The position numbers and the translations under genes are program-made. From the IMG/VR virus record IMGVR_UViG_3300046542_000291, positions 115,641 to 179,640 of that record: DNA of 64,000 nt, one strand, 5' to 3'. The stretch is from a virus. Numbering within the stretch: the first letter of the stretch is position 1; each line of letters starts with the position of its first letter. The notes beneath the pieces were generated by a model. It searched no databases, was not told the origin of the DNA, and was given only the letters and a program-made list of their open reading frames with translations. Shown here piece by piece: positions 1 through 64,000 of this stretch.

Positions 1-236
1 TCAGCTGGCCCCAGAGAGTGGCGATGGTTCAATCCACCCAGATCTTCCGGTGTCCAGTAGATCGCGGTAGGAGTCAACGCCAGGATCTCTCCAAGGATCT
101 TCTCCCCTAGCTCCTCAATCCGAGTATCCCCGATTTGGGTAGCAAAGGCGTACTCCTTGATATTGGCAGGTTGCCCCTTTAACGGAGGCATGGCTGCCAA
201 TGAGGCTGGGAGCTCGGTGATGATCATATCGGTCAT
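1..236 (-). CDS. Unknown protein, N-terminal part (3' end outside window)
   Basis: The reading frame is open from ATG at 236 to the window edge, giving the first 78 residues (begins MTDMIITELPASLAAMPPLK). The start codon overlaps the stop of the gene upstream by the ATGA arrangement, so the two are probably translationally coupled. I recognise no domain in the visible part: it is mixed polar and hydrophobic, with no signal peptide or membrane segment. It is the downstream-most member here of a run of small minus-strand genes. Function unknown; being a real gene is supported only by the open frame and the coupled start. Confidence 0.7.
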   Translation of the reverse strand, partial: MTDMIITELPASLAAMPPLKGQPANIKEYAFATQIGDTRIEELGEKILGEILALTPTAIYWTPEDLGGLNHRHSLGPA

Positions 237-871
237 TTGTAAATTACCAAGTATCGGATTGAAGTGTTGGGTGCTTCGTTCAGCGCTTGGGTGATGATAA
301 CCTCACCCGTCTTGGCTGAATAAGCATGGGACCACGGACTCATTCCATCGATCATGAGGTTGACAATGTTGTAAGTCTCGTTCAGTGGGATACTGCCATG
401 TGGATTGAACTTGTGAGTCAGTTGATGACGCACATCTTTGAACAGGGGGAACACTACCAGGATTGGGATGATCCGTTCGATCTCACGGTTCTGGAAAGGC
501 GTGAACGTTCCGGCCACGTTTGCTACATCAACGTACTCATGATTCATCTTCTCGCCATCAGCCCCGAACTGTAAGGTGAGGGTGACATCGGGAATACCGA
601 GTACTGTGTTGTTACACACTTCGTATTTCCCGGTATGCGGGTTGATCCGCACGTAGGCCACACAGGTATCATCATGATCCCCGTAAGCCCACAGTTCAAT
701 GACTTGCCAGCCTTCACGGAACTTGTATGGCTTGACGACAGCATGGTAGGTGTTAACGACACCAGCTACGTTGGAATCTACGCGGGTAACCTTCAAGTTG
801 ATAAGCCCCAGATCACACGTTTGGATCTGACCGTCTTTAGTACGACGCAGGTTGATAGTTGCGATACGCAT
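233..871 (-). CDS. Unknown 212-residue phage protein
   Basis: Open frame of 212 residues starting MRIATINLRRTKDG. The ATG is preceded by a purine-rich AGAGGAG-type ribosome binding site. The sequence looks like a mostly beta-strand globular protein with alternating hydrophobic residues; there is no signal peptide, membrane helix or catalytic motif I can name. It overlaps the next gene downstream by four bases (ATGA). The gap upstream to the neighbouring gene holds a terminator hairpin, so this gene and the one after it may form their own unit. Function not recognised. Confidence 0.8.
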   Translation of the reverse strand: MRIATINLRRTKDGQIQTCDLGLINLKVTRVDSNVAGVVNTYHAVVKPYKFREGWQVIELWAYGDHDDTCVAYVRINPHTGKYEVCNNTVLGIPDVTLTLQFGADGEKMNHEYVDVANVAGTFTPFQNREIERIIPILVVFPLFKDVRHQLTHKFNPHGSIPLNETYNIVNLMIDGMSPWSHAYSAKTGEVIITQALNEAPNTSIRYLVIYK

Positions 872-930
872 AATAAAACTCCTCTTCTATTTAATAGGGT
901 ACGTCAGTACAAAAAAGAAATTGAACAGCT

Positions 931-952
931 GCCCCTCTCCGAAGAAAGGGGC
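931..952 (-). terminator. GC-rich hairpin terminator
   Basis: Inverted repeat GCCCCT...AGGGGC lying just after the stop of the gene at 960-1325. On the minus strand the hairpin is followed within 15-20 bases by a T-rich stretch. Its position at the 3' end of a minus-strand run and its resemblance to other hairpins in this window support a terminator. Confidence 0.6.
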
Positions 953-959
953 TCGCGTT

Positions 960-1325
960 CTAGGCAAGTGTGATACGAAGTTTGTAGTTGCCAGCCTTCG
1001 TACGGTCACCTCCCACTTTGATCAAGCATTTGCCACCCTGGTTTTGGTAATACTTCAGTTCCAGTTCATCGAACGGGAACTTTTCAAGCACCCAGCCCCA
1101 GAAGCGCTTCCACGCGCTGCCCTCTCTGACAAAGCGAATCGTATTGATGGGGGATTTCCCATTATGCGATTCTTCCAAGGTAGAACGCACCAACGAGTGC
1201 GCTACAATTTGGCCTGCCTTATCCAGTACCTCCACTTTTAAGTGTTGGGGTTTGGTGTTCAAAAACATCGAGCTAAATACACGATCTTCATTTAGCCCAA
1301 TGATCAGGGTGTGTTCAAAACTCAT
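960..1325 (-). CDS. Unknown 121-residue protein
   Basis: Open frame of 121 residues beginning MSFEHTLIIGLNEDR. Its ATG directly follows the TAA stop of the upstream gene (TAAATG), a coupled arrangement. The protein is rich in aromatic residues in the middle (WKRFWGWVLEKF) and ends in beta-type sequence. No known family recognised. It is the last gene before the hairpin at 931-952, so it probably ends the unit 960-1673. A small accessory protein of the early or middle gene set is the most that can be inferred. Confidence 0.75.
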   Translation of the reverse strand: MSFEHTLIIGLNEDRVFSSMFLNTKPQHLKVEVLDKAGQIVAHSLVRSTLEESHNGKSPINTIRFVREGSAWKRFWGWVLEKFPFDELELKYYQNQGGKCLIKVGGDRTKAGNYKLRITLA

Positions 1326-1673
1326 TTACTTGAACTCCACTTCGAAGACAACCGCAGGAATCACATCACGGTAGGACGGCATAACAAACGTTTCGTAACG
1401 GCCTTCGTCGATCGACATCTCCAAGTAGGCGATGGTGTTCAACTCCGGGTGGTTACGGTCATGCAGGTACATGGTGAGGACTTCGCCACGACGCAGCTTG
1501 CTTTTGGTCATGGTAACACGGTAGTTCTCGTCCGGAGTACCATGGACGGTGTTTACGGATTTCGCAGTCACTGTCATCACTTCGCCGAGAGTGTTTGGCT
1601 TGTGAGTAGGGATTGCGAACAACGTGTCGATGTAACCACGTTTGGCAGGCAGCAGGTTTACAATAACTTCCAT
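1326..1673 (-). CDS. Unknown 115-residue protein
   Basis: I place the start at the ATG at 1673 (MEVIVNLLPAKRG) because GAGGTG lies 5-8 bases upstream; an in-frame ATG 12 codons earlier has no such site. The product looks like a small all-beta protein: alternating hydrophobic residues, few cysteines, no membrane segment. It is joined without a gap to the next gene at 960-1325, which also looks beta-rich, so the two may act together. No family recognised. Confidence 0.78.
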   Translation of the reverse strand: MEVIVNLLPAKRGYIDTLFAIPTHKPNTLGEVMTVTAKSVNTVHGTPDENYRVTMTKSKLRRGEVLTMYLHDRNHPELNTIAYLEMSIDEGRYETFVMPSYRDVIPAVVFEVEFK

Positions 1674-1729
1674 TTGAGTCACCTCGAGATGATAAGATAG
1701 AGGAGGCAACTGGTTAACTAACTATTGAG

Positions 1730-2035
1730 TTAGGCCAGCCCTCCAATTTCCACACGGCGTAAGCCATGCAGCACAACTGTTAAGCGGGCATCGCTGCCCA
1801 TTTGTGGATCGTTTTTGTGATGGTCGAATTGAGCCCCTAGTTGCCAGGTGATCGATTCGAGTACATGCAGTGCGGATTCCCTTACGTTGGGGTCCATTAC
1901 CAGTTCCACGTTGTAGACATGGTTCAGGTGTTGGACACATTGGCGGAGGACAGGTTTGTAATGGGAGGTGTCGGCCCCCAAGTACAGGCGGGCTAACAAC
2001 TTCACGGCTTCGGTCCAACAATGCAATGTTGACAC
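1730..2035 (-). CDS. Unknown 101-residue protein with GTG start
   Basis: The frame can be extended to an ATG at 2062, but that ATG lies inside the terminator hairpin of the upstream gene. A GTG at 2035 has AGAGGTAG at good spacing, so I take the start there (product begins M-STLHCWTEAVKLLARLY). The protein appears helical in the first half (a possible four-helix segment to about residue 60) and ends RRVEIGGLA. No known family. It stands alone between the hairpin at 2058-2093 and the next unit. Confidence 0.72.
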   Translation of the reverse strand: MSTLHCWTEAVKLLARLYLGADTSHYKPVLRQCVQHLNHVYNVELVMDPNVRESALHVLESITWQLGAQFDHHKNDPQMGSDARLTVVLHGLRRVEIGGLA

Positions 2036-2057
2036 GATAGCTACCTCTACAGTAGAC

Positions 2058-2093
2058 GGCATAAAGCCCCTCCCGAAGGAGAGGCCTTATGCC
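2058..2093 (-). terminator. Extended hairpin terminator with GGCATAA/TTATGCC arms
   Basis: A long inverted repeat: outer arms GGCATAA and TTATGCC enclose an inner GCC..CTCC/GGAG..GGC stem closed by a CGAA loop. It lies 11 bases after the stop of the gene at 2104-2559. The same design, an inner GC stem with CGAA and outer CATAA/TTATG arms, recurs across the window. Confidence 0.75.
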
Positions 2094-2103
2094 GGTTAGG
2101 CGC

Positions 2104-2559
2104 TTAGAGCGCAACAGCCAGACGGAGCTGACCAGAGTTTTGTACGAATACCAGTTCGTTGTGTTCAACGATGGCATCGAACGCGAAGATACGTCGGAAC
2201 GTATCGATGAAACGTGCCATGGTAGTAGCACCTGGCACGAGGTTTTCTTTACGAGTCAAAGCACACTCGTCTTCTGCAGTTTTCCACTGGTGCAACCAGA
2301 GTGCTTTGTCACCCTTGAAGCCAGCTTCTTGTGCAACTGCCAACGAGGTGTCGACAGCCAGATCGCGGAGGCGTTGAACGTCCAGTTTGAACAGTTCCAT
2401 CTCAGCGATGTTTTCTGCGGTCATGCCCATGCTACCGGACATAACGGCGGTAATGCCTTCGTTACGGCGCCAGTTGCAGATGCGATCAGCCATTGCATCA
2501 TCACAGTTGAGCATGATCTGCTTCAATGCGTTAACCGGGGTGGTCTTTTTTGCTTGCAT
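2104..2559 (-). CDS. Unknown 151-residue helical protein
   Basis: Begins MQAKKTTPVNALKQIMLNC and is preceded by AGAGGC. It is predicted helical through most of its length, with charged amphipathic stretches (QRLRDLAVDTSLAVAQEAG) and no membrane segment or enzyme motif. It has its own TATATTAC promoter about 35 bases upstream and its own terminator directly after, so it is transcribed as a one-gene early unit. That points to a separately controlled, perhaps highly expressed, early protein. Function not recognised. Confidence 0.8.
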   Translation of the reverse strand: MQAKKTTPVNALKQIMLNCDDAMADRICNWRRNEGITAVMSGSMGMTAENIAEMELFKLDVQRLRDLAVDTSLAVAQEAGFKGDKALWLHQWKTAEDECALTRKENLVPGATTMARFIDTFRRIFAFDAIVEHNELVFVQNSGQLRLAVAL

Positions 2560-2593
2560 AATTGCCTCTTGGGTTTAGGGTAGATTCACAGAA

Positions 2594-2601
2594 GTAATAT
2601 A
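2594..2601 (-). promoter_or_regulatory. TATATTAC early-type promoter
   Basis: On the minus strand the core reads CGCTATATTACTTC, preceded by the AT-rich AAAGCGTTTTAAA. TATATTAC is the motif known for phiKZ early promoters used by the virion polymerase. It sits 35 bases before the gene at 2104-2559. A stretch of about 37 bases here is nearly identical to the promoter at 58511-58518. Confidence 0.75.
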
Positions 2602-2616
2602 GCGTTTAAAACGCTT

Positions 2617-3864
2617 TCAATACTTCGGTTCGGTGTTCCAGGATTTGAACTCAGCGTCCATCTCCGACAACACATTGGTGTAGTACATGTAATCGTACTG
2701 CCGGTGCTCTCCATGGGATTTATTGGCAGTAGAATGCAGCAAGGTTTCCTTCTTGATTGCATCCGACATCCAGTGAAGGTCTACTCCTTCAACCGCCATT
2801 TTCACATCGAACGGTTCATCGGTAGTATGGGGCTTCCAGTCAACATCACACACTTCAATCTTGTCGACATGGAAGTTCACCTTTACCTTGTCTGCCACCT
2901 CACCATAGCGGATAAGTTCGTCACGGAAGCGATCCAGGAAACGGGACACTTCAATGACAGAACCCGCTTCGAAGTAACGAGCTGGCGAAAGCACCAGACG
3001 GTAAGAGCGACGCAGATACGTTTTCGGATCGGTTGGGTTTGGACGCAGGAAAACGATGGCTCCATTCTCAACCGGTTTTTCGTCACGGATCAATGAGAAC
3101 CAGGTACGGTCAAGTGCAGGCTCCCCGGTTTCCATGTTGACGATCACTGGCGCAATCGTGTTGTCCAGTACCCATGGCTCGACTCGCACTTCGGCCCAGA
3201 GGAAATCACACCAGCGGTAGCAGTGAGCGGTAGTCCCGTCTGCCGACACTAGCGCCATGTTTTCCATCCGATCAACATGCATCTTTTTGTTGATCTGTTT
3301 AACGTACAGCTTAACGTCAACTTCGTTGATAGTCACGGTAACTGCGTGAATACCTTCATCTGGACGTTTGAACTGGAAATGACGCGGCAGTTGATAAGCC
3401 ATTTTCGTCGCCACGTCTTGGTCGAACCGTTCTACCGGTACGTCGAAGATGGTGGTTGATTGACCTTCACGAACTTCCGTGGTACGCCAGTGTTTAACCA
3501 GCGTAATATTTTCCAACATTGCTACATTAAGCTCTGTTGGTTTGGCTGGATTGTCTTTCTCATGGATCAAACCAGCGAAGACTTTATCCTTCCCCTCGTG
3601 CCGATGAGGGTAGCTGCTCGACACGCGGTCCTTCACCCAACGGACCAGAACAGTACGCCCATGGAATATCGCTTCAGTCTGGACAACATCCATGTTGACG
3701 ATGTTGTCCATGATCAGCTCCCAGTTATACTTCAGGCTCGCTAACTTATCCGCTTTCTCCTTGGCCAATCGGCGATCGGACAGTTCCTTACGAGCAACCT
3801 TGTCCTGCTCGACAGCTAGCTCTTCGTTTTCTTTCCAGTTGCGAATCCAGTTAAACGGCCACAT
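2617..3864 (-). CDS. Unknown 415-residue protein, paralogue of the next gene upstream
   Basis: Starts MWPFNWIRNWKENEELAVEQ after an AAAGGAAAAG site. The first 45 residues are a charged helix, probably a coiled coil; the rest is mixed alpha/beta. Its C-terminal third aligns with the gene at 3878-4978 (YRLVLSPARYFEAGSVIEVS against LRIRINMDEYMRDGSHLELA, then a helical F-rich segment). Both also start with an aromatic-rich amphipathic helix (MWPFNWIRNWKEN and MYFFHYILAWFEKR), so they are probably diverged tandem duplicates. Neither has a motif I recognise. The N-terminal aromatic helix could associate with a membrane, but this is inference. Confidence 0.82.
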   Translation of the reverse strand: MWPFNWIRNWKENEELAVEQDKVARKELSDRRLAKEKADKLASLKYNWELIMDNIVNMDVVQTEAIFHGRTVLVRWVKDRVSSSYPHRHEGKDKVFAGLIHEKDNPAKPTELNVAMLENITLVKHWRTTEVREGQSTTIFDVPVERFDQDVATKMAYQLPRHFQFKRPDEGIHAVTVTINEVDVKLYVKQINKKMHVDRMENMALVSADGTTAHCYRWCDFLWAEVRVEPWVLDNTIAPVIVNMETGEPALDRTWFSLIRDEKPVENGAIVFLRPNPTDPKTYLRRSYRLVLSPARYFEAGSVIEVSRFLDRFRDELIRYGEVADKVKVNFHVDKIEVCDVDWKPHTTDEPFDVKMAVEGVDLHWMSDAIKKETLLHSTANKSHGEHRQYDYMYYTNVLSEMDAEFKSWNTEPKY

Positions 3865-3877
3865 GCAGCTTTTCCTT

Positions 3878-4978
3878 TTAGTAAGCGGTGGAGGTAAAGT
3901 TAATACCGGTTGTGTCGAAGGCTACAACAAAGTCATTGTAGGTGTGTTGGGATTGGTCGGTACCAGAGAAGTAGATCTTCTTGTCCTGACTGAGCTTGGA
4001 CCATTGTTCCATGTTGTAGATAATGACTTTCACTTCACGCCCAGTCATGATGGCGATGTTGCGAAGGTACAGTGTTCCACGGACGCTATGGCCATCCTCT
4101 TTAAGACTCTCAGTTAGCTTCTTCGCGAAACCCGCGAGTTCCAAGTGACTGCCATCCCGCATGTACTCATCCATGTTTATCCGGATGCGTAACTGCGAAA
4201 GGGATTTTACCCCCTCTGGACTTTCATCATTGACAACTACGTAGGCAGCTGTTTCTGGGCGACCCACATGCGTATCAATGATCACATAGCGGTCATCGTC
4301 AATATTGCACGGCGTGGCAGCTAAGTAGTCCACAGGAACGAACTGGGAAAACCGACTACATTTCGGTACCGAAGCCACGTTCCACAAGTAGACCAGGTCT
4401 TTTACTTTCACTTCGAGTAAGTTAGCCTTTGACATCAGGCACAACTCACCATCCAGCTCTGGCTTCACACCCCGGAAAGAGCCCAAGGTCAGATAGAACT
4501 CTTCACCCAGTACATTCTTCCAGATTGGAACACCTGAACGAACATTCCACTTCTGCATGCGGTTGTACCAGTCTTGCAGTACTTTCACTTGCGTTTCAGC
4601 ACGATCCCGATACGTTTGGCTTTGTTTATGCCACTTGTAAATCGTACCATCAATCTTTGGGTACTGGTGATCGTAAAGATCTTTATCGAGTCCGACGTAG
4701 TTGAAAGAGATCTCACCCTCGATAACCAGCGACGCCAGTGGAACAGTGTGCCAGTTACCACGAGCCGTGGCCTGGAATTCACCCATGCCCCCCATGTAGA
4801 CATCGTCGTACTGTGGGGTCTTGTCAATGATGTAGTTTTCGCCGCCGGCGGTGACGAGGGCGTAGGTGTAACCGCGATCAAACAGTTTATTGAGGTCTTC
4901 CAGGAGACGTTCCCGGACAGACATTTTTGCAACTCGACGTTTTTCGAACCACGCCAGAATGTAGTGAAAGAAATACAT
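3878..4978 (-). CDS. Unknown 366-residue protein, paralogue of the 415-residue neighbour
   Basis: I choose the ATG at 4978 (MYFFHYILAWFEKRRVAKMS) because GGAGTAA lies just before it; the frame is open 28 codons further upstream, through the promoter, without a binding site. The protein opens with an aromatic amphipathic helix and then runs as an alpha/beta chain. Its last 130 residues resemble those of the downstream neighbour 2617-3864. It is the first gene after the promoter at 5014-5021 and probably leads a two- or three-gene unit. Function not recognised. Confidence 0.82.
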   Translation of the reverse strand: MYFFHYILAWFEKRRVAKMSVRERLLEDLNKLFDRGYTYALVTAGGENYIIDKTPQYDDVYMGGMGEFQATARGNWHTVPLASLVIEGEISFNYVGLDKDLYDHQYPKIDGTIYKWHKQSQTYRDRAETQVKVLQDWYNRMQKWNVRSGVPIWKNVLGEEFYLTLGSFRGVKPELDGELCLMSKANLLEVKVKDLVYLWNVASVPKCSRFSQFVPVDYLAATPCNIDDDRYVIIDTHVGRPETAAYVVVNDESPEGVKSLSQLRIRINMDEYMRDGSHLELAGFAKKLTESLKEDGHSVRGTLYLRNIAIMTGREVKVIIYNMEQWSKLSQDKKIYFSGTDQSQHTYNDFVVAFDTTGINFTSTAY

Positions 4979-5013
4979 ATTTACTCCGAATTGTAGGGAT
5001 GAATTACACTGTT

Positions 5014-5021
5014 GTAATATA
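5014..5021 (-). promoter_or_regulatory. TATATTAC early-type promoter
   Basis: On the minus strand: GCCTATATTACAACAG, preceded by AAAGCTTTTTAAA. It lies 36 bases before the start at 4978 and directly after the terminator at 5066-5083, exactly where a new unit should begin. Same core and same upstream AT-rich element as the other class A sites. Confidence 0.75.
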
Positions 5022-5065
5022 GGCTTTAAAAAGCTTTGAAATGACAAAAAGAAAAACAACATAGT

Positions 5066-5083
5066 GCCTCCCCGAAGGGAGGC
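5066..5083 (-). terminator. GCCTCCC-CGAA-GGGAGGC terminator
   Basis: Perfect 7-base stem with a CGAA loop, 10 bases after the stop of the 50-residue gene at 5093-5245. On the minus strand it is followed by CACTATGTTGTTTTTC, a T-rich tail. Confidence 0.8.
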
Positions 5084-5092
5084 CTTATGTCG

Positions 5093-5245
5093 TCAACAAA
5101 CCAAGCGAATCCCTTTCTCTTCGAGTTCCTTCAGACCCACCAGAGCTTCCTCCAGTTGTTTCTTCCGGACAGCGATTTCTTCAGGAGTTGCTTTCTTTCC
5201 GCTACGGAGCTTTTGCAGTTCCGTAGTCGACCATTGCTTGATCAT
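5093..5245 (-). CDS. Small 50-residue charged protein
   Basis: A complete short frame, MIKQWSTTELQKLRSGKKAT to the C-terminal IRLVC, ends 10 bases before a terminator. Its ATG overlaps the stop of the gene upstream (ATGA at 5242-5245), so translation is coupled. The middle is a highly charged helix (PEEIAVRKKQLEEALVGLKE), a probable coiled coil, and the last residue is cysteine. No family recognised. The coupled start, position before the terminator and protein-like composition make it a likely real gene. Confidence 0.7.
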   Translation of the reverse strand: MIKQWSTTELQKLRSGKKATPEEIAVRKKQLEEALVGLKELEEKGIRLVC

Positions 5246-5670
5246 CGGAAGTACTCCTTTCTCGACAACGAATACAACGAAGCATCCAGTTTAGTGAATG
5301 CCGCTGTGGTCCGTTCTTCATAGGTATCGATGCGTCGAGCGATCAGGGGATCGGTACAACACACCATACACGTGTTACACAGGACCGTGACCTTGTCAGC
5401 ATGGAACGAGAGTTTGTGTTCCTCGCATTCCATATCAAAGACAATGTTGGCCATGGTCTTGCGATGAGCATCGTAGATAGCCGCACGGTCTCGCCGACGT
5501 TGCCACCGGACTAGCCAACCATCAAGCCACCCAAGAGGCAGCATGACGTTAAAGGCTGCCCGTACGTACTCGTAGCACCCCCCAGCGCTATGCTTACGTC
5601 TCCACGACTGATACATCTGTTCCCGCTGATACACCCTGCGGGCTATGAAGTTGTTCAGGACTTGCGACAT
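5242..5670 (-). CDS. Unknown 142-residue basic, cysteine-containing protein
   Basis: The start at 5670 (MSQVLNNFIARRVYQREQMY) has AAGGAGA at the right distance although it lies inside the end of the ligase gene; the two overlap by 77 bases in different frames. The protein is rich in Arg in its first half (WLVRWQRRRDRAAIYDAHRK) and has a cysteine group near residues 97-104 (CNTCMVCC), which could bind a metal, although the spacing fits no zinc finger I know. It is followed by the coupled 50-residue gene. Function not recognised; it may be made together with the ligase. Confidence 0.72.
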   Translation of the reverse strand: MSQVLNNFIARRVYQREQMYQSWRRKHSAGGCYEYVRAAFNVMLPLGWLDGWLVRWQRRRDRAAIYDAHRKTMANIVFDMECEEHKLSFHADKVTVLCNTCMVCCTDPLIARRIDTYEERTTAAFTKLDASLYSLSRKEYFR

Positions 5671-7714
5671 TCACAATCTCCTTCAGGCCGTTTGCATCAA
5701 ACAGCAAGATGCCCAGGTTAAGTTCCTGAGCTGTTTCTAGTTTGTGTGCAGCGTATTTCGTACCGAGGACAACCAGGTGCGTTCCTTTCGTAGGCAGACT
5801 GGTAATCTTAGCCCCTAAGCTCTTGTAGCCCGCTTCAACCTGCTTGCGAGTAAGCTCCCCGAACTTACTACCACTTACAACTACCGTCTTACCCTCGAGC
5901 TCTGCGGAGACTCGAGGGGGCGGAGCGATCATGGTCTTGATGCAGGTCTTCACGGTTTCGCACAACAACCGATTACGTGATTCATTGAACCAGGTAATAA
6001 TAGCTGCTGCTTTTACCTTGCCGATATCCTTAATGGCTTCCAGTTCCTCGAACGATGACTTTGTGAACGCATCGAAGTTCTGGAAGTACACCGCTAACCG
6101 TTCAGCTGTGCCTTCCCCTACCTCGGGAATACACAGCGCTGCGATCACGCGTTCCAATGGCTGGGTTTCTGCTTTGCGTAGCTCTTTATAAAGCTTATGC
6201 CCCATACGCTCGGAATCTAGGAACTGAGCACATTGTCCTTCAGTCCAACCGAACATATCCCAGAACGGGGTGGAAGAGATACTGGATTGATAGCCCACCA
6301 GGCTCTTCGCATTCTCCACGCCGAAGTCACGGATATCCAGAACGTTACGACCCCCTTGGTAATAGAAGGTCATTGCCAACCGACCAGGACACTGTTCGTT
6401 AACGCACGTCAACGTAGTGGCCTTCTTCGGTTGCTTGTCCCGAACGAGTTCCTTCTTACAGCATGGGCAGTGGGTTGGGATCTCGATGGGCTTAGCCGTC
6501 GATGGACGTAATGCCACCAAAGCCTTGATCACCTTCGGAATCACATCCCCCGCACGTTTGATGACTATCGTGTCACCGTAGTGCAGATCCAAACGCAACA
6601 CTTCATCCACCCCATGCAACGTCGGGGAGGAAATGGTAGTGCCGTGAATGAATACCGGGTCAGTTGCACCCACCGGCGTGATTTGCCCCGTCCGCCCTAC
6701 CTGCCATTCAACATCATGGAGGATAGTCGGACCTTCCGAGGCTGGGAACTTATAAGCCGTTGCCCATCGTGGACTACGGTTACGCGAACCCAATTCATCA
6801 CGGTGCCGTTGGAGGTCAACCTTGAACACAATACCGTCGATCTCGTATTCATCGAAAGACGCACGTAGCGCCTTGAAATGATCAAGCATCGTCTGTACTG
6901 ATTTCTCATCGTGTGACTCAAAGGAATGCAGTCCACACAACTCAGCTACTTCAAAACCGAAGTCCTGAAGTCTGTTCATCGCGGCACCCCAACCAAAGGG
7001 GTCGTCCGCATTGTTGTAGTCGGTGTCGTAAGCCACGAAGGACAACTCACGCGTGCCGGTTACGGCTGCGTCTTTCTGACGCAAAGAACCAGCTGCGTAA
7101 TTACGGCAGTTGACAAACGTCTTCTCGCCATCTTTTGCCAACTTGGCATTGATTGCATCGAAGACATCTTTCTTGACTACTACTTCCCCGCGAACGGAGA
7201 TTTCTTCTGGGTCACCTTTCTTCCAAGGAATAACCCGAGGAACGAAAGCCACGTGATAGATGTTCATTGTAACGTCTTCACCGACGCTACCATCACCACG
7301 CGTAGCAGCACGCTTCAGTCGACCATGGTCATATAACAGTTCAACCGCCAGACCGTCAACCTTCACTTGCCCCCAGATATTGACCCAACCAACAACATCC
7401 GCTACCGACATTGCCCATGCCAATACTTCAGCCGCGTTGAAGGTGTTACCCAACGACAACATTGGAGCTGTGTGCTTTACACGACGGAAGTGGTTTGCTG
7501 GAGCATGACCCACCAGGTCGGTAGGTGATTTGTTGTCCCCGTAGAGTTCTTTCAACTCAGGGTGAGCTGCTTCAATCTCTATCAGCCGACGACGCATTTG
7601 ATCGTAGACTGGATCTTCCACATCACTCTGGTCGAGGATATAGTAGCTGTAGTCCAGCTTACCGATAAAGAGCCGCAGTTTGGCGTACTCTTCTTCGATC
7701 TCTTTGGTAGCCAT
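5594..7714 (-). CDS. ligA: NAD+-dependent DNA ligase
   Basis: Seals nicks in duplex DNA using NAD+ as the adenylate donor. At 706 residues it has the full bacterial LigA layout. An N-terminal Ia-type NAD-binding region (to about 70) is followed by the adenylation domain with the KVDG active-site lysine near residue 118 and TRGDGSVGEDVT after it. Then come an OB fold, a four-cysteine zinc finger (about 413-442, CPCC...C...C), helix-hairpin-helix repeats (IPEVGEGTAERL, IKDIGKVKAAAI) and a C-terminal BRCT domain (about 605-690). The ATG at 7714 follows AAGGAG. Many phages carry ATP-dependent ligases instead, so a complete NAD+ enzyme suggests acquisition from bacteria or an EL/OBP-like lineage. 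It probably serves phage replication and repair. Confidence 0.96.
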   Translation of the reverse strand: MATKEIEEEYAKLRLFIGKLDYSYYILDQSDVEDPVYDQMRRRLIEIEAAHPELKELYGDNKSPTDLVGHAPANHFRRVKHTAPMLSLGNTFNAAEVLAWAMSVADVVGWVNIWGQVKVDGLAVELLYDHGRLKRAATRGDGSVGEDVTMNIYHVAFVPRVIPWKKGDPEEISVRGEVVVKKDVFDAINAKLAKDGEKTFVNCRNYAAGSLRQKDAAVTGTRELSFVAYDTDYNNADDPFGWGAAMNRLQDFGFEVAELCGLHSFESHDEKSVQTMLDHFKALRASFDEYEIDGIVFKVDLQRHRDELGSRNRSPRWATAYKFPASEGPTILHDVEWQVGRTGQITPVGATDPVFIHGTTISSPTLHGVDEVLRLDLHYGDTIVIKRAGDVIPKVIKALVALRPSTAKPIEIPTHCPCCKKELVRDKQPKKATTLTCVNEQCPGRLAMTFYYQGGRNVLDIRDFGVENAKSLVGYQSSISSTPFWDMFGWTEGQCAQFLDSERMGHKLYKELRKAETQPLERVIAALCIPEVGEGTAERLAVYFQNFDAFTKSSFEELEAIKDIGKVKAAAIITWFNESRNRLLCETVKTCIKTMIAPPPRVSAELEGKTVVVSGSKFGELTRKQVEAGYKSLGAKITSLPTKGTHLVVLGTKYAAHKLETAQELNLGILLFDANGLKEIVNVASPEQLHSPQGVSAGTDVSVVET

Positions 7715-7746
7715 GAGGACTCCTTACCGAAACAAAAAATAAGCAT

Positions 7747-7760
7747 GGCCCCGAAGGGCC
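7747..7760 (-). terminator. GGCCC-CGAA-GGGCC hairpin
   Basis: Five-base GC stem with a CGAA loop, 5 bases after the stop of the gene at 7765-7983 and before the ligase start. On the minus strand it is followed by ATGCTTATTTTTTGTTTCGG, which has a good T-run, so it fits an intrinsic terminator, perhaps partial because the ligase has no obvious promoter of its own. Confidence 0.65.
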
Positions 7761-7764
7761 AGAC

Positions 7765-7983
7765 TCACAGCACCGATTCCGCAACCCTTTTCAGGTTCAC
7801 GTACAGTGCTTCGACGCCGTTGCCCCGAGAATTCGCTTTGAAAGGAATCCCCACCATTTCGTAACCCGCTGAATCCCAGTCTGCCAAATCACCGGCATGA
7901 ACATGGGAAGCATGTGGGTGCATCACCGTAACGAACTGATTGGCTACGGACTGAATAGTCCAGTTGCCGATTTTGTCTGCCAT
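7765..7983 (-). CDS. Unknown 72-residue protein
   Basis: MADKIGNWTIQSVANQFVTV; starts just beyond the TAA of the dCTP deaminase gene, with TGGTGTAA as a weak binding site. It contains two His-rich turns (MHPHASHVHAGD) that could bind metal. The beta-alternating start and helical end suggest a small folded domain. No family recognised. It sits between dCTP deaminase and ligase, so it may belong to the same nucleotide and DNA metabolism unit. Confidence 0.7.
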   Translation of the reverse strand: MADKIGNWTIQSVANQFVTVMHPHASHVHAGDLADWDSAGYEMVGIPFKANSRGNGVEALYVNLKRVAESVL

Positions 7984-7985
7984 GT

Positions 7986-8609
7986 TTACACCATTGGAAG
8001 AACGATCTGTTTGGCCTGGTTCTGATACTTACCACCACGGTCAGCATAGGACACAGCGCAGGCTTGGTCGAGTTCCAGGAAGACCAGTTGCAGCACACCT
8101 TCATTTGCGTAGAAGGTGTTAGGCTGGTTCGTGGTGTTGTGGAACTCGAATGTGATGTAGCCTTCCCAACCTGGTTCGATCGGTGTACATAGGCAGTTCC
8201 AACCAACGCGTGCGATGGTGGACTTACCGATGCAGAGCGCGATCAGGTCGCGTGGCATCTTCACGTATTCCTTACTCCGGGTCAGCAAGAAGCCGCCTGG
8301 TGGAACAACGATCTTACTGCCGGTTACCGAATGGAACTGATCTTCACGGATGTTCTTGTAGTCCAAAGCTTCGTGCTCTGGAATAGCTCCCGTGATGAGG
8401 TACTTCAGGCGTTGCCAGAATGTAGTCTTCGGTGGAATGAAGAGCTTGAACTCTGGGGCCGCCCGAAGGTCGTAACCGCCCGACGAAACGCCATACGAAG
8501 CAATGCGCTCATCGTCGTCGCCTGTCTTGACAGACGTAGGTGAGAACGGTTGGATCATCTTTTCGTTTTCGCAACGGTCGAGGATCGACTTGTCAGAAAG
8601 AAGGGACAT
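7986..8609 (-). CDS. dcd: dCTP deaminase
   Basis: Deaminates dCTP to dUTP, feeding thymidylate synthesis. The 207-residue product has the Dcd/dUTPase trimer fold motifs: KSTIARVGW, the TPIEPGWEGYITFEF stretch with the likely catalytic Glu in TFEF, and a C-terminal YADRGGKYQNQ typical of Dcd. It is somewhat longer than usual because of an extra segment around residues 60-90 (WQRLKYLITGAIPEHEAL). The start at 8609 has only a weak upstream site. It neighbours Thg1-like and ligase genes, and a dTMP kinase is encoded at 30237. A dCTP deaminase rather than a dUTPase is favoured by the C-terminal motif. Confidence 0.92.
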   Translation of the reverse strand: MSLLSDKSILDRCENEKMIQPFSPTSVKTGDDDERIASYGVSSGGYDLRAAPEFKLFIPPKTTFWQRLKYLITGAIPEHEALDYKNIREDQFHSVTGSKIVVPPGGFLLTRSKEYVKMPRDLIALCIGKSTIARVGWNCLCTPIEPGWEGYITFEFHNTTNQPNTFYANEGVLQLVFLELDQACAVSYADRGGKYQNQAKQIVLPMV

Positions 8610-8641
8610 TGAAAGAGCCTATTCGAATTGTCAGTATTACA

Positions 8642-8669
8642 TTGGGGGAGTGAGTGATTTTTCCCCCAA
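8642..8669 (-). terminator. TTGGGGGA/TCCCCCAA hairpin
   Basis: Eight-base perfect stem with a 12-base loop in the 67-base gap between the Thg1-like gene (stop at 8677) and dcd. There is no strong T-run after it on the minus strand, so it may be a terminator or a processing or attenuation structure. Confidence 0.55.
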
Positions 8670-8676
8670 CAGTAGG

Positions 8677-9528
8677 CTACAGCTTAAGGATATCCTTGCT
8701 CACGACTCGTTGCCCATCGAACATAGCCGCTGTGACTGGTTCTGCACCTTCGTACATAACGTCGGAGCGGTTTACCACGGTGGTGATCGGCGGCATGGCC
8801 AGGATCTTAACAATCGAACGCCGTACAACCAGATCAGGATTACTGAAGTAGTTGTGCTTTGGTGGCAGCTCGCTGATCTCTTCTGGAGTGAACGGCCGAG
8901 TAACCGTAGACCGCTGGATGTACGTGCCCCGTTTAAATGCTACGGGGAAACGATTCCAGTTGATACCCTTGTCCATGAGCATGTCTTTGATCTGTTTGCC
9001 GTTCTTCCGGTAGATACCACTGTGTCCGAACTCAGCGTGGCCGACCATCTGAAGAGAGTTCTTGGTAGCATCCCATTCACGCCAAACAAACGTGTTGGTC
9101 CCTTCTGCCCGATTGGGTACATTGTAAACCCGGGCATCGAACTCAGGATCACGGTCTGCGTATTCCGGCATGAACTTGAGCACTTCTTGATAGAAGATAC
9201 GGGTAGCCTTAGCCGCCAACCGAGAGATCATCTTCGACACACGGCCATCGAACCACACTTGATACTTCAGTGAGGTGGAGTGCCAGGTGAGAGTGATCTC
9301 ATCAGACTGGGTAAAGCCCATTGAAGCCCCAGTCTCCTCTACCAACTTACGGCAAGTCTCAATCATGCATTGCTGCATCATCAAGTCGTAAGGTCGGTCC
9401 ATACCACGGGTGAACTTACTGAAGCCCGCGCCGTCAATACGGGCCACGATTGGTAATAACGGCATGAAGCGCTGTTGCAGGAAGTCCTGCTCATACATCT
9501 TCATCCGATCGCCGAGTTTGTCAGTCAT
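8677..9528 (-). CDS. Thg1-like 3'-5' nucleotidyltransferase
   Basis: The 283-residue product matches the tRNA-His guanylyltransferase (Thg1) family: RIDGAGFSKFT at 30-40 with the first metal-binding Asp at 32, RPYD after it, TQSDEITL with the second acidic pair at 76-77, and FDARVYNVP near 150. Family members add nucleotides in the 3'-5' direction to RNA 5' ends, either to tRNA-His or, in Thg1-like proteins, to repair truncated tRNAs. The HINxxxHN-type motif diagnostic of eukaryotic Thg1 is not evident, so repair-type activity is more likely. The start overlaps the stop of the gene upstream (ATGA). In a phage it may repair host tRNAs cut by defence nucleases; that role is inference. Confidence 0.88.
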   Translation of the reverse strand: MTDKLGDRMKMYEQDFLQQRFMPLLPIVARIDGAGFSKFTRGMDRPYDLMMQQCMIETCRKLVEETGASMGFTQSDEITLTWHSTSLKYQVWFDGRVSKMISRLAAKATRIFYQEVLKFMPEYADRDPEFDARVYNVPNRAEGTNTFVWREWDATKNSLQMVGHAEFGHSGIYRKNGKQIKDMLMDKGINWNRFPVAFKRGTYIQRSTVTRPFTPEEISELPPKHNYFSNPDLVVRRSIVKILAMPPITTVVNRSDVMYEGAEPVTAAMFDGQRVVSKDILKL

Positions 9529-10220
9529 TTAGATTCCCCAAGATGCTTTGTCAAAGCGATCCATGCGTCGCTTCCGTACCCGCCGATCGAGGATAACCAA
9601 TCGGGAAGCCTCACGTCGCTCTCGTTTACAACTCTTCGGAGGTTCTCGGCGAACCCATATTTCCGGTACGCTGACCACCTTACCCCGCCGAATGCGTTCC
9701 ACTGTGTCCATTGTAGTTCTCCACGAATTGCCAGCAACAGCAGCGGCTCGTTTTTATCCAGGGGTTGGGTATGGTCAGCTTCTGGAATGTACCATACCAA
9801 GTCAGCACGGCGATGCCATCGCTGATGGCGCTCGACCTTCTCCGCGATATCTTTGAGCACACGTGCCATTACGTCGGCAAAGGTGTTCTTCTTGTTTTGT
9901 TGGATTGGCTTTTTGGTATAGGGGTTGACTTCATCCTTACCGCCGTAACAGGTAGCGCTGGCGAACAACTCAAAAGGCCGATGGTAAAGATCGAACCTAT
10001 CGTATCTGTCACTGGACAGGTCAGCTTCAAAATCAAAGAACGTTCTCTGACTCAACATAAGGTCAGCGATATGGCGCTCACCCCGCATCCAGTACGGTTG
10101 TAGTTTGTGACGGGTATCAGATGGAAAAACGGGAAGTACCCCTGAATCAAACCAATTCAGTTGAGGCTCAGTGATTTGTAGAAACGCATCACCTGGCAGA
10201 AAAACGATTTTCGGTTCCAT
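9525..10220 (-). CDS. Unknown 231-residue protein coupled to Thg1-like gene
   Basis: The start at 10220 (MEPKIVFLPGDAFLQITEPQ) follows TTTGGAGTAA; ten extra in-frame codons upstream lack a site and run into the preceding small gene. Its stop overlaps the Thg1-like start, so the two are co-translated. The sequence is rich in aromatic and charged residues (DRYDRFDLYHRPFELF; RHQRWHRRADLVWYIPEADH) and has the look of an enzyme, with scattered His and Asp. I cannot assign a family. Because of the tight coupling, an RNA- or nucleotide-related role is a reasonable guess only. Confidence 0.78.
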   Translation of the reverse strand: MEPKIVFLPGDAFLQITEPQLNWFDSGVLPVFPSDTRHKLQPYWMRGERHIADLMLSQRTFFDFEADLSSDRYDRFDLYHRPFELFASATCYGGKDEVNPYTKKPIQQNKKNTFADVMARVLKDIAEKVERHQRWHRRADLVWYIPEADHTQPLDKNEPLLLLAIRGELQWTQWNAFGGVRWSAYRKYGFAENLRRVVNESDVRLPDWLSSIGGYGSDAWIALTKHLGESK

Positions 10221-10222
10221 GT

Positions 10223-10369
10223 TTACTCCAAAGGTTGGATTGTAGTGCAACGTCTCCAGTTCGGAATCTCTACCGATAACGGGCAGTGATTCGTGGTGTG
10301 TTGCTGGCGGCTTCTTTTGAGGGCCGTCTTATGGATCTGTCTGTAGAGACGTTTATAACCGCGTTTCAT
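10223..10369 (-). CDS. Small 48-residue basic protein
   Basis: A short frame, MKRGYKRLYRQIHKTALKRS to IQPLE, with AAGGG six bases before its ATG. Its TAA lies three bases before the ATG of the next gene, and its last codons contain that gene's binding site (TTGGAGTAA). It is strongly basic (about a quarter Arg, Lys and His), with a single Trp and two Cys, so it may bind nucleic acid. Alternatively it may act as a leader controlling the downstream gene. No family recognised. Confidence 0.6.
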   Translation of the reverse strand: MKRGYKRLYRQIHKTALKRSRQQHTTNHCPLSVEIPNWRRCTTIQPLE

Positions 10370-10392
10370 ATTTACCCTTACTGTTTACGGCA

Positions 10393-10420
10393 TAAGGGCG
10401 AAGTATTCACCCCGCCCTTA
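10393..10420 (-). terminator. TAAGGGCG/CGCCCTTA hairpin
   Basis: Perfect 8-base inverted repeat with a 12-base loop, directly after the stop of the gene at 10428-11024 and before the 48-residue gene. On the minus strand it is followed by TGCCGTAAACAG without a clear T-run. It lies between genes and fits a terminator or attenuator. Confidence 0.6.
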
Positions 10421-10427
10421 GTTTTAA

Positions 10428-11024
10428 TCAGTCACCGCCCCCGCCGCCACCCGAGTCTCCACCACCCCCAGAGTCACCGGAATTACCCCAGCTCGAACTA
10501 TCGGTGTCGTTGAAGCGAGAACTGCTGTTATCGTTCCAGCTGGTGGTACCGCCGTCATCAACCGGGCCACTCGGCGTGTGGGCTGTATACAGCGGAGCCG
10601 GTGGAACGTATGTGGGCTCAGGGGCTTCGTAACGCTCTGCTGGTTGTTGAGCTGGAGTGTCATCGGACAGCATCATCCCCACCGCAATCGCCGTACCCAT
10701 CAACAGAAAGTCGTCACTGGAGTCGTTATGGATTACGTGTGGTGTTTGGCCACGGGCATAATCCACGATTTTGGTTTCAGCTGGTTTAGGGTCAGGGCGC
10801 CGTGACCGCCCGATCGATTGCTGCGCATCACGATGTTTGCGAACAAAGTCAGTTGCGGTCATTTCATCAACCGAGGATGTCGTTTTTGCCGCACGTCGTT
10901 CTTCGATACCGCGGTGTACGAATTCTTGCATCGGTGACTTCTCATCCAATGCGGGTTCTTCTTTTACCACAGCCGGCTTCTTACGAATCCCAAGCCAGAT
11001 CAAAACTTTGTTCCACAGGCTCAT
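10428..11024 (-). CDS. Unknown 198-residue protein with Gly/Ser/Asp-rich tail
   Basis: The start at 11024 (MSLWNKVLIWLGIRKK) has AAAGGAAA upstream although it overlaps the previous gene by 44 bases. The N-terminus is a short hydrophobic helix followed by KKP, like a membrane anchor or amphipathic helix. A second hydrophobic stretch lies near residues 107-120 (LLMGTAIAVGMML). The last 45 residues are low complexity, built of Ser, Asp, Asn and Gly and ending in GGGGGGD. Such tails are known from small phage and bacterial membrane-associated proteins. Function not recognised; membrane association is inference. Confidence 0.75.
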   Translation of the reverse strand: MSLWNKVLIWLGIRKKPAVVKEEPALDEKSPMQEFVHRGIEERRAAKTTSSVDEMTATDFVRKHRDAQQSIGRSRRPDPKPAETKIVDYARGQTPHVIHNDSSDDFLLMGTAIAVGMMLSDDTPAQQPAERYEAPEPTYVPPAPLYTAHTPSGPVDDGGTTSWNDNSSSRFNDTDSSSWGNSGDSGGGGDSGGGGGGD

Positions 11025-11688
11025 CTTCTATTTCCTTTAATCGAGGGTCATTTGGATCATGGATTTGGTGCCAATCAATCTCGAGGTACGGGTCATCCGA
11101 TTCATGCTCGGTCAACCATTCCTCAACGTCCTTTACCACGTCGGCAAAGTAGAGATTCATTCTCACCGGTACGTTGGCGTCAACAGATAAACGAAGGGCA
11201 GTATTAGTCCCTCCTTCTACATATTCCCTTTCACGCTTTCCTTTCGGTACCGCGTAATAGAAGAGTGCACACACAAGGCTATCAATTCCCTCGCCCCAAA
11301 TTTGGAACACGTTACGGGTATGAAGCATTATGCCATTTGGATACAGGCCATAAAAGCTGCCTCGTGCAAGGCAAGCCATTGACTTAGCGGTTGTCAGTGT
11401 TATTGGGTCAAACGTTGAAGCGTCGTAATAGTTCGGCCAGTCTTTAACCCACCGATCATTACAACCGTTTTTGTGCAGGTATACTCGGGCACCAACTTCC
11501 GAGTAGCGCTTACTCTGTACTGCCCCGTAAAGGAATGCACGATCTGAATCGTAGGCATCCCCCGAAGAGAGTTGGTAACCCAGATCCGTAAGGGTTCTCC
11601 CCAAACGGATCATGAGTTCCAGTGCCCATTCCGGAACGGTTCTTGAGCCAACGCCTGCAACGCAACCAGGTGCTGGCTGCAACTTCAT
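10981..11688 (-). CDS. SLOG/DprA-like nucleotide-binding protein
   Basis: The first 70 residues match the Rossmann-like SLOG fold (the DprA/LOG superfamily): GVGSRTVPEWALELMIRLG, then LGYQLSSGDAYDSDRAFLYGA, i.e. the GSR glycine loop and the SG.A.DSD.AF phosphate- or ligand-binding segment. The remainder (to 235) keeps a Rossmann-like alternation, GEGIDSLVCALFYYA being a possible late strand-helix. Family members bind nucleotides, nucleotide derivatives or DNA. The ATG overlaps the preceding stop (ATGA). Such genes are common in large phages without a defined role; nucleotide sensing or salvage is inference. Confidence 0.75.
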   Translation of the reverse strand: MKLQPAPGCVAGVGSRTVPEWALELMIRLGRTLTDLGYQLSSGDAYDSDRAFLYGAVQSKRYSEVGARVYLHKNGCNDRWVKDWPNYYDASTFDPITLTTAKSMACLARGSFYGLYPNGIMLHTRNVFQIWGEGIDSLVCALFYYAVPKGKREREYVEGGTNTALRLSVDANVPVRMNLYFADVVKDVEEWLTEHESDDPYLEIDWHQIHDPNDPRLKEIEDEPVEQSFDLAWDS

Positions 11689-11978
11689 TGTGGTCGTTTG
11701 ATATCGAAGTAGATACCGTATTCGGTCGGTCCATATGCTTTACGGACGCACTCGTTAACCGACCACCCAGAATCTTTCAAGGCTTGTATTACGAGCCTAC
11801 GATTGAAGTCTGAAATGTTTTGCTCGATACTGAACACGTAACATACGCCATTGAACGCACAGCGCATCTCACTTGCATCAGACATGATGCGGCGCAGCTC
11901 GGTGAAGAACGTTTCGTACTCCGCATCTTTCTGGTTGATCATCTGGTGAACGAAGTCCGGATTGGGCAATTTGGTCAT
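11685..11978 (-). CDS. Unknown 97-residue protein (GW-motif family)
   Basis: MTKLPNPDFVHQMINQKDAE; begins and ends with ATGA overlaps with its neighbours. Its C-terminal half has the pattern beta, helix, GWSV, beta: RRLVIQALKDSGWSVNECV then GPTEYGIYFDI. The same pattern recurs in the genes at 11975-12295 and 13863-14159, so the three are probably diverged copies of one small domain. No function known to me. The coupled arrangement suggests equal expression with the SLOG protein. Confidence 0.75.
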   Translation of the reverse strand: MTKLPNPDFVHQMINQKDAEYETFFTELRRIMSDASEMRCAFNGVCYVFSIEQNISDFNRRLVIQALKDSGWSVNECVRKAYGPTEYGIYFDIKRPQ

Positions 11979-12295
11979 GGGAATACCAGGGTTACGATTG
12001 TGGTAGCGCTACCCTGAGCACCGACAAGGTCAACTGCTTTCCAGCCAACGTCACGGTAGTGTTGAACAACCCGCGTTGTCACATTCGGGTAAAACGTACC
12101 CACCACCGAGAACTCCAGGTAATTGGTAACGCCTTCCCCACCATCCGCCACCTTCAACTTGGCATCTTTCATGCCCGCTTCGATGTAGAGGACGAGTGCT
12201 TCGGTTTCCCGATCATCCCGTTCGATCACCCACTCTTCTGGAGAGGTGGCTTGTGGCAGGGCTGGATCAGTTGCGCCATTAGTAACAGACATCAT
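11975..12295 (-). CDS. Unknown 106-residue protein (GW-motif family)
   Basis: Two adjacent ATGs (12295 and 12292) follow AAGGAATAA; either could be used, the second having the better spacing. After a disordered first 30 residues the protein has beta strands and ends with TRVVQHYRDVGWKAVDLV and a final strand TTIVTLVF, matching the domain seen in the downstream neighbour and at 13863-14159. No enzyme motif. It is the first gene of the coupled series reading into the SLOG gene. Confidence 0.75.
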   Translation of the reverse strand: MMSVTNGATDPALPQATSPEEWVIERDDRETEALVLYIEAGMKDAKLKVADGGEGVTNYLEFSVVGTFYPNVTTRVVQHYRDVGWKAVDLVGAQGSATTIVTLVFP

Positions 12296-12334
12296 TTATT
12301 CCTTAATTCAAGACGTGCGACACTGCACAGATGA

Positions 12335-13717
12335 TTAGGCCCCTTTCAGGATGCCACGCGTGTAGTTACGTTCGTCGTGAACGTTAGTCAGCCCTTTGGC
12401 AATCAGGATACCCTGGATGTAACCAATCCAACGATGCTTCTTGGTCAGGGATTGACGTTTGTCCTTGCCGATAAGCTTGATCATTTCCAGCAGGTGATCC
12501 AGACCGGTGTGTTCACCCAGTGCCACAGTTCCGTGGTCAGCCAACAGATTGCCACGACGATTGACTTCATGGGAGTAACGATTGATCTGACGCTCGATCA
12601 TACGTTCGTAGTGCTTGCCCAGTTTGTTCAAAACAACCTGCTGCTCACTTGGCGGCTCGTCATCGATGACGTCCAGGATTTCCGGAATCGGAGTAACCGT
12701 GGTGTTCAGCTTGATTGGCTCGTCAACAATACCCGTCGAAGCTTTCAGATGAAGAATCCACTCACGCCAGTTGCCCTTGAAGCCATTGGTCTGTGCAACC
12801 AGGAGGGCATACTTCGGGTGTTCCAGTAGTTCATTGTTCATGCGGCGCTGGTTGAACCAGAAGCGTTGCAGTTCAACTTTGAAGTGGATGCGCTCAGTTG
12901 GACCTGCGCTGCGGAACATGTTGTTCATCATGTTCAAGATTTCATCGAAGTCAGCACGCTTCGCCAGGAAGTCGGTGTCGAACAATGCAGTTGTAGCTTG
13001 TGCATTACCTGGGGAATCCAACAGGTCAATATCCGACAAGCGAACGGTACGTCGGAACTTGACCGAGATGTCTTCTGTCCCATGCCGGGACGGGTTAGTG
13101 ATGCGCATCATCAGCACGCCCTGACGATCCTGGATCTTCGTACGCAACGCCGTGTAAGCGTAGAAGAATTCTCCCTCTTCCACCTGTGTCAACCGTGGCA
13201 ACAACCCAGGGTCACCACGAGTGATGGCCATGACCAGATCGTTGTCGCTGGCCCATGGCGCACAGGCCAGTGGGTCGACACGAGGGAACAGATGCTTGGC
13301 GTCGTACAGGTTGGCAATGGCCGGGTCGGCAACCACTGGAGCTTTTGCTGCCACTTCGATCGAGAAGTTCTCATCCGAGTAGCATAACTGACCACCATCG
13401 GCGGACAGCTGCTCGTAGGTACCACGGAACGGGGCATCCGACATTGGCACCAGGCTGTCTTGCATCAACAGCAACCAGCTACCGTGTGGGACGTCGTAGA
13501 TCGCTTGTTGACGATCGTTCAACAGGGTAACGCCGCGTTCATCGCGATGCTCACCACTCGACCAACCCATCCAGCGACCCAGGAGGGTTTGCAGCTTAGG
13601 GATGTCGCTATCGCTGACGTGAGTGAAAGGGGTGTGACGATGAGACTGGGCATTTGCTTTCAGATCGACGTGCACAGCGTGAACAACATTGCCGGACGTC
13701 TTATGCTTGTACTTCAT
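12335..13717 (-). CDS. Unknown 460-residue two-part phage protein
   Basis: Starts MKYKHKTSGNVVHAVHVDLK after AGGAG. The N-terminal part contains YDVPHGSWLLLMQDSLVPMS, a strand-turn pattern like small phage proteins that describe an allowed value and end in a Y-turn. The middle is unassigned. The last 90 residues (HYERMIERQINRYSHEVNRR, then KKHRWIGYIQGILIAKGLTN) resemble a helical module common in small phage proteins that end WxGxxQGxLxxxGxxTxxE. The gene looks like a fusion of several such modules. Function not recognised. A 145-base gap with a hairpin precedes it. Confidence 0.8.
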   Translation of the reverse strand: MKYKHKTSGNVVHAVHVDLKANAQSHRHTPFTHVSDSDIPKLQTLLGRWMGWSSGEHRDERGVTLLNDRQQAIYDVPHGSWLLLMQDSLVPMSDAPFRGTYEQLSADGGQLCYSDENFSIEVAAKAPVVADPAIANLYDAKHLFPRVDPLACAPWASDNDLVMAITRGDPGLLPRLTQVEEGEFFYAYTALRTKIQDRQGVLMMRITNPSRHGTEDISVKFRRTVRLSDIDLLDSPGNAQATTALFDTDFLAKRADFDEILNMMNNMFRSAGPTERIHFKVELQRFWFNQRRMNNELLEHPKYALLVAQTNGFKGNWREWILHLKASTGIVDEPIKLNTTVTPIPEILDVIDDEPPSEQQVVLNKLGKHYERMIERQINRYSHEVNRRGNLLADHGTVALGEHTGLDHLLEMIKLIGKDKRQSLTKKHRWIGYIQGILIAKGLTNVHDERNYTRGILKGA

Positions 13718-13836
13718 GCAAAACTCCTGGTTAAAGAATTACGACGGTGACCCATTTTGTGAAAAGCGTTTGATTGGGTTTTTCTGGTTAAGAGCCTTTA
13801 TGCCTTATTCGCTCTTGCCTTTACCTCTATCTAAAG

Positions 13837-13855
13837 TATACCGCTTGTCGGTATA
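13837..13855 (-). terminator. TATACCG/CGGTATA hairpin
   Basis: Perfect 7-base inverted repeat with a 5-base loop, 8 bases after the stop of the gene at 13863-14159. On the minus strand it is followed by CTTTAGATAG. It may be a terminator or a binding site. The rest of the 145-base gap 13718-13862 shows no gene. Confidence 0.5.
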
Positions 13856-13862
13856 TCCTTAT

Positions 13863-14159
13863 TTACTGAATCATGTAGGCAAAGGATTCACGGAGTACAA
13901 CCTCCGTTGTTATCCCTTGAGGCACGACGTTAATGACAATCCAACCGAAGTGAGCCATAAGGGATTTGAAGTGGCCGTGATCGATCTCAGGTAAACGAAC
14001 ATTCACTACATGGAACATAGTTGCCCCAGGAACAAGGTGACGAGCCTTGGCCATGTAGACCATGTCATTCATCACAGATTCAACCACAACAACAAACTGA
14101 CGACCCTCATCGGTCATATTCAACATAGCCGTAAGGTATTGCGGTGTAGGAATGTTCAT
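13863..14159 (-). CDS. Unknown 98-residue protein (GW-motif family)
   Basis: MNIPTPQYLTAMLNMTDEGR, start preceded by GGAGTAACC. Its second half shows the beta-helix-beta pattern FKSLMAHFGWIVINVVPQG then a strand TEVVLRESF, matching the proteins at 11685 and 11975. It lies two bases after the gene at 14162-14572 in the direction of transcription. The repeated appearance of this small domain suggests a set of related accessory proteins. Function unknown. Confidence 0.75.
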   Translation of the reverse strand: MNIPTPQYLTAMLNMTDEGRQFVVVVESVMNDMVYMAKARHLVPGATMFHVVNVRLPEIDHGHFKSLMAHFGWIVINVVPQGITTEVVLRESFAYMIQ

Positions 14160-14161
14160 GG

Positions 14162-14572
14162 TTACTCCAGACCGATAATGTTCTTCAGGCGTCTTTCCTC
14201 ATGCCCAGCGTAACGCAGCTGTCCTTCAAGGTATTTGCGCCAGTGTTGCAGGAGGTTGTAGTTAATAATGCTTGCCATTCGTTCACTGGATACTTGCTCA
14301 GCCTCAGGGAATCCTTCTATCTCCCAAACAATCTTAGCTGACGTACGGAGGCACATCCAGACCAGACGTGGTTTACCACGGTCCAACTTGTCCCATACTT
14401 CCTTACCTTCATCACCCCACTTGTGGGAGTAGACGCTGCGGATCTCAAGCGTGAAGCCTCCCGTAAAAGCATTCTGTGGCATTGCTCCATTCGGGGATTG
14501 ATCACGATCATGTTGCAAGAGTTGCGTAATACCGATGACGGACAGGAAAAGGTCTTCTATAACGAGTTCCAT
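14162..14572 (-). CDS. Unknown 136-residue protein, tandem paralogue
   Basis: I start it at the ATG at 14572 (MELVIEDLFLSVIGITQLLQ) because CGGAGTAATC stands before it; the frame runs 13 codons further without a site, into the upstream gene. It aligns with the upstream gene at 14575-14988: QNAFTGGFTLEIRSVY against HNAFNGDITLEINHLD, an acidic central loop, then IINYNLLQHWRKYLEGQLR against VIATNLARHYMYMLREKTE. The two are tandem duplicates two bases apart. No family known. Confidence 0.8.
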   Translation of the reverse strand: MELVIEDLFLSVIGITQLLQHDRDQSPNGAMPQNAFTGGFTLEIRSVYSHKWGDEGKEVWDKLDRGKPRLVWMCLRTSAKIVWEIEGFPEAEQVSSERMASIINYNLLQHWRKYLEGQLRYAGHEERRLKNIIGLE

Positions 14573-14574
14573 GA

Positions 14575-14988
14575 TTACTCCGGTTTGATTTTGTCTACTC
14601 GGCGCTCCCACTCTTCTTCAGCGCGTTCCGTTTTCTCACGGAGCATGTACATGTAGTGGCGAGCCAGGTTGGTGGCGATAACCGCCTTGAGGGTTTCTTC
14701 GTTGAAGGACTTACCCCAGCAACGTTCAATGTCGTCTGTATCCAGGAGGACGATTTTATTGCCCTCGTCACAGATCCACTTGAACGGGAAGTTCCCAGAC
14801 AGGTGGTTAGGGGAATACAGCTTGGTAACCTCGTCGTAATCGAGGTGATTGATTTCCAGTGTGATGTCACCATTGAAGGCGTTATGCAATGCACTACCTT
14901 CAACACCGAGTTGTTCGAGTTTGTACTTCAAAAGCTCACGAGTCCGCATAGCGTTCTCTGGGGCGTTCTTTACAAGATCGTAGATCAT
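14575..14988 (-). CDS. Unknown 137-residue protein, tandem paralogue
   Basis: MIYDLVKNAPENAMRTRELL, with TAGGTAATG just before the start. It shares length, the NAF.G..TLEI motif and a C-terminal helical segment with its downstream neighbour, so one arose from the other by duplication. The C-terminus is a highly charged helix (EKTERAEEEWERRVDKIKPE). Neither member has a catalytic motif. They follow the terminator region after the AAA+ ATPase gene and start a short unit of three small genes (14988 down to 13863). Confidence 0.8.
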   Translation of the reverse strand: MIYDLVKNAPENAMRTRELLKYKLEQLGVEGSALHNAFNGDITLEINHLDYDEVTKLYSPNHLSGNFPFKWICDEGNKIVLLDTDDIERCWGKSFNEETLKAVIATNLARHYMYMLREKTERAEEEWERRVDKIKPE

Positions 14989-15019
14989 TTCATTACCTAT
15001 TTACTAAAAGGTCATAGAA

Positions 15020-15037
15020 CTGGCCCCGGAGGGCCAG
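15020..15037 (-). terminator. CTGGCCC-CGGA-GGGCCAG terminator
   Basis: Seven-base perfect stem with a CGGA loop, 8 bases after the stop of the AAA+ gene at 15046. On the minus strand the following bases TTCTATGACCTTTTAG are T-rich. The only gap in that region and a typical hairpin of this phage. Confidence 0.75.
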
Positions 15038-15045
15038 ACAGGGGT

Positions 15046-16161
15046 TTAGAAGCCAATGCCGTGTTGCTTACGCGATGCCTCTTTCGACATGTCGTAATTC
15101 AGTGCTTCGGCCAATGTCAAACCAGAGTTGATCTCTTGTGGAGTCAGATCAACGGAAGGCAAGCTCATGACTGTGCGTAGAGAAGCGACTTGATCCGCAT
15201 TCAAACTACGGAACTCCAGAACCTTGAACATACGACCCGGTCGCAGCAAAGCCTCATCGACTTTACGAACACTCGACAGGTTAGTCGAAATGATGATCTT
15301 GGATTCTCGGCTGGCGATACCCGACGTAGCGTTGAGCAGTGCCTGCATGCCGCTGTTACCATCGTCACGCTTGGCCACGAGCAAGTCGGAGTCTTCAGTG
15401 ATCATGGTCGAACCGAACGGCAGCTCACGAATGAAGTCAGCCAATGATGGATCGGCCAGTACGTCAGAACGGTCAGCCAGGTAAGTGTTATCGCCCCAAC
15501 CACGGTGCCGCATCATTTCCATGATGAACGAAGACTTACCGGTGCCTGGAGGACCGAGCAGCAACAGCACGTTGCTCTTCGATTTCATGAACGCATCCCA
15601 CACTTGCGCGGGCGTTTGATCCAGGTACGGGTAGAGGAAGGCGATATCATTCACCACATCACGCGGTGGAACGAGTTCTTTGTAAGATGTCAACACACCT
15701 TGGCGGTAACGCAGACGGTTGATGATGGCCGGGAATTCGTTGGTGAAGACTTTCTCGAACATCTGTTTCATGGACGCATTCAACAACTGCGAACCACGTA
15801 CTTCGTATGCCAGGGTTGATACCGTGAATCCCACACGTTCCAAAGTACCCACGAGCGTGTCGCCTTCCAGCAACAGCCAGGTGTTACCTGGAGCCATAAC
15901 CCCGGTCAGACCGAGTTCAGGTAAAACAATGTTCTCAATAGCATCACGGGTCTTCTCATTGAAGTCCTTGTCGCCATGGGTTGTGTAAACGTTCAGCACT
16001 TCACGATACGTTTTCAGACCCTGTTCAAACAGGAAAGTCTTGGCTACGCTGAAGCCGCGACTGTACGACTTATCTGCGGCCAGCATTGCTAACTGCAGCT
16101 TTACGTAATCACGAGCAACTGGCAACATGCTTTCCGGGAAAGCGTCTTTATAGTGCGACAT
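15046..16161 (-). CDS. AAA+ ATPase
   Basis: The 371-residue product has a C-terminal AAA+ module: Walker A GPPGTGKSS at about residues 203-211, Walker B STMITEDSDLL, a sensor-like IIISTNLS and the RPGRM arginine box after DEALL, as in Bcs1/FtsH-type AAA proteins. The first 200 residues are a family-specific domain that probably recognises a substrate. AAA+ proteins of this kind remodel or unfold protein complexes. I start it at 16161 (MSHYKDAFPE) behind CAGGAATACCC. It stands alone between terminators, so it is probably controlled separately. The target is unknown; phiKZ-related phages carry such ATPases. Confidence 0.88.
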   Translation of the reverse strand: MSHYKDAFPESMLPVARDYVKLQLAMLAADKSYSRGFSVAKTFLFEQGLKTYREVLNVYTTHGDKDFNEKTRDAIENIVLPELGLTGVMAPGNTWLLLEGDTLVGTLERVGFTVSTLAYEVRGSQLLNASMKQMFEKVFTNEFPAIINRLRYRQGVLTSYKELVPPRDVVNDIAFLYPYLDQTPAQVWDAFMKSKSNVLLLLGPPGTGKSSFIMEMMRHRGWGDNTYLADRSDVLADPSLADFIRELPFGSTMITEDSDLLVAKRDDGNSGMQALLNATSGIASRESKIIISTNLSSVRKVDEALLRPGRMFKVLEFRSLNADQVASLRTVMSLPSVDLTPQEINSGLTLAEALNYDMSKEASRKQHGIGF

Positions 16162-16191
16162 GGGTATTCCTGTTTTCAAAAGATGGCATAG

Positions 16192-16212
16192 GCCCTCCCA
16201 AAGCGGGAGGGC
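16192..16212 (-). terminator. GCCCTCCC/GGGAGGGC terminator
   Basis: Perfect 8-base stem with loop AAAGC, flanked by CATA and TTTATG arms, directly after the stop of the 53-residue gene at 16222-16383. Confidence 0.8.
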
Positions 16213-16221
16213 TTTATGTTG

Positions 16222-16383
16222 TTACAGAGCTTGGATCTCTTTGTAGATGATCTGGCGTTCTTCCGCCCGTTCCATCCCCAGGGTGATCTTTTTGTTTTTA
16301 CGACCAGGGGAGCATTGGGACATCGCCCGTTTGCCCCAGTAATCGTACCCACAACCCTTGCTACCACGAATCGATCTTGCCAC
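16222..16383 (-). CDS. Small 53-residue basic protein with GTG start
   Basis: Reads GTG then ARSIRGSKGCGYDYWGKRAM to KEIQAL, with GGGGTAATAAAC before the start. Small phage proteins with a GCGYDYW..KR and PGRK..KK..T..ER pattern are common in other phages, which supports a real gene; I do not know a function for them. It is Arg/Lys-rich with two cysteines and a helical end. It follows the tiny gene at 16389-16445 by five bases and ends at a terminator. Another longer frame in this region lacks a binding site. Confidence 0.72.
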   Translation of the reverse strand: MARSIRGSKGCGYDYWGKRAMSQCSPGRKNKKITLGMERAEERQIIYKEIQAL

Positions 16384-16388
16384 GTTTA

Positions 16389-16445
16389 TTACCCCTTCGG
16401 GTTAACCTTATAAAACCGTGGCCAAACTTGATAATAAATAGGCAT
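16389..16445 (-). CDS. Possible 18-residue mini-gene or leader peptide
   Basis: ATG at 16445 with a strong AAGGAG seven bases upstream opens an 18-codon frame, MPIYYQVWPRFYKVNPKG. It ends five bases before the GTG of the 53-residue gene, and its last codons contain that gene's GGGG binding site. The peptide is rich in aromatic residues. It could be a regulatory leader that couples translation of the GTG-started gene, or a chance frame. The strong site argues for translation. Confidence 0.45.
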   Translation of the reverse strand: MPIYYQVWPRFYKVNPKG

Positions 16446-16455
16446 CGCCTACTCC

Positions 16456-16794
16456 TTAAGTATTGATACCAGCAATGTTCCAGATCTGAACGATAATCCC
16501 CGGGGGACTATTGATCATATCAACAACCTCACCTTCAACTGGCGCTGCGTAGAATGGGATCACATCCCCTTCCTCGTCTACGATGCGATAACCCTTACCG
16601 TCGTCGCTACGGGAGTCAGTAGCCGAAAGCATCAGATTGACGCCCATGGACAGACCCTGGTTAAAGAGGGCGTAGTCCCGTTCTGTCCAACCGTACAACT
16701 CACCAGCGGTCCGCTGGAAAGCCATACGATCTTTCATCCATTCGCCCATCATCTCAGCGAACTTCATTCGTGATTCGTTAGTTGCCACTGCCAT
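16456..16794 (-). CDS. Unknown 112-residue protein
   Basis: MAVATNESRMKFAEMMGEWM; the start lies inside the end of the upstream gene (17-base overlap) with AAAAGGAGAA before it. The first half is helical, the second half beta, ending QIWNIAGINT. It has no cysteines and no enzyme motif. It precedes the mini-gene and the 53-residue gene in one short operon with the gene at 16778-16987. Function not recognised. Confidence 0.78.
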   Translation of the reverse strand: MAVATNESRMKFAEMMGEWMKDRMAFQRTAGELYGWTERDYALFNQGLSMGVNLMLSATDSRSDDGKGYRIVDEEGDVIPFYAAPVEGEVVDMINSPPGIIVQIWNIAGINT

Positions 16795-16987
16795 CGGAGT
16801 TCTCCTTTTTAGGCACCCAGCGAGTAGGGCGCGCCATCAATGCTTTTAACGCAGGGTTAGGCTGTTGATCTTTACTTTCCTCCAGTAACTCAGTGAGTGC
16901 GTCAAACGCGGGAGCCGGCAGGATGATTTTGTTATTCACCATTTGCCGTTTCAAGATCTCTACTTCTTCAGCCGTAATAACTGCCAT
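16778..16987 (-). CDS. Unknown 69-residue protein
   Basis: I begin it at 16987 (MAVITAEEVEILKRQMVNNK), where AAAAGGAAG lies upstream; the 13 extra codons possible before it run across the binding site. The protein is a short helical domain followed by a polar, probably flexible tail (RWVPKKENSDGSGN). It leads the unit 16987 down to 16222, beginning after the hairpin at 17013-17033. No family recognised. Confidence 0.72.
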   Translation of the reverse strand: MAVITAEEVEILKRQMVNNKIILPAPAFDALTELLEESKDQQPNPALKALMARPTRWVPKKENSDGSGN

Positions 16988-17012
16988 AGCTTCTTCCTTT
17001 TCAGTTGAAAAT

Positions 17013-17033
17013 CTTACAGATAGCATCTGTAAG
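17013..17033 (-). terminator. CTTACAGAT/ATCTGTAAG terminator
   Basis: Perfect 9-base stem with a three-base loop, 20 bases after the stop of the gene at 17054-17521. On the minus strand it is directly followed by ATTTTCAAC, a short U-run, so it fits an intrinsic terminator. It is AT-richer than the usual GC hairpins here. Confidence 0.65.
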
Positions 17034-17053
17034 TATTGTATCGAGGTAACTAC

Positions 17054-17521
17054 CTACCACACGTCTTCTGAGAAAAGTGTGTGGGGACGACCAACCCCAT
17101 CAAGGAGCTGTCCGTTTTCTTTGGCCATGATGTAAGCTGTGCTGCGATCCAGGAAGTTACCGTATTGATCGATAAAGCCCTGCTCGTAGTTCTTGGCCTC
17201 ATCATGGTCACATGTTCGGGCGTAGTGATGTAGTACGTCCAATCCACCGACCGAATCAATCTGCATGTTCATGACTACACAGTAATGGCGCATGCCAGTA
17301 ACAATATAATCACCGTAACGGTTTGCGGCACAAACCACACGCCGTGGAGTTTTGAAATGCTCCCAACGCCACTGCTGTTCCTCCTCCATCCAGTAGCGTT
17401 CGTGGTGAAGCTCTTTGAAGCGGGCCACGCTTGCTGCGATATCTTTCAGATACTGCTTGAGCATCTGTGCCTTCTTCCGGGCAGATATTCGACGAGGTGG
17501 TTTAGGCAAGCCGGATTCCAT
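17054..17521 (-). CDS. Conserved phage protein, function unknown (155 residues)
   Basis: After a basic helical start (PKPPRRISARKKAQMLKQYL) the protein carries a pattern found in many large phages: VVCAANRYGDYIVTGMRHYC, then EQGFIDQYGNFLDRSTAYIM, then KENGQLLD. In those proteins the motif order AA.R...G.I..G.RH...GF....G.F..R..A...A...GQ is constant, which suggests a conserved enzyme-like fold with a His and an Arg at fixed places. I know no established function. The start overlaps the upstream gene by 20 bases. Confidence 0.8.
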   Translation of the reverse strand: MESGLPKPPRRISARKKAQMLKQYLKDIAASVARFKELHHERYWMEEEQQWRWEHFKTPRRVVCAANRYGDYIVTGMRHYCVVMNMQIDSVGGLDVLHHYARTCDHDEAKNYEQGFIDQYGNFLDRSTAYIMAKENGQLLDGVGRPHTLFSEDVW

Positions 17522-17771
17522 TTACATAAAACCTTTCGTAGTTGCTATCGAAATGACGCATGTAAGAAATCTCATTGGCCTTAACCCCAAAGCTTCCTTC
17601 ACGTCCCTCATGGTGCACATCCAGGCGGAAGGTCCCGCCTGGCTTATGTACCTGTTTGATAATCAGCTCGTCACCGAACCGACAGAAATCACCACCCGGC
17701 GAATCACCAGAGGGACCTTCCGAGATATCGGTTATTGCAAAGACTCGCTGGCCAGGCTCGTAGTTGGGCAT
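17502..17771 (-). CDS. Unknown 89-residue SH3-like protein
   Basis: MPNYEPGQRVFAITDISEGP; a glycine-rich all-beta pattern (GQRVFAITD..., GDELIIKQVHKPGGTFRLDV) resembles small SH3-like barrels, which in phages often bind nucleic acid or protein peptides, but the similarity is only by eye. It overlaps both neighbours (40 bases with the gene upstream, 20 with the gene downstream), so the three are probably translated together. Function unknown. Confidence 0.72.
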   Translation of the reverse strand: MPNYEPGQRVFAITDISEGPSGDSPGGDFCRFGDELIIKQVHKPGGTFRLDVHHEGREGSFGVKANEISYMRHFDSNYERFYVNGIRLA

Positions 17772-18166
17772 TTCTTCTTCCCTTCACATGCAGGTTCAGG
17801 ACGGGGGATAAGGATGATCTCATCCAGGTTCGTACGGTAACGGATAAACCAGGCACCCTTCCATTCCACAGCTGCATCAACCATTGTCCAGGTATCGCCA
17901 GCCCTTTCCAGGTTAACGGAAACCAGCTCGCCCATGTGTTCCATGTCGTGGGCGATAATCTGTATTGCTTCAACAAGGGGCGTGCCGACAATAAAGTGTT
18001 CTGTGGGGATGGCATTGAGCATGATCGTTTGATTGGGGAGATCAGGTGAAACCAACCCAATCTTCAAAGCCGTCAGGCTGTTGTTGAACTCGGTCAACGG
18101 GTACTTCAGCATGGAGACGGCGGAAGACCGAAAGTGCTTTCCTTCAAAAGAGAAGAAACGACTCAT
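17732..18166 (-). CDS. Unknown 144-residue protein
   Basis: MSRFFSFEGKHFRSSAVSML; begins inside the stop of the upstream gene (ATGA) and overlaps the next by 40 bases. Alternating strands and a central helix (LVEAIQIIAHDMEHMGELV) look like a small alpha/beta domain. The C-terminus is polar (PACEGKKKCPTTSLASE) with two cysteines. No family recognised. Confidence 0.75.
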   Translation of the reverse strand: MSRFFSFEGKHFRSSAVSMLKYPLTEFNNSLTALKIGLVSPDLPNQTIMLNAIPTEHFIVGTPLVEAIQIIAHDMEHMGELVSVNLERAGDTWTMVDAAVEWKGAWFIRYRTNLDEIILIPRPEPACEGKKKCPTTSLASESLQ

Positions 18167-19107
18167 TGTTGATCAAACTCCTTTGCCTTGATGGTAATTG
18201 AGAAGCAGGTGAAGGCACACGTGCCGTGTCCGCGAGTAGCGCAGGTAGCTCGAGCATAACCAGCTGCCTCAATAGCTGCCACCCACATGTCCTTGCTTGC
18301 CTTGCGCATCACACCGGCCAATGAGATGGTGATCGTCTCACCATGACCATGTCGCGTCGAGATTACCTTCTGACCCGCCCCGGTAATGGAGTCAACTGGT
18401 TGGAGAGAAATGAACTTCAGTTCGTTGTGGAAGTAATCATGGACTTCGCACAGCTCCAGGATGAACACGCCATCCAGTACATGGAGCTCAGGAGCGTAGT
18501 TCAAGAACGACACAACGGCAGACGATCCAAAATACGGGGAATCCACTGCCTGTGAACCATAGGGAGCGATGGTTTGAAGTAGAGCAGCATCAGCGGACCC
18601 AGTCAGGTATGACGGAGTTGGAGTAGCCTGTCCCAGGTAATCCCCCCAGCTCGTTTTGACTGCCGGGATGAAGACAGGTGGTTTGCTAGTAGCCACACTG
18701 CTGTTTTCACCAAGGGTAACAAGTGACAGTGCCTTGCCTTCCCAAACCATGCTGATCGAGATGGGTGCGACACCGGACTCGATGGGAACGATGTGGATAG
18801 TGTCAGGTTGGAAGTACACCTGCCGGGAAGAAAGCCAAGGCAGCAATTGCCACAAGCAATCATTCAGCTGTTCGGTGGCGAGGAGTTGTGCCCGATAACC
18901 CTGGCTATCCAACTCGCTTGGCAATTCACTGTTGGGCTGGGTAACGTAGAACTTGGTGTTGTCCCGCTCGCTGCTGCTCACCGAGACAGACCACAACCCC
19001 GAATAATCCGACAGGAACACCATCTCAGCATCACGTTGATAAACGCGGTGCCCTTGGCCAGCGGATTCATCGGGGGAATTTACAAAACCATCATCAGTAA
19101 GTTTCAT
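18163..19107 (-). CDS. Unknown 314-residue beta-rich protein
   Basis: I start it at 19107 (MKLTDDGFVNSPDESAGQGH) behind GAAGGTACCC. The product is largely beta (FLSDYSGLWSVSVSSSERDN; SISMVWEGKALSLVTLGE) with a C-terminal GHGTCAFTCFSITIKAKEF. There is no signal peptide or membrane segment. It follows the QueC-like gene by eight bases in one unit, so it may be co-expressed with it. No motif suggests a catalytic role; function unknown. Confidence 0.78.
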   Translation of the reverse strand: MKLTDDGFVNSPDESAGQGHRVYQRDAEMVFLSDYSGLWSVSVSSSERDNTKFYVTQPNSELPSELDSQGYRAQLLATEQLNDCLWQLLPWLSSRQVYFQPDTIHIVPIESGVAPISISMVWEGKALSLVTLGENSSVATSKPPVFIPAVKTSWGDYLGQATPTPSYLTGSADAALLQTIAPYGSQAVDSPYFGSSAVVSFLNYAPELHVLDGVFILELCEVHDYFHNELKFISLQPVDSITGAGQKVISTRHGHGETITISLAGVMRKASKDMWVAAIEAAGYARATCATRGHGTCAFTCFSITIKAKEFDQQ

Positions 19108-19115
19108 GGGTACCT

Positions 19116-19835
19116 TCAATATTTACAATGAGTTCGGACAAGATTGACAGCTTTGTAAGCGTTGCCATACTCAGGTTCTGAAGCGAGTCTTGCTTTTAAT
19201 TCGCGTGCATCTTGAAGACGCTTGGTAAAGACAGTGATCCCCATGTTCGTTTTGAAGCGAGCCAAAGACTCCTTCATTAATGTGCATGGTTTACACTTAC
19301 CACAATAAACATGCTCGTCGGTGGGTTGTTCACAGATCCACAGCGAGTCGAGCAAACGCAGGTCGAGTTCGTTTAAGAGGTCAACCTTGCTATAATCAAT
19401 GATCGGGAACTTTAACGGAACCGGCGTACCCCACTTGGCGATCTTCTGCATACGGAGCCAGATTTCTTCCATGTCGGGTAGATGTCGACAGAACGAACCA
19501 TCATTAGCTACATAACCGATCTGTAGTTCACTATGTCGATTAGGGTCGAGCGCAGCTAAGGCCGCCGTCATCCAAGCAATAGGCTGAGCCCACTTGGTGC
19601 CTTCATGAGTAATGTTGATGGGGTTAGCGTTATCCCACTCACCGTGAACTTTGTGCATTCGGGTGGCATTGAAGTGGTCGATGATCTTGGTACGAGCTTC
19701 CCGCTCCAAAATGATCTTCGTTGGATGCTGGTTACTCGACCCATACAACACGTCACAAGCGCCAACATCCAATTGCTTTTGCAGCATAACAGTGGAATCT
19801 AATCCACCTGAGAATAAGAGAAGCGGGATTGCCAT
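19116..19835 (-). CDS. QueC-like PP-loop enzyme (7-cyano-7-deazaguanine synthase family)
   Basis: The 239-residue product has the PP-loop signature LLLFSGGLDSTV (residues 6-16), which binds ATP for adenylation, and a C-terminal zinc site C-x9-C-x2-C-x2-C (WICEQ...YCGKCKPC), both as in QueC, the enzyme that turns 7-carboxy-7-deazaguanine into preQ0. Phages use preQ0 to modify guanine in their DNA. No queD, queE, folE or dpdA partner lies in this window, and the substrate loop (YGSSNQHPTKIILEREARTK) differs from classical QueC, so a different amide- or nitrile-forming reaction is possible. It overlaps the stop of the gene upstream (TAATG). Confidence 0.82.
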   Translation of the reverse strand: MAIPLLLFSGGLDSTVMLQKQLDVGACDVLYGSSNQHPTKIILEREARTKIIDHFNATRMHKVHGEWDNANPINITHEGTKWAQPIAWMTAALAALDPNRHSELQIGYVANDGSFCRHLPDMEEIWLRMQKIAKWGTPVPLKFPIIDYSKVDLLNELDLRLLDSLWICEQPTDEHVYCGKCKPCTLMKESLARFKTNMGITVFTKRLQDARELKARLASEPEYGNAYKAVNLVRTHCKY

Positions 19836-20257
19836 TACTCGTTCCTTACAAATTCCAGAGCCTTCAACTGGGTGAAGTCTGGAATCAGGTTCGTGGTGTA
19901 GTTGATACGCCAGAAACCATTGTCCATCTTATCCAGTTGGAAGGTGTCACGTTCAGGTGAAAGGTTGACTCCGGTGATCATGCGACACATAAGCTCATCA
20001 CCTTGGCCAATGAAGTCCAAACCACAATGTGCGGCATCGGCCACACGGTGGATAACGATAGCGTCCAGATGAGCCAAGTCCGAGATCACCGATTCGGTGT
20101 AGAACATCTTCCACGTCCCGTCTCGCTGGAGGTCCAAGTATAATGAAGCTGGAGCATTTGGATTTGGGTTAACCTTGATGCTACTCAAGATCAACTCTTT
20201 GTCCAAACCAACCAGCTTAATGCTGCTCTTGAGTTGGACTTGTTTCTTCTTAGCCAT
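19835..20257 (-). CDS. Unknown 140-residue protein with internal repeat
   Basis: MAKKKQVQLKSSIKLVGLDK, the first gene after the promoter at 20294-20301. It contains two similar halves: DGTWKMFYTESVISDLAHLD and NGFWRINYTTNLIPDFTQLK, each preceded by a strand with LxLD/FQLD, indicating an internal duplication of a unit of about 65 residues. The N-terminus is basic. It is coupled to the QueC-like gene by TAATG. Function not recognised. Confidence 0.78.
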   Translation of the reverse strand: MAKKKQVQLKSSIKLVGLDKELILSSIKVNPNPNAPASLYLDLQRDGTWKMFYTESVISDLAHLDAIVIHRVADAAHCGLDFIGQGDELMCRMITGVNLSPERDTFQLDKMDNGFWRINYTTNLIPDFTQLKALEFVRNE

Positions 20258-20293
20258 GTAGAACGCCTTTTGTTTGGATTAGGGTACATCCAT

Positions 20294-20301
20294 GTAATGT
20301 A
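20294..20301 (-). promoter_or_regulatory. TACATTAC early-type promoter
   Basis: On the minus strand: AAGTCTACATTACATGG, a one-base variant of TATATTAC, preceded by an AT-rich stretch. It lies 37 bases before the gene at 19835-20257 and would drive it and the QueC-like gene. Confidence 0.65.
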
Positions 20302-20405
20302 GACTTGAAATAAAATACAGTGTACGGCATAACAGGCATCCTAGTGGACACCTGTTATTGGAATAGGGCCGCCTCCCGAAGGAGAAGGCTTTTGGACAAG
20401 GTACC

Positions 20406-20506
20406 GTAGTTGGACAAAGCTAGCCTCGCGGCTATCTGGCTTTACACCGTCCCGTCTGTTACCGACTGGATCACCCCCTTATGAGCTGCGCATTCGCGCG
20501 AACTAC
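20406..20506. ncRNA. Possible structured RNA, strand uncertain
   Basis: About 100 bases closed by GTAGTT/AACTAC. Inside lies a hairpin AAAGC-TAGCC-TCGC-GGCTA with a four-base bulge before the closing GCTTT, and near the other end GCGC-ATTC-GCGC. Stems are consistent on either strand. It is not a canonical tRNA: there is no T-loop and no acceptor stem of seven pairs. This is inference from pairing alone. Confidence 0.35.
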
Positions 20507-20512
20507 CTCGTC

Positions 20513-20520
20513 TATATTAT
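20513..20520 (+). promoter_or_regulatory. TATATTAT promoter-like site for the helicase unit
   Basis: CTATATTATTGC on the plus strand differs in one base from the TATATTAC core and lies 80 bases before the helicase start. It is the only such site on the plus strand upstream of the 20600-24946 unit. Confidence 0.5.
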
Positions 20521-20599
20521 TGCATGCAGAGTATTTCCTTTCCCTTTAGTCAAAACGCTAATCTTATGACTTTCGACAAATCCCATTGGAACTCTTACT

Positions 20600-22717
20600 A
20601 TGCAAAGCTATTTCAGGAAACTACTTGGCATGGTCCAAGCCAAGGAGACCGCCACGGAAATTGTCATCACTGGCATTGACGGCGTTAGCCTGGTTAGGGA
20701 CATCACGAAATACTGGAAGACCAGTCGTATCGCTGCAAACATGTTCAACCGAGTATCGAAGTCGGAGATCAGCTTCTATAAGTACTTCGGCCCAGACTTC
20801 CTGTACGTTCTCACGAGCGTACTGCAATACCGTTCCCGTTACATCTCTGTTCGTACAGCTACGGCTATTCGTCAGGCTCTCTTGGAATCCACCTACCTTG
20901 GTAAGGCTTTCGAAGAAACAGATCCAAACGCTCCTGGGCGTCTTGACTTCAGCATGATCCCTAAGCTGACGTTCACCCCTGATCGCGATCAAATGGCGTA
21001 CTTCAAAGACTACAACCATCGTCTGGACAAGTTCAACCTCCGTGGTGACTTGTGCCATGCTGACCCAGGTACGGGTAAGACCTACATGGGCATGATGATT
21101 GCGGAGATGTTGCATGCCGAAGTCATTGTTGTCTTCTGTGAGAAGCGTGCAGTAGAGCTGGTGTGGGAAGACTCGACCCACGAGATGTACAAAGAGCAGC
21201 CTACAATGTGGCACAGCTTTGAAGGGAAGCCTTACAACGGTGAGCGTGTGGTGATTTGCCATTACGCTTGGCTAGGCCACTTCCTCAACCTGATCCAGAC
21301 AGGGGTGTTCAAAGACAAGAACGTGGTAACCATTCTCGATGAATGCCACAACATGAACGATCCGAAGTCCATGCAGACTCAGTTGTATCTGTCTTGCGTT
21401 CGGGCTATCGATTGCGACAACAACCTGCTGATGTCTGGTACTCCAGTGAAAGCACTGGGCTCTGAACTGATCACGTTGATGGCCGTTGCTGACCGTACGT
21501 TCACCCCACCGGTAGAAGAGCGGTTCCGTCAGATGTACGGCAAGGAAGCTTCTAAAGGTTTGGACATCATCCGTCACCGAATGGGCTTCATGTCTTTCCG
21601 GATTGTGAAGACGGAAGAGTCCACTGGCCTCAAGCCACCGATCATGAAACCTTACCCAGTTAAGATCCCAAATGGTGCTGACTTTACGTTGCCTGCCATT
21701 AAGATCGATATGGAGAAGTTCATTCGGGAACGGGTAGCCTATTATAAGCAGCGTCGTCCTCAAGATGAAGCGTTCTGGAAACAGTGCTTGCAACACCACG
21801 TCGAGACGATCCGTACCAAAGAACAACATGCTGCTTATAAAGAGTATCTGCGTGTTCTGGAGATCGTGAAGCGTAACCCAGATCCACGTTACGTTGGTGA
21901 AGAGATCAAGGCCACCAACAAATACGAGAAGGAAGTCTTTGGTCCGTCACTCCCACAGAAATGGATTCACCAGTTCCGTGATGTGAAGTCGGTTATCAAA
22001 TACACCATGCTCAAGATTCAAGGTGAGTGCCTCGGTCGTGTGTTGGGTGGTAAGCGTATTGAGTGTCACGTAGCAATGGTTCCATACATCGACTGGGTTG
22101 GTGTGGTTGAATCCACCCACAAGAAGACGATCATGTTTACCTCGTTCGTGGAAGCTCTGGAAACAGCAGAGCAGCACGTAGCGAAGTTGGGGATGAAGCC
22201 GATTGCTGTTTACGGTAAGACCTCGAATGAACTGGCTTCTATTGTTGACCGGTTCGATAAGCAGAAGGAACTTAATCCACTGCTGGCTACCTACGCCTCC
22301 CTGGCCACCGCTGTTCGCTTGGTAATGGCGGACACCATGTTGTTGGTGAACTCGCCATTCCGTTCGTATATCCTCGAACAAGCTATCGCCCGTATCTACC
22401 GTAAAGGTCAAGACTCACAAACCGTGGTCTACACCGTGACGTTGGATACAGGGGACATTCCAAACATTTCCACTCGGTCTGCAGACATCTTGGCTTGGTC
22501 TCAAGCCCAGGTAGAAGCCATCACTGGTGTGAAGTCTCCCTTCGAGACAAAGGAAGCTTTCGAACACTTCGTTTCGACTAACCCGCAAGAGTTTGACGAA
22601 AACAAAATCATGCACGGCGTTCTGCAACAAGCGTTCGAACGTTACGATATCACCATTGCAGCCGAGAACTTTAAGAACCCGACTGTAAAACCCTTCGTCC
22701 CAGCGTGGATGAGATAG
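20600..22717 (+). CDS. SF2 (SNF2-like) helicase
   Basis: DNA helicase or translocase of superfamily 2. The 705-residue product has Walker A ADPGTGKTY near residue 156, a DECH box (TILDECHN) near 247, motif III LMSGTPVKA, and motif VI QAIARIYRKGQ near 595, as in the SNF2/UvsW group. A family-specific N-terminal 140 residues precede the motor. phiKZ-related phages carry homologous SF2 helicases. It is the first gene of a plus-strand run that continues into two probable virion genes. The ribosome binding site before ATG 20600 is weak (TTGGAA). Roles in replication-fork remodelling or transcription are inferences. Confidence 0.9.
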   Translation: MQSYFRKLLGMVQAKETATEIVITGIDGVSLVRDITKYWKTSRIAANMFNRVSKSEISFYKYFGPDFLYVLTSVLQYRSRYISVRTATAIRQALLESTYLGKAFEETDPNAPGRLDFSMIPKLTFTPDRDQMAYFKDYNHRLDKFNLRGDLCHADPGTGKTYMGMMIAEMLHAEVIVVFCEKRAVELVWEDSTHEMYKEQPTMWHSFEGKPYNGERVVICHYAWLGHFLNLIQTGVFKDKNVVTILDECHNMNDPKSMQTQLYLSCVRAIDCDNNLLMSGTPVKALGSELITLMAVADRTFTPPVEERFRQMYGKEASKGLDIIRHRMGFMSFRIVKTEESTGLKPPIMKPYPVKIPNGADFTLPAIKIDMEKFIRERVAYYKQRRPQDEAFWKQCLQHHVETIRTKEQHAAYKEYLRVLEIVKRNPDPRYVGEEIKATNKYEKEVFGPSLPQKWIHQFRDVKSVIKYTMLKIQGECLGRVLGGKRIECHVAMVPYIDWVGVVESTHKKTIMFTSFVEALETAEQHVAKLGMKPIAVYGKTSNELASIVDRFDKQKELNPLLATYASLATAVRLVMADTMLLVNSPFRSYILEQAIARIYRKGQDSQTVVYTVTLDTGDIPNISTRSADILAWSQAQVEAITGVKSPFETKEAFEHFVSTNPQEFDENKIMHGVLQQAFERYDITIAAENFKNPTVKPFVPAWMR

Positions 22718-22726
22718 GAGCTTTAG

Positions 22727-23083
22727 ATGACCCTCGCACAATTGATCGCCAATGTTACTGGCTATTTCACCAAAGTTGAAAACGCCCTGAGCAGTGCCGG
22801 CGTGGGCAAGTATCAGGAAGGCACGATTGCCTTTGGCGGTAACACTACCGTTGATCTCCCTACCTTGCTTGGTTTTGTCCCAGCCAACTACAACATCTTC
22901 TCGGTCAGTGTTGACTTCAAGATGGATGACCCTGAATCGGCGGCTAACCCTAAACCGGTAATCCCAGCCTGGGCTGTCTTGGACTACTCGATCAGCACCG
23001 CTGGCGTGATGACTATCTACAACCGTCATCCATCGGCAGCTATCAAGTACTACGCTCGTTTCAACACCCCCGTGAAGAAATAA
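22727..23083 (+). CDS. Unknown 118-residue protein, probably virion-associated
   Basis: MTLAQLIANVTGYFTKVENA, with TAGGAG before the ATG and only nine bases after the helicase stop. An N-terminal helix is followed by a beta-rich body (FSVSVDFKMDDPE; ISTAGVMTIYNRHPS). A short protein placed just before a large probable structural protein could be a tail or fibre component or its assembly factor, but no sequence motif proves this. Confidence 0.72.
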   Translation: MTLAQLIANVTGYFTKVENALSSAGVGKYQEGTIAFGGNTTVDLPTLLGFVPANYNIFSVSVDFKMDDPESAANPKPVIPAWAVLDYSISTAGVMTIYNRHPSAAIKYYARFNTPVKK

Positions 23084-23092
23084 GGAACGATC

Positions 23093-24946
23093 ATGGCCGA
23101 TATTACCACGGACAAGAAACCGGGTTATTACGGCGGAGCAATCACAGTCAACATCACCTTCCCACCTAGTGTGCGGAAGGCGATTGTGACCCGAGATGAT
23201 GTTGCACCAGTCTTCTCTGAAATCATTGCATACGACAAAGACCCCGACACCCAAGTCAAGCGTCCGTTCTTGGCAGTTACGCAAGACGGTAAAGGGAACG
23301 TTGTTTACGACGGAGGTTTCCCTAAGTACTACAACAGTAACGTCAATGCTGCACCTGTACCAACGACTTTTGCACAGCTGAATGGTTCTTGCAAGTTCTT
23401 TCACAACGCTCTGAAATTCTGCGCTAACCCAACTAAGGTTGCCGCAGGGAATAATAAAATCCTGATTGTGGGGAATACAGTTAACGGCGATTCGTTTAAC
23501 CACAAGTACAGCATGAAGAATAACGTTGGTCCTTCTGCTTTACAGGCTAGCGGGATGGCCGACTCATGGCTGCCTACAACGTCAATTGCTGGATTCGTCC
23601 CCACTGTAATGGGGGCAGATGATTTTCCTGGCGGGAAGATTGATCTACCGTTCTCTTTCCTTGATCAGTTTTGTATGGTGGTGTTCTTATCGTCGTACCC
23701 AATCTACGACCAAACCTCCAGGCTTACTGCTCGCTCGGCATCAGAAGTCGCTACTTACCGGTCAGCCGGTAACGGCGTGTTCATCATCACCGACCACTGT
23801 GGTGATGTTTACAGTTCGGTAGCTGATGCTGTTGCCCGTCGAACCATCTTTGCCTCGGATGCCATCCTCATGGCTGCTCCATACGGCGCTTGGTTTTCGG
23901 GTGACTACGACCGTACCAACGTTCGTGTAGGGGATATCCGTGCAGAAAATGGTGACCATCCACTATTCGCCAACATTGGGGATAATGAGTACATCATCGG
24001 AATGGTGTCGGAATCAATCGTATACGTAGAGGACCACGCAGCTGACGTTGTTAACCCAGCGGTGGTGCAGACGTACAACCTGACTACAGCCGGTACCCAC
24101 CGACTCAATCCGTTAGCACAGATGAACGACGGTTCTATTATTGTCCGACCTTTCCGGTATGACCTGATCGATCCATCGAATTTGCTGATGCGTGATGCAC
24201 GTAACCGAACTATCGGTGCTGCGTTCAACTCGGTTAAGAAAGGTTTCGACCTCAACGTCATGTACAACATCGGTAGCCCACCTACGATGCGTGGACGTAT
24301 TCTCCGGAATGGAGTTCCTTACGGGACCTTCCAGCTGGATAACAACGTCATGTCCAAGAAGATGTGCACTGGTAATGAATCGACGTTTGAGTTCCTACCA
24401 ACCGACACTCTCACGTTTGCGTTTGAACTTCCGTTCATCTATAACGTAGACACGGTTGTGGGTAACGTTGACAAGACACCAGCCAAGACTTCCTGGACAA
24501 GGGTCTCTGCATTGACACTGGCTCTCTCGAAGATGCCAGACTACGCTGGGATTACCCCAACTGAAGCACTTCGGCAGTATTGGCAGTATGCCAGTCCACT
24601 GTACCGCGATGAAGGAGATACCGGTGGTAACATGTTCGGCTACTGGCCACGTGTGTTGTCGCGAGTGGGACGTGCTCTGAACGGGGTACCAGGTTCGTGT
24701 AAGCTGTGGATTGCAACCAGTGCAGCAGACTGGACAGCTAACAAACCAGCCAACCCACAAGAGACTGACACGGTTGTCCAAGCGGATAACAACAACGTGT
24801 ACACCTGGTGGATAACCGATGGAGTAGGTGCGTGGGTAACCTCGACACTTAAGGCGAATGAATTCTTCGGAGTCAATCGTCTCATCGTGGACAAGCGCGT
24901 TGCTGGGACCTGGAAGATTGGTCTCACCACAACCGTTAAGCAATAG
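23093..24946 (+). CDS. 617-residue putative virion protein with ThuA/GATase1-like segment
   Basis: MADITTDKKPGYYGGAITVN, AAGGAA before the start. It is a long beta-rich protein typical of phage structural components (repeated strand patterns, a tail ending DKRVAGTWKIGLTTTVKQ). Between about residues 195 and 315 it shows a different pattern: a strand (FCMVVFLSSYPIYD), GNGVFIITDHCGDVY, and DHPLFANIGDNEY, which by eye resembles ThuA or class I amidotransferase-like domains (GGG...H...HP...DE). If correct, the domain could bind or process a small molecule or glycan. A terminator shared with the convergent gene follows. Confidence 0.7.
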   Translation: MADITTDKKPGYYGGAITVNITFPPSVRKAIVTRDDVAPVFSEIIAYDKDPDTQVKRPFLAVTQDGKGNVVYDGGFPKYYNSNVNAAPVPTTFAQLNGSCKFFHNALKFCANPTKVAAGNNKILIVGNTVNGDSFNHKYSMKNNVGPSALQASGMADSWLPTTSIAGFVPTVMGADDFPGGKIDLPFSFLDQFCMVVFLSSYPIYDQTSRLTARSASEVATYRSAGNGVFIITDHCGDVYSSVADAVARRTIFASDAILMAAPYGAWFSGDYDRTNVRVGDIRAENGDHPLFANIGDNEYIIGMVSESIVYVEDHAADVVNPAVVQTYNLTTAGTHRLNPLAQMNDGSIIVRPFRYDLIDPSNLLMRDARNRTIGAAFNSVKKGFDLNVMYNIGSPPTMRGRILRNGVPYGTFQLDNNVMSKKMCTGNESTFEFLPTDTLTFAFELPFIYNVDTVVGNVDKTPAKTSWTRVSALTLALSKMPDYAGITPTEALRQYWQYASPLYRDEGDTGGNMFGYWPRVLSRVGRALNGVPGSCKLWIATSAADWTANKPANPQETDTVVQADNNNVYTWWITDGVGAWVTSTLKANEFFGVNRLIVDKRVAGTWKIGLTTTVKQ

Positions 24947-24955
24947 CGGCATAAG

Positions 24956-24973
24956 GCCTCCCCTAGGGGAGGC
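24956..24973. terminator. Bidirectional GCCTCCCCTAGGGGAGGC terminator
   Basis: Perfect palindrome between convergent genes (stop at 24946 on plus, stop at 24986 on minus). It is flanked by CATAA on the left and TTTTATG on the right, so it can end transcription from both sides. Confidence 0.85.
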
Positions 24974-24985
24974 TTTTATGTTGTC

Positions 24986-25639
24986 TCAACGCACGGTGCG
25001 TTGTTGGTCGAACATCATGATCGCATTGTTGGACAGTACGATGTGGAAGCGATTCTTACGCAGGCTGGTTGCCAGGAGAGCCACAACCATGTTCTGATCA
25101 ACTTGGGTGTTCACTGCAGCGATAGCGGTGTTACCCAGTTTGGCATTGCCTTTCGGGGTAGGGCGTTCACGCAGTGTCCAAGGGTTCCCTGCCTTCTTAC
25201 GGTCTGGCTGAATGCACCGGAAGATGTTGACCAGCCGGGTAGCCAGTGCATCAAGTTCCTGGAGTTGAGCCTTGGGGTCCTGGAGGTGGATAGCGCAGCG
25301 CGCCAGTTCAACGTGAGTCTTGTTATTGTCAACGATCGAACGAGCCTCAGGATCGAAGTCAAGCTGCTTCACGACGATAGCCACGGTCTCGTTGGTGCGG
25401 ATGATTTCAATCGACCGGATAAAGTCGTTCATGCCAAAGGCACGTTCCACTTCAGCCAGCTCATCGGCCAAGCCACTCATGTCAGTCGGGTCGGTAGGAC
25501 CGGAATGTGCCATGACGGCAAGGGCGATTTCGGAAAGGGCGGTTTGGGGATAGCTGGTAGAGATCAGCAAGCGCAACATCGTTTCAGGACGATTACGCCG
25601 GCGACCTTTACTGGTCATGCGATCAAGATTGGTAGACAT
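24986..25639 (-). CDS. Unknown 217-residue helical protein
   Basis: I take ATG 25639 (MSTNLDRMTSKGRRRNRPET) because TGGAATCC is upstream; longer frames run into the next gene. The N-terminus is basic, followed by helices (LSEIALAVMAH; LADELAEVERAFGMNDFIRS) and a central region without disulphide-type cysteines. It has no membrane segment. It follows the exonuclease gene with a 22-base gap. Function not recognised; the basic start may bind nucleic acid. Confidence 0.78.
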   Translation of the reverse strand: MSTNLDRMTSKGRRRNRPETMLRLLISTSYPQTALSEIALAVMAHSGPTDPTDMSGLADELAEVERAFGMNDFIRSIEIIRTNETVAIVVKQLDFDPEARSIVDNNKTHVELARCAIHLQDPKAQLQELDALATRLVNIFRCIQPDRKKAGNPWTLRERPTPKGNAKLGNTAIAAVNTQVDQNMVVALLATSLRKNRFHIVLSNNAIMMFDQQRTVR

Positions 25640-25661
25640 GTTGTGGATTCCATATAGGTGG

Positions 25662-26093
25662 TTAAGACAGCCCGTTCTTACGGAACCAGTCCAAGCGTGT
25701 AGCTCGGGCATCTTCCAGGGCATTGTGCAACAGGAGCGAGCCTTTACCCGATAGATCGTCATCGATGTCGAAGGTCAGTGGTTGGATCATGATCCATTTG
25801 CCACGTTCCTTATTAATAGCCTTGACAAAGTAGAACATGTCGTTCGGGTGGTTGGCAATGATGTTCATGCCAGGGAACTGTTTAACAAACCGTTCCAGGC
25901 GAATTTGGAATTCCTCAAAAGAGATAGGTTCTTTCTGGAGGATTGGAATAACGTTTTCCTTTACCCATTCATCTTGAATGTTGTGGTAAGGGAGGACTTC
26001 GTAGAACTCACGAGCCCCATCTTCACTGACAATAGCCAGGGAGATAAGTGTCTCAGTGGGGACGTCGAACTCAGCGTCAATAAAAAATCTCAT
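25662..26093 (-). CDS. DEDD-type 3'-5' exonuclease-like protein
   Basis: A compact 143-residue protein with FIDAEFD at residues 4-10 (metal-binding D6 and E8), a middle NHPNDMFYF with the expected Asp, and a C-terminal LLLHNALEDARATRLDW with the His and last Asp of DEDDh exonucleases. The layout is closest to the small RNase T/Rv2179c-like exoribonucleases that trim RNA 3' ends. It is preceded by AAAGGGTAACCC and by a CTATGTA element at 26121-26127. In a phage it could degrade RNA or recycle nucleotides; the target is unknown. Confidence 0.78.
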   Translation of the reverse strand: MRFFIDAEFDVPTETLISLAIVSEDGAREFYEVLPYHNIQDEWVKENVIPILQKEPISFEEFQIRLERFVKQFPGMNIIANHPNDMFYFVKAINKERGKWIMIQPLTFDIDDDLSGKGSLLLHNALEDARATRLDWFRKNGLS

Positions 26094-26120
26094 GGGTTAC
26101 CCTTTACGATAGGATTACAA

Positions 26121-26127
26121 TACATAG
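26121..26127 (-). promoter_or_regulatory. CTATGTA late-type promoter candidate
   Basis: Minus strand CTATGTATTG, 28 bases before the exonuclease start and between the terminator at 26146 and the gene. A TATG core is known from phiKZ late promoters. Short motif, so confidence is limited. Confidence 0.4.
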
Positions 26128-26145
26128 ATATTGACGGAATAAAAT

Positions 26146-26165
26146 GGCTAGCCCGAAGGCTAGCC
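26146..26165 (-). terminator. GGCTAGCC-CGAA-GGCTAGCC terminator
   Basis: Perfect 8-base stem with a CGAA loop, nine bases after the stop of the gene at 26174-26662; the minus-strand tail ATTTTATTCC is T-rich. Confidence 0.85.
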
Positions 26166-26173
26166 CAAGTTGA

Positions 26174-26662
26174 TTACTTTCCAGACACACGCATGCTTTT
26201 CAGAATCTGACAGCCCGACAACACCTTCCCACGTGAACTACGGGTATGGATGTTATTCCTTTCCCCTGCTCTTTTTGGGTTAGTTGCCGACAACATCAGG
26301 TCTAACACGAAATCATCCATGTGTGCATTGTTCAAGACGAATAAGGCAACCTCATGATCCCAACGACGTGTAATCGTACCGCTGGAATGAACATACGCAT
26401 TCGCCAAGTCTGGGTTAAAACCCAAACCCACTAACCACGCAATACGACCTTTAGTGTAGATAAGCCGCGTGCGTCCATTCGAAGGAACTGCAACAATGTA
26501 CCCAGTACCTGGAGTACGCTTCTCTTCGATAGCGCGAATATTCCAATCGCCCAGCATCCTTGGAATTAACGACATGTCATCGTCTTTTCCGTAATACCCT
26601 ATCGGGAAGCCCTTGAGAGTTTGCTCGTCAATGGCCTCAATGGTTTCATGTGAAATGACCAT
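26174..26662 (-). CDS. Unknown 162-residue protein
   Basis: MVISHETIEAIDEQTLKGFP, with GGAGGGGG upstream of the start. It looks alpha/beta (GTGYIVAVPSNGRTRLIYTK) and ends in a basic helix (GCQILKSMRVSGK). No motif recognised. It lies alone between two terminators with no clear promoter motif in front, so it may be read through from upstream. Confidence 0.75.
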   Translation of the reverse strand: MVISHETIEAIDEQTLKGFPIGYYGKDDDMSLIPRMLGDWNIRAIEEKRTPGTGYIVAVPSNGRTRLIYTKGRIAWLVGLGFNPDLANAYVHSSGTITRRWDHEVALFVLNNAHMDDFVLDLMLSATNPKRAGERNNIHTRSSRGKVLSGCQILKSMRVSGK

Positions 26663-26735
26663 CTACCGACCCCCTCCTATGGGGAATTTATATGCTACAT
26701 GTCATTGAACGGAAACAAAAGAAAAACGGCATAAA

Positions 26736-26753
26736 GCCTCCCCGAAGGGAGGC
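26736..26753 (-). terminator. GCCTCCC-CGAA-GGGAGGC terminator
   Basis: Perfect 7-base stem with a CGAA loop after the stop of the DUF3307 gene at 26766, with GGCATAA on one side and a T-rich minus-strand tail (CCGTTTTTCTTTTG). Confidence 0.85.
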
Positions 26754-26765
26754 CGTATGTTTGCC

Positions 26766-27116
26766 TCATCCTAAAGGAAGAGGAACTTGTGTCACGAGAA
26801 GCACGACGTAGAGCGCTTTGCACGCAATGTGAAGGAATTGATCCATGTTCAAACTGATCTCACCATCGCACTTAGCGAAGTCGATAACGGAGTGCGCAAT
26901 GAACTCCACCAACGTCAAGGTGAACGAACCAGTGATCATGTACACAAACCCAGAGTGGATCAGTGCGTGTGCCGGTAGAACCCAATGCCAGAACTGTTTA
27001 CCCAGGTCAGTCGTGTGATTCTTGGCCATCGCCATGAAGTCGTTTTGTAAAGCGAAGTCAGCGATAGCATGACCGATGAGAAGCAGGAAAAACAGTTCGA
27101 AGTATGCGAGTTCCAT
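26766..27116 (-). CDS. DUF3307 family membrane protein
   Basis: A 116-residue integral membrane protein. It opens with a hydrophobic helix ending LLLIGHAIADFALQNDFMA, the typical DUF3307 signature (LxxHxxxDFxxQ), then two or three more hydrophobic segments (ALIHSGFVYMITGSFTLTLV; ALYVVLLVTQV) and conserved His residues (HALIH, FIAHSVIDF). DUF3307 proteins occur in bacteria and phages, with no firm function. It would sit in the host inner membrane. It has its own candidate promoter (27151-27157) and its own terminator. Confidence 0.88.
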   Translation of the reverse strand: MELAYFELFFLLLIGHAIADFALQNDFMAMAKNHTTDLGKQFWHWVLPAHALIHSGFVYMITGSFTLTLVEFIAHSVIDFAKCDGEISLNMDQFLHIACKALYVVLLVTQVPLPLG

Positions 27117-27150
27117 CTGAGGTGTCTCTTACGTGAGGGGGCGTTGGGGT

Positions 27151-27157
27151 TACATAG
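27151..27157 (-). promoter_or_regulatory. CTATGTA late-type promoter candidate
   Basis: Minus strand ATCTATGTAACCCC, 35 bases before the DUF3307 gene, in a gap without other features. Same core as the sites at 26121 and 32207. Confidence 0.45.
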
Positions 27158-27217
27158 ATGTGGCACTCTAAGTATTATTCCCCACAACGAGACAAAAAAG
27201 AAAGGGACAGCGGGGGA

Positions 27218-27646
27218 CTAGCCCCCACCCACTTCACAAAAGTACGTCTTCGTAAACGGTAACGTATTGCACAAACGCATGTCCACAAGGAAGTTCCCAT
27301 CCGACATGTTGTAGTTGGCAAACGAACGAGGTTTCATCAACTTCGTCAGTTCCAACAACACATGGCTAACTGGACCAGTGTGCTGTTCCAACTTCGCCGT
27401 ATGGGGTGGCGAGATTTCGGTGCTCTCATCTACCAGTACAACAAACGGAATGTTCTCACGTAACTCTGAACCTTGATCCAGATACCACAACGTTGGATAC
27501 ATATCTCCATCCTTGGGGAGATGATGGACGTACAACAGTCCACTGGACATCTTCCTGATTCCCGCATCTGGGTGATACGAGAGAATCTTGCACCAGTCGT
27601 CTTTGGTCTTCTGGGTCAAACTCAGCGATACCATAGCAATAGACAT
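27218..27646 (-). CDS. Unknown 142-residue protein
   Basis: MSIAMVSLSLTQKTKDDWCK; the upstream site is weak. It has a beta/alpha pattern with a central NIPFVVLVDESTEISPPHTA and ends with cysteine-containing YFCEVGGG. No family recognised. A hairpin lies upstream of its start (27668-27689), so it may have its own start of transcription or be the end of a longer unit. Function unknown. Confidence 0.7.
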   Translation of the reverse strand: MSIAMVSLSLTQKTKDDWCKILSYHPDAGIRKMSSGLLYVHHLPKDGDMYPTLWYLDQGSELRENIPFVVLVDESTEISPPHTAKLEQHTGPVSHVLLELTKLMKPRSFANYNMSDGNFLVDMRLCNTLPFTKTYFCEVGGG

Positions 27647-27667
27647 TAGGAGCCCCTAAATGAAAAT

Positions 27668-27689
27668 GATGGGAGCAGGTGCCCCCATC
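27668..27689 (-). terminator. GATGGG/CCCATC hairpin terminator
   Basis: Hairpin with outer GATGGG and CCCATC arms and inner GC/GC pairs, six bases after the stop of the gene at 27695. On the minus strand it is followed by ATTTTCATTT, so it fits an intrinsic terminator. Confidence 0.65.
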
Positions 27690-27694
27690 AAGTA

Positions 27695-28072
27695 TTAATC
27701 GTAAACAGGTGCTGGTGCAGAATCGAGCTCGACGATGTTTACTTCCTCGCCAATCTCGCCACGGTTAGCCACGTCGTAAGCCCCTTTCTTAAAGAGGTGA
27801 TACCACAAGCCAGTGGCCGGAAAGAGATAACCGTAATGGTTACCACAAACCGCTTTGTACTCGTACCGACGAACCAGATCACTGTTCTTCGGGGTGTTGA
27901 AATAACCGAACTGATCGGCCTTCGCTTCAAAGCCGGGACGTACAACGATATCCACGGCAATGATGGTAACCCCACCCAATTCACGGATGGTGTCACCTAC
28001 CATCAGACGGTCACGGTGGGTTGGTGTACCCGGACGCTTGTCTGGTGGGATATATGGATCAGTAGTTTGCAT
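27695..28072 (-). CDS. Unknown 125-residue protein
   Basis: MQTTDPYIPPDKRPGTPTHR; a proline-rich flexible start, then a beta-rich domain (VGDTIRELGGVTIIAVDIVV; NHYGYLFPATGLWYHLF). It overlaps the end of the exported protein gene by 14 bases. It has no signal peptide itself. No family recognised. Because it is coupled to a secreted protein gene it could be a partner of it, which is inference. Confidence 0.72.
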   Translation of the reverse strand: MQTTDPYIPPDKRPGTPTHRDRLMVGDTIRELGGVTIIAVDIVVRPGFEAKADQFGYFNTPKNSDLVRRYEYKAVCGNHYGYLFPATGLWYHLFKKGAYDVANRGEIGEEVNIVELDSAPAPVYD

Positions 28073-28733
28073 TGTAGTTTCTCACGTTAGCGCCGGCTAC
28101 TCGTCCAGAGGGATCGAAGCAGAGGTACTTGGAACAATTGGCGGTCAGCACTTTCGGGATCAAACCCGGAAGACCTGTCCAGTTAACTTCGTTGCCCATG
28201 TAACTGCAATCACCGGCGGCGTTGCAATGTACATTGTAGGTACCCCGAGTTTGCTTGAGCGTCAGGTAATGCCCATCGGGACGATCATTTACTTTATCCA
28301 CGATTTTGATATCGCGCATGGGGTAGTGATCAGCCAGAGGACCATTGCCATATTTCACAGCCGTGGGCTCACCGTTCATTATGGTAAGGTAGTAGCCAAC
28401 TGGTACCGTCCAGTAGGTTGTACCCTTAAAGTCGCTCAGAGAGCCTTGTGGCTCGTCGTAATAGGTATTACAGATGTCTGACACACAGGTTACCGCTTGT
28501 GTAAGAGATACCTCGCCCGCCATTACATTTCCATCGCTATCGACACGACCCATTGTGGCTGTTGCTGGGTAAGCCTTCCAACCACACGTACCCATTGATG
28601 TCTCTGCGTCAAACGTACAGGGTGCCATCTTCGGTGTGAACTTAGACCAGTACAACGGAGGACCAACCCAGCGTGTGTCAGTCGCTTGAGCAAGTCCAGT
28701 GAAGCAGAGAAGTAACAGTAAACAGAGGCGCAT
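28059..28733 (-). CDS. Exported cysteine-rich protein (224 residues)
   Basis: Begins with a clear Sec signal peptide: MRLCLLLLLCFTGLAQA then TD, so cleavage after AQA would release the mature protein into the periplasm. The mature part has at least eight cysteines (CTFDAET..TCGW, CVSDICN, CNAAGDC, CSKYLC), which suggests several disulphide bonds, and is rich in Trp, Tyr and Gly. No family recognised. The start overlaps the stop of the upstream gene (TAATG) and follows AAAGGTGGG. A phage-encoded periplasmic protein could act in lysis, superinfection exclusion or envelope remodelling. Confidence 0.8.
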   Translation of the reverse strand: MRLCLLLLLCFTGLAQATDTRWVGPPLYWSKFTPKMAPCTFDAETSMGTCGWKAYPATATMGRVDSDGNVMAGEVSLTQAVTCVSDICNTYYDEPQGSLSDFKGTTYWTVPVGYYLTIMNGEPTAVKYGNGPLADHYPMRDIKIVDKVNDRPDGHYLTLKQTRGTYNVHCNAAGDCSYMGNEVNWTGLPGLIPKVLTANCSKYLCFDPSGRVAGANVRNYNANY

Positions 28734-29086
28734 TAAAACCCACCTTTCTCTATTCGTTTATGGTTAACCAACCACTGATAAGCGTTGTTGGCTGCAGTGT
28801 GATACTGCGATGCATCAAACTGGGCGTAGTACGGCCCTGTTTCTTTGGGTACACCGTGGAACGTAAAGTCCTGTGTGTAACCCATGTAGAAATCAATGCA
28901 GTCAACAGCCACCGCATTCCCACGAATTATGATGACACGATTGTCACTGTGGGTTGTGAGGAGGTAACCACCATTGGCGGCTTCCTGCATGATGTACGGG
29001 CCACATTCATAATCGAAGTGGAGGGCGAACAAGGCCATGAATGCATCGGCCTGCTGTAACGTGCTTTTCTTCAATAATGCCGTCAT
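28733..29086 (-). CDS. Unknown 117-residue protein
   Basis: I take ATG 29086, which overlaps the upstream stop (TGATG); an in-frame GTG one codon earlier is the alternative. The product (MTALLKKSTLQQADAFMALF) has helical ends and a beta core (GGYLLTTHSDNRVIIIRGNA). It sits directly before the exported protein in a coupled series of four genes (29349 down to 27695). It has no signal peptide. Function not recognised. Confidence 0.72.
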   Translation of the reverse strand: MTALLKKSTLQQADAFMALFALHFDYECGPYIMQEAANGGYLLTTHSDNRVIIIRGNAVAVDCIDFYMGYTQDFTFHGVPKETGPYYAQFDASQYHTAANNAYQWLVNHKRIEKGGF

Positions 29087-29349
29087 CACAGATACCCATG
29101 TTCGATTAACCAGCGGCGTAAGACGACGTCAAACTCGGCGTCACTCAACTTTACTGCTTTTTCGCGGATCGACCCATCGGCCAACCCTTGGTCGAGTTCA
29201 TCCGAACTAAGGTTCGAGCAGACTCGTGTGAAGCATTCGATAGCTTTGGTGGCCATGTGCTTCGTTAATTCGCGCAGATCATCTGCGTTGGTGATGCCGC
29301 GGAGAACTCGTTCTAATGGATCGGGTTCATTCAAATGATCGTCTTTCAT
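29086..29349 (-). CDS. Unknown 87-residue helical protein
   Basis: ATG 29349 (MKDDHLNEPDPLERVLRGIT) follows TTGAGGAAAATAGGA. The protein appears all-helical and acidic, with no cysteine-rich or membrane part. It leads the four-gene coupled series ending in the exported protein and its neighbour. A transcription or assembly role cannot be deduced. Confidence 0.72.
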   Translation of the reverse strand: MKDDHLNEPDPLERVLRGITNADDLRELTKHMATKAIECFTRVCSNLSSDELDQGLADGSIREKAVKLSDAEFDVVLRRWLIEHGYL

Positions 29350-29376
29350 TCCTATTTTCCTCAAGGCGGTATAAGC

Positions 29377-29394
29377 GGAGGCCTTCGGGCCTCC
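29377..29394 (-). terminator. GGAGGCC-TTCG-GGCCTCC terminator
   Basis: Perfect 7-base stem with a TTCG loop, just after the stop of the gene at 29404-29847 and before the start at 29349; followed on the minus strand by GCTTATACC. Confidence 0.75.
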
Positions 29395-29403
29395 TGTAAT
29401 ACA

Positions 29404-29847
29404 CTAATCAGGCAGCGCTTCCGTCGTAAAGACACACGCACCATTCGGGGCGAAAAGCATCATCCTCAAATCCAGGCCACCGTAGTAACCGTTGTGTGAG
29501 TTATATGTCCCGACCACGATGACATCACTGGTGGTTTTAAGATGAAGGAACGACACTTCCAGATCGCCGTAATCCTCATCCTTATATTCCGTTGCCAATA
29601 TTTCAAAAGACACCACATGGTCACCAATAATAGACTCGAGGTCATCGTCAGTTTTCATGTAGCGCTCTTCACAACAGGAATACCCGCAGTGGTCCACAAA
29701 GACAGCTTTCCAACCGGAATCGAAATCGAGGATCAAAGCTTCCTTTGACTCGACCTGGTTCCGCCAGTCTTCATCCTTGTGGCCGAATGTCTCCAAACGC
29801 GCAGAAGTGATTTTACCCAGTGTACTAATAACAGCTAACTCTTTCAT
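29404..29847 (-). CDS. Unknown 147-residue protein with structured leader
   Basis: ATG 29847 (MKELAVISTLGKITSARLET) lies behind TTAGGTG; a GTG three codons earlier overlaps that site. The protein is beta-rich (VILDFDSG-like strands; SFEILATEYKDEDYGDLEVS) and acidic. Directly upstream of its binding site is a long hairpin (29861-29896), so translation may be controlled by RNA structure. It is a single-gene unit between that leader and a terminator. Function not recognised. Confidence 0.75.
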   Translation of the reverse strand: MKELAVISTLGKITSARLETFGHKDEDWRNQVESKEALILDFDSGWKAVFVDHCGYSCCEERYMKTDDDLESIIGDHVVSFEILATEYKDEDYGDLEVSFLHLKTTSDVIVVGTYNSHNGYYGGLDLRMMLFAPNGACVFTTEALPD

Positions 29848-29860
29848 CTTAAACACCTAA

Positions 29861-29914
29861 TGCGATAGTGAGGTCCATACCTTCACTTCAATCGCAATTT
29901 ACCTTAGCAAGGTA
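29861..29914 (-). promoter_or_regulatory. Two hairpins upstream of the gene at 29404
   Basis: A first hairpin has TGCGAT/ATCGCA outer and AGTGA.GGT/ACC.TCACT inner pairs (29861-29896) and ends directly before the TTAGGTG binding site. A second, TACCTT-AGC-AAGGTA, lies at 29900-29914. Together they could form a regulatory leader or riboswitch-like element; no known class matches. Confidence 0.4.
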
Positions 29915-29979
29915 AGCGGTGTCGCATTCAATCAGATGGTTTCGAATCAATTATCAACTGTTATTATTGGTTTACGAAC

Positions 29980-30225
29980 CTAGGGAACCAGTTCGTAGAA
30001 TTTGGTGAACTCCTGCATGGAGATCGTCTTGGAATCTTGACGCTCCTCATGCGCGGCTTTGAGCTGGACTTTTGTTCCTTTGACCTTGACGATCTTCACT
30101 GCGGTGGTCTGGCCGTTTTTCCGCCGAACGAAGGTCCGGTTGAGGAATGGGTCGAGGCTATCCAGGTCTTTCACTGGCACGAACTTCGAATCGGTTTCAC
30201 GCAGTAGAGCGTTGCTCTTGGCCAT
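29980..30225 (-). CDS. Unknown 81-residue basic protein
   Basis: MAKSNALLRETDSKFVPVKD, with AAAAGGAAAC before the start and 11 bases from the thymidylate kinase stop. It has a KOW/SH3-like look in its middle (KNGQTTAVKIVKVKGTKVQL), the pattern of small barrels that bind RNA or protein. It is basic overall. It is probably co-expressed with thymidylate kinase. No firm family. Confidence 0.72.
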   Translation of the reverse strand: MAKSNALLRETDSKFVPVKDLDSLDPFLNRTFVRRKNGQTTAVKIVKVKGTKVQLKAAHEERQDSKTISMQEFTKFYELVP

Positions 30226-30236
30226 GATGTTTCCTT

Positions 30237-31262
30237 TTATTGAGTAACTGGGGTTGGGTCACGCAGCAGGTCAAGCTGGTAACCGAAGTGGAGAATGCTG
30301 TGAACCTTTTGTCGCATGGTGTTGTAATTCGTACCACGGAACATGGAAGGATCATTAACGCGATTGTACGCGCTAAGGATGTAAGTACGGGCCCAAGGCT
30401 TGTATGCCTCAACCGCTTCCTCACTACCGTTAAACAGCTCTGGTACAACCAGGTCGTTTACGGCTTCTTCGACGGCCTGTTCCAGATTGAACTCCACTGG
30501 CTCTGCCGGCTCTTCCATTGCAGGAGCGGCCGATTCCAGTGTCTCACCCGAAGCTGCAGCAATCAGCTCTGGGTTTTCTTCCATCTGCTTGTCGAAGTCG
30601 GCGAACTCGTTCGCTTGTTTCTCTTGCAGCTGGGTAATTACCGCGAACAAGTAGTCCACGATCTTTTCAATCGGGTTGGAGGCGTCAACTACCACCATGT
30701 CTGGGCCTTGGCTCAGTTGGCGATAAGCTTCCGATACCAGCTCGGTATGAGGGGCTTCTTCATAACGGTCCAGTTCACGACCTTCCAGACGAGCAGTACG
30801 TGCTTCTTCCGGTAGGGTCAGGATGAACGTAACCGGAACCGGTGCACCGTTGGATACCATTGGCATCAGACCGCAGAACATGTCGTACAGCTCAGGCTGC
30901 TTCTTCATGTGCGGGTAGATGTTCAGGGCAACCGTGGATGGCAGGAAGCGCTCGGAGATAACCACTTTACCGGCGGAGACGCCAGGCTTGATGATGTTCT
31001 CGATGTTCTGGTGGCGATAGCCCATGTGCAGCAGGATGTCGGTAACCGGGTGAATGATTTCCTTACGACCCTTCTTCAGCAGGGTTGCACGAACTTCTTC
31101 AGCCAGGCTGTCAGCACCTTTGAAGTCGCCAGGTTCACGCATGTGCACGTGATCGATATCGGCTTCAGCCAGACGCGCGGCCAGAGCTTTCGCAACGGTC
31201 GACTTACCAGTACCTTCATCGCCTTCGATAACGATGAACAAACCTTTTGGATCATGATACAT
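30237..31262 (-). CDS. tmk: Thymidylate kinase with C-terminal extension
   Basis: Phosphorylates dTMP to dTDP with ATP. The first 205 residues have the P-loop kinase hallmarks of Tmk: IEGDEGTGKST at 12-22, REPGDFKGADSLAEEVR (dTMP-binding DRX/EPG segment), ISERFLPSTVAL (catalytic DRY/SER-like region) and a LID-like ARTARLEGRELDRYEE. Residues about 215-341 form an extra domain: an acidic, Ala/Glu-rich linker (ELIAAASGETLESAAPAMEE) followed by a helical part ending in QLDLLRDPTPVTQ. Bacterial Tmk usually ends near residue 210, so this is a fusion or added regulatory part. It complements the dCTP deaminase in making dTTP. Confidence 0.92.
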   Translation of the reverse strand: MYHDPKGLFIVIEGDEGTGKSTVAKALAARLAEADIDHVHMREPGDFKGADSLAEEVRATLLKKGRKEIIHPVTDILLHMGYRHQNIENIIKPGVSAGKVVISERFLPSTVALNIYPHMKKQPELYDMFCGLMPMVSNGAPVPVTFILTLPEEARTARLEGRELDRYEEAPHTELVSEAYRQLSQGPDMVVVDASNPIEKIVDYLFAVITQLQEKQANEFADFDKQMEENPELIAAASGETLESAAPAMEEPAEPVEFNLEQAVEEAVNDLVVPELFNGSEEAVEAYKPWARTYILSAYNRVNDPSMFRGTNYNTMRQKVHSILHFGYQLDLLRDPTPVTQ

Positions 31263-31295
31263 CTTTCTTACCTTTCGTTGAGTGAATAATCCCTA

Positions 31296-31445
31296 CTAGA
31301 TTAGTTCACTCGGTACTTTCTTTTTAACCACCATTCTAACGATGCCAAATGAATGGCGCCGTTGACGACGATGCTGATTCAGTTCCTTGGCGAGGTTCTG
31401 GATAGAAGGCTCACCATCAGGAACGTAAAGAGGTAGAACAGACAT
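31296..31445 (-). CDS. Small 49-residue basic protein
   Basis: Open frame from ATG 31445 (MSVLPLYVPDGEPSIQNLAK) to a double stop, TAGTAG, with GAGGTG four bases before the start. The C-terminal half is basic (NQHRRQRRHSFGIVRMVVKK), which suggests nucleic acid binding. It lies just upstream of tmk in the direction of transcription and may be its operon partner. No family recognised. Confidence 0.65.
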   Translation of the reverse strand: MSVLPLYVPDGEPSIQNLAKELNQHRRQRRHSFGIVRMVVKKKVPSELI

Positions 31446-31475
31446 GTGCACCTCAAAACAAAAATAGATATAAAG

Positions 31476-31499
31476 CCGGGAGCCCTAAGGCCCCCAGCG
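31476..31499 (-). terminator. GGGAGCC-CTAA-GGCCCCC hairpin
   Basis: A stem with one mismatch follows the stop of the 54-residue gene at 31504. On the minus strand it leads into GGCTTTATATC with a short T-run. It fits the terminator pattern of the window. Confidence 0.6.
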
Positions 31500-31503
31500 A
31501 TAA

Positions 31504-31668
31504 TCAGCGCTTACCATTCACATAGATGCTGTGAATAGTGGATTTGGCTACCCGTGCGGCCAAACGGTCACCAGCTTTCGTCTGGTTGGGTGCGCCGCCA
31601 TTGCAATAGATCGGGCCGTGACGGTCAACGATCAAGAACAGTTTGGTGAACTCACTGAATACAGGCAT
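31504..31668 (-). CDS. Small 54-residue protein
   Basis: ATG 31668 with GGAGTAGTGGC before it opens MPVFSEFTKLFLIVDRHGPI and ends NGKR. The pattern of strands (KLFLIVDRHG; IHSIYVNG) and a central GD.LA..VA looks like a compact beta-alpha-beta domain. It follows the hairpin near 31708-31732 and precedes a second hairpin, so it is a short unit of its own. Function not recognised. Confidence 0.68.
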   Translation of the reverse strand: MPVFSEFTKLFLIVDRHGPIYCNGGAPNQTKAGDRLAARVAKSTIHSIYVNGKR

Positions 31669-31707
31669 TGCCACTACTCCATCACTTAACGATTATTCCA
31701 AACCAAC

Positions 31708-31732
31708 TGAGTGACGCGCTAGGCGAGCACTC
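31708..31732 (-). terminator. CTGAGTG/CACTCAG hairpin terminator
   Basis: Seven-base arms with an 11-base loop, 17 bases after the stop of the gene at 31749-32165; on the minus strand the following TTGGTTTGG is T-rich. Confidence 0.6.
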
Positions 31733-31748
31733 AGCGGAGCACGCTTGA

Positions 31749-32165
31749 TCAGCTATTGATGCTGGAGAACAGGCCACCCAGTTCGGTGAACACTCGTTTC
31801 AGCTCACCACCTTTGTAACGGGTGTCGACAGCCAGAACGACGTGGTCTTTCGCATCACGGCTGAACACACCGGAGACGGTAGTGAACGGACCCTGGGCGT
31901 AGCTGAAACCCAGCTCGATGGCGTCTGGGTTGGCACCGAAGTGTTCGTGGGCTTTGTTACCGGTAACCCAGGTGACGGCTTCAGCGATCTTCATGTCGGT
32001 CTTTACCGACTTCTTGTACTGCTCGGCGGTGGTGCCGTCTTCAGCCAAGTGAATCGCTTCGTGGAGATCCGCAGGGATCTCGTACAGCCCTTTCTCGTTC
32101 AAGACAACCTTGCTATTCAGGTCGTGTTTGTCAGCGAAGGCAATGGCTTTCAATTCTTTGGACAT
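31749..32165 (-). CDS. Unknown 138-residue protein
   Basis: The start at 32165 (MSKELKAIAFADKHDLNSKV) has AAGGTACGCACC before it; eleven further codons are open but unsupported. It has a helical middle (EQYKKSVKTDMKIAEAVTWV) and beta C-terminal third (FTTVSGVFSRDAKDHVVLAV). It has a candidate CTATGTA promoter 42 bases upstream and a terminator after it, so it is expressed alone. Being next to probable virion genes, a late function is possible. No family recognised. Confidence 0.75.
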   Translation of the reverse strand: MSKELKAIAFADKHDLNSKVVLNEKGLYEIPADLHEAIHLAEDGTTAEQYKKSVKTDMKIAEAVTWVTGNKAHEHFGANPDAIELGFSYAQGPFTTVSGVFSRDAKDHVVLAVDTRYKGGELKRVFTELGGLFSSINS

Positions 32166-32206
32166 GGTGCGTACCTTAAGTGTAGTGAGGTTATACAACG
32201 GAGTGG

Positions 32207-32213
32207 TACATAG
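32207..32213 (-). promoter_or_regulatory. CTATGTA late-type promoter candidate
   Basis: Minus strand GCCTATGTACCAC, 42 bases before the start at 32165 and after the stop of the upstream gene at 32237. Same core as 26121 and 27151. Confidence 0.45.
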
Positions 32214-32236
32214 GCTATCTGTAGCCCAGTATTTTT

Positions 32237-33148
32237 TTAACCGAGGGCGATGGTCACTTCAATACCAGTGCCGTCGATGTTGATTTCTTTGTTCGCGTGA
32301 TCTTGCAGTTGTCGCTTGACATACATACCAACAAGCTTACGCTCGATTTCGCTCAGGGTAACCGAAGAACCTGGCGGCAGAATGTTACCGGCAACGGTGA
32401 TCTTGAAGCAGTTGCTTTCGGTATCGAGCGCCCAGCATTCTTTGGTGGCCATTTCGTTGGCCAGGTTGTTCATGAAGCTATGGAGCTCCGCGAATACCGT
32501 TTCACCCAAGAGTTGCTCGATCACTTCGTCTTCGCTCGGGACACCAACGCGTTCACGGAACGTACCGAAGGTTGCGCCAGGGAACTCGCCGCCAGGCATT
32601 GTGTTGCGTTGAAGCATACTGTCGTTGAACAATGGCGACGTGCGATCGCTGTAACGCGTTTGGCTCTGGTCGAAAGGCTGCCGCAACGAAGGCCATGGCA
32701 TACCTGGACCGAACGGGTGCATCGGGTTTGGTGCGAACGGACCAGGCCATTCCGTATCACCGAAGCGCGTCGACTGGTTGTACATGCCACCCATGCGATT
32801 ACCCGATGGGACATTATTGGTGTAGGCCAACCCATTACGACTATTGAGTTGGTTCAAGGGGTCATGCAGATATACCCCTTGACCAATTTCCTGGAACGCG
32901 GGATCGTTGATGAAGACACCTAGCATTTTGGAGGCGTTCTCGAAGGTACCCCCAACGAGAACTGTCCAGTTGGGCTGTTGGCTACGAGCAGGGCGAACAA
33001 GGAATGTGTAACCCATACCCATTGTCGCCAGCTTTTGAATTTCCAGGTTGTCGACCTCGATTTTCCCACCCTGAACCATACGCTCACCCGTCGCACGAAT
33101 GGTGTCGACGATGTTTTGACCCATTTGTTGCAGTTGTGGATTGTACAT
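32237..33148 (-). CDS. 303-residue protein with Pro/Met/Asn/Gly-rich middle
   Basis: MYNPQLQQMGQNIVDTIRAT, with AAAAGGAAAC upstream. A folded N-terminal region (to about 100) is joined to a C-terminal region (about 205-303) by a low-complexity stretch rich in Asn, Pro, Met, Gly and Arg (FAPNPMHPFGPGMPWPSLRQ). The C-terminal part has helices and ends in beta sequence. Such a linker is common in phage virion or scaffold-like proteins. Together with its neighbours this suggests a structural or assembly role, but no motif proves it. Confidence 0.72.
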   Translation of the reverse strand: MYNPQLQQMGQNIVDTIRATGERMVQGGKIEVDNLEIQKLATMGMGYTFLVRPARSQQPNWTVLVGGTFENASKMLGVFINDPAFQEIGQGVYLHDPLNQLNSRNGLAYTNNVPSGNRMGGMYNQSTRFGDTEWPGPFAPNPMHPFGPGMPWPSLRQPFDQSQTRYSDRTSPLFNDSMLQRNTMPGGEFPGATFGTFRERVGVPSEDEVIEQLLGETVFAELHSFMNNLANEMATKECWALDTESNCFKITVAGNILPPGSSVTLSEIERKLVGMYVKRQLQDHANKEINIDGTGIEVTIALG

Positions 33149-33176
33149 GAAGTTTCCTTTTTAGCGAAGAGGTTGA

Positions 33177-33755
33177 TTACAGCGAGACGAGTTTGTTGTA
33201 TTCGTCGTCGATCGAGAGAGTACGGTCAGCATCCAACATCCAACCATGTTCGGTTTGGATCAGGGTGTGGCTGAGGATGTAACCCAGGAGACCGTAGTGC
33301 TCCATGATTTCATCGAGAGTTGGTTTCCAACCAGCGGCACCGAAGTAAGTAATGCTTTCGACCTGCAGGCTGTACCACGTACGGTTTTCAGAAACGATAC
33401 CATACGTACAAATCTTGACTTCCCGGCCATTGACCTTGTCTTTCCAGACATTACCACCGGCGTCTTTCACGCGCTCGTAGGTGTCGGTCGACCAGGTTTT
33501 GCATTCACCACGCACATGACGCAGAACTTGTTCGACTTTCTTGGCGCGATCACTCAAACGGCTGAACAGTTGCGCTTTGCAGTTGTTGTTGAAGATCTGT
33601 GCTTCTTCTTCACGATGCAGATTTGGGTTACGGCTGATCATTTCCCCACGAACAGCTTTGTAAACAGCAGTCAGCTTCTCCATCGGGTATTCCAAGTAAT
33701 CGTGACCACACGTACATGGGGTATCCCAGCACTTGGAACAATCTGACATAGCCAT
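33177..33755 (-). CDS. Unknown 192-residue protein with N-terminal cysteine cluster
   Basis: AGGAGAAATAAAG precedes ATG 33755; a second in-frame ATG two codons later is an alternative. The product starts MAMSDCSKCWDTPCTCGHDY, a C-x2-C-x4-C-x-C-x-H cluster that could bind zinc. Similar short Cys-rich starts occur in phage proteins. The rest is alpha/beta with helical ends. It is first after the promoter at 33808-33815. Function unknown; a zinc-stabilised domain is the only clear feature. Confidence 0.78.
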   Translation of the reverse strand: MAMSDCSKCWDTPCTCGHDYLEYPMEKLTAVYKAVRGEMISRNPNLHREEEAQIFNNNCKAQLFSRLSDRAKKVEQVLRHVRGECKTWSTDTYERVKDAGGNVWKDKVNGREVKICTYGIVSENRTWYSLQVESITYFGAAGWKPTLDEIMEHYGLLGYILSHTLIQTEHGWMLDADRTLSIDDEYNKLVSL

Positions 33756-33807
33756 TCTTTATTTCTCCTGGATTGAATACCGAAACTTATCGGTGTTATG
33801 TACTACT

Positions 33808-33815
33808 GTAATGTA
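33808..33815 (-). promoter_or_regulatory. TACATTAC early-type promoter
   Basis: Minus strand AAGTCTACATTACAG, identical in core to the site at 20294 and preceded by an AT-rich stretch. It lies 53 bases before the start at 33755 and directly after the terminator at 33846-33863. Confidence 0.65.
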
Positions 33816-33845
33816 GACTTGAAATATTTTACAATGCGGCATAAA

Positions 33846-33863
33846 GCCTCCCTTCGGGGAGGC
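33846..33863 (-). terminator. GCCTCCC-TTCG-GGGAGGC terminator
   Basis: Perfect 7-base stem with a TTCG loop, nine bases after the stop of the gene at 33873, with GGCATAA on its far side. Confidence 0.85.
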
Positions 33864-33872
33864 AATATGTTG

Positions 33873-34568
33873 TCAAAGCTGGTGGGTACCTTCCACACCA
33901 CGTTCGGCCCGTTCTTCGGTCCGAGCATTGATGTTGGCAATGGCACCTTCGAGGTTGAACAGAACTTTAGCATTCCGTTCACACGCGAATGGACCAGTTT
34001 GATAACCTTCAAACAAAGCCACCAGGACTTTGAGAACGTCTTCCGGTGTAACGCCGTTGACACCGACTTCTGGCACAACCCCATTCTGGAAAAGAATAAC
34101 CAGTTGGTCTTTGCAGTCATTCGGCTCGGCCGCAGGGTTGGTCTCTGCGTTGAAGCCAGAGATAACAAAACGCTTCGATGCACCGGACGCTGGATCAATA
34201 TGGAAAGCGTCGATAGTCTTGGCACGAGCTGCTTCATTACCAGCTGGATTAGCCGCGAAGTCTTCGAAACCACGGACACCTTGTTGGGTGACCCACTTAC
34301 CCTTGATGTTGATCCAGTAGTCCTTACCGATCTGGTAGCCTTGGCCTTCTTTAGGGTCTTTTGGCAGATACCCGGTGGAGACCAACGCTTCGATCTTTGC
34401 GACTTCTTCCAGAGCTACCTGAATCTCTACGTGCTGTGGAGCAGTAGAGCCCTCACCGACGGCCGATTCATCATCGTCCAGTTTGTCGGGAGCTTTGTGC
34501 GCATCGTTGTCCAGTTTGGACGTATCGGCAGAGGCTTGCGACTCCATCCATTTTAGAGTATCAGTCAT
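33873..34568 (-). CDS. 231-residue protein with GVNG/RGVEGT domain
   Basis: ATG 34568 (MTDTLKWMESQASADTSKLD) follows AAAAGGTGTC. The first 60 residues are acidic and probably disordered. Residues about 60-140 form a separate domain. The last 80 residues carry a pattern found in a widespread small phage protein family: FQNGVVPEVGVNG, then GPFACERNAKVL, then ARTEERAERGVEGTHQL. In other phages this domain occurs as a free protein of about 90 residues, so here it is a fusion. I know no established function for it. It is coupled by short spacing to the gene at 34579-35061. Confidence 0.75.
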   Translation of the reverse strand: MTDTLKWMESQASADTSKLDNDAHKAPDKLDDDESAVGEGSTAPQHVEIQVALEEVAKIEALVSTGYLPKDPKEGQGYQIGKDYWINIKGKWVTQQGVRGFEDFAANPAGNEAARAKTIDAFHIDPASGASKRFVISGFNAETNPAAEPNDCKDQLVILFQNGVVPEVGVNGVTPEDVLKVLVALFEGYQTGPFACERNAKVLFNLEGAIANINARTEERAERGVEGTHQL

Positions 34569-34578
34569 GCGACACCTT

Positions 34579-35061
34579 TTAGCGGGAGCCTGGGTTGTAG
34601 CCAGGCTTGGCGAGCAGAGCAGCCAGTTCAACGGCCGCGTTGGTTTCGGTCAGTGGCAGGTTCAATGCCTTGACCGCTTGGTACACCGATGAACGACGCT
34701 TGAGGCGGCTGGTTTCACCGGATTGATCAGCAGCAATGGCGAGGTCGATCAGCTTGTCAGCGACGCTGGTGCTTTTCACCAGATGATCCAACGACGCACG
34801 CAGCGTCAAACTGGTGGTACCTGGTTGGGACACGAGGTCTTTGACGAACTTGTCGATGCTGCCGGAGCGTGCGAGTTCAAATACCCAGGCCAGTACCGAT
34901 TCGCGGTTCAGGCGTTCGGTCAGCTGTTCTTTGAACAGGAAGCTCAGTTCGTTAGGAGCAATCAGCTCACGTGGCGTTTTGCCAGCATTGACGGTGGTAA
35001 CAGCAGAAGTCAAGCCAGCCGGACCGAGCAGAGCCAGGCCGAGTTTTTGGATCAGGTTCAT
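34579..35061 (-). CDS. Unknown 160-residue protein, possibly virion-associated
   Basis: ATG 35061 (MNLIQKLGLALLGPAGLTSA) follows AAAGGAACATCC. The first 25 residues are hydrophobic with one Lys and could be a signal or propeptide segment. The rest is helical with Leu/Ala-rich amphipathic stretches (LIAPNELSFLFKEQLTERLN). Its location beside the 659-residue virion protein, and a CTATGTG element 43 bases upstream, suggest a late gene. Function unknown. Confidence 0.72.
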   Translation of the reverse strand: MNLIQKLGLALLGPAGLTSAVTTVNAGKTPRELIAPNELSFLFKEQLTERLNRESVLAWVFELARSGSIDKFVKDLVSQPGTTSLTLRASLDHLVKSTSVADKLIDLAIAADQSGETSRLKRRSSVYQAVKALNLPLTETNAAVELAALLAKPGYNPGSR

Positions 35062-35103
35062 GGATGTTCCTTTACGAGGATATAGAGGGTGTGAATCGTG
35101 GAT

Positions 35104-35110
35104 CACATAG
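35104..35110 (-). promoter_or_regulatory. CTATGTG late-type promoter candidate
   Basis: Minus strand ACTATGTGATCC, 43 bases before ATG 35061 and just after the stop of the 659-residue gene. It shares TATG with phiKZ late promoters; only a short motif. Confidence 0.35.
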
Positions 35111-35130
35111 TAGTAACCCACGAGTATTTT

Positions 35131-37110
35131 TTAGAATCGGTCAGTAGTCTGAGCGAACGCAGCAGCAGTACGGGCAATCTCACCATCGAGTGCGTATGCC
35201 AGGAGGTTAGACTGCGATGTCCAGGTCTTGAACGACTGGGTTACACGGGCAATGTTCAGTTGCAAACGCTTACCGGCGTAATAGAAGTCAGCCCACGATT
35301 GAGAGGTCAGTGTAGACACGTAGTCTTGGAACAGACTTTGTTCATCCCACACCGAACCGTCAGTCAAAGCCACCGCAACGTTCTGACCGGTTTGACCACC
35401 TACAGCTTGACCTGCGATAGCCGACAATGCACGGGTAGCCGTACCCAACCAGGAAGCAGATGCATAACCCGCCTTCAGTGGCATGTACATCAACTTGGAC
35501 AAGTCCTTGACGTTGATGGTCACTTCACAGTTCAGCATGTCATGTTCAGCGTTCCAACCCACATGACCTGTACCCCGACGAATCGAGATGGAGTCTACGA
35601 GAGCCAGCTGCTTCTGTACCCGTCCTTGTTGGTAGATCTGGCAGATGAACGGCGCAGTGTAAGCCGAACGACCTGCGGCCCGTGGAAGACCCATTGGGAG
35701 GATCATAGCCAGAGGGATATAGATGTTCAGGAAACGAGAGATCTTGTTTCCGTATGCACTGATCAGTGGGAACGTGTACGAGGCTGTAGGAAGAGACGCA
35801 GTCGAGTCAGTCCAGTATTCTGGAACGTCGATAAATGCAGCGCCTGCCAATGTAGCCAAACCTGACATGTTCACCGCATCGAGAGCACCACCAATCACGC
35901 TGGTAATTGCCTGCATGGCCATGCCTGTAACTTCAGTCACGTTACCGTTCATGAAGTTGAACTGTGCAGTTCGCCCTTCAGTTACCTTGGCGTTCAATGT
36001 GGAGGCCACACCTACTTCACCCGTCGAACTCTGGAACGACTCGGATACTTCACCGGTGTAGTCCGCTTTCATGGTGATGAACTGAAGACCGTCCCGCTGT
36101 GCTGCCACAACGAAGTCAGCAATGCCCTTCACATCACTCCAGTCACTGAAGGACTCAGAGTCAATGATACCGGCGGGGTCTTTCGGTACGTCGTGCTTGA
36201 GGTAGTCCAGGAGGTACTGTCGAGCACTGGCGTTACCGTTCGGATCAGCTACCTTCGTTGCCATCTGTGTCAGAACAGTCGAGCGCAGTTCAGCAATGGT
36301 CTTCGCTTTCTCAGCCAACGAACGCATAGCCTTCTGAGCTTCGTCCGATTTCCGTTGAGCGCGACCCGCCAAAGAGATCAGATCGATACCACCGTCTTTC
36401 GTAAAGAGACTTGGGAAGATGGTGTGCATCCGCGCCATGTCATCTTTGGTAACTCGTTGACCCGGATCTTCCAACGGCTTTTGAGTATCGTCCATCAATC
36501 GAGGTTGCATACCCAGACCGATAGCAAATTCGTTTGCCATGGTGTTTGCCGCTGACCAGTACGCGTGCATGGTCGGTTTGAAATAGAACCACTTGGATGG
36601 GCTCGATTTCGAAAGGAAAGACATTACCCGCGATACACCAGTAACCCCGAGGATGAACGGTTGGAGTGGCAGCGATACAACAAAGCCAGCAATGTTACCC
36701 AGGTTATACCAAGCATTGGTGGTCTTACCGCTGTTTGCAAACATCGCAGCGCTGCGGTCGTAGAAGTTCGTGAAGAAGGATGTCCAGCTTGAGAAGCGTG
36801 GAACCCCAAAGGTCATGTGGACCTTTTGTGCTGTGTCATCGTGCGCTTCTGAATAGTAGCGCCCCATGCCTAGATTCTTGTTCTCTTCGGTACGACCACG
36901 CCCTGGCTGCCGAATGTCAGCGTTGCGGGTGTACTGTGGGAGGTTGTTGATGGTGTAGTTACCGCCAGGTGTTGTGTTTGTGAATTTGAAAGCAGCCGAG
37001 TTTGCATACCGACGACGGGTTTCAGAACCAAACGAACTTTGGTCCGTCGATGTTGGCAGTAGGAAAGCTTGGCGTAACCAGATTGGTGGATCTACTGTTG
37101 CTGTAGCCAT
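35131..37110 (-). CDS. Virion structural protein (659 residues)
   Basis: [20 protein letters not shown]; a long mixed alpha/beta protein with hydrophobic segments around 145-165 ([19 protein letters not shown]) and 395-425 ([16 protein letters not shown]), a coiled-coil-like helix near 255-285, and a beta-rich C-terminal third. In phiKZ-related phages a large virion protein lies next to the giant transglycosylase gene, and this position is the main argument. The hydrophobic parts could interact with the host membrane during DNA delivery. No enzyme motif seen. Confidence 0.72.
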
Positions 37111-37135
37111 CTTGTTTACCTTAGGCGAAATAGAA

Positions 37136-37151
37136 GCTCCCCGAAGGGAGC
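37136..37151 (-). terminator. GCTCCC-CGAA-GGGAGC hairpin
   Basis: Six-base stem with a CGAA loop, seven bases after the stop of the giant gene and before the 659-residue gene; T-rich (TTCTATTTCG) on the minus strand afterwards. Confidence 0.75.
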
Positions 37152-37157
37152 CTCTAG

Positions 37158-40100
37158 TTATTGCAACGGTACTGGCATGCCACCCTTAGAAACGGAGCGG
37201 GTTTGCGTAGTACTTGGTTGCTGTGAGGACATATTATTGCCCGCACCACCGCCTTGCATTGCTTTGGAAATCATGTCCAATGCCTTCAACATCGCTTTCT
37301 GAGTATCCAGTTGTTGTTGTTGTAGGCTCAAGTTCTCAGTAGCCGACTTGTTAGCCTGCTCTACTTCCTTGCCCCGCATTGCATCTTTGGCCGAAGCCAT
37401 TGCTGCCGCAGTTTGAGAACCTGCATCTGCACCCATGTTACCGATACCGCCAGTAGCAGTACCCGAACCATCACCTGGTTGCCCAGGAGCCCCTACACCA
37501 ACAGGGAGGCTAGACGCTGGAGCACCAGACGTAGTCGGAGTCGAACCAGTGGCCGATGGAGCTGCACCCGGAGCACCAACACCAATAGGCAAGCCATTAG
37601 CATCTTTACCCTGGTCACCACCTTTACTGTCATCCGTCATTGCTTTCTGGTTGGCTTCAGCTTGCTCTTGAGCTGCTGCATCCGGATCACCTGAAGCACC
37701 CGGTGTACTTGGAGTACCGCCACCACCTGCAATGATGTCTGCTGCCGTCTTCCGGAAAGGAATCATCCGGTCGTCGAAGGACTTGTAGATCTCGGCCAGT
37801 GTACGCGCCTTACCTGTCTTCTTATCCGTGAAGATGTAAGGGTTGTATCGAGCCTCTTTAGGGAAGGCTTGAATACCGATGGTGTTAGGGTTCATCCGCA
37901 ACCACTTCACCGCAGTACCAGGGCCCAAGAAGTGAGCCATGTACAAGTCAACGTCGTTAGGCTGACGCCCGACTGCCCGTTGAATAATAGTCATGGAGTA
38001 CTTCATGTACTCTGCACCCATCAGACCGTTGATCCGTGGGTCCAGTCGCAATCTACGTCCTTGGTCAGGAGGCAGACCGTACTTCTTGGAATGCTGAGCA
38101 ATCATGCCATCCCATGTCGAGTCAATGAACTGGTACCAACCGGTAGCCGAACCGAGTGGGTTCTTCACTGTGTAGTCGAAACCCGATTCCATCGATGCAA
38201 AGATCAACAGATACTCAACTGGGATACCTACCATCTCAGCTACAGCTTTCAGAGTTGGATAAGCAGCCTTACCAGACTTGTTGGATGCTGGCATTGGGAT
38301 CTTCTCCCAACTACCGCCATTCCCCGCCACAGCACCGCCGTAAGCCGAACCACCCGTAAAGGCATCTGCTACACCGGAGGCAACACCGGAAACGAAACCA
38401 CCTACGCTAGAAGCAGCGTTGGCTACACCGGCACCAGCAGCCTGGAGAGCACCACCCACAGAGCTAGCAACAGTCTTGGCACCGTCCCACGCCGTACTAG
38501 CCGCACCACTCAGGAAGTTCATGGTACTATTGAAAGCACCTTTGATTCCATCGATAGCGCCCGACACGAACGATTTACCAGCAGCCGCTGCCGCAGCACC
38601 TGCCGCTTGAGAAGCAGCCGATTGGGTTGGGGACGACAGAGCATCATCCGACAACTTCTTCAGTGCGTCCAAGTCGATGTTAGCCATCTCCTTCAGCCCG
38701 TCCAGTTTACCCACTACCTTAAAGATAGAAGGGATCGACCAGATCGAACCACCAGCAGGCGATACCATGCCCATGATGGCGTTAGCGGTGTTGACCTTCT
38801 CACCCGGTTTCAACGCGGTAGCCAGTTTTGCTGGAGCTACTTGGCTGTATACCCGAGCAGTCGACAAGAACGCTTCGCAGACAGGAATGAAACGATCACG
38901 CAACCAGTTAAGGAACATGGTACGTTCAGGACCGTGGTCGGCCGTGTTCATACCAAACAGTGCACCCGCGTTAGTAGCGAATGTACCGAGGTCACCGGTA
39001 TACTTCACAGAACCGGATTGATCTTTCGTACTGGTCAAGTCGATACGCGTTTCCATGGCCATGAGGCTTTCGGCTTCAGACTTGTTGAGAGTCTCCATAC
39101 CGTACGCCCGCATCCGGATTGCATCCAACCCAGAGATGTTGTCACCGGTGATAGCCAACCGCTGGATTACACCAGGGGTAGCCGCCGCACCTGCACCAAC
39201 AGCAGCGCCTACCATTGCGCCCTTCGCCATGTTACCGATCTTAGAGGCTGCAGCAGCCGCTTCGACTTTGTTATGCGCATCTTTCTCAGCGCCTTCCTTC
39301 ACAGCGACCAAACCTGTGGCTACGGCCGCACCAGTGGCCGCTGTAACCTTCGCAGCGGCGGCAGCCTTGTCAGCATCAGGCTTAGGAGCTTCGCCCGGTA
39401 GAGCGGCTTTCTCGTCCTTCACCTTGTACTTCTCGTTCAGCTCAGCCAAGGCTTCTTTGATCTTCTCACGGGTATCCGGAAGAGGATCATCATCACCAAA
39501 CGGGTTGTCCAGCATGTCGTAGCACTGTTGTGGAACAGTCTGCACTTCTTTCAGGTACGCACCTTTCAGTGCGTCGTCCATCTTGTCGTCGACTTCGTTG
39601 ATAGAAATGTCTTTCTTACCAACCGTGTCCAGAGACTTGAGCCAGGTCAGCATGACTGGTTTGAAACGCAGATCGATCCAGCGACCCATACGAAGAATTT
39701 CTGCTTCGTTCTCAATGTCGATACCCATGGCATCGATGATCGCTTTACCGCCTGCCGCTTGGAGACTGATCTCAGGGTTAGGACCTTTGGTTGCAGATTT
39801 CTCCAGCAACTCTTCCAGTGCCAACACCTTCTTCCGGTCACCAATCGAAGTCACACCGTACTGAAGCATCCGCAGGTTACGGAAATCACCGTGGGTTACG
39901 TCGTAACGTTTCCACAGCATGTAGCCACCGATACCTACCGCTGCAACAGCAGCCACACCAAGGAGAACTGGACCCGACACCAGGGTAGCGAGACCGGACG
40001 CAATCATTGGCAACATACGGGCTGCAGTAGTAGCCACCATCATACCGCCACGAGTAGCAGCAAGGCGACCTACTTGACTACCGACCGCTTGACCAACGCG

Positions 40101-43100
40101 AGAGCTGGCAATACGACCACCCATTTTACCGAGACGACCCATCTTACCGCCACCTCGACCCCCACGCATCTTGCCTCGCCCTTTACGGTTCTTACGCCGT
40201 TCATTGGCATCGCCCAGGGAATCACCGATATCGGCTACGTCAGCTGCATCGTCCAAACCAAAGCCATCGTCCTCTTCTTCCTCGTCTTTCTTCTTCTTAC
40301 CGAAGAGACCACCGAGGGAGCCCAACATCTTCTTGAGGAACCCACCCTCCTTAGCATCAGCTCTACCTTTCTTACCCTCACCACCTTCACCGTCTTTAGC
40401 CGCTTCAGCATCCTTAGCTGCTCGTTCCTGCCAGCTACCTTTACGGAACTTCTCAGGTTCTTGCTTCTTCAGAGTGTCGAGGATCTGGACGAGTACCTGG
40501 TCAGTGGTAGACATGTCGCGTGGATTGATACCCGTGAGGCTACCGCCCAGACGACCCAGGGTACGGCCAGCAGCATGACCTTCATGCATGATGCCTTTAC
40601 CCAGAGCTCGGTAGTACGCCTTGGTTCCTTTCCAATACATCCGGCCCATCGCTTTGAAAGGTGCCTTAATGGCGTTACCAATCTTGCGCATGATCCGTTG
40701 GTTCTTGGCGATGATGTGTGGTTTACCGTTGAGGTCTACCAGCTTCTTGAAGTTCTTCTTCTCAACGACAGGATTTCCCCGTTCATCGTAAATCGTATCT
40801 TTCACCGATTTGAAGTCTTCGATCTGCTTGCCTTTAGCGTCAATGTACATGCCCGCCTTCAGGTCCTCTACGGTCAGGACGGGTTGACCACTGTCGTCAC
40901 CTTCCATGTAAGCGTCACGGTTCCCGCCCATACGAGCGAGTGTGTTACGCCCCAGTGCCCACAATGTCTTCCCGACAACTTGCGCACCTTGGATAATGTT
41001 CGTAGTCAACGACCGGTTGTAGAGCATAGCCAGTTTGCCGTAACCCTTAACTGCCGAGATTGTCCAGCTTTGACCGTCACGGGACTTCAGACCTTTCGCC
41101 AGCTCTTCAGCGGTTACTACGATCTTACCGCCAGCATCAACGATGGTGCCTTTAATGTCAGCCATCGACTCGATCATCTTCCCAGATGCTTGGTCGAAGT
41201 ATTCACCATTAATAAGGTCATTAGCCCGGATAGCGACTTTGTCCTTACCTTCGATGAACCAGTCTTTCAGGTCAGCCATCTTGTCACCAAGCTTGGCATT
41301 GTCCAGGGCATCGCCACCCGCTTTGAGCATGCCTTGTACTTTGCTCTGGGCTTTCGCCAGGAGCTCACCTTTACGGTTGTACAGACCACGAGCAGCTTCA
41401 GAAGCAGAGATCACCATCTGACCCAGGTGGTTACGAACTTCACCTGTGATGTCATGAGCCGACTCAATGATCTTACCGGTGTTAACGTCAGTCAACTTAC
41501 CGGCCATCATATCGACAGCTTTAATGGCTACGTCTTTGGAATCACCTACACACAGGTCGACCTTACCTTTCAGATCAGACTCGTTGTATGCGGTTGCAGC
41601 TTGTTGACCGTACCCACCCAACGCAGCACCGTAACCCATGGCTTTCTGCCCGGTTTCGGTTTGCATCATCTTCTGCCCGTATTCTTTACCAGCTTCTACG
41701 GACGACATGATTTGCGCAGCCAGTTGAACACGAGCTTCCCGCATGGCAGGAGGTTCTTTATCAATGGCATTCTGCAGGATAGACTGAGCGAACTCGATCT
41801 TCTGCTGTGGGTTGAACTGACTTAGGATCGCAGGGAGGCCACCGGCTTGCATGTTACCATACTGAGCCATGACACCATTCTTCGCTTGGGTAGCGGCATT
41901 ACCGATCGACGACTTAACACCGTCGGCACTAAGGCCGTTCATCCAGTTCGCAGCTTGGCTGTACTTCCCTTGAGCAAAGGCCAACGGATCATTACCCATT
42001 GCGCCCATTGCACCTTTATAGGCCCCGGACGCGGCATTACGGGCTTTACCAATCGGATCGAACTCAGCGATCTTGTCCATAGCACGGAAAGCATGCTTGT
42101 TGACAACACCTGGGTGCATCGGACCAACGAAGTTCTTGTCGCCGTGTTCACCGGACGAATCCGCACGGTTGGAACCATCCGGCCCAGACTTGTCAAGTAC
42201 ACCCGACATTTGCATTTTGCGAATCATATCCCAGTTGATACGATCCTGACCTTCTTCGGTAATCAACAGACCCAGTTGACGCAGACCGGCAGTGTTACCC
42301 GATTCGATCAAGCGGTGGATCTCTTGCGAAGGGTCACGCGAGACGTTACGGATGTTCAGGAAGCCTTGGGAGAACTGTTGACGCTTCTCGTGGTTAGCGG
42401 TAGTGTCTTTGAACTGACCTTTATCGTCGAATTCAAATTGGTCCTTAAAGAACTTCTGCAACTCACCCAGGGTTTCTTTCGAAGTCCCTTCTTTATAGCC
42501 GTGTGCCGAACCGTACGCTTTAGGATCAAAACGTTTGTTCGAACCGGAGTCACGCAGCAGGCGTTCAGACAAAGCACGACGAGCACCCGAAGAAAGTTTC
42601 TTCTCTGGGTCGTAGTTGTCCAGTGTGTCGTTGATCTCTTGCGAAACCATACGCTGGGATTGCTTTGTGATGACACGGTCTTGCAGGGCCTTCATGGCCT
42701 CCTTGTCATCTTTGAACTTACCGGTGGTGATGTCGAAAGTTTCCAGTGCAACGTTCTCGTTACCAGTCCGGATCATACGCAATTCACGGAGGATCTTGGC
42801 TTGAAAACCAGGGATGATCTCAGTGATGGTACGTTGGGTTAACTGGTTGAACGCTGTGTGCTGGCCAATGGTTTGATAGTTACCGGCCTTGGTGCTGGTA
42901 TCCTGACCAAACTGTGGAACGAACGGACGCAACATATCCTGCAAGACACCTTTGGCGCCGTGCGAGTTGTTATAGTTGTTAACGAATTCCTGCAACATCG
43001 CAGGGGCGTTGTCCATCATGTAGCCGACTTGGTTGTGTCGACCACCGTGCTTGTTCGAGAGAGCCGTAGCCCGTGGACGCAATGCACGACCAGCCATTGG

Positions 43101-44231
43101 AGCGAGTGTGTTGCGAGCAAAGCTGTGGAGCTGATCACCGGCCATCTGACCAGCGATGTTGTATCGCTCACCCCACATGTCTTTCATCCCGGCACCGGTC
43201 TGAAGACCCTGGACAACACTGGACAGTGCGCCCGATGCTTTGCCGTTGACTTTGTTCTGGACGTTACCACCGAACGAGCCCAGGAAGGACTGCAAGGTAC
43301 GACCTGCCATCGCCATCCCGCCTTGGGCAAGACCCTGGCGAGCGTTCATCGACATCAAGTCCTTCATCGAAGACTTAAGGTGATCTGGCAGTGCAGTGTT
43401 GCGAACAATGGCTTGGAAAGCTTTGTTCTGCAAATCCATGTTGGCTTCGAGCAGTTTGGTTTGATCACGCAGTTGCATGAACGACCGGTATTGCAGCTCA
43501 AGGCCTTTACGTTGGAAGTCGTAGTTAACCTGTTCGTTGTAACTCGCCATCCGGGTCAGGCTGTCGACAGCTTGTGCCAACCCCTTTGCCATTTTGGCTT
43601 GGTGTTGATTCTGAACGCTATCACGAAGACTGCGTTCAACACGGTCTGTCTGCCAGCGTTTATCCTCGGCATGTTCACCGCGGTTAAACAACTCGCGTTG
43701 GATCATTGTGTTCTGATCCATCGCCCCACGAATTGTTTCTTCGTCCGCAGCTTCTTGTTGAAGCTTACGGATCTTGATCTGATCTCGGTTCGAATCAATC
43801 TGGTACTTGTACTGTTCGACCTTATTAGATAGTGCCCCGTTAATACGCTCGTAGTTCGACTCCGACACTTTCTCTTTAAGTGACGGCAGCATGCTTTGAG
43901 CACGCTTCGCCAGGTACATCAAGTCACCTGGGTTTGTTTTCTCGAGGTGGTCCTTAAGAGACACCGCACCTTGTTTCAAATCGTCGTACATACCAAACGA
44001 TCGAGCGAAGCCATCAGGCATTGCCGACTTGGTAAAGGACGCGATGAGAGACTTTGTTTTCTTCTTGTCTAGGACTGAGTCTTTGAATCCCGACATGAAC
44101 TGCTTGATGGGAGACTTCTTGTCGCCACCAATTGGTTTGTCGTCGAAGATATCGTCGAAGTCATTCAGGTCCAAGGCGGCCATCGAAGACTTCTTATTGC
44201 TCTGCGATAGCTTGGTCTTGTTACTGGCCAT
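37158..44231 (-). CDS. Giant tail protein with lytic transglycosylase domain
   Basis: At 2357 residues this is the largest gene here, matching phiKZ gp181 in size and domain order. Near its C-terminus (about 1960-2165) is a soluble lytic transglycosylase/lysozyme-like domain: [20 protein letters not shown] with the likely catalytic Glu near 2013, then [13 protein letters not shown] and [15 protein letters not shown]. It would cut peptidoglycan during DNA injection. Upstream are long helical, coiled-coil regions (1-500), three similar repeats at about 895-1180, a basic Gly/Arg-rich stretch before a hydrophobic segment (about 1385-1430), and two related domains flanking an Ala-rich linker. A Pro/Gly/Ser/Thr tail ends it. 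The start at 44231 has TGGAG upstream. Probably a tape-measure-like component. Confidence 0.93.
40690..41545 (-). repeat. Three coding repeats in the giant tail protein
   Basis: Three units of about 55-65 residues share the pattern strand, GxYxDxxTGKxIES, helix, G-turn, VVxSxEE, GL..Rx[39 protein letters not shown] and [18 protein letters not shown]. Spacing differs and the sequences have diverged, so this is an ancient duplication, not a recent DNA repeat. Confidence 0.75.
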
Positions 44232-44298
44232 TGTTTCCACTCCAGATATAAAACATCATATCGTTAACCTCCCCACACCCCCTTAAAAGGAAACGGAA

Positions 44299-45951
44299 AT
44301 GAAAAAGGCGTTACTTCCCTTTAACATCTCTATCCTGATTCCAGACCGAGCAATGTTGCAACGGATGGGTCAGGTGAAGTCACACGAGATTTTTGACGGC
44401 ATGAGCGGTAACTTCCATGAGGAAGGACTGTTCTCCGTTGGAATTTTCGGACGCCTTGGTAGCCATGAGCGTGAGTCCACTTTTGGTTACATCCGTTTGG
44501 GTTTGCCTGTCATTCACCCACTCGTCTATCGGAACCTACTCAAGCTGAAAGGGTTCTACCAGGACATCATCATGGGTCGCCAATATGCGATCTTCGATGA
44601 GACACTCATGGACTTCGTGAAAACGAGCGAGCTGGATGGTAAGACAGGTTACACGTTCTTCTTTGACAACTGGCGAAAGGTGATCTTCCAACAAACTGAA
44701 TCTGACATTCGTCGGGTTCGTTTGAAGCTGGTTGAAGAGAACAAGGACAATAGCATCCTTAGCCACATGTTGGTTGTACCGGCTGCTTACCGTGAAGCGG
44801 AACTGAATGCCGATGGTCGTGTGGAGTACGATGAGGTCAACGACCACTACCGCGTTCTCCTGCAACAAACGATCGGCTTGCCAGAACACTTCGGTCGTAA
44901 CGATGACTTGTCGATGTATGACCGTCGTCGGGTAGCGCTGCAATTGAAAGTGCAGGCTATCTACGACCACTACGAGAAACTCATCTCGGGTAAGACAGGT
45001 TACGTTCAAGGCAAGTGGGCTTCCCGCCGTGTGTTCAACGGTACCCGTAACGTGATCTCTTCGTTGGACACCAACGCAGCTGACTTGGAAGCACCGAACC
45101 GTCCGAAGTTTAAGGACTGTGTGATCGGATTGCACCAGGCTAGCCGTGGCGCTGCCCCTAAAACGATCTATGGGCTCCGTACAAGCGTTGTAGGTCAGAT
45201 CTTTGACTCGCACACCAACAAGGTTGAGTTGGTCAACAAGAAGACCCTCAAGCGCGAATGGGTACAGATCTCGAATGAAGACATGGACCTGTGGGGAACA
45301 CCTCAAGGCTTGGAACGGATCATGAACGAACTCGAGGTTATCGAGAAGCGTTCCCGTCCTATTGAAGTGCAGGATCATTACCTGGCTTTGGTCTATCTGG
45401 ATGACAAACAAAACTTCCGGATTCTCCGTGACATTACCGAACTCCCTCAAGGGTTCAACGAAGACTTCTGTCGTCCGATCACATACGCCGAGTTGATTTA
45501 CCTCAGCGGATTAAGTATGTGGTATACGCTGGCTGGCTTCGTAACTCGTTATCCAGTAGAGAACTACAACAGTTCGATTCCGGTATCGATCTACGTCAAG
45601 ACCACCGTAACCGGTGAGCTGCGCTATCCGCTTGATGCAAACTTCAATCGTGATCCTCATGGTCACGTGGCAATCGAGTATCCACTGCTGGAACCTGGAA
45701 AGGTAGCCCAGTGGCACGACTCGACGTCTGTCTCTCCTTCTATCCTGTCGCCGCTTGGCGCAGACTTTGACGGTGACACCGTATCGGTAAACATTGTCTA
45801 CTCGAAGGAAGCCATTGACGAAGCACGTAAGTTCTTCAAGTCTCGCTTGGCTTACATCAAAGCTGGTGGTGGTCTTGCATTCAGTACCCGTATCCACACT
45901 GTGAACCTCACCCTGCGCTACATGACGGGTGAACCCAAAGAAAGGGAATAA
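44299..45951 (+). CDS. Virion RNA polymerase beta' subunit, N-terminal part
   Basis: A 550-residue homologue of the first part of bacterial beta' as split in phiKZ-like phages (phiKZ gp180 type). The decisive motif is SPLGADFDGDTVSVNIVYSK near residues 483-502, matching the catalytic NADFDGD that holds the Mg2+ in RNA polymerases. The start is preceded by AAAAGGAAACGG. Downstream, the beta-type gene follows after two bases. The C-terminal part of beta' is not in this window and is probably encoded elsewhere. The enzyme should be carried in the capsid and transcribe early genes right after infection. Confidence 0.93.
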   Translation: MKKALLPFNISILIPDRAMLQRMGQVKSHEIFDGMSGNFHEEGLFSVGIFGRLGSHERESTFGYIRLGLPVIHPLVYRNLLKLKGFYQDIIMGRQYAIFDETLMDFVKTSELDGKTGYTFFFDNWRKVIFQQTESDIRRVRLKLVEENKDNSILSHMLVVPAAYREAELNADGRVEYDEVNDHYRVLLQQTIGLPEHFGRNDDLSMYDRRRVALQLKVQAIYDHYEKLISGKTGYVQGKWASRRVFNGTRNVISSLDTNAADLEAPNRPKFKDCVIGLHQASRGAAPKTIYGLRTSVVGQIFDSHTNKVELVNKKTLKREWVQISNEDMDLWGTPQGLERIMNELEVIEKRSRPIEVQDHYLALVYLDDKQNFRILRDITELPQGFNEDFCRPITYAELIYLSGLSMWYTLAGFVTRYPVENYNSSIPVSIYVKTTVTGELRYPLDANFNRDPHGHVAIEYPLLEPGKVAQWHDSTSVSPSILSPLGADFDGDTVSVNIVYSKEAIDEARKFFKSRLAYIKAGGGLAFSTRIHTVNLTLRYMTGEPKERE

Positions 45952-45953
45952 CA

Positions 45954-48900
45954 ATGCGCTTAAAAATCCATCAGTTCCTGAAGCAATACTCGATTTTCGA
46001 ATCGGGTAAGCTCCAGCATCCCAAGCTTAATCTCTTGGCAAAGTTGGAGCTGCCTCAGGAATCCATCGTTCACTTCTTCGATCCGAACCAGGCTGTTCAT
46101 GGTCCGGCTCGCAGTGACCCGTTGTTCGTTAAGAACACGGCGAAGACGTACATTGAACACGTGACCGATCTGATGTCCCTTGAAGGGAACCCACGTCGGT
46201 CTTCAATGACAGCTAACAAGCTGCTGTCCGACTACAAACGTCAGAACGTGTTCTTCAAGCCGCTTACAAAAGACCAAGCAGTAACCATCAACCCACTCAG
46301 TGTGCTGGTGGTCAACTACAACATGCTCGATCCTCAATGGATCTATCCGCCGAACTTCAAGTCGACGTGGTACCGTTGGAGCAACAACCAGAAGACTTTC
46401 TGGGAGCGTGTTGTTCAAGTACATCGCCGGTTCGGGTGGAACCAGTTCATCGAAGTACACCTGCCGGAACAAATGCCTACGCTGCAGATGTTCAACAAAC
46501 TGCGCAATGGCCAAACCACACAAACGCTGGAAACCTTCTCCCAGACACCTACACTGAACCTCTTCGATATCTATCGTTGGTTAGGTCCAGAACGCCAGAC
46601 TTCCCATCTGGCTGTCTTGGAAGATGAGATGCTGGATAAGATTAACTTGCTGGTCCGCATGCGTGATCGGTTTGTTGTTCTGAACCTGGGTCTGTTGAAC
46701 AGCTGGCGTGATGACACCAAAGATGAGGAGGCTGCTCTTGAGCGGTTCATCGAAGCCTGCGGTAACCAAGCTGTCACACCGTCTCTGGAAAGCGTGGACG
46801 ACGAACACGTACTTGCACGTCGTTCTATTAGTAATAGTCTTTTCGATCTAGGTCTGACTGACCAGGCATCGATTGAGGAGTTCATCGAAACTTTCGGTAT
46901 GGAAGCTTTCTTCCCACCGATGGTAATGCAACGTCGTGTGATCTCCCTCTTCGGTGCGTTGACCGAGTACAACCAACAAGCTGAAGCCATGCCTACGGAT
47001 AGTGCCGGGGTATTGGATGATTTGGTGGATGTGGTTGACGAAGCTGGGATGGGTGAGCAGGATGCTGATAACCCAGATGAGATCCCGCCAGACAAGATGG
47101 ATGAACCGGACAGTGCTGAAGCCGACGAGGTGCCCGTTGTAGAAGTGGTTGCCCCTACGTTGGACTTTGGTGGGTTGGACATTACGTACACTCCGCCAGA
47201 AGCTGATCTGTTCACAACCAAGCTGGAACTCGAGCAAGACGCTGAAGTAGAGATCGATCGAAGCAAAGAGATCAAGGTAGTTGCCACCAAGGCCAAGCCT
47301 CTCCCGGAATCGATTGCCAATGCTGAAGACGTTATCTCCGGTGTGACCAAGCCAGCGTTTGATCTGGTAGAAGTCGGTCTGATCTCCCCTCGTGCTTTCG
47401 AGCAAGCGGAACAACAGGCCAATACCTTCAAGACGATGAAGAACCCCTTCGGTGGGGACGAAACGTTTGAAGAGGCTATGACCTACAAACCTGAAGACTT
47501 CACCATTCCTGTGGATACCAATCTGCCGGATTCCAACACCATCCTCGATAAGTCGATGCTGGGGTCGAAGCTGAAGGCGATGAACCGCAAGTACAACCAA
47601 TCGCTGCGTAAGAAGGATATCCTCCAGGCTGTTCTCTCCGTGCAGAAAGCTGGTGTTGCGGTCGTAGGGCACAACGTTGAAGTGGTTCGTGACTCCATGA
47701 ACCATTACGAGATCCACACGGTGAGCGTTAAGCCTATCCGTGGTAAAGTCTCTCCTCTGCGGTTCCGTGTTCCTGTGGTTGACCGTGACGGTCGATTCAT
47801 GTCTAACGGTGTTACTTACCGGATGCGCATGCAACGTGCGGATATCCCAATCCGTAAGGTAGATGCTGCGAAGGTTGCTCTGACCTCGTACTTCAACAAA
47901 ACGTTTGTGACTCGTTCCGATCGTGCGGTTCACAACTACGACGCATGGATTCTGCGTCAACTGCGTAGTCGTGCGTTGGACTTGTCGGACGCTTCGGTTG
48001 AACACGTCATGTATGCTGACCTCGATCAGCGTAAGTTTGCTCTGCCTCGTGTGTACTCGCAGTTGGGTAAAGCCTTCCGTGGTTTCACTACCGGTCCTGT
48101 GGCTCTGTACTTCAAGTTCGAAGACCATGCTGAATACCTCCTCAAGAAGTATTCGCTTGACGTAATGGATTACGAAAAGAACGGCATGATTCTGGTGGGT
48201 GCATATAAAGGAAAGCAAGCGGTTGTCCTGGACAAGCGTGGGATCTTCTACGTGCAGACTGGCGAGAACCTGGAACCTCTGGGTACCATCATCGACATCG
48301 TTGGCATTGACGTCTCTACGGCGCCTCTGGAAGCGACTGACCTGACAGTGGGGGCTAAGGCTCTGCCATTGGGCTTCGTGCTTTGCTACCAGTACGGCTT
48401 GCAGGCTACATTGCAACGTCTGGGTGCCAAGGTTGAACGGCATAATCGCGGTGAGCGTTTCGAGCTCTCCGCTAATAGTTACGCTGTAGTGTTCCAAGAT
48501 CAAGTACTGGTGTTCGATCGTTCTGATTACCGCACCATGTTGATCATGGGTGGCTTCCGGCGTTACGCGAAGTTGATGAAGAACTATCCGATCCAGACAT
48601 TCGAGTCGAAGGACGTTTACCACCGTCTGTTGATTGACAGTGGCATGACTTCCCGCTTCACGAAAGAGATCGACGCACTCTTCACCCAGTGGGTCGACCC
48701 GATCACCGAAGGGCTGCTCAAACAGATGAATGAGCCGACTACCTTTGATGGTCTGTTGTATCGTTCGCTGGACATGCTGTTGATTGACTGGTCTCCACCA
48801 GAAGTCGATGGCGCGTACATGCGCTACCGTGGTTACGAACGTATGGCTGGTACGATCTTCAACGAGGTCAACAAAGCTGTTAAGCAGTTCAACAACCAAT

Positions 48901-50423
48901 CCGGTACGTCGCAAGTTCAGGTTCTCATGGACCCGAGCGCTGTATGGAAGAAGATCACCCAAGACCCAACTGTCATGGTGGTAGAAGATTCGAACCCTCT
49001 TGCAAACATCCGTGAGCAGGAATCCATGACCTATCGTGGTGATGGTGGTCGATCGACTCAATCCATGGTTGCACGTACGCGTGTTTACGGTGAGGCTGAT
49101 GTGGGTGTTGTGTCTGAGTCTACGGTTGACTCCGGTGACGTAGGTGTTATTGCTTACCTGACTCCAGATGCCAACTTTGATTCCATGCGTGGTACAACCC
49201 GTCCGTTCGATCCAACTACCGATGGTCCTGCTCGTCAGCTTTCGACGTGTGCACTGTTGGGCGTGGCTACAACGAACGATGACCCGAAACGTATCAACTT
49301 CGTTTCGATTCAACAACAGCAAGGGATCTACGCCGATGGATATGAACCGACTCCTCTTCGCACAGGCTATGAGCAAATTGTTGCACAGCGTACTAGCTCA
49401 ATCTTCGCGTCCGCTGCGGAACAAGATGGCAAAGTAACTGCAGTCGACGAACACGGTATTACTGTGCTCTACGCTGACGGTGAAATCATCAGCTACCAAA
49501 TGGGTAACATCCATGGTAGTGCTGCAGGTGTTCATTACCCACATGCGATCAAGTCTGATCTCAAGGTTGGTGATGCGTTCAAACGTGGGGACACGTTGGC
49601 TTACAACGAGAAGTATTTCCAACCGGATCGGATGTCTCCTGGCCAGGTAATCTGGAAAGCGGGCGTTAACACTATCGTGGCTTTCTGCGATAACTTGGAT
49701 ACCCTGGAAGACGGCTCGGTCATCTCGGAAGACTTGGCTCGTAAGCTGAACACCCAGACCACTGAGGTGAAAAACATCTCTGCTCGGTTTGATCAGACCG
49801 TTGCCGAAATGGTGAAGGTTGGTGATCACGTGGACTTGGAAACAATTCTATGTATGATCAAAGACCCGGAAACTGCCGGAGGTAGTGTCTTTGACGAAGT
49901 GTCGCGTGAAACTCTGCGCAAACTGTCTGCTTACTCGCCTCGTGCCAAGGTTGTCGGTCGTGTTTCAAAGATCGAAGTTTTCTACCATGGTGACTTGGAA
50001 GACATGACTCCTGAGCTGCGTAAAGTCGCTCAAGAATCTGACGCTCTCCGTCAAGCACAATCGAAGTCTCGGAATGAACCCTACTTCTCTGGTCAAGTTG
50101 ACCACGAGTATCGCACGAAAGGGCGTGGGTTGGAACCGGACAGTTTGGTAATCAACGTTTACATCGACCACGACATCCCGTGTGGTGTAGGTGACAAAGG
50201 TGTAGTTGCTAACCAAATGAAAACTGTTTTCTCCCGTGTAATGCGTGGTGAGAACCGCACCAAGTCTGGCCTGCCTATTGGGCTTCTCTTCGGGAACACC
50301 TCTGTTGAAGAACGGATGGTCTTGTCTCCTAAACTTATCGCCACTACGACGATCCTGTTGGCTCACCTGTCTAAGCACGTAGCCGCCGTATATCGAGGAA
50401 CAGCAAATGCAAGAGCAAAGTAA
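45954..50423 (+). CDS. Virion RNA polymerase beta subunit-like protein
   Basis: A 1489-residue homologue of the phiKZ gp178-type beta chain. Near the end it has DHDIPCGVGDKGVVANQMKT, matching the beta motif around GDKxxxRHGNKGV, followed by GLPIGLLFGNTSVEERM and a helical C-terminus, as in beta. An acidic linker (residues about 350-400, DEAGMGEQDADNPDEIPPDK) interrupts it. The gene starts two bases after the beta' part with AAAGGGAATAAC, so the chains are made in fixed ratio. The order beta' then beta fits the phiKZ block, beside the giant tail gene on the opposite strand. Confidence 0.9.
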   Translation: MRLKIHQFLKQYSIFESGKLQHPKLNLLAKLELPQESIVHFFDPNQAVHGPARSDPLFVKNTAKTYIEHVTDLMSLEGNPRRSSMTANKLLSDYKRQNVFFKPLTKDQAVTINPLSVLVVNYNMLDPQWIYPPNFKSTWYRWSNNQKTFWERVVQVHRRFGWNQFIEVHLPEQMPTLQMFNKLRNGQTTQTLETFSQTPTLNLFDIYRWLGPERQTSHLAVLEDEMLDKINLLVRMRDRFVVLNLGLLNSWRDDTKDEEAALERFIEACGNQAVTPSLESVDDEHVLARRSISNSLFDLGLTDQASIEEFIETFGMEAFFPPMVMQRRVISLFGALTEYNQQAEAMPTDSAGVLDDLVDVVDEAGMGEQDADNPDEIPPDKMDEPDSAEADEVPVVEVVAPTLDFGGLDITYTPPEADLFTTKLELEQDAEVEIDRSKEIKVVATKAKPLPESIANAEDVISGVTKPAFDLVEVGLISPRAFEQAEQQANTFKTMKNPFGGDETFEEAMTYKPEDFTIPVDTNLPDSNTILDKSMLGSKLKAMNRKYNQSLRKKDILQAVLSVQKAGVAVVGHNVEVVRDSMNHYEIHTVSVKPIRGKVSPLRFRVPVVDRDGRFMSNGVTYRMRMQRADIPIRKVDAAKVALTSYFNKTFVTRSDRAVHNYDAWILRQLRSRALDLSDASVEHVMYADLDQRKFALPRVYSQLGKAFRGFTTGPVALYFKFEDHAEYLLKKYSLDVMDYEKNGMILVGAYKGKQAVVLDKRGIFYVQTGENLEPLGTIIDIVGIDVSTAPLEATDLTVGAKALPLGFVLCYQYGLQATLQRLGAKVERHNRGERFELSANSYAVVFQDQVLVFDRSDYRTMLIMGGFRRYAKLMKNYPIQTFESKDVYHRLLIDSGMTSRFTKEIDALFTQWVDPITEGLLKQMNEPTTFDGLLYRSLDMLLIDWSPPEVDGAYMRYRGYERMAGTIFNEVNKAVKQFNNQSGTSQVQVLMDPSAVWKKITQDPTVMVVEDSNPLANIREQESMTYRGDGGRSTQSMVARTRVYGEADVGVVSESTVDSGDVGVIAYLTPDANFDSMRGTTRPFDPTTDGPARQLSTCALLGVATTNDDPKRINFVSIQQQQGIYADGYEPTPLRTGYEQIVAQRTSSIFASAAEQDGKVTAVDEHGITVLYADGEIISYQMGNIHGSAAGVHYPHAIKSDLKVGDAFKRGDTLAYNEKYFQPDRMSPGQVIWKAGVNTIVAFCDNLDTLEDGSVISEDLARKLNTQTTEVKNISARFDQTVAEMVKVGDHVDLETILCMIKDPETAGGSVFDEVSRETLRKLSAYSPRAKVVGRVSKIEVFYHGDLEDMTPELRKVAQESDALRQAQSKSRNEPYFSGQVDHEYRTKGRGLEPDSLVINVYIDHDIPCGVGDKGVVANQMKTVFSRVMRGENRTKSGLPIGLLFGNTSVEERMVLSPKLIATTTILLAHLSKHVAAVYRGTANARAK

Positions 50424-50604
50424 CAACGTAGCCCACGGTCAGAATCTCGCGATTCTGTCCGCCGCGGTTCAACTGGGTGCGGAAGCTTTGGTCCGCTCTT
50501 TGGGTGGGGACGATTCGTCCGCCACCCTCAACGGTGAATTCCTTACTCCACAAGATCTCCAGGAAGCCTTGGCTGCCCGGATCGCAAAACAGCTCGCTAT
50601 CTAA
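50407..50604 (+). CDS. Small 65-residue protein overlapping the beta gene
   Basis: MQEQSNNVAHGQNLAILSAA; starts 17 bases inside the end of the beta gene with GAGGAACAGC upstream. The helical start and acidic middle (LGGDDSSATLNGEFLTPQDL) suggest a compact helical protein. Its position between the RNA polymerase and virion genes suggests a small virion or polymerase-associated factor, but there is no evidence beyond context. Confidence 0.7.
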   Translation: MQEQSNNVAHGQNLAILSAAVQLGAEALVRSLGGDDSSATLNGEFLTPQDLQEALAARIAKQLAI

Positions 50605-50614
50605 GGGTGAACCC

Positions 50615-52219
50615 ATGTCTTTTGATTCCACCACACTGCAGTCGGTACGTCTGACTGCGCAGCAACTGACTGAGAATAGTCAAGTGCTGGTGATCCCAAA
50701 CCCTGAGTTCCCTCTGGCGCGTTTTGCGGACACCTTCAACGTCGATGCTGCTCCTACCAACGAACCGGTCACTCCTGAGCTGACTGCTGCTGTTGAAGAG
50801 CACTTCGAAGAAATCAACCAGGAAGAGCTTCCTCATGAGGAAGACGACAAAGAAGCTTTGATCTCCATGGTCACTGCTTCTCTGGCCAAGGTTCAGTTCA
50901 ACACCAGCAACGTAATTGTTCCTTCGATCGATTCGATGGTGCGCGATTTCAACGAGCGTCAACAAGCTTCCAACGAAGCCGACGTTCGTATCGACATCTT
51001 CAACTACGATCCGATTCACAGTGATCCACGTCTCACCACCCACGTACAGTCCTACGCCAACGTGAACCCACAGGCCGAGTACCGTTCGTTTACCCTGCGC
51101 CCGGCTTCCACCGAAAGCATCATCGACATGGTCTCCATCAACAACCCACACCTCGAGCGTGAGCAAGTGGTCGAGTGGCTGTTGAAGGTTCAACCTGAAG
51201 TGATCGACAGTGTGTACGCTTCGCTGTTCCACAACGGCAATGGCGTAAGCCCAAGCAACCTGCCATTCGTGGTCGGTGGTAATGCACCGTTCAACATCGA
51301 TGCTCTGGCTCTGGCCTACTTCCTCTGTGGTCACCTGACCGAGAACCCAGCTGACGTAGTGGGCCAATCGGTAGACCTGGACGAATGGGCACACACCATG
51401 CGCATGTTGCATGAGATGCTGGGTAGCTATCTGCTGCGCGCTTACCTGCGTCGTGCTGAAGATCGTCAGAACCAAGTCCTGGTCCTGCGTTCAGATGCAC
51501 GTAGCCCGGTAGAGAACCGTCGTGTGATCGTGATCCTCAACGGTGACCTGGCTCAAGAGTGGCAAGCTGCTGGTGGTGACGCCAACGTGATCCTTGGCTG
51601 TGCGGTAGACGATGGTGGCGCACAAACCATTCCTCGTCTGAACGAGAAGGCTGATCGTTACCGTCAACGCTGGATGGCGATCTATCCACTGATCCGTCAA
51701 TCGGCTGCTGACCAAGCTGCCCGTAACCGTCGCACCGACATGGTTGAAGCGTTCTTCGCTCAAGCCCAGTTCGGTACCCTGGCTGAATACGGCGTGACCG
51801 ATCTGCGCGAACGTTTGGCTCAGTCCATCCGTAGCCTGCGCGAGAAGGAAATCGAGAACGAGTACGAAGGCTTCGCTCGTTTGATCTGTGCGATCTACTT
51901 CCCGGAACCGACCTACTACGACTACCTGCAGTTGATGCAGCAGTACGGTGAGCAATGGCCGGAAGCTTCTCGTCGTGAGTTGTCGACTCAGTCGCTGCTG
52001 ACCCTGGTGGCTATCTGGATCGCCCAGCAGATCAAGGTAGAGCGTTACACCCCTGTGGTTGACGCACCTGCTCCAGTACAACAACTGGAAGAGCCTACCG
52101 GCGGTGAAGCAACTGACGCCATCGGTGATGCTTCGACTGGTGAAGGCCCACTGGCTGATGAACCAGATGCAGCTGATGGTGATGATGCCACTGGTGATGA
52201 TGACCAAGCTGCCGCTTAA
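50615..52219 (+). CDS. Unknown 534-residue virion-region protein
   Basis: ATG 50615 (MSFDSTTLQSVRLTAQQLTE) follows AAGGGTGAACCC; earlier in-frame codons overlap the upstream gene. The protein is acidic: residues 60-85 are Glu-rich (EEHFEEINQEELPHEEDDKE), and the last 45 are Asp/Glu/Gly/Ala (AADGDDATGDDDQAAA). The centre is helical with Arg-rich stretches (LIRQSAADQAARNRRTD). phiKZ-related phages have comparable proteins between the polymerase and protease genes. A scaffold or capsid-interior role would fit the acidic tail but is inference. Confidence 0.75.
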   Translation: MSFDSTTLQSVRLTAQQLTENSQVLVIPNPEFPLARFADTFNVDAAPTNEPVTPELTAAVEEHFEEINQEELPHEEDDKEALISMVTASLAKVQFNTSNVIVPSIDSMVRDFNERQQASNEADVRIDIFNYDPIHSDPRLTTHVQSYANVNPQAEYRSFTLRPASTESIIDMVSINNPHLEREQVVEWLLKVQPEVIDSVYASLFHNGNGVSPSNLPFVVGGNAPFNIDALALAYFLCGHLTENPADVVGQSVDLDEWAHTMRMLHEMLGSYLLRAYLRRAEDRQNQVLVLRSDARSPVENRRVIVILNGDLAQEWQAAGGDANVILGCAVDDGGAQTIPRLNEKADRYRQRWMAIYPLIRQSAADQAARNRRTDMVEAFFAQAQFGTLAEYGVTDLRERLAQSIRSLREKEIENEYEGFARLICAIYFPEPTYYDYLQLMQQYGEQWPEASRRELSTQSLLTLVAIWIAQQIKVERYTPVVDAPAPVQQLEEPTGGEATDAIGDASTGEGPLADEPDAADGDDATGDDDQAAA

Positions 52220-52229
52220 GGAGTAGGTC

Positions 52230-52943
52230 ATGGAACTCAAGCGCGACGCTGCTCGCGTGTTGAGCCACCTGCATGTTCAAGAAGATGGGAGCACGGTTAC
52301 CGATGCTCCTTGTCAGATCCACGTCCCTGCCCGATGGGCGGGGAAGGATTTGGTTGTGTTAGGGTCCGATACGTTTATCGTCGGCTTTTATGCAATCATC
52401 TTCGAAGAGCAGTATTACGGTGTCGACAACACGATCGCGATGATGAAGATCCTGCCGTCCAGTACCAAGCGAGTAACCATTAACGGAACCGAGTACTACG
52501 AGTTTTCGTTTGAAGCGGGTGATGTGGTGTTTGCCACTAACCAACTGGTTGTTAACGACACACTGACCTATTACCTGTACGATGAGCTTGTGGCCAAGGG
52601 GAACATTCCTTGGTACATGAACTACTACGACCAGGGGGCGATGTTCGAAACAGCTGGCCTGCATGCAAACGTGAACTTGGGTGGTCGTTCTATTCTGGAA
52701 CTGATTATCTCCACGACGGCACGTGACCGTACTGACCTTACCCGTCTGTATCGGCACATCCTGAACAAACACAGCGACATCTACGAAAACCCACCGAAGG
52801 CAATCCCTTTCCGGTCGGTAGTCTGGAACACCTCCGATACAACCTCCCGGTTGAACGGTGCGTTTTTCGCTGACGCTATTAACACTGCGGTTGTTAACCC
52901 CAGTGAATCCGTTGAACTGATCGAAGAAATTCTCCGCACTTAA
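52230..52943 (+). CDS. Unknown 237-residue virion-region protein
   Basis: MELKRDAARVLSHLHVQEDG, with AAGGAGTAGGTC before the start. A beta-rich first half (KDLVVLGSDTFIVGFYAIIF) is followed by a helical second half (LTRLYRHILNKHSDIYENPP) and an acidic end. The gene sits ten bases before the protease gene. This position suggests an assembly or structural role; no motif identified. Confidence 0.75.
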   Translation: MELKRDAARVLSHLHVQEDGSTVTDAPCQIHVPARWAGKDLVVLGSDTFIVGFYAIIFEEQYYGVDNTIAMMKILPSSTKRVTINGTEYYEFSFEAGDVVFATNQLVVNDTLTYYLYDELVAKGNIPWYMNYYDQGAMFETAGLHANVNLGGRSILELIISTTARDRTDLTRLYRHILNKHSDIYENPPKAIPFRSVVWNTSDTTSRLNGAFFADAINTAVVNPSESVELIEEILRT

Positions 52944-52952
52944 GGACAGCTC

Positions 52953-53762
52953 ATGAGCTCCTACGCTAATGCCATTACGGTTAGCAAGTCGGTTGGGAAC
53001 CAAGTTCGTATCGGCTGCAATCTTTTGACTGCAGGTGGTAAGAAGGGTATCCTCACTCCCGACGCTGATGGTTACTTTACCCTCGCTGTTGGTGCTTACG
53101 GCACCATGAACTCCGGTGGCATGTTCTACGACATGGCCTCTGGTGCAAGTATGTTCGCCCCTGACTCTCCATTGATGCGCCGTCTGTTGAAAGGCGTGCT
53201 TTACATGGAATTCAAACACCCGGAGCCTTTCCGCAAGGATGGTAGCCGGATGGATGACCGTGAGTACCTGGGTCGAATCCGCCAGATTGATGACGAACGC
53301 GTCTGCGCGCACATCCGTGCCCTGACCATCATCGATTCGAAAGACGAGAATGGTCGTCCGATCAAACTCGTTGTTGCTGAAGTCAAACCTTACGGTCCCT
53401 TTGGCAAGTACTTCGAAGACTCCCTGAACAACCCACACCAGAACACTTACTGTTCGGTACGTTCGATCACTCAAGACGATGTCATGCGCGGTGTCAAGTA
53501 CACCCGTGAGATCTCGACATGGGACTTCGTGGGTGAAGGTGGTATCTACGTCGCCGGTAAGCACAACTCCCCTGCCCTGGAGATGTTCGTGCAATCCGAC
53601 ATGGAGATCACTCCATCGACTCTGTACGGTATTCAGGACGAGCAGGCTAAGCGTCGTAGCTTGGGTCTGGAATCGGCTGAGCACCTGAACGTTGATGATC
53701 TGGTCAAGACGTTGGGCTGGGAGCGTGTACGTCATGCCCGCAAACCAGCTTACATGCGCTAA
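52953..53762 (+). CDS. Prohead protease (phiKZ gp175-like)
   Basis: Cuts scaffold and other head proteins during capsid maturation. The 269-residue product has the layout of the herpesvirus/T4-type prohead protease group as identified in phiKZ gp175: a His in YMEFKHPEPF (H89), an acidic residue after it and a Ser in NTYCSVRSIT (S168), separated by about 80 residues, with a beta core and a C-terminal helical tail. The gene follows AAGGACAGCTC and ends the plus-strand polymerase/virion unit. Assignment rests on these motifs and on the conserved gene order; the third triad residue is uncertain. Confidence 0.78.
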   Translation: MSSYANAITVSKSVGNQVRIGCNLLTAGGKKGILTPDADGYFTLAVGAYGTMNSGGMFYDMASGASMFAPDSPLMRRLLKGVLYMEFKHPEPFRKDGSRMDDREYLGRIRQIDDERVCAHIRALTIIDSKDENGRPIKLVVAEVKPYGPFGKYFEDSLNNPHQNTYCSVRSITQDDVMRGVKYTREISTWDFVGEGGIYVAGKHNSPALEMFVQSDMEITPSTLYGIQDEQAKRRSLGLESAEHLNVDDLVKTLGWERVRHARKPAYMR

Positions 53763-53927
53763 TTAAAATACTGGCACAGTAACACTATGTAGGACAATGA
53801 ATTGTTAAAATAAGATCATCGTGTCTTGTTGCAATGTGCAGCTAGTTGCTTAATAGGCTAGCGGTTCCCTACCACGTCGTCTCTCATGATGTGTCCGAAG
53901 TACCTCTATAGTGGCATAAAGCCCAGG

Positions 53928-53948
53928 CCCTTTACGGCCTGGGCGATA
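53928..53948 (-). terminator. CCCAGGCC/GGCCTGGG terminator
   Basis: Perfect 8-base stem with a CTTTAC-type loop, with CATAAAG on the left and ATATG on the right, nine bases after the stop of the gene at 53958. The adjoining 53763-53927 (about 165 bases) between convergent genes shows no other gene. Confidence 0.8.
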
Positions 53949-53957
53949 TGTTGTCTT

Positions 53958-54416
53958 TTACCCACGTGGAGAAGGTCGACCTTTGCCTGGGGACTGTCGA
54001 GTACCCGCACTGCGTTGTTCCACCTCACGGATCTTGTTAACGATCGCTTGTTGTTGCGCAGCGTAGAACTCGAAGTGTTCCTTCGGTGGCGGATTGAACT
54101 TGTCGGGACTTGGTGGGTTGGCCTCCTGCCATGCACGATCGACCGGATGGATGTAGCCATCTGGATCACCAAACATTAAGAAGTCCTTACGTTGAGCGGA
54201 TCGTCTTCCTCGTGCATCGAAACACATGATGCGTCCAGCACCCCGGGAATGACCGATGTAGAAATCAGCTACAGGTGGACAGGTGTAGTCATCACCTGGA
54301 TCGAGGATGACCTCAACCCCTCGAGTTTTCAGGAAGTGGATGATCTTTTCGTAGTAACCCACAGCTACTGCATTGTTGATATACTTCGGATTACCTGTTA
54401 TCAGTACGGCACGCAT
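53958..54416 (-). CDS. Rossmann-like protein with GHSRG motif (152 residues)
   Basis: ATG 54416 (MRAVLITGNPKYINNAVAVG) follows TTAGGTGAG; a GTG three codons earlier overlaps the site. The first 100 residues look Rossmann-like: strand MRAVLITG, helix IIHFLKTRG, strand VEVILDPGD, then ADFYIGHSRGAGRIMCF with a GxSxG nucleophile-elbow-like turn. The rest is polar and proline-rich, ending in a basic tail (SAGTRQSPGKGRPSPRG). It could be an alpha/beta hydrolase-like or nucleotide-binding protein; no His/Asp triad is certain. The gene directly follows the virion protein gene in its unit. Confidence 0.72.
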   Translation of the reverse strand: MRAVLITGNPKYINNAVAVGYYEKIIHFLKTRGVEVILDPGDDYTCPPVADFYIGHSRGAGRIMCFDARGRRSAQRKDFLMFGDPDGYIHPVDRAWQEANPPSPDKFNPPPKEHFEFYAAQQQAIVNKIREVEQRSAGTRQSPGKGRPSPRG

Positions 54417-54417
54417 A

Positions 54418-55494
54418 TCACTCACCTAATGCAACTTCAGGATACATCTGGTTGATAACGTCTTGGGCTTTCATGGCATGATAGAACGGAGCCGTCAGCA
54501 TGATGTCCCGTGTAACGTCACTCGACAAGAACAACTTAACCGCGTGTTCAGACGCGGTGTTTATGACGCCCAGGTTCCAGATGCGTTTATCATTGCGGTT
54601 GATCCACATCCAGTTAGGTTGTAGGCGATCCAACAACGTAAGCAGCTTTGTAACTTCGGCGGGATACTTATCCGGCGTCAGACCGATGTTCATGGTGTAG
54701 TTCTGGAGGAACAATTGGGCGAATGTAGGTGTGGCTGCATTGAGCGCGTTTACCCCGATGTTCGGTGGTAGCCCTACGGGATTACCCTCTGCATCATATT
54801 TCTGGTCTCCGACGACGTTAGCGTAAGCCAACAAGGTGTCAAGGCTTGCGGTGTACGAAATGGTCTCTGCCGAACGTTTGATAACCGCGTACTTCACAGA
54901 AGGAGACGACGTTTTGAAGACGTCATCTACCAAGCTCGGAATACCCCACGACGATACTTCCTCTACCACACCCCGAAGGATGGCTGCTTCTGCCCCCAGG
55001 TCAAACATTTTGAGACCCGGTGTATCGGTCAGGTCAGAGATAAAGCTTACGACTGCACTGACTTGCCCATAGCCACCGCTTTTGAAGGTGTCGATGAGTT
55101 GTTTGCCATCACCCACCATGATTTCTAAGCCGCGCGCCACGTCTGTTGCTGTCCTGACGTAGTTAGTGCTTCCCTCAACGCCTGTGAGCTCGCCCATGAT
55201 CAACTTCTCAGTTGAACCGGCCAGACTAAGGATATCGGAACGAGAGCCCTTCAGCGCGCCCTGGACGCGCCGTGCAGCTTCAGCCAAGTCAACGGTGTTA
55301 CTGCGGAGTTTCTCACCCACGCCTTTGGCAATCCCAACGGTCTTGTCGAAGATGCCACCCAGACCTGAAGTGAAGGAACTCACCTTAGAGGAAAGGGCTG
55401 TACGCAATTCGGAACTGGTTTCGGAATAAGCGTCAATTACTTTCGTTGCATCATCTGGGCTACCCAGAAAAGAAGGTAAAGCTAGTGCGGCCAT
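54418..55494 (-). CDS. Probable virion protein (358 residues)
   Basis: ATG 55494 (MAALALPSFLGSPDDATKVI) is behind AAAAGGACAC. Helical amphipathic stretches dominate (TSSELRTALSSKVSSFTSGL), with a few beta segments near the end (MWINRNDKRIWNLGVINTAS). There is no signal peptide and no enzyme motif. A TACATA element 32 bases upstream suggests late expression. In phiKZ-like phages helical proteins of this size occur among tail and head genes, so virion is likely but unproven. Confidence 0.7.
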   Translation of the reverse strand: MAALALPSFLGSPDDATKVIDAYSETSSELRTALSSKVSSFTSGLGGIFDKTVGIAKGVGEKLRSNTVDLAEAARRVQGALKGSRSDILSLAGSTEKLIMGELTGVEGSTNYVRTATDVARGLEIMVGDGKQLIDTFKSGGYGQVSAVVSFISDLTDTPGLKMFDLGAEAAILRGVVEEVSSWGIPSLVDDVFKTSSPSVKYAVIKRSAETISYTASLDTLLAYANVVGDQKYDAEGNPVGLPPNIGVNALNAATPTFAQLFLQNYTMNIGLTPDKYPAEVTKLLTLLDRLQPNWMWINRNDKRIWNLGVINTASEHAVKLFLSSDVTRDIMLTAPFYHAMKAQDVINQMYPEVALGE

Positions 55495-55541
55495 GATAGT
55501 GTCCTTTTGAACAAAAAAAAATAAGTACATAAGATTCGGCA

Positions 55542-55573
55542 TAACAGCCTTCCCCGAAGGGAAGGCTGTTATA
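55542..55573 (-). terminator. Strong 14-base hairpin terminator
   Basis: Perfect arms ATAACAGCCTTCCC and GGGAAGGCTGTTAT around a CGAA loop, seven bases after the stop of the gene at 55580. The strongest hairpin in the window; the AT-rich ends suit a bidirectional end. Confidence 0.88.
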
Positions 55574-55579
55574 TCCTTT

Positions 55580-55969
55580 TTACAGTTTACTTACAGCACG
55601 TTTCACAATGGCCAGCCACTCCACATCTACCGGTGACGGGTTATCTCGCGTCCACACGATTTCCGTCTTTTTACCGAGCAACGCTTTAAGCATCCCATTA
55701 CGGGAAACGTTAGTCAGTAAGACCTCCTCCAATTTCTCGGCGAGGTTCGGTACATGGATATACATTTCTTTCAGCTGGTGGAGCTTCTGGATTTCGGTTG
55801 GATCAGTCACATGCAGCCAGCGACTGTTAATCTTGCCTGTAATCCAGTATTGACGCAGGCCACGGTACGTAGCAAAAGGCAACCCTGTTGGGGTTTGCTT
55901 TGGGTCCTCGTTATCAATCGACAGTGGGTGAGAAGCAAACACGTTCGAGAGATCAAGAGTCTTTGGCAT
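55580..55969 (-). CDS. Unknown 129-residue protein with one repeat module
   Basis: ATG 55969 (MPKTLDLSNVFASHPLSIDN) overlaps the upstream gene by 17 bases; the site GGGATG is weak. Residues about 30-75 (LPFATYRGLRQYWITGKINS, then WLHVTDPTEIQKLHQLKEMY and IHVPN) match the second half of each repeat in the gene 55953-56717 (LSWNVFRKGILLLKPRSESY, HMHWTDDPKLKEFSEDGYHR, IYVPN). It is therefore a further copy of that domain. The C-terminal part differs. Function unknown. Confidence 0.78.
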   Translation of the reverse strand: MPKTLDLSNVFASHPLSIDNEDPKQTPTGLPFATYRGLRQYWITGKINSRWLHVTDPTEIQKLHQLKEMYIHVPNLAEKLEEVLLTNVSRNGMLKALLGKKTEIVWTRDNPSPVDVEWLAIVKRAVSKL

Positions 55970-56717
55970 TAGTAGCATCCCAATGTGGGTTAGGAACGTA
56001 GATACGGTGGTACCCATCTTCACTGAATTCCTTCAACTTAGGGTCGTCGGTCCAGTGCATGTGCAAGGTGTAGCTTTCGGAACGTGGCTTCAACAACAGG
56101 ATTCCTTTACGGAACACGTTCCACGACAAAGTGTCGGAGAGCAATGACCGTCGCAAGGTGTTGGAATTCGAAGACACGTCCTTTGCTGTCACGCCAACAT
56201 TGTGAACAGGATCGTTCTGGTAGTCGACGAACAACTGATCCCACTTCGCTTGGTCAATGCCTTCCTGTTCGATGATGTGTCGAAACAGGATTGCGAGGAT
56301 GGAGTCTGGCTTCTTTGCGTTTTTGAATACTTCGCAGTCACCCAATACAAGGTGCTGATTAACTTTGGAGTTGGCTTCGTCCTCAGTTGGATCTACCCAC
56401 AGCCAGTATTTACTGACTGACCCGTCTGCCTTTTCGATCTCGATGTCTAACTTAGCACTCAGCGGTCCCAAGAAGTCGATTGCCTTTTTGAAAGCAATCC
56501 ATGGAAGGTCGTCATTAAGTAACGTCTTGTTGAGGTTACCAATGTCGGGTTTTTCCATGTTGTGTGGCTTTTCGAAATACGTCGTGAGTCTGCGGTTCCA
56601 CATCAACAGAGTGATGCCTTTCCACAGAAGCACTTCTCGAAAGAGTGCACACAGTACGCCTTGGGCATGGCGTTGTCCTTTGAGTTTGTCACGCAAAAGA
56701 TCTTTTACAGAATCCAT
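55953..56717 (-). CDS. 254-residue protein with tandem duplicated module
   Basis: MDSVKDLLRDKLKGQRHAQG, with AGGTGATC upstream. Two consecutive copies of a unit of about 110 residues are visible: copy 1 from VLCALFREVLLWKGITLLMW to the strand HLVLGD, copy 2 from ILAILFRHIIEQEGIDQAKW to RIYVPN. Each has an LFR helix, a variable loop, LxxxLLxDxLxWxxFxKxxxxL, then beta strands. Further copies occur in the genes on both sides. The protein has no known family in my memory. A helix-rich module next to a W-box and beta strands could bind protein or nucleic acid. Confidence 0.78.
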   Translation of the reverse strand: MDSVKDLLRDKLKGQRHAQGVLCALFREVLLWKGITLLMWNRRLTTYFEKPHNMEKPDIGNLNKTLLNDDLPWIAFKKAIDFLGPLSAKLDIEIEKADGSVSKYWLWVDPTEDEANSKVNQHLVLGDCEVFKNAKKPDSILAILFRHIIEQEGIDQAKWDQLFVDYQNDPVHNVGVTAKDVSSNSNTLRRSLLSDTLSWNVFRKGILLLKPRSESYTLHMHWTDDPKLKEFSEDGYHRIYVPNPHWDATNAKDS

Positions 56718-56790
56718 ATTTCAGATCACCTACGGTGTGAATTAAAGGGTTCGATGTTTCTGGCTGGATAGTATTGTGGATAAGTTCTCC

Positions 56791-57315
56791 TTACATGGTT
56801 TGAACAAGAACACGGGCCAATGAATAGGCCTCGTAGTAGAGTCTTTGGAGCATTCGCTGGGGGTAAGCACCCTCAACTGAATCCAGTATTTCGCAGTGTG
56901 CCTGGATGAGGCTACGAACGCGTACAAGCGACGCATGCACATCTACCGACTGACGATGCTCGTCAAGGAAGTACATGTCCATACCGACCTCTAGGAAGAT
57001 CTGGAGCTCATTCTTGCTGAATGTTTCCAGCATGAGATCCCGTTCTCCTGCGGTCCAGTCGTTTGCATTGTGTAGATGCCCGATCAACGTTGTGATGGTG
57101 GGGTGCCGTAAAGAGATCTGATGCTCCATCAGTTCACGCGTATCCATCTGGCAGAAGTATGGCAGGTGGAGTTCACGCCACAAAGCACGAAGCAATATAG
57201 GCATGTCACGGGGCTTAACTTCAGCCGCTTCGAACTCGTCCAGCAGTCTCAGATAACGTTTCTTATCTCGTTTTCGGGCAAGGCCCAATAACCACTGGGT
57301 AAATCTGTTGATCAT
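56791..57315 (-). CDS. Unknown 174-residue protein with a related module
   Basis: ATG 57315 (MINRFTQWLLGLARKRDKKR) has TTGGAG upstream; a TTG start five codons earlier overlaps it. After a basic helical start it has ILLRALWRELHLPYF, then HNANDWTAGERDLMLETFSK and an LQIFLEV strand, matching the module order in the neighbouring gene (LFR helix, W-box, L strand) but more distant. The end is helical. Probably another member of the duplicated family. Confidence 0.72.
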   Translation of the reverse strand: MINRFTQWLLGLARKRDKKRYLRLLDEFEAAEVKPRDMPILLRALWRELHLPYFCQMDTRELMEHQISLRHPTITTLIGHLHNANDWTAGERDLMLETFSKNELQIFLEVGMDMYFLDEHRQSVDVHASLVRVRSLIQAHCEILDSVEGAYPQRMLQRLYYEAYSLARVLVQTM

Positions 57316-57340
57316 CTTATAGATCTCCAAAATCCGTTTT

Positions 57341-57350
57341 ACGGTATAAT
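57341..57350 (+). promoter_or_regulatory. TATAAT promoter-like element
   Basis: ACGGTATAATGTTAG on the plus strand, 60 bases before ATG 57404, the only plus-strand gene in this minus-strand block. Consistent with a host-type -10 box; no good -35 is obvious. Confidence 0.45.
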
Positions 57351-57360
57351 GTTAGTGTGT

Positions 57361-57383
57361 CAGGTATTTTCTTACTATACCTG
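57361..57383 (+). promoter_or_regulatory. CAGGTAT/ATACCTG operator-like inverted repeat
   Basis: Perfect 7-base inverted repeat with a nine-base spacer, between the TATAAT element and the plus-strand gene. It could be a protein binding site or a hairpin in the leader. Confidence 0.45.
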
Positions 57384-57403
57384 TAGATAATTGGGTGAAT
57401 AAG

Positions 57404-57847
57404 ATGGCAGTAACCACAGAACAAATCGATGACCAGATCCAGTGGGGCCAGACTATCCGTGAGGATGTTGTGCATACACTGATGCGGGAAGGTGTGCCTA
57501 CAGACAAGGATTCTCTCGACTTGATCCTGAAGGCTACAAAAGACCATTCCACCGTCGCTATCCAGAACCGTCGGAACCAGATTGAAGCCGAAGGTGGTAA
57601 GTCCGCTCACGAACTGCTGGGCGCAATGGCCGAGTTCGTCAAGATGGCTAAGAACAAGAACCCGTTTGCTCGGGCTCCTGAAGAAGATGTACCAGCTGGT
57701 GTTCGACCAGTGGTCAGTGTTGATGAGCTGGGTGTACACGAGCATGCCAGTGGTGAAGAGCATCTCGGTCTCGTCAACGAAACGTCCGAAGAGTTTCAAG
57801 CTCGGATGGAAAGATGGCGGGCAGAGAACCCTGACCCGGATGAATGA
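57404..57847 (+). CDS. 147-residue acidic protein, lone plus-strand gene
   Basis: ATG 57404 (MAVTTEQIDDQIQWGQTIRE) follows GGGTGAATAAG; a GTG three codons earlier is possible. The first 80 residues are helical (VVHTLMREGVPTDKDSLDLI; HELLGAMAEFVKMAKNKNPF), like a small DNA-packaging (terminase small subunit) or other helical adaptor protein, although no helix-turn-helix is certain. The rest is polar and acidic. It has its own promoter-like box, operator-like repeat and terminator, on the strand opposite to all its neighbours. Regulated separately. Confidence 0.75.
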   Translation: MAVTTEQIDDQIQWGQTIREDVVHTLMREGVPTDKDSLDLILKATKDHSTVAIQNRRNQIEAEGGKSAHELLGAMAEFVKMAKNKNPFARAPEEDVPAGVRPVVSVDELGVHEHASGEEHLGLVNETSEEFQARMERWRAENPDPDE

Positions 57848-57856
57848 CAACATAAC

Positions 57857-57876
57857 GCCCTCCCCTAGGGGAGGGC
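57857..57876. terminator. Bidirectional GCCCTCCCCTAGGGGAGGGC terminator
   Basis: Perfect 20-base palindrome between convergent genes (57847 on plus, 57886 on minus), with CATAAC/TTATGCC flanks. Confidence 0.88.
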
Positions 57877-57885
57877 TTATGCCGT

Positions 57886-58170
57886 TCAGTCCCAATCGTG
57901 ATCGACTGGGTATTGACGCATGCCGAGTTCCAGGCTGAGGTTTTCGATCTCAGCTTGGTGATCGTCGAGTTGCGCTTCGAGGTCTTGGTTACGACCTTCC
58001 ACTTCATCGAGCTGATCTTGCATTTCGTCCAGTTTGTCATTGAAGCCTTTGACGATGAACACACCGCCAACAGCAACCAGACCGGTGAGGATGAGACCAC
58101 CGTATTGACCCACAAAAGTTTTGGTCTTCTGGAAGCCACGTTTGATGCTTTTCATATTCGATTCTGACAT
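57886..58170 (-). CDS. Single-span membrane protein with coiled coil (94 residues)
   Basis: MSESNMKSIKRGFQKTKTFV; a basic start, one transmembrane helix (GLILTGLVAVGGVFIVKGF, about 25-43), then a long acidic coiled coil (NDKLDEMQDQLDEVEGRNQD). The topology, short N-in then coiled coil outside, resembles inner-membrane spanins (Rz) or bitopic phage envelope proteins. No catalytic motif. Its start may be the second ATG (MKSIKRG). Follows the small membrane protein at 58237 in one unit. A spanin role is inference. Confidence 0.72.
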   Translation of the reverse strand: MSESNMKSIKRGFQKTKTFVGQYGGLILTGLVAVGGVFIVKGFNDKLDEMQDQLDEVEGRNQDLEAQLDDHQAEIENLSLELGMRQYPVDHDWD

Positions 58171-58211
58171 GATTGATTCACACCATTGCGATAAAAGAAA
58201 AAGGTACAGCT

Positions 58212-58229
58212 GCCCCTCCGAAGAGGGGC
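58212..58229 (-). terminator. GCCCCTC-CGAA-GAGGGGC terminator
   Basis: Perfect 7-base stem with a CGAA loop, eight bases after the stop of the gene at 58237; on the minus strand followed by a T-rich stretch CTGTACCTTTTTC. Confidence 0.85.
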
Positions 58230-58236
58230 AACCGGA

Positions 58237-58446
58237 TTAAGCGGCTTGCTGTTGGTCGTCTGGAACAACGGTAGCCTCGCCGACGAGGTCGTCAACGCTT
58301 GGGCCATCGGTGTCTTTCACAACAACGGGTTCATCGGGGGTATCACCGACTTCAACCAGCTCGTCGTCACCGAAGAGAGTGTAGCCAACTTTGATAGCCA
58401 CGCCAACTACAGCAACGCCCAGAGCAATTTTCAGAAAAGTGTTCAT
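58237..58446 (-). CDS. Small membrane protein (69 residues)
   Basis: ATG 58446 (MNTFLKIALGVAVVGVAIKV) has GAGGTCTTTAC upstream. The first 26 residues form a hydrophobic transmembrane or signal-anchor segment (KIALGVAVVGVAIKVGYTLF), followed by an acidic, flexible tail (DTPDEPVVVKDTDGPSVDDL). It is expressed from the strong early promoter at 58511-58518 and ends at a terminator. Small acidic-tailed membrane proteins made early may act on the host envelope or host factors. Confidence 0.75.
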   Translation of the reverse strand: MNTFLKIALGVAVVGVAIKVGYTLFGDDELVEVGDTPDEPVVVKDTDGPSVDDLVGEATVVPDDQQQAA

Positions 58447-58510
58447 GTAAAGACCTCGTAAGTGGATTGCAGAATGATCCCGTAGCAATATGCTGCGTAG
58501 ATTCACTAAA

Positions 58511-58518
58511 GTAATATA
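58511..58518 (-). promoter_or_regulatory. TATATTAC early-type promoter
   Basis: Minus strand GCTATATTACTTTAG with AAAGCTTTTTAA before it; near-identical to the site at 2594 over about 37 bases. It lies 65 bases before the small membrane protein gene. Confidence 0.75.
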
Positions 58519-58539
58519 GCGGTTAAAAAGCTTTCAATC

Positions 58540-58845
58540 TTACTTGGTGTAAGACTCTTCGATGCGGTTGTACGCGTACGTCATGTATTGCTCACGCAGC
58601 CATGGTGTTGGTAGGAATGCCAACTGTGTTTTGTGATAAGCACCCATGTACTGCCACAGGTCACCTTTCGACAGGCCCAGTGGGTATTCGTACTTCGCCC
58701 GCTGGAGGTTCACTTCGAAGTTGTGCTTCACCAGGGTCAGAATCGTCTTGGCGTTTTCTGTCTTCGACCAGATATACATGAACATGAAACCGATGCGGCC
58801 GATCAGGGACATGCGTACAGGTGTTTCTTTTGGAGGTGTTTTCAT
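58540..58845 (-). CDS. Unknown 101-residue protein
   Basis: MKTPPKETPVRMSLIGRIGF; overlaps the upstream stop (ATGA). It has a hydrophobic stretch near 12-27 (MSLIGRIGFMFMYIWSK) that could be a membrane or amphipathic helix, then a basic, Tyr/Trp-rich body (KYEYPLGLSKGDLWQYMGAY). No family recognised. Coupled to the 255-residue gene. Confidence 0.7.
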   Translation of the reverse strand: MKTPPKETPVRMSLIGRIGFMFMYIWSKTENAKTILTLVKHNFEVNLQRAKYEYPLGLSKGDLWQYMGAYHKTQLAFLPTPWLREQYMTYAYNRIEESYTK

Positions 58846-59609
58846 TTCTTGTTCAGGGCCTTGTGTAGAATGTTGTCGATTTGAGCGTAGACAGCGTAAG
58901 GGATGTCTACGTCTAAGCAGGCGATGTGGGCGAGGAAGTTAATCCACGTCTTACCCAGGAACGGGCAGTTTAAATCAGAGTTCATATCCGGCAAGCATCG
59001 TTCATCGGATGCCAACCATTCGCGGTAGCGGGCTGCCTCCTCACCACTGCTGAAGCAATGCCACGGTCCGTGGTACTGATGACCCAGCTCGTAAACAATC
59101 CAGATCTTGTGGCCCTTGAAGGAGTCAAAGTTCAACTCTCCGTGAACCAGGCTTGCCATGGACATTTTACCGGGGATGTATCGACTGTCGTCAATCAAGT
59201 TTCCCCTAACCCCACGCAACTGCTCGAGTGGCGGGAAGTCAAGAAGACGAAAGTTTTCTACCTCGAGACTTTTGGTTTCCAGATTCCGTAATGGGTCTTC
59301 GATTGCGTTCAGTCGAGGGATGCCACAAATATAGCGCACCTCTTCTTTATCGAACAACCCACAGCCAATGGAATATCCATTACCAACCTGTACGAAAACA
59401 CCACGTTCGCACAGTGGGTATTTGGCCTTGAGTTCTTCGTAGAGCGGTGGGTTAACCATCAAGGTCATCCGCTCATGAATCTGCAGGCCAAGCTTATTGT
59501 TCCAGGACACTTTCCCCGGGGTCAACACGACGAAAGGATGAACCTCTTCGTCGATGTCGAATGCATGGCGGAAATGAACAACCGCTTCGTATTCGTAAAA
59601 GCCCGACAT
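58842..59609 (-). CDS. Unknown 255-residue protein
   Basis: MSGFYEYEAVVHFRHAFDID; overlaps the upstream stop (TAATG). Mixed alpha/beta with Cys residues near the middle and end (LFDKEEVRYICGIPR; DSDLNCPFLGK) and a Trp/His-rich part (ELGHQYHGPWHCFSSG) that could bind metal. The N-terminal strand pattern is regular. No family recognised. Middle gene of a coupled run from 60034 down to 58540. Confidence 0.75.
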   Translation of the reverse strand: MSGFYEYEAVVHFRHAFDIDEEVHPFVVLTPGKVSWNNKLGLQIHERMTLMVNPPLYEELKAKYPLCERGVFVQVGNGYSIGCGLFDKEEVRYICGIPRLNAIEDPLRNLETKSLEVENFRLLDFPPLEQLRGVRGNLIDDSRYIPGKMSMASLVHGELNFDSFKGHKIWIVYELGHQYHGPWHCFSSGEEAARYREWLASDERCLPDMNSDLNCPFLGKTWINFLAHIACLDVDIPYAVYAQIDNILHKALNKK

Positions 59610-60034
59610 TAGAACACTCCGGCTGTATTAGCAGTATTGATAAACTCACGGATTTCTTTGAGCGTATAACCCACAGTGGTGTGAGTTTGTGGCAGCACTG
59701 GTAGCCATTGCTTGTCCACAGTCGAATAACGATCCAGGCGTTTAACCCGTTCGTCTTCGATGGCTACGTCAGCAAAGCGGTCATGGAAACCCCAAGCTTC
59801 TTGTACCTGGCCGAAGTAATGATCCCAACGATCCGTACCCAGCTGACCATCTTCCAGCAACTTGCGGAAGGAGATCTGGTAGAAGCACAGGTTCAGGTCG
59901 ATCATTGGAGCAGGGTCTGCAATACAGAAGTGCATCGACATGATGTACTGTTGCCCATCTTTCTCGATGAGCACAGAACGTTTAACAGGGGCTTCGCCAG
60001 CAGGACGGGATTGGTTCTTGTATTCAGCGAGCAT
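59609..60034 (-). CDS. Unknown 141-residue protein
   Basis: MLAEYKNQSRPAGEAPVKRS, with AAGGAACCCCC before the start. A beta-rich beginning (VLIEKDGQQYIMSMHFCIAD) is followed by a helical centre (GTDRWDHYFGQVQEAWGFHD) and a C-terminal helix. It has no membrane segment. It is the first of the coupled run with 58842 and 58540. Function unknown. Confidence 0.75.
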   Translation of the reverse strand: MLAEYKNQSRPAGEAPVKRSVLIEKDGQQYIMSMHFCIADPAPMIDLNLCFYQISFRKLLEDGQLGTDRWDHYFGQVQEAWGFHDRFADVAIEDERVKRLDRYSTVDKQWLPVLPQTHTTVGYTLKEIREFINTANTAGVF

Positions 60035-60043
60035 GGGGGTTCC

Positions 60044-60352
60044 TTAAAGCGAAGGTAGTTTTACAGGCGGCACATTACGTGTCACCATTTCAAAATAGGC
60101 TATCAGGACTTCGATCGATACGTCACACACCGGCATGGCTTTAACACCTTGAAGGATGTGACCGTGGAAATAGATGTCAAAGACTGTCGAGTGCATGTCG
60201 TCAGTCATGAGGATGCGGTACTGCGTGTACATTACCTGCACGTTGATGGCCGTACCAGGCAGTGTGATGAAATACGAATGCCCTTGGTAACCTGCATCTA
60301 CAGCGTTACTGATGGCAGTCAGGAGTCTTTGACTAGCATCAACCTTTTTCAT
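60044..60352 (-). CDS. Unknown 102-residue protein
   Basis: ATG 60352 (MKKVDASQRLLTAISNAVDA) has AAAGGTG 11 bases upstream; a GTG four codons earlier overlaps that site. The protein has a helical start, beta middle (SYFITLPGTAINVQVMYTQY) and a final helix with a prolines-rich end. No family recognised. It precedes the coupled run of 60034 and follows the pair of small duplicates at 60367 and 60566. Confidence 0.72.
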   Translation of the reverse strand: MKKVDASQRLLTAISNAVDAGYQGHSYFITLPGTAINVQVMYTQYRILMTDDMHSTVFDIYFHGHILQGVKAMPVCDVSIEVLIAYFEMVTRNVPPVKLPSL

Positions 60353-60366
60353 GGCTAATGACACCT

Positions 60367-60558
60367 TTATTCAATTGGATCGTTGAAATCAACTTTCACC
60401 ACTGGCGCATATTCACCATTAGGCATCGGTTTCCAGTCGATCGATACGCTCTTGAGACGTTCCATCAATTCAGGACGAGACTCGATTGCCCGTTTGGCAA
60501 CCTCAGTGAGGAGGTTCAGTTTGTCGGTGGAGCGACTACCACTGTTATTAAAGCTCAT
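60367..60558 (-). CDS. 63-residue protein, tandem paralogue
   Basis: MSFNNSGSRSTDKLNLLTEV with AAAGGAATAAG before the start. It is clearly related to the upstream gene: STDKLNLLTEVAKRAIESR against STDKLNVLRQIASDTLRQD, then LERLKSVSIDW against EKIKSIELTW, and a final VKVDF/VRIEF strand. A helix-strand-strand domain of about 50 residues duplicated in tandem, seven bases apart. Function unknown. Confidence 0.82.
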   Translation of the reverse strand: MSFNNSGSRSTDKLNLLTEVAKRAIESRPELMERLKSVSIDWKPMPNGEYAPVVKVDFNDPIE

Positions 60559-60565
60559 GCTGGTC

Positions 60566-60745
60566 TTATTCCTTTACGGCTTTTGGTTCGTGGAATTCGA
60601 TTCGCACGTTAGGGACGGTGATCTCGGAGTAATCGGTCCAGGTCAGTTCGATAGACTTGATTTTCTCCAAGGCCTTTGGATCTTGACGCAATGTGTCAGA
60701 AGCAATTTGCCGCAAGACATTCAATTTGTCGGTGGATTTACTCAC
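60566..60745 (-). CDS. 59-residue protein with GTG start, tandem paralogue
   Basis: Starts at GTG 60745 (VSKSTDKLNVLRQIASDTLR) behind AGGAAGC; earlier ATGs lie upstream of the promoter. It shares the STDKLN motif and the helix-strand-strand plan with the downstream gene. It is the first gene after the promoter at 60782-60789, so the two are early genes made in quantity. The duplication suggests a useful small protein, perhaps a host-protein inhibitor, but this is inference. Confidence 0.75.
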   Translation of the reverse strand: MSKSTDKLNVLRQIASDTLRQDPKALEKIKSIELTWTDYSEITVPNVRIEFHEPKAVKE

Positions 60746-60781
60746 TGTACAGCTTCCTATTAAGTGGATTATACTACGGTT

Positions 60782-60789
60782 GTAATATA
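60782..60789 (-). promoter_or_regulatory. TATATTAC early-type promoter
   Basis: Minus strand AAGTCTATATTACAACCG, preceded by TTTTAA. It lies 37 bases before the GTG start at 60745 and between the terminator at 60815 and that gene. Confidence 0.75.
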
Positions 60790-60814
60790 GACTTAAAATA
60801 CCTTTCATTATAAG

Positions 60815-60832
60815 GCCTCCCCGAAGGGAGGC
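60815..60832 (-). terminator. GCCTCCC-CGAA-GGGAGGC terminator
   Basis: Perfect stem with a CGAA loop, eight bases after the stop of the 31-residue gene; flanked by TATAA and CTTATG arms. Confidence 0.85.
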
Positions 60833-60839
60833 ACTTATG

Positions 60840-60935
60840 TCAGATCCTTCCAACTGATTTCCATTCCGTCCAGACAACGTCAAAACACCACAGCAGTACA
60901 ACTGTAACGAGACAACTATATCCAAACATTTCCAT
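60840..60935 (-). CDS. Possible 31-residue membrane peptide gene
   Basis: ATG 60935 (MEMFGYSCLVTVVLLWCFDV) behind TAGGTAGCGAC, eight bases after the stop of the Rad50-like gene, ending at a terminator. Residues 5-22 are hydrophobic, a single transmembrane helix with two cysteines; the short end is polar (WTEWKSVGRI). It reads like a tiny membrane protein. The small size makes chance possible, but the site, position and composition support it. Confidence 0.55.
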   Translation of the reverse strand: MEMFGYSCLVTVVLLWCFDVVWTEWKSVGRI

Positions 60936-60943
60936 GTCGCTAC

Positions 60944-63433
60944 CTACGTAAGGCGAACGTTCTTGTTGAAGACCTCTGGAACAGTCACGTTAGTCGGGTC
61001 CAGAACAAAGACCTCGGCTTGGTTGAATGCACCATGAGTCGACTCGAAGTGGCTAATGTAAAACACCTGTGAGAATGTACCCATCTCGATCAGACGCGAA
61101 ATGAACGGAACCAGGTTCGCCCGGTGTTGTTCATCGAACGTACGACCCAGTTCATCGAGGTAGAGTGGATAGTCATCGAAACCCAGGAACTTCAACAACG
61201 CCATGTGAAAGGCAAAGTCAGCAACCTCGGTTTGAGAACTGGAACCGAACTCAATGTCCGGAGCCATAACCGCACCACCTTGAATCTTCAATGGGAACTT
61301 GTAATCCAGATCTTCACGATCTACCCGAGCAGACAAGATTTCCATCGGGTAAGTCCAGATCTCTTCGATCACCGCGTTACAGATGCTGGTCACCCCTTGG
61401 AGGAAGCCCAACAGATAACGACCGATCAACCCACCTTTCGGAGACAACGCTTTTACCAGCACACCCAGGTCAGCATGTGTCTCACTGGCCTGACGTACTG
61501 TATCTTCCAGCGTGCGGAGTTCAATCTCCTTATGCTCCATCCGGTGCAGCTCTTGTTCGTTGGCTGCCAGCGTACGTTGGGTGACCGAGATCTCTTCATC
61601 GTAAGCCTGATCCAACAACCAATCAGCGTGATGACGATACTTAGCCATCAACTGATCGTAATCGTCCAACAACTTATTCGTGGATTCAGTGAACTGTTGA
61701 ATGCCGCGACCAGACGACTGATAGTAGTCCAGTGCTGTTTTCATCTCAGTCTGCTTCAAGAGCAGGTTACCCACTTCTACTTCCAACGAAGCAGCACGTT
61801 GCTGCATGTAGCCAACCGCATCCATGTCCATTTCAGAAATGGCTTTCAGACGTTGACTAATAACGTTTGCCTTGTCTTGCATGACCATCGAGTTCAGCAT
61901 TGCACGTTGAGCATTGTGCCAAGCGATAATCTCGTTGGTGAACGCCCGTGGTGTGCGATACAGGAAGTTAGAAGCCCAACCCCATACCGACAGCAGTTCG
62001 TTGTGTTCACGAGCCAGGGTGGAGTAGTTACGCACGTAGACCGAGTAATCCTCATATTTCTCCAGGTACTCTTCCAGCTCTTTGATCTCAGCCAGTACAC
62101 GATCTTCAGCAGAAGAGCATTCACGCAGCTTTACTTCCAACTGAGGAAGCTCTTCTGGATTTATCCCCGGAGCAAACGTGTGTTGGCAGTTCGGGCAATG
62201 AACATGCTCACAACCTTTCAGCCGAGAGATTCGTTGCTGTACCGCCAGACTGTAATCTTCCAGGCTACGACGCTTGGTGATCTTCTCTTTCAACAACTGT
62301 TTGTTCTCAGTTGCTGTCTTGGTGTTCATCAAACCATCAGCGTTATCTGGAATGGTCAACATGATCGTGTAAAACCGATCGAAGGCTGTGTCCAGTTTGG
62401 CTGTAGGGTCACCGTAGATGTCCAGGTTCACCAACGGAACTGGTCCACTATAAGACTGACACATCGAGAGTTGGTATTCCGCTTCGTCCAAGTATTCCTT
62501 GTGACGTTCCTGGAGTTCCTTGATCTGCTCTGGTGTTGGTCGATCCACGTTAGACGGAACCGTAGCCTTGAGGTTTTCAAGCTCTTCTACCAGACGGTCT
62601 ACAACAGCCTGTACGGTGCGATACTCACCAAGGCGTTGACTGACCTGCTCGTTGTACTGATCACGCCCAGAGACGGCTATAGAGTCGCTCAGCACTGGAT
62701 ACGTACGTAGCAATTGCTTAGCACGCAGTAGAATGGCATCTAACTGCTGCTGCGCCTCTCCAACGTTACGGAACTGAGCCCCTTTGGTCGGTTGCTTCTC
62801 TTGAAACAGCAAGTTCAACCGAGCAGTCAATCGCTTCGACTCAAGACGACGATGGTTCATCTCCGAATCATTCAGCAAGTCATGGTTCTCGTTAGCCAAA
62901 CGCTTGTTGATCGTTTGTACGGTACCACCTTGAGCACGGTGTTCTTTGGAAACATCGTCCAGTACAGCAAACGCATACGACAGATCAACTGGGGATGCTT
63001 TGGTCAGCCACTCACGACGCTTAGCGGTTGACATCTTCGAAAACTTGGTCTTACCGATTTGGAGATCATGGATCTCACGAGTCAATCCGAACTCTTGCTT
63101 ACACAGTTCTTCTTGAACGGCGTAAGTGTGTCCTGGGTTCAGCTCAATGTCATCCTTAACAAACTTGTGATAACCTGTCCCTTTCCCGTAGGTGGATTCG
63201 AGGACATACCTCGATCCTTTGTGTCTACAATGGAACTCTTTGATCCCACCGCCTTTCTCAAACTCACTGTGGTGAGCAGGTAATGGTGACAGCTCTTCCA
63301 TGAGAGATGATTTTCCAGAGCCATTGCTCCCAATCATGACCATTAGGTTCTTTGTAGGAGTCCACTCGATGGATTGAATGTTCTTCACCATCAGTCGAGT
63401 ATACTTCTCCAAATACACTAAATCAATTTGCAT
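60944..63433 (-). CDS. Rad50/SbcC-like ATPase (recombination subunit)
   Basis: The 829-residue product has Walker A MIGSNGSGKSSL near 32-43, long coiled coils in both halves, a zinc-hook CPNC in the middle (about 413-416), the ABC signature-like EFGSSSQTE, Walker B PLYLDELGRTFDE and ISHFES (H-loop). This is the plan of Rad50/SbcC and T4 gp46, which join with a nuclease (Mre11/SbcD, gp47) to process DNA ends. No nuclease partner gene is in this window; it may lie upstream or be supplied by the host. Likely roles are recombination-dependent replication and DNA end processing. Confidence 0.9.
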   Translation of the reverse strand: MQIDLVYLEKYTRLMVKNIQSIEWTPTKNLMVMIGSNGSGKSSLMEELSPLPAHHSEFEKGGGIKEFHCRHKGSRYVLESTYGKGTGYHKFVKDDIELNPGHTYAVQEELCKQEFGLTREIHDLQIGKTKFSKMSTAKRREWLTKASPVDLSYAFAVLDDVSKEHRAQGGTVQTINKRLANENHDLLNDSEMNHRRLESKRLTARLNLLFQEKQPTKGAQFRNVGEAQQQLDAILLRAKQLLRTYPVLSDSIAVSGRDQYNEQVSQRLGEYRTVQAVVDRLVEELENLKATVPSNVDRPTPEQIKELQERHKEYLDEAEYQLSMCQSYSGPVPLVNLDIYGDPTAKLDTAFDRFYTIMLTIPDNADGLMNTKTATENKQLLKEKITKRRSLEDYSLAVQQRISRLKGCEHVHCPNCQHTFAPGINPEELPQLEVKLRECSSAEDRVLAEIKELEEYLEKYEDYSVYVRNYSTLAREHNELLSVWGWASNFLYRTPRAFTNEIIAWHNAQRAMLNSMVMQDKANVISQRLKAISEMDMDAVGYMQQRAASLEVEVGNLLLKQTEMKTALDYYQSSGRGIQQFTESTNKLLDDYDQLMAKYRHHADWLLDQAYDEEISVTQRTLAANEQELHRMEHKEIELRTLEDTVRQASETHADLGVLVKALSPKGGLIGRYLLGFLQGVTSICNAVIEEIWTYPMEILSARVDREDLDYKFPLKIQGGAVMAPDIEFGSSSQTEVADFAFHMALLKFLGFDDYPLYLDELGRTFDEQHRANLVPFISRLIEMGTFSQVFYISHFESTHGAFNQAEVFVLDPTNVTVPEVFNKNVRLT

Positions 63434-63469
63434 AATAAAGAGCCCTTAGCATTTCTTAGTATCCTATAG

Positions 63470-63482
63470 GGTAGCCTACCCG
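63470..63482. promoter_or_regulatory. GGGTAG-C-CTACCC palindrome in divergent region
   Basis: A 13-base near-perfect palindrome midway between the divergent starts at 63433 and 63508. It could be a protein binding site controlling both directions. No TATATTAC site was found nearby. Confidence 0.4.
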
Positions 63483-63507
63483 AGTAAATTTAATCGGAAA
63501 GAGTGTT

Positions 63508-64000
63508 ATGGAAGAGAAGAAAACAGAACAACAGGCGTCAGTCTTTCACCTGTTTAGTTTGGGTATCTCGGTTGAGAACAAACCGCGTAACTCCACCCAG
63601 CTAAACGTACTGGCCAGTGAGAAGTCGTCAGCAGCTGACGGTGAGATCAACTACAACCCACAGGAATCCACCCGTAGCTTTACGGATGCGTTGGGTAACC
63701 AACAACAAGTGAAGACAACCGCAGAACGTTCTTTGGTCTGTGAATGGTTGCCTTCGGAAGATAACCGCGCTACGCCTCCCGATATCATGCGTAACGAGAA
63801 GATCGAGATCTGGCGACTCGGTGATAGCGACCAATACTACTGGCGCTCTATGGGCCTCTCCAACAAGCTCAGGACACTGGAGTCCGTGGTCTATACCTGG
63901 AACGCTTCTCCTAATCCAGGTGGGGCAGGTATTGACTTCAAGACGTGTTACTTCATGGCGATCTCTGCACATGATCAACACTTCACCATCGGTACGTCGA
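63508..64000 (+). CDS. Unknown protein, N-terminal part (3' end outside window)
   Basis: ATG 63508 ([20 protein letters not shown]) with GGAAAGAG before it; the frame is open to the window edge (about 164 residues). A charged helix, a polar middle and [20 protein letters not shown], a beta pattern seen in phage baseplate and tail hub proteins, are visible. It starts a plus-strand unit diverging from the Rad50-like gene. Virion role is a guess by pattern only. Confidence 0.7.

What the first reader, a model, noticed from the sequence alone, without database searches (positions are those of the whole stretch)
8677..10220. Phage Thg1-like 3'-5' nucleotidyltransferase coupled to an unknown protein
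The metal-binding motifs RIDG and SDE and the FDARVYNVP segment are visible, so the family call is firm. Thg1-like enzymes repair tRNA 5' ends. The gene starts in the stop codon of an unknown 231-residue protein, so the two are made together and may work as a pair. One reading is repair of tRNAs cut by host defence nucleases; that is inference.
Basis: partly seen in the sequence, partly recalled or inferred. Interest (0 to 1): 0.62.

Follow-up and report, generated by a model that had tools for sequence, protein, structure and literature searches.

The report
Jumbo-phage Thg1-like tRNA end-repair enzyme
A large Pseudomonas-type virus carries an intact enzyme that rebuilds the damaged front ends of transfer RNAs; such phage enzymes and their proposed repair role are already in the literature, and nothing found here links it to the unknown gene next door.

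Summary
The gene is real and correctly named: 8677-9528(-), 283 aa, is a bacterial-type Thg1-like protein (TLP). Pfam, PHROGs and PDB searches agree. A 73-sequence AlphaFold2 model (pLDDT 91.7) matches Bacillus thuringiensis TLP, and every metal-binding and catalytic residue checked is present except that the activation lysine is Arg45, as in most of this clade. The record is a 310-kb phiKZ-like jumbo phage that also carries RtcB, an Rnl-type RNA ligase and a tRNA cluster, so an RNA-repair role is reasonable. That role was published for phage Thg1 in 2010 and 2021. The 'coupled pair' part fails. The upstream 231-aa ORF (9525-10220) is probably a real gene but an orphan in every collection searched. 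It is absent beside 96 other viral Thg1 genes and from all 50 Thg1-phage records searched whole. The 4-nt overlap is common in this genome (about 7% of same-strand junctions). The most likely job is templated 3'-5' rebuilding of 5'-truncated host tRNAs. It is not a direct mender of anticodon cuts, since TLPs do not contact the anticodon loop. In passing, outside the window, I found an apparently undescribed structured RNA family (27 matches) that is not linked to Thg1.

The parts
8677..9528 (-). Thg1-like protein (TLP), 283 aa, 3'-5' nucleotidyltransferase
   Evidence: PF04446 E 4.6e-26; phrog_4717 E 1.5e-79; PDB 4kgk E 9.7e-37; AF2 pLDDT 91.7, Foldseek 4kgm E 2.2e-20
9433..9441 (-). codons R30-I31-D32 (RIDG motif: metal ligand D32, transfer-site R30)
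   Evidence: R30 and D32 invariant in 73/73 viral and 81/81 bacterial-set sequences, each set counting this protein; D32 corresponds to BtTLP D30 (PMC3701042)
9394..9396 (-). codon R45, at the place of BtTLP K43 (activation lysine)
   Evidence: R in 66/73 viral and 56/81 bacterial-set sequences, K in 4/73 and 24/81
9298..9306 (-). codons S75-D76-E77 (second metal motif)
   Evidence: invariant in all rows; correspond to BtTLP S74/D75/E76
9232..9234 (-). codon K99 (nucleotidyl-transfer site)
   Evidence: 73/73 viral, 80/81 bacterial set
9130..9132 (-). codon R133 (nucleotidyl-transfer site, FDAR)
   Evidence: invariant
9058..9060 (-). codon N157 (activation site)
   Evidence: invariant
9525..10220 (-). 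orphan protein, 231 aa, neighbour of the TLP; no evidence that it belongs to a two-protein system
   Evidence: no match in Pfam, PHROGs or PADLOC, none in phages, plasmids, viral or genome contigs, absent near 96 other viral Thg1 genes and from 50 Thg1-phage records; coding signal
9525..9528 (-). ATGA start/stop overlap of the two genes
   Evidence: 23/333 same-strand junctions in this phage have the same overlap

Best explanation
8677-9528 encodes an active bacterial-type Thg1-like protein of a phiKZ-like jumbo phage. [quoted passage not shown] It adenylylates the 5' phosphate, then adds nucleotides in the 3'-5' direction using the 3' strand of the acceptor stem as template. With the phage's RtcB and Rnl-type ligases this would keep the tRNA pool, mainly the host's, usable during infection. 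Shown here: family, fold, active-site residues, and the presence of RtcB, an RNA ligase and a tRNA cluster in the same genome. Inferred from studied TLPs: activity and substrate. Purely inferred: that the damage comes from host defence. The upstream orphan gene is treated as an ordinary operon neighbour.
For: Family and fold. Catalytic residues: with roles from PMC3701042. All bacterial and archaeal TLPs tested prefer 5'-truncated tRNA over G-1 addition, and TLPs do not contact the anticodon loop (PMC6471195). The eukaryotic HINNLYN anticodon-recognition motif is absent (alignment). The same phage encodes RtcB (PF01139, E 2.1e-128) and an RNA ligase (PF09414, E 2.5e-19) close together at C1:96-99 kb. 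Elsewhere an RNA-ligase family lies near Thg1 in 8 viral loci and RlaP-type proteins in 9; 14 of 23 Thg1-phage records carry RlaP and 20 of 23 a PF09414 ligase. Own-tRNA editing is unlikely as the purpose: the four ARAGORN tRNAs (Tyr, Asp, Asn, Trp) have fully paired acceptor stems and none is tRNA-His, and 201phi2-1 has the gene but no tRNA match.
Against: No activity data. PF09414 ligases also occur in 6 of 8 phiKZ-like or related phages without Thg1, and RtcB in 4 of those 8, so co-occurrence in this lineage is not specific. The activation lysine is arginine. Known tRNA-cutting defences cut the anticodon loop, which does not directly yield a TLP substrate. The 201phi2-1 tRNA result was obtained with strict filters that lose weak matches.
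Confidence: 0.72

Rival explanations
1. The TLP and the 231-aa protein form a functional pair, for example a subunit that recruits a substrate or processes ends before repair.
For: Adjacent, same strand, 4-nt overlap; both probably translated.
Against: No homologue of the 231-aa protein beside 96 other viral Thg1 genes or in 50 Thg1-phage records, nor in phages, plasmids, viral or genome contigs. The gene upstream of Thg1 differs in each close relative inspected. 4-nt overlaps are common here.
Confidence: 0.1
2. 5' editing or maturation of the phage's own tRNAs, as in Dictyostelium mitochondria, or G-1 addition to tRNA-His.
For: The family does this elsewhere (PMC6471195); the phage has a tRNA cluster.
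Against: The four ARAGORN tRNAs have no acceptor mismatch and none is tRNA-His. 201phi2-1 has Thg1 but no tRNA match. Bacterial tRNA-His carries an encoded G-1 (established knowledge).
Confidence: 0.07
3. The substrate is another structured RNA, for example the tRNA-like RNAs found in the same tRNA cluster.
For: Two tRNA-like RNAs without a normal anticodon loop lie in this genome; TLPs ignore the anticodon (PMC6471195).
Against: The RNA occurs in Psa21 and D6, which lack Thg1, and was not found in Thg1-bearing 201phi2-1 or Viktualia (strict filters).
Confidence: 0.05
4. The protein acts as a 5'-adenylylating or capping enzyme, or makes a nucleotide product, rather than polymerising.
For: The fold is related to GGDEF, CRISPR polymerase and cyclase palms (weak hits; PMC2904730). 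BtTLP accumulates adenylylated intermediates on poor substrates (PMC6471195).
Against: Transfer-site residues R30, K99 and R133 are kept.
Confidence: 0.05

Closest known systems
Bacillus thuringiensis TLP (PDB 4kgk/4kgm, PMC3701042)
   Same: Fold, the carboxylates and the S, R, K, R, N active-site residues; E 9.7e-37 by sequence, 2.2e-20 by structure
   Different: K43 is R45; the C-terminal region differs and is longer (283 vs 245 aa)
Thg1 of Pseudomonas phage 201phi2-1 (gp319)
   Same: 52% identity over 92% of the protein, related phiKZ-like phage; already discussed in 2010 as possible RNA repair against host defences (PMC2904730)
   Different: Upstream gene unrelated; no tRNA match in that phage
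tRNA-His guanylyltransferase of Pseudomonas phage Viktualia
   Same: 54.5% identity; a DprA-like gene and dCTP deaminase in the same order around it
   Different: Upstream neighbour is annotated as an endonuclease, not the 231-aa protein
Eukaryotic Thg1 (e.g. C. albicans, PDB 3wbz)
   Same: Superfamily and palm active site
   Different: No HINNLYN motif; about 20% identity

Membership tests
Thg1/TLP superfamily (PF04446) | Score above the curated cut-off | tested here: met
   91.7 bits vs 29.2
Thg1/TLP superfamily (PF04446) | Three conserved carboxylates for two metals | tested here: met
   D32, D76, E77, invariant
Thg1/TLP superfamily (PF04446) | Activation and transfer residues (BtTLP K43, S74; human R27, K95, R130, N158) | tested here: inconclusive
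   R30, S75, K99, R133, N157 present; lysine K43 replaced by R45, as in 66/73 viral sequences
Thg1/TLP superfamily (PF04446) | Palm fold as in solved members | tested here: met
   AF2 pLDDT 91.7, Foldseek top hits all TLP/Thg1
Thg1/TLP superfamily (PF04446) | 3'-5' nucleotide addition | not testable with these tools
   needs an enzyme assay
Bona fide eukaryotic Thg1 (tRNA-His G-1 addition) | HINNLYN motif | tested here: not met
   DATKNSLQMV stands at that place in the alignment to 3wbz
Conserved two-gene Thg1 plus partner system | Co-occurrence of both genes in related phages | tested here: not met
   0 of 96 viral Thg1 loci, 0 of 50 records
Phage tRNA-repair set (RtcB/Rnl/RlaP/Thg1 as in PMC7824862) | RNA ligase in the same phage | tested here: met
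   RtcB and PF09414 ligase
Phage tRNA-repair set (RtcB/Rnl/RlaP/Thg1 as in PMC7824862) | RlaP nucleotidyltransferase in the same phage | tested here: not met
   none in G000
Anti-defence function | Rescues the phage from a tRNA-damaging defence system | not testable with these tools
   needs phage genetics

The most novel reading that the evidence does not exclude
The orphan 231-aa protein is a lineage-specific accessory of the TLP, for example one that presents or trims damaged tRNA ends, making a new two-component 5'-end repair module.
Probability: 0.08. Interest if true: 0.5.

Novelty: new member of a known kind. Interest (0 to 1): 0.22.

Why it matters
The in vivo role of bacterial and phage TLPs is still open. 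This phage adds a clear member with intact chemistry in a genome that also carries two RNA ligases, and the Lys-to-Arg change marks the clade. It does not change the picture: phage Thg1 as RNA repair was proposed in 2010 and catalogued in 2021. The partner claim would have been the new part, and it does not hold up.

Tried and rejected
Functional pair: no homologue of the 231-aa protein in any collection searched, and not beside other Thg1 genes. Structure of the partner: a single-sequence AF2 model had pLDDT 32, so it was not used for a fold search. Own-tRNA editing: rejected because acceptor stems of the four ARAGORN tRNAs are paired. tRNA-like RNA as Thg1-specific substrate: rejected because it occurs in phages without Thg1 and was not found in two with it. 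RNA ligase co-occurrence as specific support: weakened, because relatives without Thg1 have it too. Recurrent antisense ORF families in the neighbourhood clustering were set aside as overlaps of the Thg1 gene itself. P0001 alone, the DNA ligase and the dCTP deaminase as single-sequence queries in viral contigs gave no relatives.

Full report
What is there. The minus strand carries two ORFs, 9525-10220 (231 aa) then 8677-9528 (283 aa), overlapping by the four bases ATGA. The 283-aa protein matches Pfam Thg1 (E 4.6e-26) and PHROGs tRNA-His guanylyltransferase (E 1.5e-79); its best solved relative is Bacillus thuringiensis TLP (E 9.7e-37). The window is part of a 310-kb viral record. Its NAD-dependent DNA ligase is closest to those of phiKZ-like Pseudomonas phages, and it has phage RNA polymerase beta-subunit genes.

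Is the enzyme intact? An alignment of 73 viral sequences shows R30, D32, S75, D76, E77, K99, R133 and N157 invariant. In 81 rows made of this protein and 80 loci from genome contigs the same residues are invariant apart from one K99. By PMC3701042 these are the metal ligands, the transfer-site residues and the activation residues. The exception is the activation lysine (K43 in BtTLP), which is R45 here; it is Arg in 66 of 73 viral and 56 of 81 bacterial-set sequences, so it is a clade feature, not a lesion. The AlphaFold2 model has mean pLDDT 91.7 and its top PDB matches are all TLP or Thg1. The eukaryotic HINNLYN motif, which reads the His anticodon, is absent (PMC6471195). It is a TLP, not a tRNA-His guanylyltransferase proper. 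A tree of 73 viral and 80 genome-contig sequences interleaves the two (at least 9 label changes forced by starred branches), so the gene has moved between phages and bacteria repeatedly, or some genome contigs are phage. The window's protein sits next to the 201phi2-1 protein.

Is the neighbour a partner? The 231-aa ORF is probably a real gene: it is the only open frame, scores best of six, and does so at the level of the neighbouring DprA-like gene. It has no Pfam, PHROG or PADLOC match and only a sub-threshold NCBIfam match. It has no relative in phages, plasmids, viral contigs or genome contigs. The contig scans with a single protein reach close relatives only, so distant homologues are not excluded. 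More to the point, it is absent around 96 other viral Thg1 genes and in 50 Thg1-phage records searched whole. Close relatives have other genes upstream of Thg1. The 4-nt overlap is found at 23 of 333 same-strand junctions by my own simple gene caller. The pair is therefore not supported.

What it most likely does. Bacterial and archaeal TLPs studied so far prefer to rebuild 5'-truncated tRNAs by templated addition and do not touch the anticodon loop (PMC6471195). This phage also encodes RtcB (E 2.1e-128) and a PF09414 RNA ligase (E 2.5e-19), close together at C1:96-99 kb, and a tRNA cluster. Across viruses, RNA-ligase genes lie near Thg1 in 8 loci and RlaP-type genes in 9. The substrate is more likely host tRNA than phage tRNA: the four tRNAs called by ARAGORN have paired acceptor stems and none is His, and 201phi2-1 has no tRNA match at all. 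Defence nucleases that cut anticodon loops would not directly make a TLP substrate, so the anti-defence story needs a nuclease or trimming step that removes 5' nucleotides. As a control, ligases are also present in most phiKZ-like relatives without Thg1 (6 of 8 PF09414, 4 of 8 RtcB), so co-occurrence is weak evidence here.

What is known. Thg1 in phage 201phi2-1 was reported, with the suggestion of RNA repair against host defences, in 2010 (PMC2904730). It was listed as sporadic in jumbo phages among RNA-repair enzymes in 2021 (PMC7824862). Of 50,697 phage records, 121 have a match. The finding is a new member of a known kind.

Found in passing, outside the window. In the tRNA cluster of the same genome are two RNAs with a tRNA-like 5' part whose anticodon loop is lost or remodelled (Rfam tRNA 59.5 and 32.3 bits; ARAGORN misses both). 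Each is followed directly by a homologous domain of about 127 nt. The two copies keep all 32 pairs of one five-helix structure with 15 two-sided changes. The structure came from folding one copy, so the slid controls favour it somewhat, but the paired-change count is far above them. A covariance model found a third copy in a Thg1-bearing viral contig and copies in Psa21 and D6. With loci from DNA-pattern scans it gave 27 matches, with 21 pairs changing on both sides and 96.4% of cells paired (this alignment was fitted to the model). In D6 the stretch before it is annotated 'tRNA-OTHER'. Rfam 15 gave no match for the 3' domain, and the literature searches found no description. The 5' part is tRNA-like in many but not clearly in all members. 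It is not linked to Thg1, because Psa21 and D6 lack that gene.

Noticed in passing
L020:9540-9732(+) and L020:10125-10323(+), i.e. G000 C1:49540-49732 and 50125-50323 (outside the window); members in L233, L288 (phage D6), L289 (Psa21), L275, L272, L283 and others: Apparently undescribed structured RNA: tRNA-like 5' part with the anticodon loop lost or remodelled, joined to a conserved five-helix 3' domain of about 127 nt; 27 matches, strong paired changes, no Rfam 15 match for the 3' domain, inside phage tRNA clusters; not linked to Thg1.
   Followed up: partly
L022:16241-17641(-) and L022:17906-19186(-), G000 C1:96-99 kb: PF09414 RNA ligase with PHA02142 OB-fold domain and RtcB ligase close together: two RNA ligases of different chemistry in one phiKZ-like phage.
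   Followed up: partly
L023:1251-3083(-) and L023:3046-3921(-), G000 C1:101-104 kb: NAPRTase-family protein next to a ribose-phosphate pyrophosphokinase-like protein; resembles the published phage NAD+ reconstitution pairs (recalled, not tested).
   Followed up: no
window 9394-9396 (R45): Activation lysine of studied TLPs is arginine in most viral and many bacterial TLPs of this clade; effect on ATP-dependent activation unknown.
   Followed up: partly
L020:10570-10655(+): tRNA-Asn(GTT) call with a long variable arm (86 nt), unusual for Asn.
   Followed up: no
L078:3866-4981, and 7 other viral loci: RNA-ligase family gene near Thg1 in 8 viral loci, lying directly upstream in some: a better candidate for a functional partner than the orphan here.
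   Followed up: partly
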